DNA from: Candidatus Poribacteria bacterium
Lineage (GTDB): Bacteria; Poribacteria; WGA-4E; WGA-3G
Length of the DNA: 33,376 nucleotides
Assembly: GCA_009839745.1 (NCBI GenBank)
Contig: VXPE01000001.1
Span: 1 to 33,376, forward strand
Direction: 5' to 3'
This document shows positions 1 to 33,376 of the stretch, piece by piece. Each line of letters begins with the position of its first letter. Positions within the stretch are counted from its first letter, which is position 1. A model generated the notes under the pieces. That model was given only the letters and a program-made list of their open reading frames with translations. It was not told where the DNA came from and did not search any database. The position numbers and the translations under genes were made by a program.

Positions 1-122
1 TGGCAGTAACATAACACATATAAAAATATTACCGAATTAAATTATGAAACTTCATTAGTCTGGAGAGGGTTCAAAACATATACGTAACGAAAAATCATTT
101 TTTTTAGATTCAGCAGATCGCC

Positions 123-944
123 CTATGTTCTATTTTTCTCAAGCCACTTGACGGCAAAGTCAACCACAGCACGTTGTGGCATGAGTTGGCAGTTCGCGTT
201 GCCGACCTTGCCGTGTTGAACCACTTTTCCCGCATCAGACCGCAAAAAATCCTCACCGATTCGATCGAAATCCGAAGCATCTATATCGATATTTTCAAAA
301 GTTGTCCATGTCCTCGAACCTGCCTCTGAGATTGGGGCACCCTCTCGGACGAGGCGTTTGGTCGGAAAGTCTGCTCGATATTCTGCGAGATGTATAGACG
401 TGTTGTTTGAATGCCCAACACCGAGGAGCAGAACGGAACCCTGCAATTCGTAAATTCTGGCAAGTGGTGAATTTTCGCCCAAACCGAATCTTAAAGAATG
501 ATTATCTGTGACATAAAGGGCTTGAGGACCGCTCGCACAAAAGGAGCTCTGCGGATGCACACTACGAAGAACGCCTTTTTGCCTTCGGAATGTTTCCACA
601 ATTTTGCCCATCGAACGGGTCGGGGTCAAATCGGGATCGTAGGCGGGCATCGTTTCGCGTATTGTTTGCCACCACGACTCCGGCACGGGCGGGTTCTCCC
701 ATTGACTTGGGTCGCTGAGGTCAGTCGAGTGTGTTGGCATCACAAGTGTGCCAGTTTCCCCCAAGATTTCCTGAAGCGCGATAATAACGGCGACGGGACC
801 GCCACACACCCATCCCATCGCGCTCAAGGACGAATGGACGAGTAAGACCGTCCCCTTTTTGATACCGAGTGCTTTAAAATCCGCTTGCAGCGATTCTATC
901 GTGATAGGGGTCTTCGTCTTGTGAACCACTTGACCTTCAGGCAT
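123..944 (-). CDS. AAC(3)-family aminoglycoside N-acetyltransferase-like protein
   Basis: Product of about 273 residues that looks like the Antibiotic_NAT (aminoglycoside 3-N-acetyltransferase / YokD) family, which moves an acetyl group from acetyl-CoA to an amine. Family-like stretches are LGIKKGTVLLVHSSLSAMGW near the N terminus, LGETGTLVMPTHS, the central RSVHPQSSFCASGP, and LLLGVGHSNNTSIHLAEY. Length fits the family (about 260-280). ATG at 944 is preferred over the TTG at 950 because GAGGTG lies 7 bases before it, while only 2 bases separate it from the TTG. The methyltransferase upstream ends 12 bases away, so the two are probably co-transcribed. Many family members are not resistance enzymes; the substrate here is unknown. 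Family assignment is fairly sure, drug resistance is not implied. No clear terminator is seen in bases 1-122. Confidence 0.85.
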   Translation of the reverse strand: MPEGQVVHKTKTPITIESLQADFKALGIKKGTVLLVHSSLSAMGWVCGGPVAVIIALQEILGETGTLVMPTHSTDLSDPSQWENPPVPESWWQTIRETMPAYDPDLTPTRSMGKIVETFRRQKGVLRSVHPQSSFCASGPQALYVTDNHSLRFGLGENSPLARIYELQGSVLLLGVGHSNNTSIHLAEYRADFPTKRLVREGAPISEAGSRTWTTFENIDIDASDFDRIGEDFLRSDAGKVVQHGKVGNANCQLMPQRAVVDFAVKWLEKNRT

Positions 945-956
945 TATCAATCACCT

Positions 957-1778
957 CTATTTCGTTCCTATTGCAAGGACATGCGCACTCATACCGAGTA
1001 TTGAGGGCTCCGCTTCGACTTTCCGAATTAAATCCAAAACCGCAGCGCGTTGCTCAGGATATGTCCAGTAGCTTTCAACAGACCTGAAAAGCCATGCCGG
1101 TCCTTCCACAGCCAGCGTTGCCTGATGCTGAAAACCGGCTTCGACCACTTCAGAACCGAGGGCTTCCGGACGGTGAAGATGCGCGTCTGTAAAGTACTTA
1201 AGGCTCTCGGTCGGGTTACGATGGTAACCCGTTTCAAGGTCGTTTTGAACGATGTCCATGTGAACAGGAGTCCTGAATCGATCCTCAAAAAAACTGTCGA
1301 GCAGAGACGCGAAGCGTGAGATACCCGCAGCAAGCATAACGCCTCCCTTTCGCAGGACACGATGTGCCTCGCCGAGGGCAAGCAGCCGTTCACTTTTATC
1401 AATCAGATGATAGAGCGGTCCCAATAACAGAACGGCATCCACTGACATTGAGGGGAACCGCAGTGCCCGCGCGTCGCCAAGTGATATGCTGGCAATCGCG
1501 TGTTCTATCTGTTGATTTGAGGCCTCTTTCGCTTGTTCAATATGTAAATCCACAGGATCCACGAGATGGACTTCATAGCCTACCTTTGCTAACCAACAGG
1601 CATAAGGACCCGAACCTCCGCCGATGTCCAAAACGACTGCTGGGGGTTCAGGTAGATAGCGTGTGATGATCTCTTGCGTCCGCGTAAATTCTATCTGTCC
1701 TTTGACAGTGTTTGTGAGTCTTTTCGACTCTTGCGTCTGTCTATAAAACGAGAGAATCTCATCTGAAAGTTGATACAA
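957..1778 (-). CDS. class I SAM-dependent methyltransferase
   Basis: A 273-residue protein with the Rossmann-type SAM-binding motif I VVLDIGGGSGPYACWLA (around residues 49-65), an acidic residue at the end of strand 2 (VHLVDPVD), motif II/III-like GDARALRFPSMSVDAVLLLGPLYHL, and the post-motif HRVLRKGGVML. This is the Methyltransf_11/25-like group acting on a small molecule; the substrate cannot be read from sequence. The start is TTG at 1778: an in-frame TAG lies directly upstream, and the best SD-like string, AGGGGG about 8 bases before it, belongs to a palindromic repeat (1781-1816). Some N-terminal remodelling by that repeat is therefore possible, though the length is normal. It is followed after 12 bases by the AAC(3)-like gene. 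Confidence 0.85.
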   Translation of the reverse strand: MYQLSDEILSFYRQTQESKRLTNTVKGQIEFTRTQEIITRYLPEPPAVVLDIGGGSGPYACWLAKVGYEVHLVDPVDLHIEQAKEASNQQIEHAIASISLGDARALRFPSMSVDAVLLLGPLYHLIDKSERLLALGEAHRVLRKGGVMLAAGISRFASLLDSFFEDRFRTPVHMDIVQNDLETGYHRNPTESLKYFTDAHLHRPEALGSEVVEAGFQHQATLAVEGPAWLFRSVESYWTYPEQRAAVLDLIRKVEAEPSILGMSAHVLAIGTK

Positions 1779-1780
1779 CT

Positions 1781-1816
1781 AAGAAACCCCCTAAATCCCC
1801 CTTATCAGGGGGACTT
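1781..1816. repeat. short palindromic repeat, C5-TTATCA-G5 core
   Basis: CCCCC (1797-1801), TTATCA, GGGGG (1808-1812) form a small hairpin. It is flanked by a second C-run (CCCCCTAAAT) that recurs in reversed orientation in the element at 33215-33376 (CCCCTGATAAGGGG and TTTAGGGGGTT). A variant lies inside the coding region at 22652-22668. The copy here sits between the methyltransferase start and the LamG gene stop and may act as a weak terminator or stabiliser for the LamG transcript. It looks like the core of a dispersed element. Confidence 0.7.
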
Positions 1817-1838
1817 GTAATATATATCCGAAAGCGTA

Positions 1839-2597
1839 TTATCGGATTTGTTTCACCCATGCCCATGTTGTCGTCAGTTTATCTTCCGGGTCAACAGAAA
1901 GCGGTTCGAGATCCAAGGCGTTGGTAACATCAATGTAGTTCGGTTTTCCAAACCCACCGTCGCCATTGTTGCCGTTTTGGGTATTATCGTTGGCGTTGCC
2001 TTCATCGAAAGTGTAGTGGGCGTTTAAGCCCTCTTCATCGCCGTTGAGAACCTTCATCATGAATTCGTTGATTTCTTCTTCAGTTCGAGCGACTTCCCAA
2101 ATACGGATTTCATCAATAGACCCTGTACAGAACCAACTTTTACTATCACCCACGCCGATATACAGTGAGGCATCGGTTGCGGCTAATTCCTTTGCTCCGA
2201 AAGGTGCGGCACCCTTCTCCTCCCCATCAATATATGTCCGCATCTCTTTACCGTCCCAGACTCCAGCGACATGTTGCCATTCGTTCGGCTCCAGTCCAGG
2301 GACATCCAGGATTTTCGTGCCGGGCCAAAGGACAAACCGTAATCCGTTTCCATTTTGGACAATTTCTGGAAAGATGTAATCCCGTTGGCCGCCCCAGTCC
2401 TTTGCAAGGCACTCGCCGACGGGTTTGCTCATGTTCATCCACGCCTCTATCGTTATCTCGGTTTTGGGATTTAAGCTGTCACTATTTGGGACTTCGATAG
2501 CCGTCGCGCCATCTAACTCCAGTGCCAGATTTTTCGCCCAAAGTGTACCAGATATCACCATGCCGATAATAAGGGTTATAAAGAACAAAACTTTCAT
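1839..2597 (-). CDS. secreted LamG/concanavalin A-like domain protein with conserved C-terminal tail
   Basis: A 252-residue exported protein. Residues 1-21 form a Sec signal peptide (basic N terminus, hydrophobic core FFITLIIGMVISG, likely cut after LWA). Residues about 25-200 match the LamG / Laminin_G_3 fold: LALELDGATAIEVPNSDSL, ITIEAWMNM, NEWQHVAGVWDGKEMRTYIDGE and SIDEIRIWEVARTEEEI. This domain typically binds carbohydrate or other extracellular ligands. The last 17 residues (DPEDKLTTTWAWVKQIR) resemble the ends of two other secreted proteins in the window and may be a sorting tail. The ATG at 2597 has a strong AGGAGGA site 5 bases upstream. The gene is isolated: about 90 bases separate it from the zinc-ribbon gene, and a palindromic repeat lies downstream. 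Ligand unknown. Confidence 0.85.
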   Translation of the reverse strand: MKVLFFITLIIGMVISGTLWAKNLALELDGATAIEVPNSDSLNPKTEITIEAWMNMSKPVGECLAKDWGGQRDYIFPEIVQNGNGLRFVLWPGTKILDVPGLEPNEWQHVAGVWDGKEMRTYIDGEEKGAAPFGAKELAATDASLYIGVGDSKSWFCTGSIDEIRIWEVARTEEEINEFMMKVLNGDEEGLNAHYTFDEGNANDNTQNGNNGDGGFGKPNYIDVTNALDLEPLSVDPEDKLTTTWAWVKQIR

Positions 2598-2691
2598 GGT
2601 TTTCCTCCTGAGTCACCAATTTCGATTGTTGATTAGAGATCGTTCATTCCCGCTTTCCATTGCGGCGTGATGGCTGAACCTTGCATAGCAT

Positions 2692-3594
2692 TTACCTTTG
2701 TGAGGCCAGATCGTCAAGCATCTGGCGGATCTTATGTTCACCACTATCAATGAACAGAGGTGCTAACGGACCTCTCCCGTGCAGCGTCTGAAGTAGGATA
2801 TCAATCTGTATCATGCGCTGTTGCGGTGTGCGGCACGTGAGCCACTTTTTAACGAATTCGCGTGCGGGTCCCGGATTGCCGGTTCGGAGTGAACGGGTGC
2901 TTTTACGCCACGCCTGCCATCTAAAGGTATATTGACAGTTCGGACATTCGAGTTTCTCATCCTTCTTTTTTAAACTCTTCCGGTAATCCCGCCATCGACG
3001 TTTGTAACTGCAAACTGTACATTCAATATTCCCATGCTGATGGACTGCGATGCCTTGACACTTCGGGCATTTCAACTCAGATTCGGATCGCCGTTTTTGG
3101 GTAGTTTGATCCATCGGAGGTGGATCCGGTCTGCGGACAAGACCAAAACAGTGCGGACACGGTAAGAGGACACGGGTTCTCACGGATTGCTTATACGCTT
3201 CTTGGGACCAGGTCTTCCCGCACGTACACCGCAATACGTCGGTTTTCAGGAGTGCGGCGTGGCACGTAAAGCATCTCGGTGTATTACGGAGTGCTTGACG
3301 GCAGTCGCGCCAGAGCAATCGCTTGTCACAGTGTGGACAGCGAAACCAGTGTTCGTGCGTGCCACCTTCACCCTTACTAAAGAGCGGGTCAATGCGGCGC
3401 GTTACCTTTGTGCGACACTTCGGACACGGCACACGTCCACCTCGGTAAACGTCGGCAACTGTAGCGATGTCCGTACACCGGGCATAGAGTTCCCATCCGA
3501 CATCCTGTAGCAATGTATCATCGTAGATACCGAGCCGAGCATATCGGTAGAGTCGCCGGATTTTGATGGGTTTTACACGGGGTGCCCAATCCAT
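2692..3594 (-). CDS. multi-zinc-ribbon protein of unknown function
   Basis: A 300-residue basic protein with no signal peptide or membrane segment. It has eight cysteine pairs: C57/C60, C86/C89, C108/C111, C123/C125, C146/C149, C176/C179, C192/C195 and C217/C220. These suit several rubredoxin-type zinc knuckles. Four ribbons are followed by a similar basic aromatic stretch (WRDCRQAL at 95, WSQEAYKQSVR at 129, WRDYRKSL at 201, WQAWRKSTR at 226), so the protein looks like an internally repeated module. The N terminus (residues 1-50) and a Cys-poor C-terminal helix region (240-300) are unlike anything I recognise. Such ribbons often bind nucleic acid or partner proteins; that is inference. It lies 51 bases downstream of hicA and could share its transcript. 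No strong SD precedes the ATG at 3594. Confidence 0.75.
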   Translation of the reverse strand: MDWAPRVKPIKIRRLYRYARLGIYDDTLLQDVGWELYARCTDIATVADVYRGGRVPCPKCRTKVTRRIDPLFSKGEGGTHEHWFRCPHCDKRLLWRDCRQALRNTPRCFTCHAALLKTDVLRCTCGKTWSQEAYKQSVRTRVLLPCPHCFGLVRRPDPPPMDQTTQKRRSESELKCPKCQGIAVHQHGNIECTVCSYKRRWRDYRKSLKKKDEKLECPNCQYTFRWQAWRKSTRSLRTGNPGPAREFVKKWLTCRTPQQRMIQIDILLQTLHGRGPLAPLFIDSGEHKIRQMLDDLASQR

Positions 3595-3645
3595 AGTAGT
3601 TTCTTCGTTCCTTTTCTAAGATATTCCTCCGCAATGAATGCAACG

Positions 3646-3876
3646 CTATTTAGATGAATGCAACTCCATAAATTCGTTGACCCCAAGTTGTGCCTGTCTG
3701 ATAATGCTGCGCAAGGTGCCTCTATCCAGTTCCTTGTGATTAGGCACAACAACTTGTGCGAACGGGTTGTCACGACGCAAAATCAGGTGACTGCCATGCT
3801 GTCGCCTTACGTAAAAACCGACTTTAGCAAGCGTCTTCATACATTCTCGTCCTGAAATTCTCGGTAAACCACTCAT
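3646..3876 (-). CDS. hicA: HicA-type toxin (mRNA interferase)
   Basis: A 76-residue protein of the HicA/YcfA family, a small dsRBD-like RNase that cleaves mRNA and is held inactive by HicB. Family hallmarks are present: LPRISGRECMKTLAKVGF at the N terminus, the catalytic histidine in QHGSHLILRR, VVVPNHKELDRGTLRSIIRQAQ, and a C-terminal helix. Its ATG overlaps the hicB stop by 4 bases (ATGA), which implies translational coupling. Antitoxin first, toxin second is a common order for this family outside E. coli hicAB. The module is probably active because no key residue is missing. Confidence 0.9.
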   Translation of the reverse strand: MSGLPRISGRECMKTLAKVGFYVRRQHGSHLILRRDNPFAQVVVPNHKELDRGTLRSIIRQAQLGVNEFMELHSSK

Positions 3877-4079
3877 ACAGCTAACAATAATGCCTCAAAA
3901 TGTTCTTCAGGGACTGGTAATCCGTCCTCTTTAAGTACAACAATATAACCCTCAATTGCCTCTCTAATGCTGCTAACCACCTGTTGTTTGGTTTCAGCTT
4001 GACTGATGCAACCGGGTAAACTGGGACATTCGGCGATCCAATAACCATCTTCGCCCGGATAAATAACTACTTGTCTCAT
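3873..4079 (-). CDS. hicB: HicB-type antitoxin
   Basis: A 68-residue HicB-like protein with the partial RNase H fold signature: VIYPGEDGYWIAECPSLPGCISQAETKQQVVSSIREAIEGYI. It neutralises HicA by direct binding. No separate C-terminal helix-turn-helix or ribbon-helix-helix domain is present, so if the operon autoregulates, the DNA-binding part must come from elsewhere. GGAGA lies 6 bases before the ATG at 4079. The antitoxin is translated first and overlaps hicA by 4 bases. The upstream 73 bases contain no repeat I would call an operator. Confidence 0.9.
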   Translation of the reverse strand: MRQVVIYPGEDGYWIAECPSLPGCISQAETKQQVVSSIREAIEGYIVVLKEDGLPVPEEHFEALLLAV

Positions 4080-4152
4080 CGTTTATCTCCAATACAACGA
4101 CCTTGCTTAAGAATCAAGGTTCCGAAAAAACTAAATCTCTCTGTGCTATAAG

Positions 4153-5172
4153 TTACACTGGAATTTGAACAACCTCTCCGGTTTCAATACTATCGCTAAT
4201 TGCCTCCAAAACACGCATGTTCTGATAGGAATCTTCGAGGCTTGCATGGGGTTGTGTCCCCGCCTGCAGCGATTCTGCCCAATGCTGCATCTCTTCGAGA
4301 TAACCCGGTCTACCGATGCTATGGAATGCGGTGTTGAGGTCCCATTCCTCGGTCGGTGTGTCGGCATAGCCACCCCCCGCGTTGAGCCATGTCGGCATAC
4401 GATAACGGCGCAGTCTGCGTGTCTCCAACACTTGGATTGCCTGATTGCCGGAGCCTTTGACGAAAACCATGGCTTCTAAAACCGGACCAGTGCCGAGCGT
4501 CATTGTGCCGATGCCGCCGTTCGCGTAACGAAGGTTCACGGACATTGAAACCGTACTCGATGCGGCATCAACTGTGCCTGTGGCGTAGACTTCGCTAACC
4601 TGTCCCATAAAGAAACGCATGCAGTCGGTCGGATGAATCACCTGATCGAGCATAAAGGGCCAGGCAAACGGGGATCCGGCTTCCTGAAGACGCGGGCCCG
4701 GGGCGAGGTATCGGGTATGGTATTGACAGGCTTCACCGAACGCATCTTCGTCCATCAACTGCTTGGCAATCTGGTGTGCAGGCGCATGTCGCCACATCGT
4801 GCCGACCATCCCAGTTTTACCGCTCTCAACCGACGCATCGACGAGCGTCTTCGCGCCTGCAGCCGTCGTCGCGGGCGGCTTTTCCGTGTAGATATGATAA
4901 CCGCGTTGAAGACACTCAATACCGATGTCACGGTGCAGTTTGTCCTCCGGTCTACCGACGACAGCCACTGCGTAGAGGTCTTCATTTTTGAACATCTCAT
5001 TGTAATCGGTATAATGACGGAGTGCCCCGAACCTTCGGGCGTTCGATGCTGCTTTCTCTTCGACGAGATCACAGGTAGCGACAAATTCAAATTCTGGCAC
5101 CATCGGTATGCACTGTTGCAATTGCGATGACATGCCACCACAGCCAATAAAAGCAATTCGGATTTTATCCAT
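4153..5172 (-). CDS. Gfo/Idh/MocA family NAD(P)-dependent oxidoreductase
   Basis: A 339-residue protein with an N-terminal Rossmann domain (IRIAFIGCGGMSSQ, residues 4-17; strand-2 acidic residue in ATCDLVEE), the family signature YTEKPPATTAAGAKTLVDA, and a C-terminal GFO_IDH_MocA_C-type beta domain ending in YLEEMQHWAESLQAG...SLEDSYQNMRVLEAI. The active-site region reads MLDQVIHPTDCMRFF, where family members usually have D-x3-H-x2-D, so the catalytic Asp/His pair is present. Likely substrates are sugars, inositols or sugar acids; not decidable here. AAGGA stands 10 bases before the ATG within a leader string (AAGGAAAATTAAAAA) that recurs before the gene at 29112. It is 25 bases behind the HAD gene, probably one operon. 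Confidence 0.9.
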   Translation of the reverse strand: MDKIRIAFIGCGGMSSQLQQCIPMVPEFEFVATCDLVEEKAASNARRFGALRHYTDYNEMFKNEDLYAVAVVGRPEDKLHRDIGIECLQRGYHIYTEKPPATTAAGAKTLVDASVESGKTGMVGTMWRHAPAHQIAKQLMDEDAFGEACQYHTRYLAPGPRLQEAGSPFAWPFMLDQVIHPTDCMRFFMGQVSEVYATGTVDAASSTVSMSVNLRYANGGIGTMTLGTGPVLEAMVFVKGSGNQAIQVLETRRLRRYRMPTWLNAGGGYADTPTEEWDLNTAFHSIGRPGYLEEMQHWAESLQAGTQPHASLEDSYQNMRVLEAISDSIETGEVVQIPV

Positions 5173-5197
5173 TTTTTAATTTTCCTTGCGGTACAAA

Positions 5198-5917
5198 CTA
5201 TGCTATTCCTAATAGATCCGCCAACTCGTTAAAATCATTGGCGACGAGGTCAGATGGATGCGCATTTACGCCTTGCGTTCTGCCGGGTCCGTATTCCAAC
5301 GGGCGCGGCACCAACGCTGTTTGAAAACCGACGGTTTGCGAGGCGCGGAGGTCGCCAGGGTGTGCGGCGACCATCATAACTTCATGCGGAGACAAACCGA
5401 GCAGCGCAGCAGCAGTTTCGTAAACTTCAGGATCAGGCTTGTAATGCCCCGTTAACTCGGCAGACAGGATACAATCCCAGGGTAGCCCCACAAATTTTGC
5501 CATATTGGTGAGCAAGGCAACGTTGCCGTTAGAGAGCGTAGCGATGATATACCGCGTGCGGAGTCGTTGCAAGCCACTGACTGCATCGGGCCACGGTTTG
5601 AGTCGATGCCAGATCCGATTCAGGTGGTCTTTATCGGCTTCGCTCAAGCCCTCGATTTTAAATTCGTCAAGGAGGCTATCCAAAATGAGTCGATGCAGGG
5701 CATCAATGTTTTGCCACGGTAATTTGCCTTGTCGAACCCTGTTCATCGCGGGCCCGTAACCGGCGCGCCATTTCAAGGCGAATTGTGCCCAATCGAGGTC
5801 AATGCCGTGAGTGTCCCCGAATTCTTTGCCTTCGGCGACAATTGAACTGTACCAGTCCACAACCGTGCCGAAGACATCAAAGGTGAGTGCCTTCACGTGG
5901 GAACGTGCGTTTTCCAT
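5198..5917 (-). CDS. haloacid dehalogenase type II-like HAD hydrolase
   Basis: A 239-residue HAD-superfamily protein. Motif I is LTFDVFGTVVDW (nucleophile D14, T18), motif II TLSNGN (S129), motif III lysine in GHYKPDPEVYETA (K160), and motif IV region VAAHPGDLRAS (D189). The DxFGT and GHYKPxPxxY patterns place it with L-2-haloacid dehalogenases (type II). The Ser and Asn positions used by dehalogenases in the motif IV loop (SSNxxD) read AAHxxD here, a variant common in uncharacterised relatives. True dehalogenation is therefore unproven; a phosphatase is an alternative. The start ATG at 5917 follows AAGGA at about 10 bases. A plausible promoter lies at 5991-6019. It is first gene of a likely two-gene operon with the Gfo/Idh/MocA enzyme. 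Confidence 0.85.
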   Translation of the reverse strand: MENARSHVKALTFDVFGTVVDWYSSIVAEGKEFGDTHGIDLDWAQFALKWRAGYGPAMNRVRQGKLPWQNIDALHRLILDSLLDEFKIEGLSEADKDHLNRIWHRLKPWPDAVSGLQRLRTRYIIATLSNGNVALLTNMAKFVGLPWDCILSAELTGHYKPDPEVYETAAALLGLSPHEVMMVAAHPGDLRASQTVGFQTALVPRPLEYGPGRTQGVNAHPSDLVANDFNELADLLGIA

Positions 5918-5990
5918 GGTATTACGTTCCTTTCTGTTCTCTGAGACTTGCTAAGAGGGGAGAGGCTATTTCTGTGCTGTCTAAAGTCAC

Positions 5991-6019
5991 ATCATATATC
6001 AATCCGTTGCAATTGTCCA
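5991..6019 (-). promoter_or_regulatory. putative sigma-70-type promoter for the HAD/Gfo operon
   Basis: On the minus strand TGGACA (6014-6019) and TATGAT (5991-5996) are separated by exactly 17 bases. Transcription would start near 5984, about 65 bases before the ATG at 5917. This is a pattern match only. Confidence 0.5.
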
Positions 6020-6125
6020 TTGAATTATCAAAACCTTCGAGACTAAAACCTCGCCCTTTAGGGCTTACTGTTACCCATAAGTATAGGGGGTATGGAGCGT
6101 CTATCTTTTCCGTAAGTCTTCCTGT

Positions 6126-6165
6126 AAAAAAAAGCACTCTGGCATGAAGTCGGACGCCAGAGTGC
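6126..6165 (-). terminator. intrinsic terminator of the ECF sigma factor gene
   Basis: A perfect 10-bp inverted repeat, GCACTCTGGC (6134-6143) and GCCAGAGTGC (6156-6165), has a 12-base loop and, on the minus strand, is followed at once by eight Ts (6126-6133). It lies 37 bases after the sigma-factor stop codon. This is the clearest rho-independent terminator in the window. Confidence 0.92.
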
Positions 6166-6201
6166 CAAGGGAGTTTATATGTTGAAGCCTAAGAACCTCT
6201 A

Positions 6202-6792
6202 TTAGAAGCTGGTCCTGTAAGGTGCCAAAAATTTCCGGAGTTGTCGAATCGCAGCGTTTTTGCGTGAGGCAACAGTGCCAATCGGACATTGAACGATCTC
6301 GGCAACTTCTTGGTAAGACAATCCTTGAACTTCTGTCAGCTGAAACACTAATTGATGTTCTTGCGACAGTTTGTTGATTGCAGCTTGGATTGCCTCGTAA
6401 GTCTCCTTGGCGATAAGTAACGCCTCTGGAGAATAGTTGGAGTCTGCGATAGCAACCGCAATGGGGTGAGAGTTTTCATCTTCATCGCTATAAGGGGCAT
6501 CTAAAGATTCAATCTGCGGTGTTCTCTGATCCTTCGCTAACTCTTTCAAACATACGTTCTTGGCGATGTGATAAAGGAACGTTCTAAATTTCGCGATCGG
6601 GCGATACGTTGGCACACAGCGCCACACCCGTAGGAACGTTTCTTGACAGAGGTCTTCCGCAAGTGTCCGGTTTTTGACAAATCGATAGATAAAATTTAAA
6701 GTGTTTGTATAGTGACGCTCGGTTAAAATTCGGAATGCATCTCTGTTTCCGTCCTTCACAGAGAGCATCAACTGTTCGTCAGTGTGTAACAT
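6202..6792 (-). CDS. ECF-type RNA polymerase sigma factor
   Basis: A protein of about 196 residues with sigma-70 region 2 (DAFRILTERHYTNTLNFIYRFVKN, then AEDLCQETFLRVWR, the core-binding and -10 recognition helices) and region 4 (LSQEHQLVFQLTEVQGLSYQEVAEIVQCPIGTVASRKNAAIRQLR, the -35 helix-turn-helix). Regions 1 and 3 are absent, as expected of ECF factors. ATG at 6792 is chosen because GAGGAG sits 6 bases upstream; a TTG at 6822 would extend it by ten residues and overlaps the stop of a small ORF. No anti-sigma gene follows: transcription ends at the terminator at 6126-6165. Regulation might therefore come from the upstream small ORF or from an unlinked factor. Confidence 0.93.
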   Translation of the reverse strand: MLHTDEQLMLSVKDGNRDAFRILTERHYTNTLNFIYRFVKNRTLAEDLCQETFLRVWRCVPTYRPIAKFRTFLYHIAKNVCLKELAKDQRTPQIESLDAPYSDEDENSHPIAVAIADSNYSPEALLIAKETYEAIQAAINKLSQEHQLVFQLTEVQGLSYQEVAEIVQCPIGTVASRKNAAIRQLRKFLAPYRTSF

Positions 6793-6818
6793 GCTTGTCT
6801 CCTCAAAAGAGGAGTTTC

Positions 6819-7043
6819 TCAAGCGAAGGCGCGCACCCCTCCTTCCGTTCCGTAACGGAGGATGCCTGCTTGTTCACTCCTCGGTCTATGCCTTCTCCAT
6901 AATCGGGTCTTCGTCCAACAACGGCATGCAGTGGCAATTTTAAATGCCCGTGTCTTCAGGGAGATCCAATCCCCCAAAGAATTGTCACGTTCATCTCCAG
7001 CGTGAGGCATTGCCTCCGTTAAACACAAAACGTACTGACGCAT
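6819..7043 (-). CDS. small hypothetical ORF upstream of the ECF sigma factor
   Basis: A 74-residue ORF rich in Arg and Trp, without a recognised domain, signal peptide or membrane segment. In its favour: AGGAG lies 8 bases before the ATG at 7043, and its stop sits just ahead of the sigma-factor start (TGA overlapping a TTG at 6822), which would allow coupling. Against it: the composition looks random in the second half, with clustered RRHRPR. It is either a short regulator or leader peptide of the sigma gene, or a chance ORF in its leader. The AT-rich stretch 7044-7216 upstream carries a small inverted repeat (GGGTA/TACCC, 7079-7095) and presumably the promoter, which I could not place. Confidence 0.35.
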   Translation of the reverse strand: MRQYVLCLTEAMPHAGDERDNSLGDWISLKTRAFKIATACRCWTKTRLWRRHRPRSEQAGILRYGTEGGVRAFA

Positions 7044-7216
7044 TTTGAAAACTCCTTTCTAAGTTTATTCGTCAGATAGGGTAGTGTTTATACCCATTTT
7101 TCGACCATTAAAAAGATTATTTAAACTTTAACCCTTATGTTTTGAAATAATTCATTTAAAATTAAAAAAATATTCACGCCTTTAAATTTAATCCCTAAAG
7201 CCTGTGAGAATATCCG

Positions 7217-8335
7217 TTACATCCCTGTTGGCTGAAAGGGTTCCAAGGGCAACGATGGCTGTCCTGTGGTGATCAGTTCAGCGATAAGTTGTCCTGTAAT
7301 CGGCGCGAGCAGAATACCATTTTTGAAATGTCCTGATGCCAAAACAACGTTGTCATACCCCGGTAGGTAACCGAGAAGGGGCCCCTTTTTGGCGTAAGGA
7401 CGTAGACCCACCCATGTTTGCACGAAGGTGCTCTGCGCGAGTTGCGGCGCGATGGCGATTCCTGCGTCAATCATCTGCTTCGCACCGTCCACGGTTGCGG
7501 TTTTGTCATAGCCGACAAATTCCACCGTCGCTCCGAGTAGAATCTTGCCGTCGGCTCTCGGGACGATATAGATGCCGAGTCCATCGATGGTTCGCTCGAA
7601 AGGCGGCGGCATCGCTTCAACGAGGACGATCTGTCCTTTCGCAGGTTCAACATGAATCGGAACGTCAAGTTGAGCCGTAAGCGTGCCTGTCCAGCAGCCT
7701 GCGGCAATCACGAACGTGTCTGCGTAATGGGTTTCACCGTTCACGACGACACCCACGACGTGTTCCGCGCCGTCCTCCCTCACTCGGATAAAATCGGTGA
7801 CAGGATTCCCCATTTGGAATTGCGCACCGAACTTCGCTGCAGCCTTGGCGAGTGCAATCACCATCTTCGGATTACGGACGTGCGCGTCTTCCGGGAAGAA
7901 AACGGCACCCGCGATAGATTTTGAGAGCGCAGGCTCCAACTGCCAGGCTTCTTCCGCCGTCAAGACTTCTGCTGTAAAACCGCGTTTCACCCGCCGATCT
8001 GCGAGACCGATTAATCCTGCCGCTTCATCTGGATTGAAGAATACCGACAGTGTCCCACATTCGATTAACTCAATATCTATCTGGGTCTCTGCTCGAAGTT
8101 CTTCCGCTAATGCAGGGTAGCGTGCAAGGCTCGCTCGACACAAGGTGGGATACGGGGCATCTGTTGAGGCGTGTGAGGTTAAAATTCCCGCACCTGCCCA
8201 TGAGGCTTCTGTGCCGACAGCGGATGCTTTGTCGATGATTAACGATGTTACGTTTCGTTTAGCGAGGTCGTAAGCGATGTTGCATCCGATAATGCCCGCC
8301 CCAATAATGATGACATCGGTATGATTTCGACTCAA
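7217..8335 (-). CDS. thiO: FAD-dependent glycine oxidase (ThiO-like)
   Basis: A protein of about 372 residues of the DAO family closest to ThiO, which oxidises glycine to iminoglycine for the thiazole half of thiamine. Visible features: the FAD dinucleotide motif VIIIGAGIIGCNIAYDLAKR at the N terminus, GTEASWAGAGIL (substrate/FAD contact typical of ThiO), FFPEDAHVRNPKMVIAL, VIAAGCWTG, VEPAKGQIVLVE, the Arg-containing YIVPRADGKILLGATVE, and the C-terminal GLRPYAKKGPLLG...LASGHFKNGILLAPITGQLIAELI. TTG at 8335 is preferred because GGAGG is 5 bases upstream; a GTG at 8347 is the alternative. No other thi gene is nearby, so another D-amino-acid or glycine oxidase role is possible. Confidence 0.85.
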   Translation of the reverse strand: MSRNHTDVIIIGAGIIGCNIAYDLAKRNVTSLIIDKASAVGTEASWAGAGILTSHASTDAPYPTLCRASLARYPALAEELRAETQIDIELIECGTLSVFFNPDEAAGLIGLADRRVKRGFTAEVLTAEEAWQLEPALSKSIAGAVFFPEDAHVRNPKMVIALAKAAAKFGAQFQMGNPVTDFIRVREDGAEHVVGVVVNGETHYADTFVIAAGCWTGTLTAQLDVPIHVEPAKGQIVLVEAMPPPFERTIDGLGIYIVPRADGKILLGATVEFVGYDKTATVDGAKQMIDAGIAIAPQLAQSTFVQTWVGLRPYAKKGPLLGYLPGYDNVVLASGHFKNGILLAPITGQLIAELITTGQPSLPLEPFQPTGM

Positions 8336-8379
8336 GTTATCCTCCACTTTCCCAGAGAATCAAACAACAACTTAAGAAT

Positions 8380-8408
8380 AGTTTAGCACATTAGCGGACG
8401 TTTGTCAA
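8380..8408 (-). promoter_or_regulatory. putative sigma-70-type promoter for the ThiO-like gene
   Basis: Minus-strand TTGACA (8403-8408) and TAAACT (8380-8385) are spaced by 17 bases. The predicted start near 8373 leaves a leader of about 38 bases before the TTG start codon. Confidence 0.6.
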
Positions 8409-8684
8409 TTTCGCTTGCCGATGTCTTAAGGATATTCCAGTTCTACTGTCTATACACATTTTCGGATGCACTTTTGGCGGAATATAACGCAGGTTGCTAC
8501 AGACGAGATAGACCCTGCAGTGTCCCGAAACCTGTGGACATACAAAAACACGTCAATGCTCCCAACTCTATAGTGAACCCCAACGCATACCTTGGAAAGT
8601 TGGGGTTCTGCAGTAAAGGGGTGCCAGGAACAGGATAGAGTTATATCCACCAGGCCGGGTCCTGAAAACTCTCTGAAAAAAAGG
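8409..8684. other. intergenic region with a perfect 10-bp hairpin
   Basis: No convincing gene is present between the two divergent promoters. The one clear structure is the inverted repeat GAACCCCAAC (8575-8584) / GTTGGGGTTC (8599-8608) with a 14-base loop. No T-run follows on either strand, so it is not a classical terminator. It may be a remnant of a dispersed repeat. Confidence 0.6.
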
Positions 8685-8714
8685 TTGACCTTCGACGGGG
8701 AATAACAGTATAAT
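8685..8714 (+). promoter_or_regulatory. putative sigma-70-type promoter upstream of the EutN-like gene
   Basis: TTGACC (8685-8690), an 18-base spacer and a perfect TATAAT (8709-8714). The expected start point is about base 8721, which is the A of an ATG (see the micro-ORF). Confidence 0.7.
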
Positions 8715-8720
8715 ACTTCT

Positions 8721-8801
8721 ATGCCGTACTATATCTCACAACTCGATGCACTCTTTGAAGAAGTTATGGCGGCAGAGGCACTTGATGATATTCAATGGTG
8801 A
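8721..8801 (+). CDS. possible leaderless 26-residue peptide
   Basis: ATG at 8721 opens a 26-codon reading frame (MPYYISQLDALFEEVMAAEA..., ending in DIQW). It lies 7 bases downstream of the TATAAT, so transcription would begin at or next to the ATG, and no Shine-Dalgarno sequence is present. The peptide is acidic and probably helical. It may be a leaderless peptide in the EutN transcript or simply part of a 114-base untranslated leader. No homologue is recognised. Confidence 0.3.
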   Translation: MPYYISQLDALFEEVMAAEALDDIQW

Positions 8802-8834
8802 AGACGAGAAAGAAAGTGAAAGGTTTTTTATTAA

Positions 8835-9122
8835 ATGATCCTTGGAAAAGTTACCGGGACAATCGTCGCGACGCAGAAAGATGAGAAATTAATCGGAAGC
8901 AAACTGATGGTTGTCCAAAATGTGGATCTCAACGGAGAGGTCGAGCGGATATATACCGTCGCGGTAGATGCAGTCGGGGCAGGTATCGGCGAAATCGTCC
9001 TCGTTGCTACCGGCAGTTCCGCGCGTCAGACCCAAGTAACGGGCAACAAACCGGTCGACGCTGTAATCATGGCGATTGTTGATACCGTGGAAGTTGCTGG
9101 AAAAGTCCGATACCAGAAGTAG
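8835..9122 (+). CDS. EutN/CcmL-type bacterial microcompartment vertex protein
   Basis: A 95-residue protein matching the EutN_CcmL family: MILGKVTGTIVATQKDEKLIGSKLMVVQ, the middle YTVAVDAVGAGIGEIVLVATGSSAR, and the C-terminal DAVIMAIVDTVEV. These proteins form pentamers that cap the vertices of carboxysomes and metabolosomes. Length is typical (85-100). No BMC-domain shell protein and no encapsulated enzyme lies within the window; the only partner is the folate gene 5 bases downstream. It is therefore an orphan vertex protein locally. AAAGG is 11 bases before the ATG. Singletons may serve a shell encoded elsewhere or another oligomeric role; that is open. Confidence 0.9.
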   Translation: MILGKVTGTIVATQKDEKLIGSKLMVVQNVDLNGEVERIYTVAVDAVGAGIGEIVLVATGSSARQTQVTGNKPVDAVIMAIVDTVEVAGKVRYQK

Positions 9123-9127
9123 AAACG

Positions 9128-9703
9128 ATGCAGATCGCGATTGAACGGGCACGCGTCCGCGCGGAAACACGCCACCGTCGTGAGGCACTCCCCTCGGAAG
9201 CGCGGACACGGTGCAGCCAGCGTATCCTTGATGCCACTGCACGCTGGATACAGTGTGAGGGGTTCGACGCTGTGATGCTCTACCTGAATATGAGAAGCGA
9301 GGTTGAAACCACCGGTTTGCTTGAGAAGTTATTGGATTCAGGCAAGCAGGTATGTGCCCCTGTCGTAGATACAGAACAGATGGACCTCATCCCGCGACGG
9401 ATTCAGAACCTGAAAACAGAGGTGGGGCGCCATCGTTATGGCATGTTGGAACCGAGTGAGGCATGCCCACTCTTTCCAATTGAACACCTTCAACTCATCG
9501 TTGTTCCCGGTATCGCTTTTGATCGGAATGGGTATCGCCTCGGATACGGCAAGGGTTTCTATGACCGGTTTCTCACAAGGTGTCCACACGCTGTGGCGAT
9601 CGGATTGGCGTATGGGGTGCAACTTGTGGAAGATACGTTCCCACAGACGTGGGATGTACCCGTCCAGCACATTTTCACAGAAACGGGTAGGATAGGGATA
9701 TAA
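9128..9703 (+). CDS. 5-formyltetrahydrofolate cyclo-ligase
   Basis: A 191-residue protein of the 5-FTHF_cyc-lig family (MTHFS), which converts 5-formyl-THF to 5,10-methenyl-THF using ATP. Features: an N-terminal basic helix ending in RREALPSEAR, AVMLYLNMRSEVET, QLIVVPGIAFDRNGYRLGYGKGFYDRFL (the family signature and ATP/folate loop) and AIGLAYGVQLVE...WDVPVQHIFTE. Length is usual. It starts 5 bases after the EutN-like stop without a clear SD, so it is probably translated by coupling. Its stop codon directly abuts the stop codon of the convergent ComEA-like gene (9703/9704). Confidence 0.93.
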   Translation: MQIAIERARVRAETRHRREALPSEARTRCSQRILDATARWIQCEGFDAVMLYLNMRSEVETTGLLEKLLDSGKQVCAPVVDTEQMDLIPRRIQNLKTEVGRHRYGMLEPSEACPLFPIEHLQLIVVPGIAFDRNGYRLGYGKGFYDRFLTRCPHAVAIGLAYGVQLVEDTFPQTWDVPVQHIFTETGRIGI

Positions 9704-10126
9704 TTACTTCGCATCAACGAAGGGTCTTAATTTCTCCAGCGTCTTTGCACCGATACCCTTGACATTCTGGAGAGCATCCACACTGGCAAACGTGCCGTGT
9801 TGCTTGCGATAGTCGACGATCCGTTGTGCCATCTGTGGACCGATGTTCGGGAGGGTCTGCAGCTCTTGCGTAGAGGCGGTGTTGATGTTGAGAAGTTCGG
9901 GCTTGCTGGATGCTAACGTCTCTGTTGTTTGGCTGTGTGGACGTTCCTCGTTCGGGACGGCAATTAAATCCGGTTTTCCAAGGAACACTGCAGGCGCAAA
10001 CCGCCGCACCCCCCAAAATCCGCTGCCGACTAAAATCAGTATCACCAGAAAAGTGACCGCCTTCCAATAATGGCGTTCGATGACATCCGATGTGGGCGGG
10101 GTTTCTAACCCCGAATCTTTATTCAT
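9704..10126 (-). CDS. ComEA-like helix-hairpin-helix DNA-binding protein, membrane anchored
   Basis: About 140 residues: a cytoplasmic N terminus, one membrane helix (AVTFLVILILVGSGFWGV), a low-complexity linker, then tandem helix-hairpin-helix motifs at the C terminus (LLNINTASTQELQTLPNIGPQMAQRIVDYRKQ, then VKGIGAKTLEKLRPFV). This is the ComEA layout; ComEA binds incoming DNA at the membrane during natural transformation. Many bacteria carry single HhH proteins with no proven competence role. ATG at 10126 has GAGG 9 bases upstream; ATG at 10132 is the alternative, with only 3 bases of spacing. It overlaps the upstream CRTAC1 gene by 8 bases, so coupled translation is likely. Confidence 0.85.
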   Translation of the reverse strand: MNKDSGLETPPTSDVIERHYWKAVTFLVILILVGSGFWGVRRFAPAVFLGKPDLIAVPNEERPHSQTTETLASSKPELLNINTASTQELQTLPNIGPQMAQRIVDYRKQHGTFASVDALQNVKGIGAKTLEKLRPFVDAK

Positions 10127-11801
10127 TTCCATTTTCCTCGAGAGATAACACCTGATTTGCAGAGACGTTTTGGATTAACTGCTTTGTTCCACGCTGCCAC
10201 AGCACCTCAATGCTGTCCACCCGTTCGTAATTCCCAATCCCGAAATGCAGTGTGAGGTCCTGTTGTGAAAGATAGCCGTCTCCGCTCCGCACCTCACGCG
10301 TCTGTGTGAGGGGTCCCGTCGTAATCTTAACCCGCGTCCCAATCGCATCCGTGGAACCGTGTGTCGCTGTCAATCGGAGCTGCAAATAGTTTTTTCGGTT
10401 ACCACCATCGTTGCGTAAAAGGCGGGGTGCCGTGTTGGAATTGGTCACCACGATGTCGATATCACCATCTAAGTCGTAGTCTGCAAAGGTGGCACCGCGG
10501 CTGACATCCTCCAACTTCATGCCCGGACCGAGACTTTCGGAGACTTCGGTAAATGTGCCGTTCGCGTTGTTTTGAAAGAGCAGGTTGCGTTGCCCATAGG
10601 TGCCTTCCTGTCCGAGTTCAGCGAGATTCTCGTGTAGATGCCCGTTAGCAACGAAGAGGTCTTGGTATCCATCGTTGTCGTAATCGATAAAAGCCGTTGC
10701 CCAACCGAGATAGGGATAGGTGAGTTGTGCGGTTTTTGTCGTAGCCGTTGCGTCTGTGAAGAAGCCGTCTGCGTCGTTATGGTAGAGGGTATTCGTCTGT
10801 TGGGCATAATTCGTGACGGTGAGATCGAGCCAACCGTCGTTATTCCAATCGCCGAAGGCAGTGCCCATACCGTTTTCAGCGACACCGTCTTCGCTGAGGG
10901 CAACGCCGACCATGAAACCGACCTCTTCAAAAGTGCCGTCCCCAGTATTGTGATAAAATAGGTTTTCTGTGGAATCGTTAGCGACGTAGATGTCAGGCGT
11001 GCCATCGTTGTTATAGTCTCCCCAGACGACCCCTAACCCTTTGCCCGTGGTATTGTAGATACCCGCTGTTTTTGTTACGTCGGTGAACGTGCCGTCACCG
11101 TTGTTGCGATAGAGTGTATCGGATTGGGCAGTGAAGTTATCGGGTTCACAGTAGGCGCGAATCCCTTTTTCCTTGAATCCACACCACGGATTCTCATCGA
11201 TGTCAAAGACGATGTAGTTGACAACATAGAGATCCAGGTTGCCGTCTCGGTCGTAGTCAGCAAAGGCGCAGCCCGTGCTCCAACGCGGCTCCGTCACACC
11301 TGCGGATTCCGCGACTTCCGTAAATGTGCCATCGCCATTATTACGGTAGAGCCGATTGATCCCGTAGTTTGTGACGTAAAGATCCAGGTTCCCGTCGTTA
11401 TCATAGTCGCCCACGGCACATCCGTGTCCGTAACCGGTATCCCCGACGCCGGCTTTTTCGGTAACATCTGTGAACGTGCCATCGCCGTTATTTTGATAGA
11501 GACAATTGGTCGGGATCTCTTGTGAGACGTAACCGGGGAGGGGTGCGCTGTTAACGAAATATAGATCGGGGTCTCCGTCCTTGTCGTAGTCAAAGAAAGC
11601 GGCACCGGAACCGAGCGTCTCCATGAAATACTTCTGTCCGCTCCGTCCGTCGACGTGTTTCCAACGGATACCCGCTTCCTGCGTTACATCAACGAATTGA
11701 ATGTGAGTATCGGCGTTCACAGGGCGGATAGGGACCCCTTGTGCGACAATTGCGATTCCGATGAGAATTAAAATGCCTATACTCTTACTTCGTCTTTTCA
11801 T
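10119..11801 (-). CDS. secreted CRTAC1 family FG-GAP/ASPIC-UnbV protein
   Basis: A 560-residue exported protein. It has a signal peptide (residues 1-30, cleaved near VNA) and then at least seven FG-GAP/VCBS blades with the repeated calcium-loop pattern D-Y-D-x-D-G-x-x-D-L-Y-V-x-N (for example FFDYDKDGDPDLYFVN, GDYDNDGNLDLYVTN, IDYDNDGYQDLFVAN). These are expected to form a beta propeller. The last about 100 residues are an ASPIC/UnbV domain (QLRLTATHGSTDAIGTRVKI...SGDGYLSQQDLTLHFGIG). Proteins of this type are extracellular or periplasmic and commonly sit next to TPR proteins, as here: the TPR gene overlaps it by 17 bases. Role unknown, possibly binding or organising surface material. Confidence 0.92.
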   Translation of the reverse strand: MKRRSKSIGILILIGIAIVAQGVPIRPVNADTHIQFVDVTQEAGIRWKHVDGRSGQKYFMETLGSGAAFFDYDKDGDPDLYFVNSAPLPGYVSQEIPTNCLYQNNGDGTFTDVTEKAGVGDTGYGHGCAVGDYDNDGNLDLYVTNYGINRLYRNNGDGTFTEVAESAGVTEPRWSTGCAFADYDRDGNLDLYVVNYIVFDIDENPWCGFKEKGIRAYCEPDNFTAQSDTLYRNNGDGTFTDVTKTAGIYNTTGKGLGVVWGDYNNDGTPDIYVANDSTENLFYHNTGDGTFEEVGFMVGVALSEDGVAENGMGTAFGDWNNDGWLDLTVTNYAQQTNTLYHNDADGFFTDATATTKTAQLTYPYLGWATAFIDYDNDGYQDLFVANGHLHENLAELGQEGTYGQRNLLFQNNANGTFTEVSESLGPGMKLEDVSRGATFADYDLDGDIDIVVTNSNTAPRLLRNDGGNRKNYLQLRLTATHGSTDAIGTRVKITTGPLTQTREVRSGDGYLSQQDLTLHFGIGNYERVDSIEVLWQRGTKQLIQNVSANQVLSLEENGNE

Positions 11802-13440
11802 TGGCCTCCTTCATCTTTGCCAAGGTCTGTCGAAAAGCATCGTTTTCGGGTTCCATTTCAATGGCGGTCTGAATCGCTTTCAGTGCTTTTTGATGCGCCC
11901 CTGCCTGAAAGTAAGCTAAGGCAAGGGTCTGTAGGTATTGTGGGATCGGGGCTAAACGGACAGCCTTCTCAGCCAAAGCGATGGTTTCTTGGATTTTAGC
12001 CGCTCTTTGCCCTGTCGGTAGGGACTGGGTTCCGCTGCTGGAGGCATCTTCAAGATAAAGCCGTGCCAATCCGTTTAGGGCGTAATGTGCGTCTGCGTCT
12101 AACTTTAAAGCGTTCTGATACGCGGCGCGTGCGTCCTCAAATTTGCCGCGACGGTGCTGGATGACAGCGATCCCGACCTGGGCATGCACCAATGAAGCGT
12201 CATAGACTACGGCTGTTTTGTATTCAGCAAGTGCGTCCTCAAACCTGTCTTGCACATAATAGACTGCCCCCAATCCAGCGTGCAGGGCGGCTTGCTCTGG
12301 CGCAACCGCAATTGCGCTGAGATAGGCGTTTTCTGCTTCGCTCAACCTGCCTTTGCGGAAGTAGAGTTTGCCGAGTTTATAGTGTGCCGCGGCGTATTCT
12401 GGCTGAAGTTTGACTGCTGCCTCATACGCTTCGAGTGCCTTATCGAATTTCCCATGCTTTTCGTAAGTGCGTCCGAGTTGATACTGTTTGCGCGGGTTGC
12501 TCGGTTCCAGGAGAATCGCGCGCTCGCGGGTGTCAATCTCTTGGGCAATTGCGTTTAGACGCCGATAGGTTTCCATGGCGCGTTTGCCTTCCGCCGACTG
12601 CTTTAATCGGAACAGTGCCTGCGCGAGGTTATAATACGCCCCGATATGGTCGGGTTGTTGTGCGATGACCCTGCGGTATAAGTCAGCAGCGCGCTGGAAT
12701 GCACGTTGTTTTGATGCGATTAAACCCAGACTATAGGAAGCCGCCGTAAAATTAGGGTCCAGACGAATCGCCTTCTCTAACAGTGGACGTGCTTTGTCCA
12801 GTTCTCCCTGCTTTTGATAAATGGCACCTAAGTTCCCGTTTGCCATCGAAAGTTCAGGGTTCACGGCTAACGCCGATTCGTAATAACGAATTGCCTGTTC
12901 CTGTTGTTTGACGGCTTCATAGCAGGAGGCGAGATTCGTCATGGCTTCCGCGAGTTTCGGTGAAAGGTCAAGCGTCCGCTGGTAGACTTCTATGGCTTCT
13001 GCAAACCGCGAGGCTTTCTGATAAGCCGTTGCGAGTCCAACCTGTATTTGGAGGGAGGCTGGGTGGTTTCGGCTGAGTTTTCCATAGAGGTCAATTGCTG
13101 CGTCATTGCGCCCGGTTCTTGTGTAGAGCAAAGCGAGATTTGCTTCGGCTTGTAGCAGTCCTGGCGCGATATCCAGTGCCTGTTTGAGAACGCCTTCCGC
13201 TTCAGCGAATTGACCAAGCTGAATGTAAACGGTTCCGAGTCCAGCGTATGCTTGCGCAGAGGCAGGGTCGCCTTGGATGGCGTGCTGAAAGTATCGGAGT
13301 GCTTGTGTATATTGTCCGCGCTGCGCGGCCTGCATACCACGTCCGTAAAGCTCTTGGGGTGTTTGTGCGGCAGCATTCCCCGCAAGGCTGACCAAAACCA
13401 CTATGAGAAAGGCAAGGAACGATGCTCCCTTGTTCGACAT
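11785..13440 (-). CDS. secreted tetratricopeptide repeat protein
   Basis: A 551-residue protein with a signal peptide (residues 1-25, AxA-type site in NAAAQ) followed by about 14 TPR units from residue 28 to near the end. Typical units are ALRYFQHAIQGDPASAQAYAGLG, AEGVLKQALDIAPGLLQAEANLA and ALEAYEAAVKLQPEYAAAHYKLG. TPR solenoids hold protein partners; no enzymatic domain is present. GGAGG lies 10 bases before the ATG at 13440, and a good promoter lies at 13463-13492. It is the first gene of a three-gene unit (TPR, CRTAC1, ComEA-like) with overlapping ends. The pairing with CRTAC1 suggests a joint periplasmic or surface function. Confidence 0.93.
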   Translation of the reverse strand: MSNKGASFLAFLIVVLVSLAGNAAAQTPQELYGRGMQAAQRGQYTQALRYFQHAIQGDPASAQAYAGLGTVYIQLGQFAEAEGVLKQALDIAPGLLQAEANLALLYTRTGRNDAAIDLYGKLSRNHPASLQIQVGLATAYQKASRFAEAIEVYQRTLDLSPKLAEAMTNLASCYEAVKQQEQAIRYYESALAVNPELSMANGNLGAIYQKQGELDKARPLLEKAIRLDPNFTAASYSLGLIASKQRAFQRAADLYRRVIAQQPDHIGAYYNLAQALFRLKQSAEGKRAMETYRRLNAIAQEIDTRERAILLEPSNPRKQYQLGRTYEKHGKFDKALEAYEAAVKLQPEYAAAHYKLGKLYFRKGRLSEAENAYLSAIAVAPEQAALHAGLGAVYYVQDRFEDALAEYKTAVVYDASLVHAQVGIAVIQHRRGKFEDARAAYQNALKLDADAHYALNGLARLYLEDASSSGTQSLPTGQRAAKIQETIALAEKAVRLAPIPQYLQTLALAYFQAGAHQKALKAIQTAIEMEPENDAFRQTLAKMKEANEKTK

Positions 13441-13462
13441 GACGGTCTATCCTCCGTTGCTA

Positions 13463-13492
13463 ATTTTAGTCTGGAACAGTCCTTCATGTCAA
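13463..13492 (-). promoter_or_regulatory. putative sigma-70-type promoter of the TPR-CRTAC1-ComEA operon
   Basis: Minus-strand TTGACA (13487-13492), an 18-base spacer and TAAAAT (13463-13468). The expected start is about 17 bases before the ATG. Confidence 0.65.
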
Positions 13493-13564
13493 GTGTTTCT
13501 TGCGTTTCAATCGAAATACTCGTCTTCATCAAACTTCGTCCACGATTCAAATATCGGATTGTGC

Positions 13565-13593
13565 TTGATTCGTAACCGCGCCTCTGGTAGAAT
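13565..13593 (+). promoter_or_regulatory. putative sigma-70-type promoter of the malate/lactate dehydrogenase family gene
   Basis: TTGATT (13565-13570), a 17-base spacer and TAGAAT (13588-13593). It would give a leader of about 25 bases that contains the GGAGGGG site. It is divergent from the promoter at 13463-13492. Confidence 0.6.
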
Positions 13594-13624
13594 GGACGAT
13601 AAATTCTTAACTGGAGGGGATGTT

Positions 13625-14653
13625 ATGCAGGAAATTGTGGTAGATTCAGCGAAGTTACACGATTTCGCTCGGACGCTTTGTGAAAAGGCAGGCTTGCGTT
13701 CCGAGGATGGAGAGACAATCGCAAAACATCAGGTCCTCACGGATTTGCGGGGTGTGCATTCACACGGCACCCGCGCTTTACCGGGTTACCTTAATCTCGT
13801 GCTTGACGGGAAGATGAACCCACAACCTGACCTCCGCATTGCAACTGAGGGACCGAGTTTCGCTGTTGTTGACGGAGATAACGGAATGGGACATCTCGCA
13901 AGCACGTTCGCAATGGCGACGGCGATAGAGAAAGCGAAGACAACGGGTATCGCTGCCGCAGGGGTTCGCAACGCCGGCCATTTCGGGGCAGCGGCATGCT
14001 ACGCAATTATGGCGGCATCGAACCAGATGATCGGGTTTTCAACGACGAACACAGGGGGCGCCTCTATTGTAGCACCCGGGGGTGCAGAAGCCGTAGTCGC
14101 CAATAATGCCATGAGTTACGCCTTGCCTACTGGCGATGGGCATCCGATTGTGTTGGATATGGCGTGTGGTGTTTCCGCATGGGGGAAGATCGGCACACTC
14201 CGAATGTATGGAAAACCGATTCCTGAAGGGTGGCTCATAGATGAAACGGGGCAACCCACCAACGATCCAGAGAAGGGACGTTTCCTCGCACCCGCAGCGG
14301 GACCCCGGGGTTACGGATTGGCACTCATCATGGGCATCTTAGCGGGTCCTTTGAGCGGTGGCTTGATGGCTTGTAATAAGGCAGGCGACCCCTCTGAACA
14401 CTTCTTTTTTGCGATGGACGTTGCGAGTTTCACAGACTACGCGGGTTACGTTGCGGAAATCCAGCGAGGTATTGACAAAATTCACGCCTCGAAAACGGCA
14501 GAAGGCGTGGAACAGGCATATCTCCCCGGCGAAATTGAGTGGAATAACTACGATAATTACCTTGAAAACGGCATTCCGATCCATGTAGACCATTTACGCG
14601 GTCTCGCTGGTATTGCTGAGAAGTTGGACGTTCCCATCTGTTGGGAATGGTAG
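13625..14653 (+). CDS. malate/L-lactate dehydrogenase family oxidoreductase (Ldh_2)
   Basis: A 342-residue enzyme of the Ldh_2 family (MDH/LDH2, sulfolactate and ureidoglycolate dehydrogenase relatives), a fold distinct from classical Rossmann dehydrogenases, using NAD(P)H to reduce 2-keto acids. Recognisable parts: the catalytic-His region TDLRGVHSHGTRALPGYL, VVDGDNGMGHLASTFAM, GIAAAGVRNAGHFGAAACYA, STTNTGGASIVAPGGAEAVVANNAMSYALP and GPRGYGLALIMGILAGPLSGG. The reading frame is open further upstream, but ATG at 13625 is chosen because GGAGGGG is 5-7 bases away and the promoter -10 lies at 13588-13593. The exact 2-keto acid is unknown. Confidence 0.92.
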   Translation: MQEIVVDSAKLHDFARTLCEKAGLRSEDGETIAKHQVLTDLRGVHSHGTRALPGYLNLVLDGKMNPQPDLRIATEGPSFAVVDGDNGMGHLASTFAMATAIEKAKTTGIAAAGVRNAGHFGAAACYAIMAASNQMIGFSTTNTGGASIVAPGGAEAVVANNAMSYALPTGDGHPIVLDMACGVSAWGKIGTLRMYGKPIPEGWLIDETGQPTNDPEKGRFLAPAAGPRGYGLALIMGILAGPLSGGLMACNKAGDPSEHFFFAMDVASFTDYAGYVAEIQRGIDKIHASKTAEGVEQAYLPGEIEWNNYDNYLENGIPIHVDHLRGLAGIAEKLDVPICWEW

Positions 14654-14687
14654 GGAAAAACAAGCGAAGTGTTCTGAGGTGGGAGGA

Positions 14688-14832
14688 AGTTTGCGAGTGT
14701 GCTATAGCAGGAAAAAGTTTGCGAGTGTGCTAAAGTTTGCAAGTTCGGAAGTTGGAAGAGATGTTTGGAACATCCAAGTGCCTCTTACAACTTTACAGAC
14801 TTTAGAACACTTTAGAACACTTTACGGACTTT
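14688..14832. repeat. intergenic repeat with inverted arms, copy 1
   Basis: GTTTGCGAGTGTGCTA occurs twice (14689-14704 and 14717-14732), followed by AAAGTTTGCAAGT. The right arm (14789-14832) is built of ACTTTACAGACTTTAGAACAC-like units, which are an imperfect reverse complement of the left arm. The same arrangement in the same orientation recurs at 25780-25896. The whole could fold into a long imperfect hairpin. It lies directly before the Nramp-related gene. Confidence 0.7.
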
Positions 14833-14849
14833 AAAAGAAGGTATGAAAT

Positions 14850-16346
14850 ATGGCAGAAACCAAAGAACGTGTAGGGGGCGGCACGCTCCCTGATTGGGAA
14901 GTCGATGATTTACCTGCACCGCCCCCGTATCAATTTGGGAAAGCATTCCGAAATATCTTGGGTCCCGGTATCATCGCGTTAGGCGGTTCAATTGGGAGTG
15001 GTGAATGGCTACTGGGGCCCGCAATTACCGCACAATACGGTGGCACATTGCTCTGGATCGCAACAATCGCCATCCTACTTCAAGTCGTTCTGAATACAGA
15101 GGCGATCCGCTATACGCTCTATACCGGCGAACCGATGATGAGCGGTTATATGCGCTGTAAACCCGGGGCTGGCTTCTGGATGTCTTTCTATTCGGGGATC
15201 AACTTTTTCGGGATTTGGCCCGGTTGGGCGATGACGGCTGCGACGGCACTCGCTGCTGCGTGGCTCGGCTATATGCCCCAGGACGCAGATGGCGGGACAG
15301 TGCGTGTATTCGCATATCTCATCTTTTTCTCCTGTCTCGGCATTGTGCTCTTCGGCGGGAAGATTTACAACTCCCTTGAGAAGGTGTCACTCTTTATGGT
15401 GGTTTGGATTATCGGCTACCTGGTCATCGTCGATCTGTTTATGGTGTCACCGAGCACATGGTGGAAAGTTATCAAAGGTTTCTTGAGTTTCGGCGCATTT
15501 CCAACTGGCGGAGAAGACGAACAGATCAATTGGTTGTTGGTCGGTGCGTTCGCGGCGTATGCAGGCAGCGGCGGCTTAGGCAATGTCGGCATTACCCATT
15601 ACGTGCGCGATAAAGGCTGGGGCATGAGCAGTCTCGTGGGGGCGATTCCCTCCATGATTGGTGGACAACACGTGACGCTTTCGCACTGGGGCAAAGTGTT
15701 TCGCATCACACCGGAGAACCTCGAACGGTTTAAGGAGTGGTGGAAATACGTCCGATTTGAGCAGTATTACATCTGGATGATCGGATGTTTTGTCGGTATC
15801 GCACTCCCCGCAATGCTGACCTTGCAGTATGTGCCTTTAGGGCAGGAGATGGGACAGTGGTCGGCAGCAGCGATGCAAGCGCAGGGACTTGAGGCAAAAG
15901 GCGGTAGAATTATGTGGTATCTCACACTCCTCTGCGGTTTCTGGGTGCTGTTTTCGACGCAGCTCGGTGGTGTGGACGGTGTGCCGCGCGGCTTTACAGA
16001 TATTATTTGGACCGGTGTGAGACGGGCGCGAAACTTGGGTGAAAACAGCGCAAAATGGATCTACTATCCGATACTCGCTGTCTATATCGTCTGGGGTATC
16101 ATCGCCATGTATCTCGCGAAACCGTTTTTCATGATTCTCGTATCGGCAACGATTGGCGGGTATCTCCTTGTGTTTTCAGCGATACATACGCTTTACGTGA
16201 ACCGGAAATTCTTGCCACCTGAGATACAAGCACCCTTGTGGAAGCAGATTGGACTCCTCTTGTGTGCAGGCTACTATTCGATCTTCGGAACGATTACTGT
16301 CTATCAAAAAGTGCTTGTGCCTTATATTTTCCCGATTTTCGGATAG
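14850..16346 (+). CDS. Nramp-related integral membrane transporter
   Basis: A 498-residue protein with about 11 membrane helices. The first helix region (ILGPGIIALGGSIGSGEWLLGPAI, residues about 36-59) resembles the LGPG...start of Nramp metal transporters. The metal-ligand motif DPGN of true Nramps is not there; GSIGSGEW takes its place. The helix-6 M-P-H motif is not evident either. Other clear segments: QVVLNTEAIRYTLYTGEP, AFAAYAGSGGLGNVGITHYVRDKGWGMSS (central) and the GVDGVPRGFTDIIW loop. It probably belongs to the Nramp-like (LeuT-fold) branch found in environmental bacteria whose substrate is unknown. GAAGG lies about 9 bases before the ATG. The repeat at 14688-14832 lies immediately upstream. 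Confidence 0.8.
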   Translation: MAETKERVGGGTLPDWEVDDLPAPPPYQFGKAFRNILGPGIIALGGSIGSGEWLLGPAITAQYGGTLLWIATIAILLQVVLNTEAIRYTLYTGEPMMSGYMRCKPGAGFWMSFYSGINFFGIWPGWAMTAATALAAAWLGYMPQDADGGTVRVFAYLIFFSCLGIVLFGGKIYNSLEKVSLFMVVWIIGYLVIVDLFMVSPSTWWKVIKGFLSFGAFPTGGEDEQINWLLVGAFAAYAGSGGLGNVGITHYVRDKGWGMSSLVGAIPSMIGGQHVTLSHWGKVFRITPENLERFKEWWKYVRFEQYYIWMIGCFVGIALPAMLTLQYVPLGQEMGQWSAAAMQAQGLEAKGGRIMWYLTLLCGFWVLFSTQLGGVDGVPRGFTDIIWTGVRRARNLGENSAKWIYYPILAVYIVWGIIAMYLAKPFFMILVSATIGGYLLVFSAIHTLYVNRKFLPPEIQAPLWKQIGLLLCAGYYSIFGTITVYQKVLVPYIFPIFG

Positions 16347-16377
16347 GTTTGGGAGGTTGGCTTGAACCGATATATGC

Positions 16378-16398
16378 GGGCACCCACGAGGGGTGCCC
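16378..16398. repeat. hairpin between convergent genes
   Basis: GGGCACCC (16378-16385), loop ACGAG, GGGTGCCC (16391-16398). It lies 31 bases after the transporter stop and 28 bases before the stop of the convergent secreted-protein gene. It may slow or end transcription from both sides, but no T-run follows on either strand. Confidence 0.6.
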
Positions 16399-16425
16399 TT
16401 ACTTAAAATGATCCTGATCGTAACG

Positions 16426-17172
16426 CTAATAGCGTGCCTTCAGTATCCCCCACGTTGTCGCCACTTTGCCTTCAGGTTCAACCCCCCACGGTGTCACATT
16501 GTCTTGGAAATACTCGTATTCCACCTCTAAGGAACCCACTCCTGAAGCGACACCCGCATAAATTCCGAGCCACAACGGGGGTGTCATCTTAAAGTCGCCT
16601 GCACCGAAGTCTGTCCAATCGTCATTTGCGTCCATCTTATACCACGCCGTGTAAGTATCTCGCTCTTTCTGGAGCCTGAGGAACAACTCCGTATCCCCGA
16701 AGTCGGGACGCCACGGTGGATCCGGTGGACCGCCAGGCACACCCGCCTCCCGGGTCTGGAACTGGAGTTGCCCTTTAGCACCCGCATCCCGCGACCAGAA
16801 TTTGATGGTGACCCAGTTATTGTCCTTCGGGCTTTTGACGAGAAGGCCATTCACACCGGAATCGGTGTCCCATTTGGAAAAGAAGTGGGTTTCGACATCA
16901 AACATCTCAGCATCCGTTTCCTGATAGAGAAAGTGGGATTCATCCGATGCCCAGATGTTTCGGTTGGTTTCACTGTCGATATATAGGTGATCCGCGCGGG
17001 TTTCACCGACATCCCAATCCGGGGGTTCGTTTTGCCATTTCCAATTCGGATTTTGCAACTTCCCCTTCTCAAAGGGATCCCCGAAGGATTCGTCTGCGGC
17101 GTTTGCGATGCAGGCAACACTGAACATAAGTAAGCAAACGAGCGCGCTATAACAGAAAATTTGGTTTTTCAT
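16426..17172 (-). CDS. secreted DUF1349/concanavalin A-like protein with conserved C-terminal tail
   Basis: A 248-residue exported protein: signal peptide of about 25 residues (CYSALVCLLMFSVACIANA), then a beta-sandwich region resembling DUF1349 (beta-xylosidase C-terminal-like): NPNWKWQNEPPDWDV, FLYQETDAEMFDVETHFF, SGVNGLLVKSPKDNNWVTIKFW, RLQKERDTYTAWYKMDANDDWTDFG and PLWLGIYAGVASG. Proteins with this domain are thought to bind or act on carbohydrates; function unproven. The last 17 residues (EPEGKVATTWGILKARY) belong to the tail family shared with the genes ending at 1839 and 32261. ATG at 17172 is chosen because AGGAGA is 7 bases upstream; the frame extends to 17196 without support. A hairpin repeat lies just upstream at 17190-17216. 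Confidence 0.8.
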   Translation of the reverse strand: MKNQIFCYSALVCLLMFSVACIANAADESFGDPFEKGKLQNPNWKWQNEPPDWDVGETRADHLYIDSETNRNIWASDESHFLYQETDAEMFDVETHFFSKWDTDSGVNGLLVKSPKDNNWVTIKFWSRDAGAKGQLQFQTREAGVPGGPPDPPWRPDFGDTELFLRLQKERDTYTAWYKMDANDDWTDFGAGDFKMTPPLWLGIYAGVASGVGSLEVEYEYFQDNVTPWGVEPEGKVATTWGILKARY

Positions 17173-17189
17173 AATGTAATCTCCTTTTT

Positions 17190-17216
17190 GTAGCACAAAC
17201 TTTTAGTTTGCGCTAC
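17190..17216. repeat. hairpin repeat GTAGCrCAAAC / GTTTGyGCTAC
   Basis: GTAGCACAAAC (17190-17200), loop TTTTA, GTTTGCGCTAC (17206-17216): 11 pairs with one mismatch that can wobble. It lies between the cobA-hemD stop and the next gene's ribosome binding site, so it can act at the 3' end of the tetrapyrrole transcript. No T-run follows. Confidence 0.65.
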
Positions 17217-17242
17217 GGCATTGTGGGTTTTACTATAATAAA

Positions 17243-18751
17243 TCATGCCTCAATAATTGCGTCCACAAGACTTTCAACGGATGCCTCCTTCGCAACCACG
17301 TCGACCCGTATATCACGCGCCAGTGCCGTTTTCTGCGTTGTGGGACCGATCACGGCGACCTGGACATTCGCGAGTAAGGCTGTAGGTGTGTGTGCGGGGA
17401 ACATCTCCAAAAAATTCGTAACCGTTGATGAACTGGTGAATGTGATAAAGTCGATGCTACCGTTCAGGAGGTCTGCTTCGATGTCGTCTCGCCTTTTATC
17501 ATCATCGTCCGCCACTTTGAGGGTATCATAAAGCGGCACATCGTTGACGTGTGCCCCCTTCTCGCGCAAACCGTTGGGGAGATCGGCAGCGGCGATTTTC
17601 GCACGTGGCAGGAGGATTTTCTTTCCATTCACGTCTTTCATTTCAGCGGCAATCGCACTGCCGCGAGCGTGAGAAGGAACAAAATCGGGATGAATCCCGA
17701 TGCGATTTAAAGCCTCCACTGTTTTCGCACCAACTGCGCAGATACAGCTCCTACCCAACGCTCGGGCATCCTTTCCGCTTTCCCGTAGACGTTCATAGAA
17801 AATTTCAACGGCGTTGGCACTCGTGAAGATAACCCAATCGTATGCGTTGGGAGGCGGTATGTCCACATCCTCAAGGGGTTGAATCTGTATCGTGGGGAAT
17901 TGGATGACCGCTGCGCCGTTTGCTTCCAAAAGACCTGCGAATTCGCTTGCCTGTGCACGGGCACGTGTGACAAGGATCCGCTTCCCGAAAAGGGGTTTGG
18001 TATCAAACCATCGGAGGTGCCGGCGTAGTCGGTTCACCTCTCCCACAACGATAACCGCCGGACTTTTGAGTTGCGCCGCCTCCACTTTTTGCACGATGTC
18101 GGTAAGCGTGCCTTGGACGATGTGCTGTTGCGGTGTCGTTCCGACGCGGACTAAACTGACTGGAGTTTGCGGGTCTCTACCGTGTGCGATCAGACGCTCC
18201 ACAATCTGATGGAGGTGCGCAACCCCCATGTAGACAACGAGCGTATCGACGGCTGTGGCGAGGTGTGCCCAATTGATGTTTGAATCTGGACGTAGTGCCG
18301 CCGAATGCCCCGTCACAAAAGCGACCGATGAGGCATAGTCGCGGTGTGTGACCGGGATGCCAGCATACGCAGCAGCAGCAATCGCAGACGTGATACCCGG
18401 CACAATCTCGAATGGGATACCGGCTTCCGTGAGAGCAACCGCTTCTTCGCCACCGCGTCCGAATATATACGGATCGCCGCCTTTCAGGCGAATAACAGTT
18501 TTACCCGCTTTGGCATGTTCAACCAGCAAATGATTGAGCTCATTTTGGCGTGTCGTTCGGGTTCTTGGGTCAGGGGCTTTGATTTTTTCGGCGTGCACGG
18601 GGCAATGTTCCAACAACGCATCGTTTAGCAACAGGTCATAGATGACAACATCGGCGCGTTGAAGGCACTCCACACCTTTGAGCGTGATGAGTTTTCTATC
18701 GCCGGGACCAGCGCCTACGATGTAAACAATACCTGTGCTCGGTGTGTTCAT
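17243..18751 (-). CDS. cobA-hemD: fused uroporphyrinogen-III C-methyltransferase and uroporphyrinogen-III synthase
   Basis: A 502-residue bifunctional protein. Residues 1-245 are SUMT/CobA: the P-loop-like VYIVGAGPGDRKLITLKG, VIRLKGGDPYIFGRGGEEA, FEIVPGITSAIAAAAYAGIPVTHR and LVVYMGVAHL. It methylates uroporphyrinogen III at C2 and C7 with SAM to precorrin-2. Residues about 255-502 are HemD: GKRILVTRARAQASEFAGLLEANG, YDWVIFTSANAVEIF, IDFITFTSSSTVTNFLEMF and VAVIGPTTQKTA. HemD closes hydroxymethylbilane to uroporphyrinogen III. The fusion therefore makes and diverts the branch-point product. Its start overlaps the hemC stop by 4 bases (ATGA). Fusions of this kind are known in Firmicutes and others. 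Confidence 0.95.
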   Translation of the reverse strand: MNTPSTGIVYIVGAGPGDRKLITLKGVECLQRADVVIYDLLLNDALLEHCPVHAEKIKAPDPRTRTTRQNELNHLLVEHAKAGKTVIRLKGGDPYIFGRGGEEAVALTEAGIPFEIVPGITSAIAAAAYAGIPVTHRDYASSVAFVTGHSAALRPDSNINWAHLATAVDTLVVYMGVAHLHQIVERLIAHGRDPQTPVSLVRVGTTPQQHIVQGTLTDIVQKVEAAQLKSPAVIVVGEVNRLRRHLRWFDTKPLFGKRILVTRARAQASEFAGLLEANGAAVIQFPTIQIQPLEDVDIPPPNAYDWVIFTSANAVEIFYERLRESGKDARALGRSCICAVGAKTVEALNRIGIHPDFVPSHARGSAIAAEMKDVNGKKILLPRAKIAAADLPNGLREKGAHVNDVPLYDTLKVADDDDKRRDDIEADLLNGSIDFITFTSSSTVTNFLEMFPAHTPTALLANVQVAVIGPTTQKTALARDIRVDVVAKEASVESLVDAIIEA

Positions 18752-19776
18752 TTATCGTTCTCCTGTTCCTTCAACAGTTCTGTTGCCCCACTGTTCCGAA
18801 GTTTTTCGGCAACAATTCCGCCCAGGTGTTGTGCTATATCTGGCGTTCCCGTGGTGCTCCCCACAATACGTCGCGTCCCGTCTGGATGACAAACCGCACC
18901 GATGAGCGAGAGTTCACCCGCAACATGTTTCGCATGTGCACCAATCGGCACTTGGCATCCGCCACCGAGACTTTCCAAAACAGCTCGTTCCGCTGTGGTT
19001 TCTGCTGTTGCTGAAGGGTCATGCAGGGGCAGCAGTAGTTGTTCAACCCTATCGTCGCCCTCCCGCACTTCAATCCCGAGCGCGCCCTGTCCAACCGCCG
19101 GGACCATCTGTTCCGTGTCAAAGAATTGTGTGATAATTTCTGGATCGAGGAGCCGTTTGATGCCTGCCGCAGCGAGGATAATTCCGTCGAGATCGGTTTC
19201 GTAAAGTTTACGCAACCGCGTATCAATGTTGCCTCGCACATCAACGACTTGCAGATCTGGACGGATATAGAGGAGTTGCGCTTTTCGGCGTGGGCTTGTC
19301 GTGCCGATCTTCGCGCCTTCCGGCAAGTCTTCTAAAGGCGATCCTGTGTCTGTGACCAGCACGTCGCGCGGGTCTTCTCGCGTCGGGATGGCGGCAATGC
19401 AAAGCCCCTCCGGCAATTCTGTCGGGAGGTCTTTCAAACTGTGGACAGCGAGGTCGATGGTGCCGGTTAAGAGCGCGTTTTCTATCTCTTTCGTGAAAAT
19501 ACCTTTGCCCAGGCCAACTAACGAGCGGTTTTGGATTGTATCACCGGTAGTTTTGATGGTCTTGAGGGAGACTTCCAAGGTGGGGAAATGGCGTTCCAAT
19601 TGATTTTTGACGAAGTGTGCCTGCCAAAGCGCGAGTTGACTGCCGCGTGTCCCAATTACGAGTTTTTTAATTTTCCCTTGCGGAGCAATTGAGGAGGTTT
19701 CCTGTTTGACGGATTTCCTTTCCGACGAGTCGCCCGCGTCGTTGTTGCGGACTTTGTTTTTGCTTCTAATTTTCAT
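18748..19776 (-). CDS. hemC: hydroxymethylbilane synthase (porphobilinogen deaminase)
   Basis: About 342 residues. After an unusual 38-residue polar, Lys/Ser-rich N-terminal extension the standard enzyme begins at KLVIGTRGSQLALWQAHFV. Then come IDLAVHSLKDLPTELPEGL, the Arg-rich RRKAQLLYIRPDLQVVDVRGNIDTRL, PAVGQGALGIEVR, and the dipyrromethane-cofactor cysteine in LGGGCQVPIGAHA. It joins four porphobilinogens into hydroxymethylbilane. The start is uncertain: ATG at 19776 is used; GTG at 19788 is equally open and neither has a clear SD, consistent with coupling to hemA, whose stop is 6-18 bases upstream. It overlaps cobA-hemD by 4 bases. Confidence 0.95.
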   Translation of the reverse strand: MKIRSKNKVRNNDAGDSSERKSVKQETSSIAPQGKIKKLVIGTRGSQLALWQAHFVKNQLERHFPTLEVSLKTIKTTGDTIQNRSLVGLGKGIFTKEIENALLTGTIDLAVHSLKDLPTELPEGLCIAAIPTREDPRDVLVTDTGSPLEDLPEGAKIGTTSPRRKAQLLYIRPDLQVVDVRGNIDTRLRKLYETDLDGIILAAAGIKRLLDPEIITQFFDTEQMVPAVGQGALGIEVREGDDRVEQLLLPLHDPSATAETTAERAVLESLGGGCQVPIGAHAKHVAGELSLIGAVCHPDGTRRIVGSTTGTPDIAQHLGGIVAEKLRNSGATELLKEQENDK

Positions 19777-19794
19777 TGTACTAACCACTGATGG

Positions 19795-21093
19795 CTATTC
19801 TGGGTTCTCATCGTTAACATCCAAAACGAACAATTCCTGTAGTGCTTGAATATATTGCCCGTGATCGGCATCGCCGTCGTTGACAGCACCACGCAGGTTC
19901 TTCATCGGATGATGGAGCAGCTTTTTGACGATTGCCTGCGTCATGGAGGCGATGGCTTCCTCTTGCGCGTCGGAGAGTGTTGTTTTGTAGAAACACGCTT
20001 GCAATTCGGTGTCGGCTATCTGTCGAAACTGCTGGTGCAATGCTTTAATCGTAGGATTGACTTGAAAGACTTGCAATTGGTCGTAGAAGCGTTTGGCTTC
20101 TTCAGAGACAATCTGTTCTGCGTGGATGGCTTCCTGTTGCCGGTCTTGGAGGTTAGAGGCGACAACGGCTTCCAGATCATCGATATTGTAGAGGAACGCC
20201 GAGTCGAGTTTGCTCACATCCGGATCGATGTCGCGTGGGACAGCGATATCGATGAGGAACATATATCGGTGTTTCCGCTTCCGCATAATGTTGACGAGAG
20301 GCTGTCGCTTGATGAGGTAGTCGGGAGCGTTGGTAGAACTAATGACAATATCGGCATCAATGAGGAAATTGAGATCGCTGTCGTAGGCAAGAGGGGTTCC
20401 CTTAAACTTCTCCGCAACTTTTACCGCCCGTTGGTATGTCCGATTTGCAACAATCACGTTGGAGACCCCATTTGCAATGAGATGCTTTGCTGTGAGTTCG
20501 CTCATCTCTCCTGCCCCGATAATCGCGACGGTCTTGCCTTCGAGGGTGTTGAAAATCTTTTTGGCGAGTTCAACGGCGGCATAACTGATGGAGACGGCAC
20601 CGGTGGTGATTGTCGTTTCGGATCGGATGCGTTTGCCAACGCTGAAGGCTTTCGTGAAAAGGCGGTTGAGAATAGGCCCCGAGCTGCCTGCTGAACGTGA
20701 GGTGTCGTAGGCATCTTTAACTTGACCCAGTATTTGAGACTCACCGACAACCATGGAGTCCAGACTCGATATGACTCTGAAAAGATGCTGGATTGTTTCC
20801 AAGTTATGATGGAGATACGTCCATTTCTTCAGTGATGCCGTATCAATCTGATGGCATCGGGAGAGGAATTCAGCCAATACCTTGCCGGCGGCTTCGGCAG
20901 TCCGCACTGAATTCAGGACTGCATAGACTTCTACCCGATTGCAGGTCGAGAGAATTACTGACTCTTGGATCTGATCGGATTCACGCAGGTGCTGATGGGA
21001 TTCAATGAGTTGTTCTTCGGAAAACGCCAACCTTTCCCTGAATTCAATGGGCGCGACGTGGTGGCTGGTTCCGATGGAGACGAGCTGGTTCAT
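19795..21093 (-). CDS. hemA: glutamyl-tRNA reductase
   Basis: A 432-residue GluTR, which reduces glutamyl-tRNA to glutamate-1-semialdehyde, the first committed step of C5 tetrapyrrole synthesis. The catalytic cysteine is C51 in ILSTCNRVEVYAVL. Other features: the N-terminal IGTSHHVAPIEFRERLAF, SLDSMVVGESQILGQVKDAY, the NADPH motif VAIIGAGEMSELTAKHL, DIVISSTNAPDYL, VPRDIDPDV and the dimerisation helices at the C terminus. Length is typical. It leads a hemA-hemC-cobA/hemD unit with its own strong promoter at 21147-21175. AGGA stands almost directly against the ATG at 21093, so initiation may be weak. Confidence 0.97.
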   Translation of the reverse strand: MNQLVSIGTSHHVAPIEFRERLAFSEEQLIESHQHLRESDQIQESVILSTCNRVEVYAVLNSVRTAEAAGKVLAEFLSRCHQIDTASLKKWTYLHHNLETIQHLFRVISSLDSMVVGESQILGQVKDAYDTSRSAGSSGPILNRLFTKAFSVGKRIRSETTITTGAVSISYAAVELAKKIFNTLEGKTVAIIGAGEMSELTAKHLIANGVSNVIVANRTYQRAVKVAEKFKGTPLAYDSDLNFLIDADIVISSTNAPDYLIKRQPLVNIMRKRKHRYMFLIDIAVPRDIDPDVSKLDSAFLYNIDDLEAVVASNLQDRQQEAIHAEQIVSEEAKRFYDQLQVFQVNPTIKALHQQFRQIADTELQACFYKTTLSDAQEEAIASMTQAIVKKLLHHPMKNLRGAVNDGDADHGQYIQALQELFVLDVNDENPE

Positions 21094-21146
21094 TCCTGTT
21101 ACCCAAAAAATCTAAAAACGTGGGACATCCTTCATACGTTTGCTAA

Positions 21147-21175
21147 ATTATATCACATATCGGGGGTTGTGTCAA
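21147..21175 (-). promoter_or_regulatory. consensus sigma-70 promoter of hemA
   Basis: Minus-strand TTGACA (21170-21175), exactly 17 bases, TATAAT (21147-21152): a perfect consensus match. The predicted start near 21140 leaves a leader of about 47 bases before hemA. It suggests hemA-hemC-cobA/hemD is transcribed apart from the upstream hemB to ccsA genes. Confidence 0.85.
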
Positions 21176-21246
21176 ATTTAGGACTGAGATTAGACTGGTT
21201 CGTAGTAGGGAAACCATTTATTGCCCGTTATATACAACTTTAGAAC

Positions 21247-21262
21247 GTGCGATGAATCGCAC
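21247..21262. repeat. small hairpin GTGCGAT / ATCGCAC
   Basis: GTGCGAT (21247-21253), a 2-base loop and ATCGCAC (21256-21262), a perfect 7-bp stem. It lies between the ccsA-like stop and the hemA promoter, where it could mark the 3' end of the upstream transcript. No T-run follows. Confidence 0.55.
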
Positions 21263-21348
21263 GACTACAAACCCACTTACTCGTAGTCGGAAATCACTGA
21301 TTGTCCATCAATTTGAACGATTTAATAAATTCTTAAAACTAAATATTC

Positions 21349-22191
21349 CTAACGATATGTATGCATGCTGTCTAAAAAGAGATCCACACCAACGTATGTA
21401 CAAAGGACAGCAACGAAACCGATGATTGCGGCATACGCCGCTCTGCGTCCGTGCCACCCCCAAAATTGGCGGATACCGATTTGGGCGATATAGATGAACC
21501 ACGTCACCAAGGTGGAGATTACCTTTGCATCGAGCCATCTCCACGGCACATCTCGGATGTATTGCGTCCAGAGACTCCCGACAATGACGCCCATTGTCAG
21601 TAAAATCACACCTAAAATGGCGCAACGATACCCGAGGATATCGGAAACACCGAGAGACGGAAGAAGGTTATCAAAAAGGGTGTCTGTCTTTCTGCGGATT
21701 TTCCGTTCTGTTATGAGATACATGAGTCCGAACCCACAGGCAGCGATGAACGCCGCATAAGCGAGAAAGATGAGTGTTGTGTGTGCCAGAAGCCAGTAAT
21801 TTTGCAACGGCTCAGGCAGCGCAGCTGTATGCGTAGCAAAACTGTATGAGATGAGTATAGCGATGAACGCAACCGGCATCACGAAACTACCGAGGGTGCG
21901 GAGATGTGTCAAACGCACGATGATGAGATAAATCAGGGTGATTGCCCAAGCGAAGAAGGCAGTGGAGTCGGTCCAGTGGGTCATTGGAAAATGCCCCTGC
22001 TGGAGCCACCAGAGCGCGATAAAGACGGTTAAAAAAGCGAAGCCGATGAGGGTGCACCAAAAAGCGATCTGCTCAATTGTTGGACGAATTGCGGAGGCGT
22101 CAGTCCGAGCCCCAATCGCCAGCGAGAGGGTCTGGAAAATGCCTGCCGCTAAGTATATTAAAAGGGTAATGAGAAATAGAAAATTTATCAT
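21349..22191 (-). CDS. CcsA/HemX family cytochrome c assembly-type membrane protein
   Basis: A 280-residue protein with about 8 membrane helices, matching the CytC_asm (CcsA/ResC/HemX) family: an early WWLQQGHFPMTHWTDSTAFFAW, the conserved NYWLLAHTTLIFLAYAAFIAACGFGLMYLI with its histidine, and a late SLWTQYIRDVPWRWLDAKVISTLVTW. The tryptophan-rich haem-handling WWD segment is degenerate, as in HemX proteins. HemX, usually encoded beside hemA, lowers GluTR levels in Bacillus; CcsA proteins deliver haem to apocytochrome c. The position just upstream of hemA favours HemX-like control, but a CcsA role is possible. It lies 15 bases behind the Met8-like gene, without a visible SD. Confidence 0.85.
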   Translation of the reverse strand: MINFLFLITLLIYLAAGIFQTLSLAIGARTDASAIRPTIEQIAFWCTLIGFAFLTVFIALWWLQQGHFPMTHWTDSTAFFAWAITLIYLIIVRLTHLRTLGSFVMPVAFIAILISYSFATHTAALPEPLQNYWLLAHTTLIFLAYAAFIAACGFGLMYLITERKIRRKTDTLFDNLLPSLGVSDILGYRCAILGVILLTMGVIVGSLWTQYIRDVPWRWLDAKVISTLVTWFIYIAQIGIRQFWGWHGRRAAYAAIIGFVAVLCTYVGVDLFLDSMHTYR

Positions 22192-22206
22192 GTTTTTCGT
22201 GCAATT

Positions 22207-23418
22207 TTAACAACGTCTCTGTTCTTTGTCAAGTCGTTTGGAGGTAAAGGTGTTGGCATGTTCCAGTTTACCGTGACGAACCCAGTTGAAAAGGCATTCG
22301 GCGGAGCATTCAGGATTTGTGAGACCGAGGCAGCATGTTGTAGAAGGGATTTGTAAACCCGATACCGCCTCTTCAACGGTGTCGATCAGCCCTTCAAAGA
22401 AGTCGGCACGCTTTTTAGGGGTCGGGAAAGCCTTGAGAATCTCAGCGCGGCGCGTTCCGAGGAATTCAATAAATACACCGTAGCCGTTGTTTTCAAACTC
22501 GTTGGTGAGTTTTTTATGTAGGCGTTTCGCCTTGTCAATACCTGTGCTACTTCGCGCCGATACGCTAATTATCAGGTTGTCGTCTATGATGAGTTCGGGT
22601 GTAAAGTGGGTCCCAGCGTTCGGTTCATCGAGATATTCCCGAATGCCAATTCCCCCTTGATAAGGGGGGTAAGGCGGGTTGGTATTCAGAGGGTAATCTA
22701 CAGCAGAGCGTTTGTCCGCAATAACGAGGAACGCGTCTTCAAGGTGATAGGGTTTCATCTCGTCGGGCGAGATGTGGACGACAGAGGCACCACATCGGTC
22801 TAACAGAGAGATACGGCGTTCAACTTCGGGTGTTTTCTGTTCGGACACGACAACACATTTACGATTTTCCAATAGAAGGTAAACGGGATACGGGAGTGCT
22901 TGCCCTTCTCTTTCACTGACAATTGGTATGGGCTTACCATCTTCGTATCCGAGTGTATATAACGAAGTGGCATCCAGGATCTTCTCAAAGTGTTCACGGA
23001 TACGACGGCTCGTCGCGGGACTTTTACCGCTCGTTGAGATGCTCAACAGAATCTCACCATCGGTTACAACAGAAGCGGCGGCAAAGGTGCATTGTGGGAT
23101 GACATCAACGACGTTGACGAAGGGGATTTTGTGTTTTTCGTGCGCCTCCGTGAAGACAGCAGAATTAATATCCGTGAAATCGGTGGCGGCACAGACGAGA
23201 AAATAGCCATTCGTATCACCGGTCTGCAACTGCCGTTTGTGCCAGCGGATTGTGCCGATGTTTGCGAGGAACGTCAACAATTCCGTGGTATCCGGACTGA
23301 TGACGGTGACATTGCCACCGCTGAGGAGCATGGCGACAACTTTCCGCTCCGCAACGGTACCCCCGCCGACAACGAGACATTTCTTGTCCTGAAGGTTTAT
23401 ATGGGCAGGATAGAACAT
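22207..23418 (-). CDS. precorrin-2 dehydrogenase/sirohydrochlorin ferrochelatase (Met8/CysG-N) with a tandem degenerate second copy
   Basis: A 403-residue protein, about twice the usual Met8-type length. Residues 1-148 form a complete CysG-N module: the NAD motif KCLVVGGGTVAERKV, the catalytic Asp (D105) in VNVVDVIPQCTF, and ISTSGKSPATSRRIREHF. It oxidises precorrin-2 and inserts iron to form sirohaem. Residues about 175-306 repeat the fold: YPVYLLLENRKCVVVSEQ, SVVHISPDE, FLVIADKRS, D264, and ISVSARSSTGIDKAKRLHKKL. The glycine-rich NAD loop is lost here. Residues 247-258 (NPPYPPYQGGIG) are a translated palindromic repeat. The C terminus (360-403) is Cys-rich (C362, C363, C371, C375, C403). 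The gene is 15 bases from each neighbour and lacks a clear SD. Confidence 0.88.
   Translation of the reverse strand: MFYPAHINLQDKKCLVVGGGTVAERKVVAMLLSGGNVTVISPDTTELLTFLANIGTIRWHKRQLQTGDTNGYFLVCAATDFTDINSAVFTEAHEKHKIPFVNVVDVIPQCTFAAASVVTDGEILLSISTSGKSPATSRRIREHFEKILDATSLYTLGYEDGKPIPIVSEREGQALPYPVYLLLENRKCVVVSEQKTPEVERRISLLDRCGASVVHISPDEMKPYHLEDAFLVIADKRSAVDYPLNTNPPYPPYQGGIGIREYLDEPNAGTHFTPELIIDDNLIISVSARSSTGIDKAKRLHKKLTNEFENNGYGVFIEFLGTRRAEILKAFPTPKKRADFFEGLIDTVEEAVSGLQIPSTTCCLGLTNPECSAECLFNWVRHGKLEHANTFTSKRLDKEQRRC
22652..22668. repeat. in-frame palindromic repeat inside the Met8-like gene
   Basis: CCCCCTT GAT AAGGGGG is a perfect 7-bp-stem palindrome. On the minus strand it is read in frame as part of NPPYPPYQGGIG. 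It is a variant of the repeat cores at 1797-1812 and about 33238-33254. It falls between aligned segments of the second Rossmann copy, just before D264. Confidence 0.8.
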
Positions 23419-23433
23419 TTTTTAATGTTACCT

Positions 23434-24417
23434 TTAGGACTCGCGTGAAACAACATAATCTGCGAGGTGTTCCAGGGCACTGCGAGCAGGGATCTCCGGT
23501 AAGGTTGACAATGCGGCTTTGGCGCGATCGGCATAGCCTTGGGCGATCTTCAAACAGTGGGTCTCGACACCGTATCGTTGGAACAGAGCCTCGACAAAGG
23601 CAATCGCCTCGGTTTCATCGGTCCCAGGGTTTAGCACTTTTTCAAGCGTCTGTTTCTCATCGTCATCGCAAACAGATCTTGCATAGATGATGGGGAAGGT
23701 GAGTTTTCCTTCGCGGAGGTCGCCGAACGCGTCTTTCCCCAATGTATCGGAATCTTCTGTGAAATCGAGCAGGTCATCTACAATTTGGAAGGCTGTCCCG
23801 ATCTGTTGTCCGTAGGTTGTGAGTGCGTCAATTTGTTGTGTTTCTGTTGGGTTTCCGAGATGTGCACCGAGGGTGCAGGACGCAGCGATCAGTTTACCGG
23901 TTTTAAAACTGATAATTTTGAGGTATTCGGCTTCGGAGATGTCGAAATCGCCGCTCTTGTATGCGTGTATAACCTCACCTTCACACATTGCCTGTGTGGT
24001 ATCGGCGAGGATTGCCATCGCTGGATCGTCCGCACGGCGGGATACAAGCATTGAAAGCACGCGTGCGTGGAGGTAATCTCCGACGAGGACTGCGACTTTG
24101 TTGCCCCATTTCGTCTGTAGCGTCTCACGTCCCCGGCGGATCGCGGCTTCGTCGAGGACATCGTCGTGAACGAGCGATGCGACATGGATGAGTTCGACAA
24201 CGGCGGCAAGCGTGTGCGCATCGCTCCCTTCGTATCCGCAGACTTTCGCAGAAAGCACAACGAGAATCGGGCGGAGGCGTTTACCGCCACCCTCCACAAC
24301 GTGTTGAACTGCCATGTCAACGAACGTATATTCACTGACGGTATCTTCAGTGAGTTTCGCCTCAACGGCACTGAGATCCTCGGCAATCAATTCAACGATT
24401 TGATCAAAGTTGGACAT
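23434..24417 (-). CDS. trans-polyprenyl diphosphate synthase
   Basis: About 327 residues of the polyprenyl_synt family (octa/hepta/nonaprenyl diphosphate synthase, IspB/HepT-like). It extends farnesyl diphosphate with isopentenyl diphosphate to make quinone side chains. The first Asp-rich motif is LVHDDVLDEAAIRRG, the second FQIVDDLLDFTEDSDTLGK; GGGKRLRP, GDYLHARVL and the KTG.L element (SFKTGKLIAAS) are also present. Absence of bulky residues cannot be used to set chain length here. ATG at 24417 is used, GTG at 24429 is possible; neither has a strong SD. It sits between hemL and the Met8-like gene with 34 and 15 bases of spacing, so it is co-transcribed with tetrapyrrole genes. Quinone and haem supply may be linked for respiration. 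Confidence 0.93.
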   Translation of the reverse strand: MSNFDQIVELIAEDLSAVEAKLTEDTVSEYTFVDMAVQHVVEGGGKRLRPILVVLSAKVCGYEGSDAHTLAAVVELIHVASLVHDDVLDEAAIRRGRETLQTKWGNKVAVLVGDYLHARVLSMLVSRRADDPAMAILADTTQAMCEGEVIHAYKSGDFDISEAEYLKIISFKTGKLIAASCTLGAHLGNPTETQQIDALTTYGQQIGTAFQIVDDLLDFTEDSDTLGKDAFGDLREGKLTFPIIYARSVCDDDEKQTLEKVLNPGTDETEAIAFVEALFQRYGVETHCLKIAQGYADRAKAALSTLPEIPARSALEHLADYVVSRES

Positions 24418-24451
24418 AATGTAGGGCACCCCGTATGGCTGCCTTTTCCCT

Positions 24452-25735
24452 TTAGAGATTTGCCAATGCTTGTGTTGCGGCTTGAACGGTGTTGTTGATG
24501 TCCTCTTCGGAGTGAACTAAGGAGACAAATCCTGCCTCAAATTGGGAGGGCGCGACAGAGACACCGCGTTCTATAAGTCCCCAGAAGTAGTGTTGAAAAC
24601 GTTCGGTATCCGCTGTGCGTGCACCATCGGCATCTGTGACACTTTCTGGCGTGAAGTAGAGCATTAGCATCGAACCGACCCGACTGTGCCATGCGTCAAC
24701 ATCGTGTTTTTGGGTCGCCTCGGCGAGACCCGCTGCGAGGGCAGCAGCACTGTTTTCGAGGTGTTCATAAATCCCCGGTTCAGCGAGACGTTTCAACGTT
24801 GCTATACCTGCGGTAACGGCTAACGGATTTCCAGAGAGTGTTCCCGCCTGATAGACCTCGCCTTCTGGGGCAACGCATCGCATGATGTCCCGTTTTCCGC
24901 CGTATGCCCCGACAGGCAACCCACCACCGATAATCTTTCCGAGACAGGTCATGTCGGGTGTAACGTTATAATAGGATTGCGCACCACCGTAAGCGACTCG
25001 GAAGCCGGTGATAACTTCATCGAAGATAAGCACGATGCCGTGTTCTTCAGTGATTTCACGGAGCTGATCGAGATACCCCTCACGCGGTGGGATGATGCCC
25101 ATATTGCCCATAATCGGTTCGAGAATGAGACAGGCGATTTCGTCCGGGTTGGCTTCTATCGCTTCACGGACAGCGTCCGGGTTATTGAAGGGGACTGTGA
25201 GTGTATTGCGTGCAAAATCTTCAGGGACCCCCCCGCTATCGGAAAGCCCAAACGTTGCAATACCCGATCCAGCTTTCGCTAATAGGTAGTCCACGTGCCC
25301 GTGATAGCAGCCGTCAATTTTGAGAATTTTATCACGACCGGTATACCCGCGGGCGACACGAATTGCGCTCATGGTGGCTTCGGTGCCAGAATTGACGAGT
25401 CGCACCTGTTCGATTGAGGGGACTGCATTGACAATGGTTTCGGCGAGTTCTGTCTCGCGAGGCGTCGGTGCGCCGAAACTCGTGCCGTTCACTGCTATTG
25501 AACGGATAGCCTCTATGACACTCGGATACGCGTGTCCGAGAACCAAGGGACCCCAGGAGGCGACATAGTCAATATATTCGTTCCCATCGATGTCGTAGAT
25601 TTTCGAGCCTTCGCCGCGTTCGATGAAACGGGGATGTCTGCCGACTTTGCTGAAATTTCGGACGGGACTGTTAACCCCACCGGGGATGAATTGTTGTGAT
25701 TTTTGCCATGCAGCTAAGGATTTACTGCTCTCCAA
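24452..25735 (-). CDS. hemL: glutamate-1-semialdehyde 2,1-aminomutase
   Basis: A 427-residue class III PLP enzyme that converts glutamate-1-semialdehyde to 5-aminolevulinate. Markers: QQFIPGGVNSPVRNF near the N terminus, DGNEYIDYVASWGPLVLGHAYP, VRLVNSGTEATMSAIRVARGYTGRDKILKIDGCYHGHVD, the Asp of LIFDEVITGFRVAYGG, and the PLP lysine in CLGKIIGGGLPVGAYGG. The frame is open to 25855, but that extension translates the repeat at 25780-25896. TTG at 25735 has GGAGG 7 bases upstream and gives exactly the usual family length, so it is chosen. It lies 174 bases after hemB, a gap filled mostly by that repeat. Confidence 0.96.
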   Translation of the reverse strand: MESSKSLAAWQKSQQFIPGGVNSPVRNFSKVGRHPRFIERGEGSKIYDIDGNEYIDYVASWGPLVLGHAYPSVIEAIRSIAVNGTSFGAPTPRETELAETIVNAVPSIEQVRLVNSGTEATMSAIRVARGYTGRDKILKIDGCYHGHVDYLLAKAGSGIATFGLSDSGGVPEDFARNTLTVPFNNPDAVREAIEANPDEIACLILEPIMGNMGIIPPREGYLDQLREITEEHGIVLIFDEVITGFRVAYGGAQSYYNVTPDMTCLGKIIGGGLPVGAYGGKRDIMRCVAPEGEVYQAGTLSGNPLAVTAGIATLKRLAEPGIYEHLENSAAALAAGLAEATQKHDVDAWHSRVGSMLMLYFTPESVTDADGARTADTERFQHYFWGLIERGVSVAPSQFEAGFVSLVHSEEDINNTVQAATQALANL

Positions 25736-25779
25736 AGTGTTTCCTCCAAATTTTCTATGGCTTTCGGTTATCAATAAAA

Positions 25780-25896
25780 AGTTGGCAAGTGAGAAGAAAG
25801 TTATGAAGTTTGCAACTGTACTAAAGTTTGCAAGTGAGAAGAGGTTCTTCCTCAACTTTAACTACACTTTACAGACTTTAGCACACTTTACAGACC
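25780..25896. repeat. intergenic repeat with inverted arms, copy 2
   Basis: The left arm contains three AGTTTGCAA/AGTTGGCAA-type units (GTTGGCAAGTGAGAAGAAAG, AGTTTGCAACTGTACTA, AAAGTTTGCAAGTGAGAAG). The right arm (25863-25896) contains CACTTTACAGACTTTAGCAC and CACTTTACAGAC. Arms are imperfect inverted repeats of each other, as at 14688-14832. It separates hemB from hemL and may be a structured leader or a terminator-like barrier. Confidence 0.7.
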
Positions 25897-25909
25897 GCTA
25901 ACCGCCAGA

Positions 25910-26881
25910 TTATAGCCACTCGACAACCGATTTTGCAAAGTAGGTTAAAATCATATCCGCCCCTGCGCGCTTTATACTGTTGAGGACCTCCAAAGCGACC
26001 CGCTCTTCGTCAATCCAACCGTTTTGTGCCGCGGCTTTAATCATGGCGTATTCACCGCTGACGTTGTAAGCCGCAACAGGGACCTGAAATTCTGTTTTGA
26101 CCCGATGGATAACGTCGAGGTAGGAGAGAGCGGGTTTCACCATGAGGATGTCCGCACCTTCTTGGATGTCCAAGGCAACCTCGCGCAACGCCTCTTCCGC
26201 ATTTGCTGGATCCATCTGATAGGCGCGCCGATCTCCGAATTGGGGGGTCGATTCCGCCGCTTCCCGAAACGGACCGTAGAAGGCAGAGGCGTATTTGGCA
26301 GAATATGCCATAATCGGGATGTTTTCATAACCGTTTTCGTCTAACGCCTCACGAATCGCCCCGACACGACCGTCCATCATATCTGACGGTGCGATGACAT
26401 CCGCACCGGCGCGGGCATGCGACAGGCTCTCCCTAACGAGGACTTCCACAGTCGGATCGTTCTGCACTTCCCCAGCTTCGATGAGACCGCAGTGTCCGTG
26501 ATCGGTGTATTCACAGAGACATACATCTGTCATGACAAGCAGATCCGGCACAGCGTCTTTGATGGCTCGGACGGCTTGTTGGATGATCCCATCGTCGGCG
26601 TATGCCTCAGAGCCGAGCGGGTCTTTTGCCTCCGGGATGCCGAACAGGATTGTCCCAGGGATTCCGAGCGCGGCGAGCTCTTTCGCGGCGATGATCAGGG
26701 TGTCAACCGAGTATTGGTAGCACCCGGGCATGGCGGAAATTTCGGTCGCGGTGTTATGTCCGTGGACGACAAACATCGGGTAGATAAGGTCGTTGGCGGA
26801 GAGCGCAGTCTCGCGAACCAATCGGCGCAGGTTCTCATTTGCGCGAAGTCGCCTCGGACGATAGATAGGAAAAGTACTCAT
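25910..26881 (-). CDS. hemB: porphobilinogen synthase (delta-aminolevulinic acid dehydratase)
   Basis: A 323-residue enzyme that condenses two 5-aminolevulinate molecules to porphobilinogen. It has the zinc-site cysteines C121, C123 and C131 in [14 protein letters not shown], the Schiff-base lysine region [14 protein letters not shown] (K196) and [12 protein letters not shown] (K249). Thus it is the zinc-dependent type rather than the magnesium type with Asp replacements. Start [15 protein letters not shown] is typical. GGAGG lies 4 bases before the ATG at 26881, and the ATG overlaps the stop of the upstream secreted-protein gene (ATGA). That overlap ties an unknown exported protein to the tetrapyrrole operon. 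Confidence 0.97.
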
Positions 26882-27804
26882 TCAACCTCCGAACTTGAGG
26901 ATTTGATTTCGTAACGGACTAATTCAAGCGTCTGGTCTTCAGGCGTTACCAGACCCATCTCTTCATTCTCGGCAGATGCCTCGTGTTGGTGCTCAAATTT
27001 GACAATGCCCACGTTAGGTGCCAACCAGAGAGTTGTTAGGGTTACATCTTGTTGTTCTTGCGGTCCTTGCGGTTGTTGGGGGACTTCCACAGATATGGCC
27101 GTCTCCGTTGAAGCATCTGTTCGATATTCAATGACCAAGCAATCTTCAAAGGTGCCAGCTTCCGTTTCCACGGTTTCCGTGCCCGTGACGTTGCCTGACT
27201 CTATGAGAGTCGTGTAAGTTTTTACAGTCTGTGTTGAACCGCCCGGTATCTCTATCGGCATACCTTGGATATCAATTGTCATCGTGAGGACGACGTTTAT
27301 TTCTATGGCTGTCCACTCTTCACCAAAGGTGGCGGGGGTCGGCAGGAAATAGAAGTAATCTTGGGATTCTACCTCGACATCGTAATCTAAGTCAAATGTG
27401 ATATTTAATTCCGCAGGCATCTGTTCCTGCAGCGCCTGACGCATCAGCACCATGGCTTCTTCCATCTGTTTCATCGTGGCGGCTTTGAGCGCGTTTTCGA
27501 TTTCAGCACCGACAAAAAACGCCACCCAGTCGCCACCGACTTGGTAGAAATACGGGTGAACGTAATGCTCAAAGTCTGCCCAGTCCTCCAAAGCAGGATC
27601 GTAACTGAAGGCACGATAGGATTCGCCATCAATCTCTTCTGGCGCTATTGCGTAGCGTGTCAACTCGTCACCGTTCTGGTTTTCGTAAACCCAGTAACTG
27701 CCGGGAGCATCTGGGAAGTAGTAGTTCGCCCATTCATTGCCCATCAACGTCGCGCTGAAACTGAAGAGAAGCAAAGTGGCGAGAATGAACCGAAAGTTTT
27801 TCAA
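26878..27804 (-). CDS. secreted hypothetical protein heading the tetrapyrrole cluster
   Basis: About 308 residues. The N terminus ([22 protein letters not shown]) is a clear Sec signal peptide. The mature part starts [25 protein letters not shown] and ends with [15 protein letters not shown]...[19 protein letters not shown], a beta-rich layout found in many uncharacterised extracytoplasmic proteins. A Met-rich helical stretch ([19 protein letters not shown]) lies in the middle. No enzymatic motif is recognised. TTG at 27804 is chosen because it opens the signal peptide directly and GGAGG lies 11 bases upstream; TTG at 27822 would add six residues containing that site. A promoter lies at 27858-27886. 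It overlaps hemB by 4 bases. Confidence 0.8.
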
Positions 27805-27857
27805 AATGGGAGGTTCCTCCAAGGTTCTGATTATTCCAACTTAATTATTAAAAGTAT

Positions 27858-27886
27858 ATAATATCTCTCGGCAAACGGCAAGCCAA
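27858..27886 (-). promoter_or_regulatory. putative promoter of the secreted protein-hemB unit
   Basis: Minus-strand TTGGCT (27881-27886), 17 bases, TATTAT (27858-27863). It would start transcription near 27851, about 47 bases before the TTG. Both boxes are near rather than exact consensus. Confidence 0.5.
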
Positions 27887-27922
27887 ATTCTCTAACAATG
27901 ATGCGTTTTGGCTTGGGGGGGC

Positions 27923-28233
27923 CTAACGTGCCTCGTATTCAAAGGGGAAGGTGACGGGTGCCCCATTGTTTGCCCATGAACGTGCCATCGCGACATCGAT
28001 CTCCCGATCCTTGCGCCCGTTATAAGCACCGTACTCAGGGTCTGTATCGTTACGAACTGCGTTTACGAGACTCATCAACTCGGATGCGACAGTGATTTCA
28101 CCGTGACGCTCTCTTCGTGTGGATCGCAAACAGCAACGAGTTCAAGGTCATCTGTCAATTTTGAGATAAGGGGAAGGTAGGTTCCGGCACCGCGTCTGCC
28201 CGTACCGATATGTGCGATTTTGAGTTTATCCAT
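27923..28233 (-). pseudogene. internally deleted Gfo/Idh/MocA family oxidoreductase
   Basis: ATG at 28233, with a strong GGAGGAGG site before it, opens a typical Rossmann start (MDKLKIAHIGTGRRGAGTYL, then LELVAVCDPHEES). After about 45 codons the frame reaches a stop. From about 28129 down to the TAG at 27923 a different frame (shifted by 2) encodes a C-terminal end (ASELMSLVNAVRNDTDPEYGAYNG, then REIDVAMARSWANNGAPVTF) in the style of this family. The join lies near 28098-28118. Roughly 270 central residues are missing compared with the 339-residue relative at 4153-5172. The pieces belong to a different subfamily than that gene. Intact regulatory and start signals suggest a recent deletion. 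Confidence 0.85.
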
Positions 28234-28275
28234 GGTTTTCCTCCTCCCACGGGTGTGAGTCAGTAATCGCCTGTG

Positions 28276-28764
28276 TCACTCTACCCAGAAAACATGGCTC
28301 CGTTCAAAGAGATCGTCATCTAAATAGATTTCAACAAACCACTCGCCTGTAATATCGGGCAAGTCGATATAAAACCACGTAATTTTATCCCCGGTTGTTG
28401 ATGTGAGGGTTTGCTGTTCTGTCCAGAAGGGCGGATCGTCCGGGCCGTCTTCGGGTGAGAACCATGAAACTTTAACGGTGTGGTGTTCCGTGATGTTTGC
28501 CCATAAGATCCATAGGAACACCTGATCGTTAACCTCAGCGGAGAAGGTGGTCGTGATGCCATCGGGCCTGTCCTCGAAGACAGCGATTGCCAAGACAGAA
28601 TCTACAATCATCGGTTCATCCCGTCCTACATCGGTGAGTCCGCTTCCGCCAGAGGGATCTTCACTACAACCGCTCACGACAAGCGTCAGCGACAGTAGAA
28701 CCATCCCGAATGTCGAATAAGGCGTTGTGAGCAATGTCTTGATATAAGTGCAGGCTTGACGCAT
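28276..28764 (-). CDS. putative lipoprotein of unknown function
   Basis: A 162-residue protein with a lipoprotein signal: basic start, hydrophobic TFGMVLLSLTLVV, and lipobox VSGC, followed by a Ser/Gly-rich linker (SEDPSGGSGLTD). The mature part is beta-rich with several Trp (FLWILWANITEHHTVKVSWF, then DKITWFYIDLPDITGEWFVEIYLDDDLFERSHVFWV), suggesting a single immunoglobulin-like sandwich. The family is not recognised. ATG at 28764 is chosen because AGGAGA lies 8 bases upstream and it starts the signal peptide; the frame stays open to 29067 without support. A perfect-consensus promoter lies at 28826-28854. It carries no TTW-K tail. Confidence 0.75.
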   Translation of the reverse strand: MRQACTYIKTLLTTPYSTFGMVLLSLTLVVSGCSEDPSGGSGLTDVGRDEPMIVDSVLAIAVFEDRPDGITTTFSAEVNDQVFLWILWANITEHHTVKVSWFSPEDGPDDPPFWTEQQTLTSTTGDKITWFYIDLPDITGEWFVEIYLDDDLFERSHVFWVE

Positions 28765-28825
28765 GGGGTCTTCTCCTATCTTGGGGTGGTCCCAGTTGAT
28801 GAATTTGATATAAATACCAATTCGC

Positions 28826-28854
28826 ATTATAGCAGGCCTCGGTTTTTTTGTCAA
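28826..28854 (-). promoter_or_regulatory. consensus sigma-70 promoter of the lipoprotein gene
   Basis: Minus-strand TTGACA (28849-28854), exactly 17 bases, TATAAT (28826-28831): both boxes are perfect. The predicted start near 28819 leaves a leader of about 55 bases. Confidence 0.85.
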
Positions 28855-28874
28855 AGAGAAATTAGGCATCTCTG

Positions 28875-28903
28875 TTGACAGGTATCCTTTTTGATGATAG
28901 ACT
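28875..28903 (+). promoter_or_regulatory. putative promoter of the amidohydrolase gene
   Basis: TTGACA (28875-28880), 17 bases, TAGACT (28898-28903). It is divergent from the lipoprotein promoter. The leader to the ATG at 29112 would be about 200 bases. That leader includes an inverted repeat CGTAGCT (28985-28991) / AGCTACG (29034-29040) and the tandem repeat at 29081-29110. The -10 box is only a partial match. Confidence 0.4.
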
Positions 28904-29080
28904 GAGACAATAATAGAGAAGGGTCCTTCATAGAATCGATCTGACCGAACTGCAAGGAAAATTAGGAAATATGAAACAAAGGCACGTAGCTTGAAACGAA
29001 GTGGAAAGGTTTTTGCTTGGGCATTTCCGCTAGAGCTACGGAAAGGAATGTAAAGATACCCACACACCTAAACGAGCCAC

Positions 29081-29110
29081 AAGGAAAATTAAAAAAAGGA
29101 AAATTAAAAA
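29081..29110 (+). repeat. tandem duplication of the ribosome-binding leader
   Basis: AAGGAAAATTAAAAA occurs twice head to tail directly before the ATG at 29112, doubling the AAGGA site. The same 15-mer precedes the Gfo/Idh/MocA gene (minus strand, 5173-5187). Confidence 0.75.
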
Positions 29111-29111
29111 A

Positions 29112-30668
29112 ATGAGATTTGATACAATTATTGCAGGCGGGAACATCGTCGACGGAACGGGTGAGCGGGAACCGTTTATCGCGGATATCGGCATTCAAGG
29201 TGACCAGATAGCCGCCATCGGTGATCTCTCTGAAGCAGAAACACCGCGTCGAATTTCTGCGGAGCGACAGGTTGTCTGTCCGGGTTTCGTTGATGTGCAT
29301 GTGCATTCTGAAATCGCGCTGCTCGGCGGTCGAGACCAGTTCGCCGCTGTCAGTCAAGGTGTGACGACGCATTTAGCCGCACCGGATGGCTTCGGATGGG
29401 CACCTTTATCACCAGAGCAGGCACAAGAGATGTGGCACTACACGCGGTTCGCTTATGGCGATGCGGAGGTCCCGCTCGATTGGCAAACACCCGACGCGTA
29501 TCTCAGCATATTTGAAGGGCGAATCCCGGCGAACCTCTATCCACAGGTGCCCCACTGTGCGGTTCGGATCGGTGCGATGGGATGGGATCCGCGCCCAGCG
29601 ACTCCTGACGAGTTGAAAGTGATGGAACGCACAACGCGTGAATGGTTGGAGGCGGGTGCGTGTTGTCTCTGCTTAGGACTCGACTATCAACCCTCCGCGA
29701 ATGCCGATGTGCACGAACTGGTGTATCTCTCAAAAATTGCGGCGGCTTACGATGCCATCTACGCTGCGCACATCCGCTACCGCATCCTCGGTAGAAAAAA
29801 GGCGTGGGAAGAGACGATTGAGATTGCACAACGTGCCGAAATTCCTGTGCATATTTCGCATGAGCGTGTTGACGATGAAGCCACCGACGTGCTGGAACGG
29901 GTAGAGAAAGAGCAGATAGATTTGACGTTTGAGTCTTACCTCTATCCTGCCGGTATGACACACCTCGCTATGATGCTCCCGATGGAATATCAGACCGGCG
30001 CGCCTGTTGACATGTTAGCACATCTACAGGACCCCGAAGTCCGAGAAAAATCGATCGCATACCTGCGGAGTGAATTGCGCAACGGCAACCAGATCGTGGG
30101 TTACAACCGATCGGGTAGATTTATCGGGATGACGCTCGCCGAGGCCGCTGAAAGCGAAGGGAAGTCGCATGAAGCGTTCGCCTTCGATTTCATTCAACAA
30201 GAAGCCGCGATTGAAACCTTTGTGATGCCGTGGGCAACCCCGCCCGAAGAGAATGAACGCATTTTGAACCGCACGGCGAGCCATCCCCGCATGATGATTG
30301 CCAGCGACGGTGTCTACAACATTCCACATCCACATCCACGGAGTTACGGATGCTTCGTGCAATATCTCGGCAAATTCGTTCGCGAACGCCAGTTGGTTTC
30401 ATTGAAAGAAGCCATCTATAAAATGAGCGGTTTTCCAGCGGAGCGTTTTCGACTCGCCGACCGCGGGAGAATCCGTCAAGGGCTTGCCGCCGATATCGTT
30501 GTCTTCGATCCGGAGACTGTCACGGACAGGTCTACATGGTCGGACCCGGTGCAATCTCCCGTCGGTGTAAACTATGTGTTCGTCAATGGCGTTTCGGTTG
30601 TTGGAGATGGGGACGTGACGGGGCAGCTGCCCGGTAGAGTTTTGCGTCAACAACGATTTTTTAAATGA
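29112..30668 (+). CDS. N-acyl-D-amino-acid deacylase-like amidohydrolase
   Basis: A 518-residue protein of the amidohydrolase superfamily, D-aminoacylase/dihydroorotase branch. It has the N-terminal beta strands IIAGGNIVDGTGEREPFIADIGIQGDQIAAIGDL, the metal motif VCPGFVDVHVHSE, HIR and HISHER (later histidines), IASDG (catalytic Asp) and a C-terminal LADRGRIRQGLAADIVVFDP. Differences: HVHSE replaces the usual HxHxD, and the bridging cysteine loop after GVTT (often GNCG) reads HLAAPDGFG, so metal content may differ from classical D-aminoacylase. Length is typical (480-530). Probable substrates are N-acyl-D-amino acids or related amides; unproven. The leader is tandemly duplicated at 29081-29110. 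An inverted repeat (CATCGC/GCGATG, 30681-30705) after the stop may be a weak terminator. Confidence 0.85.
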   Translation: MRFDTIIAGGNIVDGTGEREPFIADIGIQGDQIAAIGDLSEAETPRRISAERQVVCPGFVDVHVHSEIALLGGRDQFAAVSQGVTTHLAAPDGFGWAPLSPEQAQEMWHYTRFAYGDAEVPLDWQTPDAYLSIFEGRIPANLYPQVPHCAVRIGAMGWDPRPATPDELKVMERTTREWLEAGACCLCLGLDYQPSANADVHELVYLSKIAAAYDAIYAAHIRYRILGRKKAWEETIEIAQRAEIPVHISHERVDDEATDVLERVEKEQIDLTFESYLYPAGMTHLAMMLPMEYQTGAPVDMLAHLQDPEVREKSIAYLRSELRNGNQIVGYNRSGRFIGMTLAEAAESEGKSHEAFAFDFIQQEAAIETFVMPWATPPEENERILNRTASHPRMMIASDGVYNIPHPHPRSYGCFVQYLGKFVRERQLVSLKEAIYKMSGFPAERFRLADRGRIRQGLAADIVVFDPETVTDRSTWSDPVQSPVGVNYVFVNGVSVVGDGDVTGQLPGRVLRQQRFFK

Positions 30669-30781
30669 TTGGCCTCTGGGCATCGCTCCATTACATTTCG
30701 CGATGGTTTTCGATGAAGGAGGAGAAGCTTTAGCACCTTCGCACCGTGTGAATTGCGCCGAAACCCTGACCGAAACGAAGT

Positions 30782-30833
30782 AGAAGGCAGTCCAGGAGAC
30801 CATAATTAAGAAAGCAGTCCAGGAGACCATAAA
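30782..30833 (+). repeat. tandem duplication of the leader with AGGAG
   Basis: GCAGTCCAGGAGACCAT occurs at 30787-30803 and 30814-30830, part of a 27-base unit repeated with one or two changes. Each copy holds an AGGAG ribosome binding site; the second is 8 bases before the TTG start at 30834. Confidence 0.8.
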
Positions 30834-32264
30834 TTGAAAAATGATTTGACAATTATCGGCGGCGGAAGTGCCGGACTCGTGCTCGCCGTTGCCGGTGCTA
30901 AATTGGGTAAGAAGACCGCACTCGTGGAGAAACACCGCATGGGTGGCGACTGCCTCTGGACGGGATGTGTGCCTTCCAAAGCACTCCTGAAGGCGGCGAA
31001 GGTGGCGAATTACGTCAGGGACGCTGAGAAATACGGCGTTGCAAGCACCCCTACAACGCCTGACTGGCAACGTGTGATGGCGTATGTGAGAAGCACCCAA
31101 CACGCCATAGAGGAGGAACACGACAATCCTGAGCGATTCCGTGAGATGGGCGTTGATGTCATCTTCGGCAACGGGCATTTTGCGTCCGCTGACAGTTTTG
31201 TTGTAGAGGATACGGAGAGTGGTCAAACCCGCACCCTCAAAAGCAAAAAGTTCGTGATTAGCACGGGGTCCCGTCCTGTTGCGCCACCCATACCCGGCTT
31301 GGAATCTTGCGGCTATCTCGACAGTGAGAACGTCTGGGATCTTGAGACGTTCCCCAATCGGTTGCTCGTTGTGGGCGCGGGTCCAATCGGTATTGAACTC
31401 GGGCAGGCATTTCATCGCCTGGGTGCGGATGTGACGATAGCGCAACGGAGTGAACGCATTCTGACGAAAGAGGATACCGATGTTTCTGAACAGATGCTGC
31501 GTTACCTCCGCGAGGAAGGGATCACGATCCGACTGAATACGAGTATCGCAGACGTTGTGAAAAATCAGGAAGGCACAACTGTTACGTTTAACGATAGTGG
31601 AAATGGAACTGTAGAGCAGGCTTTTGATAACATTTTGATTGCCGCGGGACGCGCACCGAACATTGAGGGTTTAGCACTTGACAAAATCGGGGTGCAGGTC
31701 GGCACACGTGGGATTGAAGTGAACAATAAACTTCAAACGAGCGTGAAAAATATCTATGCCGCAGGCGATGTAATCGGACATTACCTGTTCACACATGTTG
31801 CGGCGTTTCAGGCGCAGCTGCTCCTCCGAAATATCTTTTTCCCACTCTCTCAAACGATTAACTATGCTGTCGTGCCGTGGACAACCTTCTGTGATCCAGA
31901 AGTTGCCCGTTGCGGGTTAACAGAAGCGGAAGCACGCGAGAAATATGGAGACATTGATGTATTTACGCTAGACCAACGGGATGTCGACAGAGCCGTCGCT
32001 GAGGGTGAGACGCACGGCTTCAGCAAAGTCATCGCGAGTCGGTGGACTGGGAAAATATTAGGCGTGCATCTCGTTGGTGCAAACGCGGGGGAGGTCATCC
32101 ACGAGTATATCCTTGCGATGCAAGAGGGGATTCCGTTGCGGAAATTGAGCGGAATGATCCACGTGTATCCGACGTTTTCGAGCAGTGTCTGGCGCGTGGC
32201 AGGTAAATGGTTCTCAGAAAGCACCTTGATTCAAACGTTACGGAAGTTGATCCCGTCGGGCTAA
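30834..32264 (+). CDS. mercuric reductase/lipoamide dehydrogenase-like FAD disulfide oxidoreductase
   Basis: A 476-residue class I pyridine nucleotide-disulfide oxidoreductase. FAD motif DLTIIGGGSAGLVLAVAGAKLG, redox-active CxxxxC in GGDCLWTGCVPSKAL, FVISTGSRPVAPPIPG, NAD(P)H motif LLVVGAGPIGIELGQAFHRLGADV, second FAD motif IYAAGDVIG, and the dimerisation domain. The C-terminal active-site loop reads IHVYPTFSSSVW where glutathione reductase/LpdA proteins have HxHPTxxE: the acid-base His is Tyr and the Glu is Ser. No mercury-binding N-terminal HMA domain or C-terminal Cys pair exists, so mercury reduction is unlikely; the electron acceptor is unknown. The TTG start follows a duplicated AGGAG. 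The stop codon overlaps that of the convergent gene. Confidence 0.9.
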   Translation: MKNDLTIIGGGSAGLVLAVAGAKLGKKTALVEKHRMGGDCLWTGCVPSKALLKAAKVANYVRDAEKYGVASTPTTPDWQRVMAYVRSTQHAIEEEHDNPERFREMGVDVIFGNGHFASADSFVVEDTESGQTRTLKSKKFVISTGSRPVAPPIPGLESCGYLDSENVWDLETFPNRLLVVGAGPIGIELGQAFHRLGADVTIAQRSERILTKEDTDVSEQMLRYLREEGITIRLNTSIADVVKNQEGTTVTFNDSGNGTVEQAFDNILIAAGRAPNIEGLALDKIGVQVGTRGIEVNNKLQTSVKNIYAAGDVIGHYLFTHVAAFQAQLLLRNIFFPLSQTINYAVVPWTTFCDPEVARCGLTEAEAREKYGDIDVFTLDQRDVDRAVAEGETHGFSKVIASRWTGKILGVHLVGANAGEVIHEYILAMQEGIPLRKLSGMIHVYPTFSSSVWRVAGKWFSESTLIQTLRKLIPSG

Positions 32265-33085
32265 AAACGCTTTAGACGTCCCCAGACCGTCGCGAGCTTC
32301 GCGTTCGGTGTTACCGATAACCCGGCACTGTTCGGGATACTGTCGCCGGTGATTACGACGTTGTCGAATCTCGCCGTCTGATTCGAGAGACCCAAGCCCG
32401 CTGCACCCGTCAAGAAGTCTTGGAATCCGTTTAAATCTAATGGGTGAAATATCTTTATATTTCCCGGTTTAGGGGGATGCGCCTTTTTGGCAGCTTCACG
32501 ATCCTTGAAAGTTTTACGGTTTGGAAGTTGAACGGGTCCAATAACCAGCTTACCGTTAATCCAAAAGTTTAGGGTATCTCCTTCAACTGCCAACTTCAAC
32601 TGCGACCACCTGTTTAATTTTAAAAATCGACGGAGCTTGGCATGTCTATAGAAAATTGTGTTTTGGTCATGAAAATTACCAGAACCCATTAGAGCCTCGG
32701 AGGCGTGTTCGCGAAATGGCGGCAAATCGCCGATGACACACCATGCCACCCAGCTTCCCTTGATTCGAGCGGCAATAGCGATATTGCTGCGCCCCGGTTT
32801 ATTAAGGGGTTTGACATCAAATTCGATGGTGTAATCGCGCCAAGTCTCATCACCAATTGTGAGCAAACGTGTGCTCTCATCGGGGCTTACCGCATGAAGT
32901 TCCTCGTCAACGATTTCCCAGGAACCGGGAGGCGGATCATCCACATCACGAAAAAGAAAATCCTGCGTCATAATAAGTTCCTGCCACGCATCCAAGTTTC
33001 CGTTATCAAAATTCTCTCGAAACATCCCTGCCTTTGCTGAGAAGGTAAAGAGGAAAATTATACTTGCAATCATTAATAGTTTCAT
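32261..33085 (-). CDS. secreted concanavalin-like (DUF1080-type) protein with conserved C-terminal tail
   Basis: A 274-residue exported protein. It has a signal peptide (residues 1-19, LLMIASIIFLFTFSAKA) and then a jelly-roll domain similar to DUF1080/3-keto-disaccharide hydrolase or family-16-like folds: FRENFDNGNLDAWQEL, GSWEIVDEELHAVSPDESTRLLTIG, YTIEFDVKPLNKPGRSNIAIAAR, LNRWSQLKLAVEGDTLNFWINGKLV and AGLGLSNQTARFDNVVI. Its last 17 residues (TPNAKLATVWGRLKRF and neighbours) share the tail of the proteins ending at 1839 and 16426. A strong AAAGGAGG site precedes the ATG at 33085. Its stop (TAG at 32261-32263) overlaps the TAA of the convergent flavoprotein gene. Bases 33086-33214 upstream hold no gene. 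Substrate unknown. Confidence 0.8.
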   Translation of the reverse strand: MKLLMIASIIFLFTFSAKAGMFRENFDNGNLDAWQELIMTQDFLFRDVDDPPPGSWEIVDEELHAVSPDESTRLLTIGDETWRDYTIEFDVKPLNKPGRSNIAIAARIKGSWVAWCVIGDLPPFREHASEALMGSGNFHDQNTIFYRHAKLRRFLKLNRWSQLKLAVEGDTLNFWINGKLVIGPVQLPNRKTFKDREAAKKAHPPKPGNIKIFHPLDLNGFQDFLTGAAGLGLSNQTARFDNVVITGDSIPNSAGLSVTPNAKLATVWGRLKRF

Positions 33086-33214
33086 ACCTGCCTCCTTTTA
33101 CGACCTGTAACCCAAATTACCATCTAAAATCTTTATCAAACTCCCCTTTATATTATTAACGTGAATTCGACGTAAACGCGGTTAGAAAAGAGCCCTTCAA
33201 TTATTAAAGATAGG

Positions 33215-33376
33215 ACTTACGCATTTTCTCTTAAAGTCCCCCTGATAAGGGGCGGGGAAGCCCACACGGGAGACCTCATACCCGGGGAAGTCCATACGGA
33301 CTTCATACCGTTGATTCTGATTCTTTAGGGGGTTAAATCACGGAAATACACTGTTTTTTGCCCAATTTGCGTAAGT
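33215..33376. mobile_element. MITE-like element with terminal inverted repeats, reaching the window end
   Basis: ACTTACGCA (33215-33223) is matched by its exact reverse complement TGCGTAAGT (33368-33376), with 11 of 13 end bases pairing. Inside are CCCCTGATAAGGGG (a hairpin core shared with 1797-1812), a tandem repeat (33255-33284 and 33285-33311, about 28 bases, CGGGGAAG.CCA.ACGG...TCATACC), the palindrome AAGTCC-ATAC-GGACTT (33290-33305), and TTTAGGGGGTT. The element is about 162 bases with no coding capacity. Target duplications cannot be checked because the window ends here. Confidence 0.7.

Follow-up and report, generated by a model that had tools for sequence, protein, structure and literature searches.

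Three genes on the minus strand of this locus encode exported proteins that share a C-terminal tail (Table 1). The window is the whole stretch of 33,376 nucleotides that was analysed and makes up the entire contig C1 of a 5.04 Mb Candidatus Poribacteria genome in 141 contigs. The positions of the three genes on the minus strand and the C-terminal ends quoted for them in the preliminary description are correct, and each protein has a signal-peptide-like start by our own heuristic, as that description had claimed. It had also reported that two other exported proteins of the window lack the tail, and these do end differently, in ...SSSSEVE and ...HVFWVE. Its statement that the three tail proteins have different folds was wrong for the window, because Laminin_G_3, GH43_C2 and 3keto-disac_hyd (the last of which we take to have this fold) are all concanavalin-like beta-sandwiches; it was right genome-wide, where other folds carry the tail. 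A porphyrin/haem biosynthesis cluster, recognised by eye from the translations, lies between two of the tail genes (window 17243-26881, minus strand).

Table 1. Tail-bearing genes of the window and their parts
Feature	Position	Strand	Evidence or remark
Exported LamG-domain protein, 252 aa	1842..2597	-	Pfam Laminin_G_3, E 3.8e-27
C-terminal tail VDPEDKLTTTWAWVKQIR	1842..1895	-	End of LamG protein; AlphaFold pLDDT 30-40, outside the domain
Low-confidence, probably flexible linker (residues 189-234) joining the LamG domain to the tail	1896..2033	-	pLDDT <50 over residues 189-252
Exported GH43_C2/DUF1349-like protein, 248 aa	16429..17172	-	Pfam GH43_C2, E 9.8e-6
C-terminal tail VEPEGKVATTWGILKARY	16429..16482	-	End of GH43_C2/DUF1349-like protein
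Exported DUF1080-like (3keto-disac_hyd) protein, 274 aa	32264..33085	-	Pfam 3keto-disac_hyd, E 2.4e-9
C-terminal tail VTPNAKLATVWGRLKRF	32264..32314	-	End of DUF1080-like protein

A 17-residue consensus typed from the three window tails found 127 matches in the whole source genome at E ≤ 10. The reversed peptide found none in the same genome, so the tail is not a chance pattern. In all 127 cases the match closes the reading frame, beginning 14-33 residues before the stop; none is inside a protein, and we saw none on a plainly cytoplasmic protein. More than 100 long genes of the source genome carry the tail, which is about 18 residues long. With its Trp set at 0, the consensus reads V(-10)-[ED]-[PA]-x-G-K(-5)-L-[AT]-T-T-W(0)-[GA]-x-[LI]-K(+4), followed by a few residues to the stop. 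When the 127 tails are aligned on their last Trp (which in two proteins is not that of the tail), V-10 occurs in 111, P-8 in 89 (A in 26), K-5 in 110, L-4 in 110, T-2 in 100, T-1 in 82, W0 in 126, G+1 in 90 (A in 31), L+3 in 80 (I in 35) and K+4 in 122. A search of PDB sequences with the tail returned short fragments only, the best of them (E 0.00077) from an 8-residue segment that recurs in a designed protein. A few orphan tails stand in very short or broken frames (G000:C59:8621, C114:4453, C75:86304 and C119:14616) and are apparently remnants of tail genes.

The tail is found throughout the phylum. A profile built from 48 tails and run at E ≤ 0.1 against 84 phylum genomes, covering 21 genera and 10 families, matched in all 84, with 32 to at least 107 matches each, the counts at the upper end being lower bounds. 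An exact DNA-level search of the GTDB genome collection with the strict pattern K-[LF]-A-T-T-W-G-[KR]-[LF]-K hit at least 115 stretches, and among the matches listed 115 of 115 are titled Poribacteria; viral contigs gave no match. As far as this one strict pattern shows, and among the matches listed, the tail would thus be restricted to Poribacteria. Position was examined for 131 pattern matches in relatives, from at least 115 stretches other than the source genome: 130 reach the stop after 1-6 residues and the remaining one is cut by the end of the DNA. In open-licence papers, judged mostly by title and the start of the abstract, we found no description of the tail or of type IX machinery in Poribacteria.

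The carriers are exported proteins. Signal-peptide-like starts are present in 118 of the 127 tail frames. Seven of the other nine are orphan, shortened or contig-cut frames, and the last two (C36:40810 and C70:4010) look like real signal peptides missed by the rule or the choice of start. A second count by another script, limited to ORFs of at least 120 residues with a visible start, gave 111 of 118 source-genome tail proteins and 110 of 368 non-tail ORFs from the same loci; in relatives this script gave 200 of 209 tail proteins. That nearly all carriers have signal peptides is therefore what these counts show, by rules for signal peptides, transmembrane (TM) segments and lipoboxes that are simple and home-made, with no trained predictor. 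The claim that the tail lacks a membrane helix also stands, as none of the 111 source-genome tail proteins with a signal peptide has a TM segment beyond it. A lipobox occurs in 4 of 111 tail proteins against 12 of 88 non-tail signal-peptide ORFs without a TM segment in the source genome, and in 3 of 199 against 34 of 162 in relatives. The non-tail comparison set includes some frame shadows, some cytoplasmic enzymes miscalled as exported and no fewer than two tail-bearing proteins overlooked by the tail rule. Lipoboxes are rare among the carriers, so the tail and lipoprotein anchoring are nearly exclusive.

The domains that precede the tail are diverse. Pfam searches of the 121 tail proteins of at least 150 residues gave 38 families in all, many of them overlapping, and among the matches listed 63 proteins have Laminin_G_3, 9 PD40, 6 3keto-disac_hyd, 3 LTD (lamin-tail domain), 2 Kelch and 2 F5/8. 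Several folds are thus represented, including beta-propellers and lamin-tail-domain proteins. Wherever the matched stretches were displayed, Pfam and NCBIfam matches stop before the tail. The tail could have been a structural element passed down within a single expanded family of lectin-like proteins, with no role in sorting, and the dominance of Laminin_G_3 (63 of 121 carriers) and the concanavalin-like folds of the window's three proteins fit that idea. However, it does not account for the PD40, LTD, Kelch and F5/8 carriers. It also fails to explain why the tail is far more conserved than the bodies of the proteins, with a mean pairwise identity of 54% against 22% over 3000 random pairs from the 121 proteins.

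Predicted structures bear on the same point. AlphaFold folds the window's LamG protein over about residues 24-188 (pLDDT 67-95 by block); residues 189-252 stay below 50, with values of 30-40 in blocks of ten. In a tail-bearing PD40 propeller, the propeller itself is confident, pLDDT falls from 57 to 39 along the tail, and the last tail residues form a low-confidence short helix. In these models the tail is outside the folded domain in two unrelated folds, LamG and propeller, and the linker of the LamG protein (residues 189-234) is probably flexible. The spread of folds, the conservation of the tail and its position outside the domain largely refute simple inheritance within a lectin-like family, which we now consider improbable.

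Within a wider family of 27 PD40 propellers, the terminal core W-[GAS]-x-[LIVM]-[KR] is kept and the preceding residues vary. The PD40 tail propellers at L052, L073 and L080 (G000 C101, C5 and C45) adjoin a gene for a 298-residue protein, and an ORF named by eye as prepilin-peptidase-like and membrane-bound also lies beside them. Elsewhere, an exported protein (L063:2217-4076, minus strand) ends in a dockerin-like repeat, LNGDGVVNVLDLVLVANEF, read by eye, which is possibly another docking device of this genome.

Selection acts at the level of the peptide. Every synonymous codon occurs at the conserved columns of the tail; at L-4, for example, CTC occurs 44 times, TTG 18, TTA 18, CTT 17, CTG 9 and CTA 5. 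Such mixed codons imply selection on the amino acids. A DNA-level element inserted at gene ends could in principle have left the few orphan tails in broken or very short frames, but the codon mixture and the lack of conserved DNA after the stop (0.03 bits per column over the 40 bases 3' of it) rule this out, and its probability is close to nil. A tag for periplasmic degradation or quality control would also be short, C-terminal and outside the folded domain. We regard this as very improbable, as more than 100 exported proteins would be unlikely to carry a constitutive degron.

The preliminary description set the tail apart from sortase, PEP-CTERM and rhombosortase signals, and our results agree: there is no TM helix in the tail, and the corresponding enzymes are missing or not universal. 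PEP-CTERM, GlyGly-CTERM and LPXTG signals combine a motif with a TM helix and a basic end. The poribacterial tail resembles these signals of the exosortase, rhombosortase and sortase systems in that one C-terminal signal serves many exported proteins per genome, and differs in having no TM helix. Sortase (PF04203) was found in 0 of 84 phylum genomes, with three Gram-positive controls positive. Exosortase (PF09721) was found in 3 of 84 only and not in the source genome. Rhombosortase (TIGR03902) was over cut-off in 0 of 84, with weak rhomboid-like matches in 26 of 84 (the source genome not among them) and in 14 of 14 controls. The search for an accompanying protease or transpeptidase family, suggested in the preliminary description, thus gave no phylum-wide candidate among these three. 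An unknown processing enzyme or transpeptidase may still recognise the tail, cut it and join the protein to the surface without type IX. The probably flexible linker before the tail would suit such a reaction, and the near-invariant Lys and Trp suggest specific recognition. The enzyme counts above and the lack of a TM helix beside the tail, unlike in PEP-CTERM and GlyGly-CTERM, nevertheless make this reading unlikely.

Encapsulin cargo-loading peptides offer another comparison. As generally described, they are short and C-terminal, sit on a linker and have a G-x-L-[KR]-like end, all of which recalls the tail. Encapsulin cargo is cytoplasmic and has no signal peptide, whereas tail carriers are exported and have one. 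The tail might serve as a non-covalent anchor by which the carriers are bound to a receptor at the surface or outer membrane that has nothing to do with type IX, much as encapsulin cargo peptides and dockerins are held. This would agree with the position of the short peptide beyond the domain, at the end of a low-confidence linker, with the near exclusion of lipoboxes (another anchoring device) and with the lack of sortase in the phylum. On the other side, no receptor family was found: in neighbour clusters inspected by eye, some of them probably frame shadows, no partner gene near the tails stood out. We see this type of anchor as possible, if somewhat doubtful.

The closest parallel in kind may be the type IX C-terminal domain (CTD). 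Like the tail, the type A CTD (TIGR04183) is C-terminal and is found on Sec-exported proteins of many folds. Its Lys near the C terminus is described as almost invariant (PMC10994853), which recalls K(+4) of the tail. A second source describes known type IX CTDs as folded domains of about 40-82 residues, and reports that the last 22 residues of Hbp35 are necessary for secretion and attachment of GFP (PMC11969387). The same source describes short CTDs of Prevotella intermedia, of 40-55 residues with three predicted beta-strands and motifs B, D and E, as a cut-down type IX signal with PorV as its presumed binding partner (PMC11969387). At about 18 residues the poribacterial tail is much shorter than these, and none of motifs B, D and E was recognised in it. 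It has no beta-sandwich, in contrast to the type A CTD, and no profile similarity to it. At E ≤ 0.01 the 121 tail proteins matched 20 NCBIfam families, and TIGR04183 is none of these. The comparison with type IX CTDs called for in the preliminary description found no similarity between the tail and poribacterial CTDs in hhalign (P 0.13 and 0.72). These values also led us to reject the idea that the tail is the degenerate end of a type IX CTD, even though the CTD end, GDFTATRKMLILK, seemed to align with it by eye. By sequence the tail fails membership in the type IX CTDs, but it may still work like one. In kind it belongs with C-terminal sorting signals, and its sequence matches none of those tested.

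Kamke et al. 2014 reported TIGR04183 tails in Poribacteria and stated that the structural genes were not found (PMC3909097). We find candidates for several of these. SprA (TIGR04189) matches in 83 of 84 genomes at E ≤ 1e-3 and in 0 of 14 controls, mostly as one frame near 2,200 residues, with only one genome of the 84 (G006) over the curated cut-off. The SprA-like protein of the source genome has 2259 residues and scores 138.7 bits against a cut-off of 200; phmmer found no match to it in the PDB. The PorV family is over cut-off in 84 of 84 genomes and in 0 of 14 controls. The source genome has 16 PorV-family matches from about 15 genes, 7 of them over cut-off, and the other genomes have 8-24. 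The source-genome matches lie on contigs C27, C75, C65, C52, C6, C54, C122, C42, C3, C41, C50, C137, C2 and C8. The best-scoring proteins are those of C27, C75 and C65. The matches on C42, C122 and C54 adjoin a CTD match, which suggests dedicated shuttles.

Peptidase C25 occurs in 83 of 84 genomes and in 0 of 14 controls. The C25 protein on C42 of the source genome scores 403.6 bits against the PorU model (cut-off 420) and has a C-terminal FlgD-Ig-like domain; immediately next to it is a gene of the PorV family (87.8 bits against a cut-off of 90). Loci for SprA-like, PorV-family and PorU/C25-like proteins are found at G000:C42 (locus L248:6507-13283, minus strand) and L316:2498-10143 (minus strand). 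TIGR04183 gave 40 matches at E ≤ 0.1, with 33 rows over cut-off; 6 of 14 controls match and 1 is over cut-off. The GldM model (TIGR03517) had no match in the source genome at E ≤ 0.1, a weak negative because no control genome exceeded its cut-off either. We read these matches as a diverged type IX apparatus in Poribacteria, with a motor that is not recognisable with the GldM model.

Several observations speak for a link between the tail and this apparatus. First, 6 of 29 CTD-ended proteins, recognised by our own pattern in the stretches analysed, share a domain with tail-ended proteins at a best E of 1e-27 or lower. Four of the six are in L300, L308 and L314, and their tail partners are mainly L032_1498 and L032_2987; a seventh CTD-ended protein, in L299, matches a propeller only weakly (E 1.4e-5). 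One homologous domain can thus end in either the tail or the CTD, depending on the protein. Second, in 7 of 10 SprA loci of the window's genus (L327:2549-10228, and L324, L328, L329, L331, L341 and L342), the gene directly upstream of SprA on the same strand, 77-358 bp away, encodes a small LamG protein with the tail motif. L341 is counted among the seven although 15 residues follow its motif, which left it unflagged by the tail rule. Under a loose end rule, tail genes occur somewhere in 11 of 21 SprA stretches (that of the source genome and 20 chosen from the SprA matches). Third, tail and CTD each have a Lys near the C terminus that hardly varies.

Other results weaken the case. A tail gene is near SprA in only 1 of 11 loci from other genera. 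The adjacency of tail and SprA is confined to one genus, and the synteny there is inherited. PorV is not enriched near tails, with 6 cases in 234 loci against about 5 by chance (a hand estimate). In addition, the CTD proteins alone would explain the presence of type IX genes. As there is evidence both for and against it, we treat the link between tail and type IX as a working hypothesis.

We infer that the tail directs sorting, a role that the positions, signal peptides and folds described above support well. It is highly probable that the tail is a sorting, docking or processing signal in the broad sense, and the earlier suggestion of an uncharacterised export, surface-attachment or processing signal is supported by 127 of 127 C-terminal positions, 118 of 127 signal peptides and several folds. 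The type IX route is much less secure, and we would put it at slightly under an even chance; from the genes present, we infer that type IX proteins are the machinery that reads the tail. Taken as one statement, that the tail is a lineage-specific C-terminal sorting signal and perhaps a minimal type IX-type signal is a tentative proposal, about as likely to fail as to hold, or a little more so.

In the model we propose, the carrier would cross the inner membrane via Sec, using its signal peptide. Its domain would then fold in the periplasm, while a flexible linker keeps the tail clear of it. An outer-membrane receptor would bind the tail and hand the carrier on to the cell surface or the exterior. 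The best candidate for this receptor would be a PorV-family shuttle acting together with the SprA-like translocon of Poribacteria. The tail would be a minimal type IX-type signal mainly for small cargo and the CTD would serve large cargo, in keeping with median carrier sizes of 265 residues for the tail (n=119) and 868 for the CTD (n=28). In its fullest form the model is more tentative still: a phylum-wide, Poribacteria-specific 18-residue sorting code, V-x-P-x-G-K-L-x-T-T-W-G-x-L-K, would direct small exported proteins, at least 100 per genome, to the surface by way of a diverged type IX translocon with an expanded set of PorV-like shuttles. It would be the smallest signal of the type IX class, distinct from the classical CTD that serves the large cargo of that cell.

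Entire secretion and anchoring pathways have repeatedly come to light through C-terminal sorting signals. The tail is short and has clear key residues (K-5, W0 and K+4), which opens it to peptide and reporter tests without culture of Poribacteria. Kamke et al. 2014 reported CTD tails and no machinery (PMC3909097), and the presence of candidate SprA, PorV and PorU proteins makes this an open question again. The tail has matches in every poribacterial genome searched, and a large part of the surface or secretome of these major sponge-associated bacteria, including the lectin-like LamG proteins, would be defined by it.
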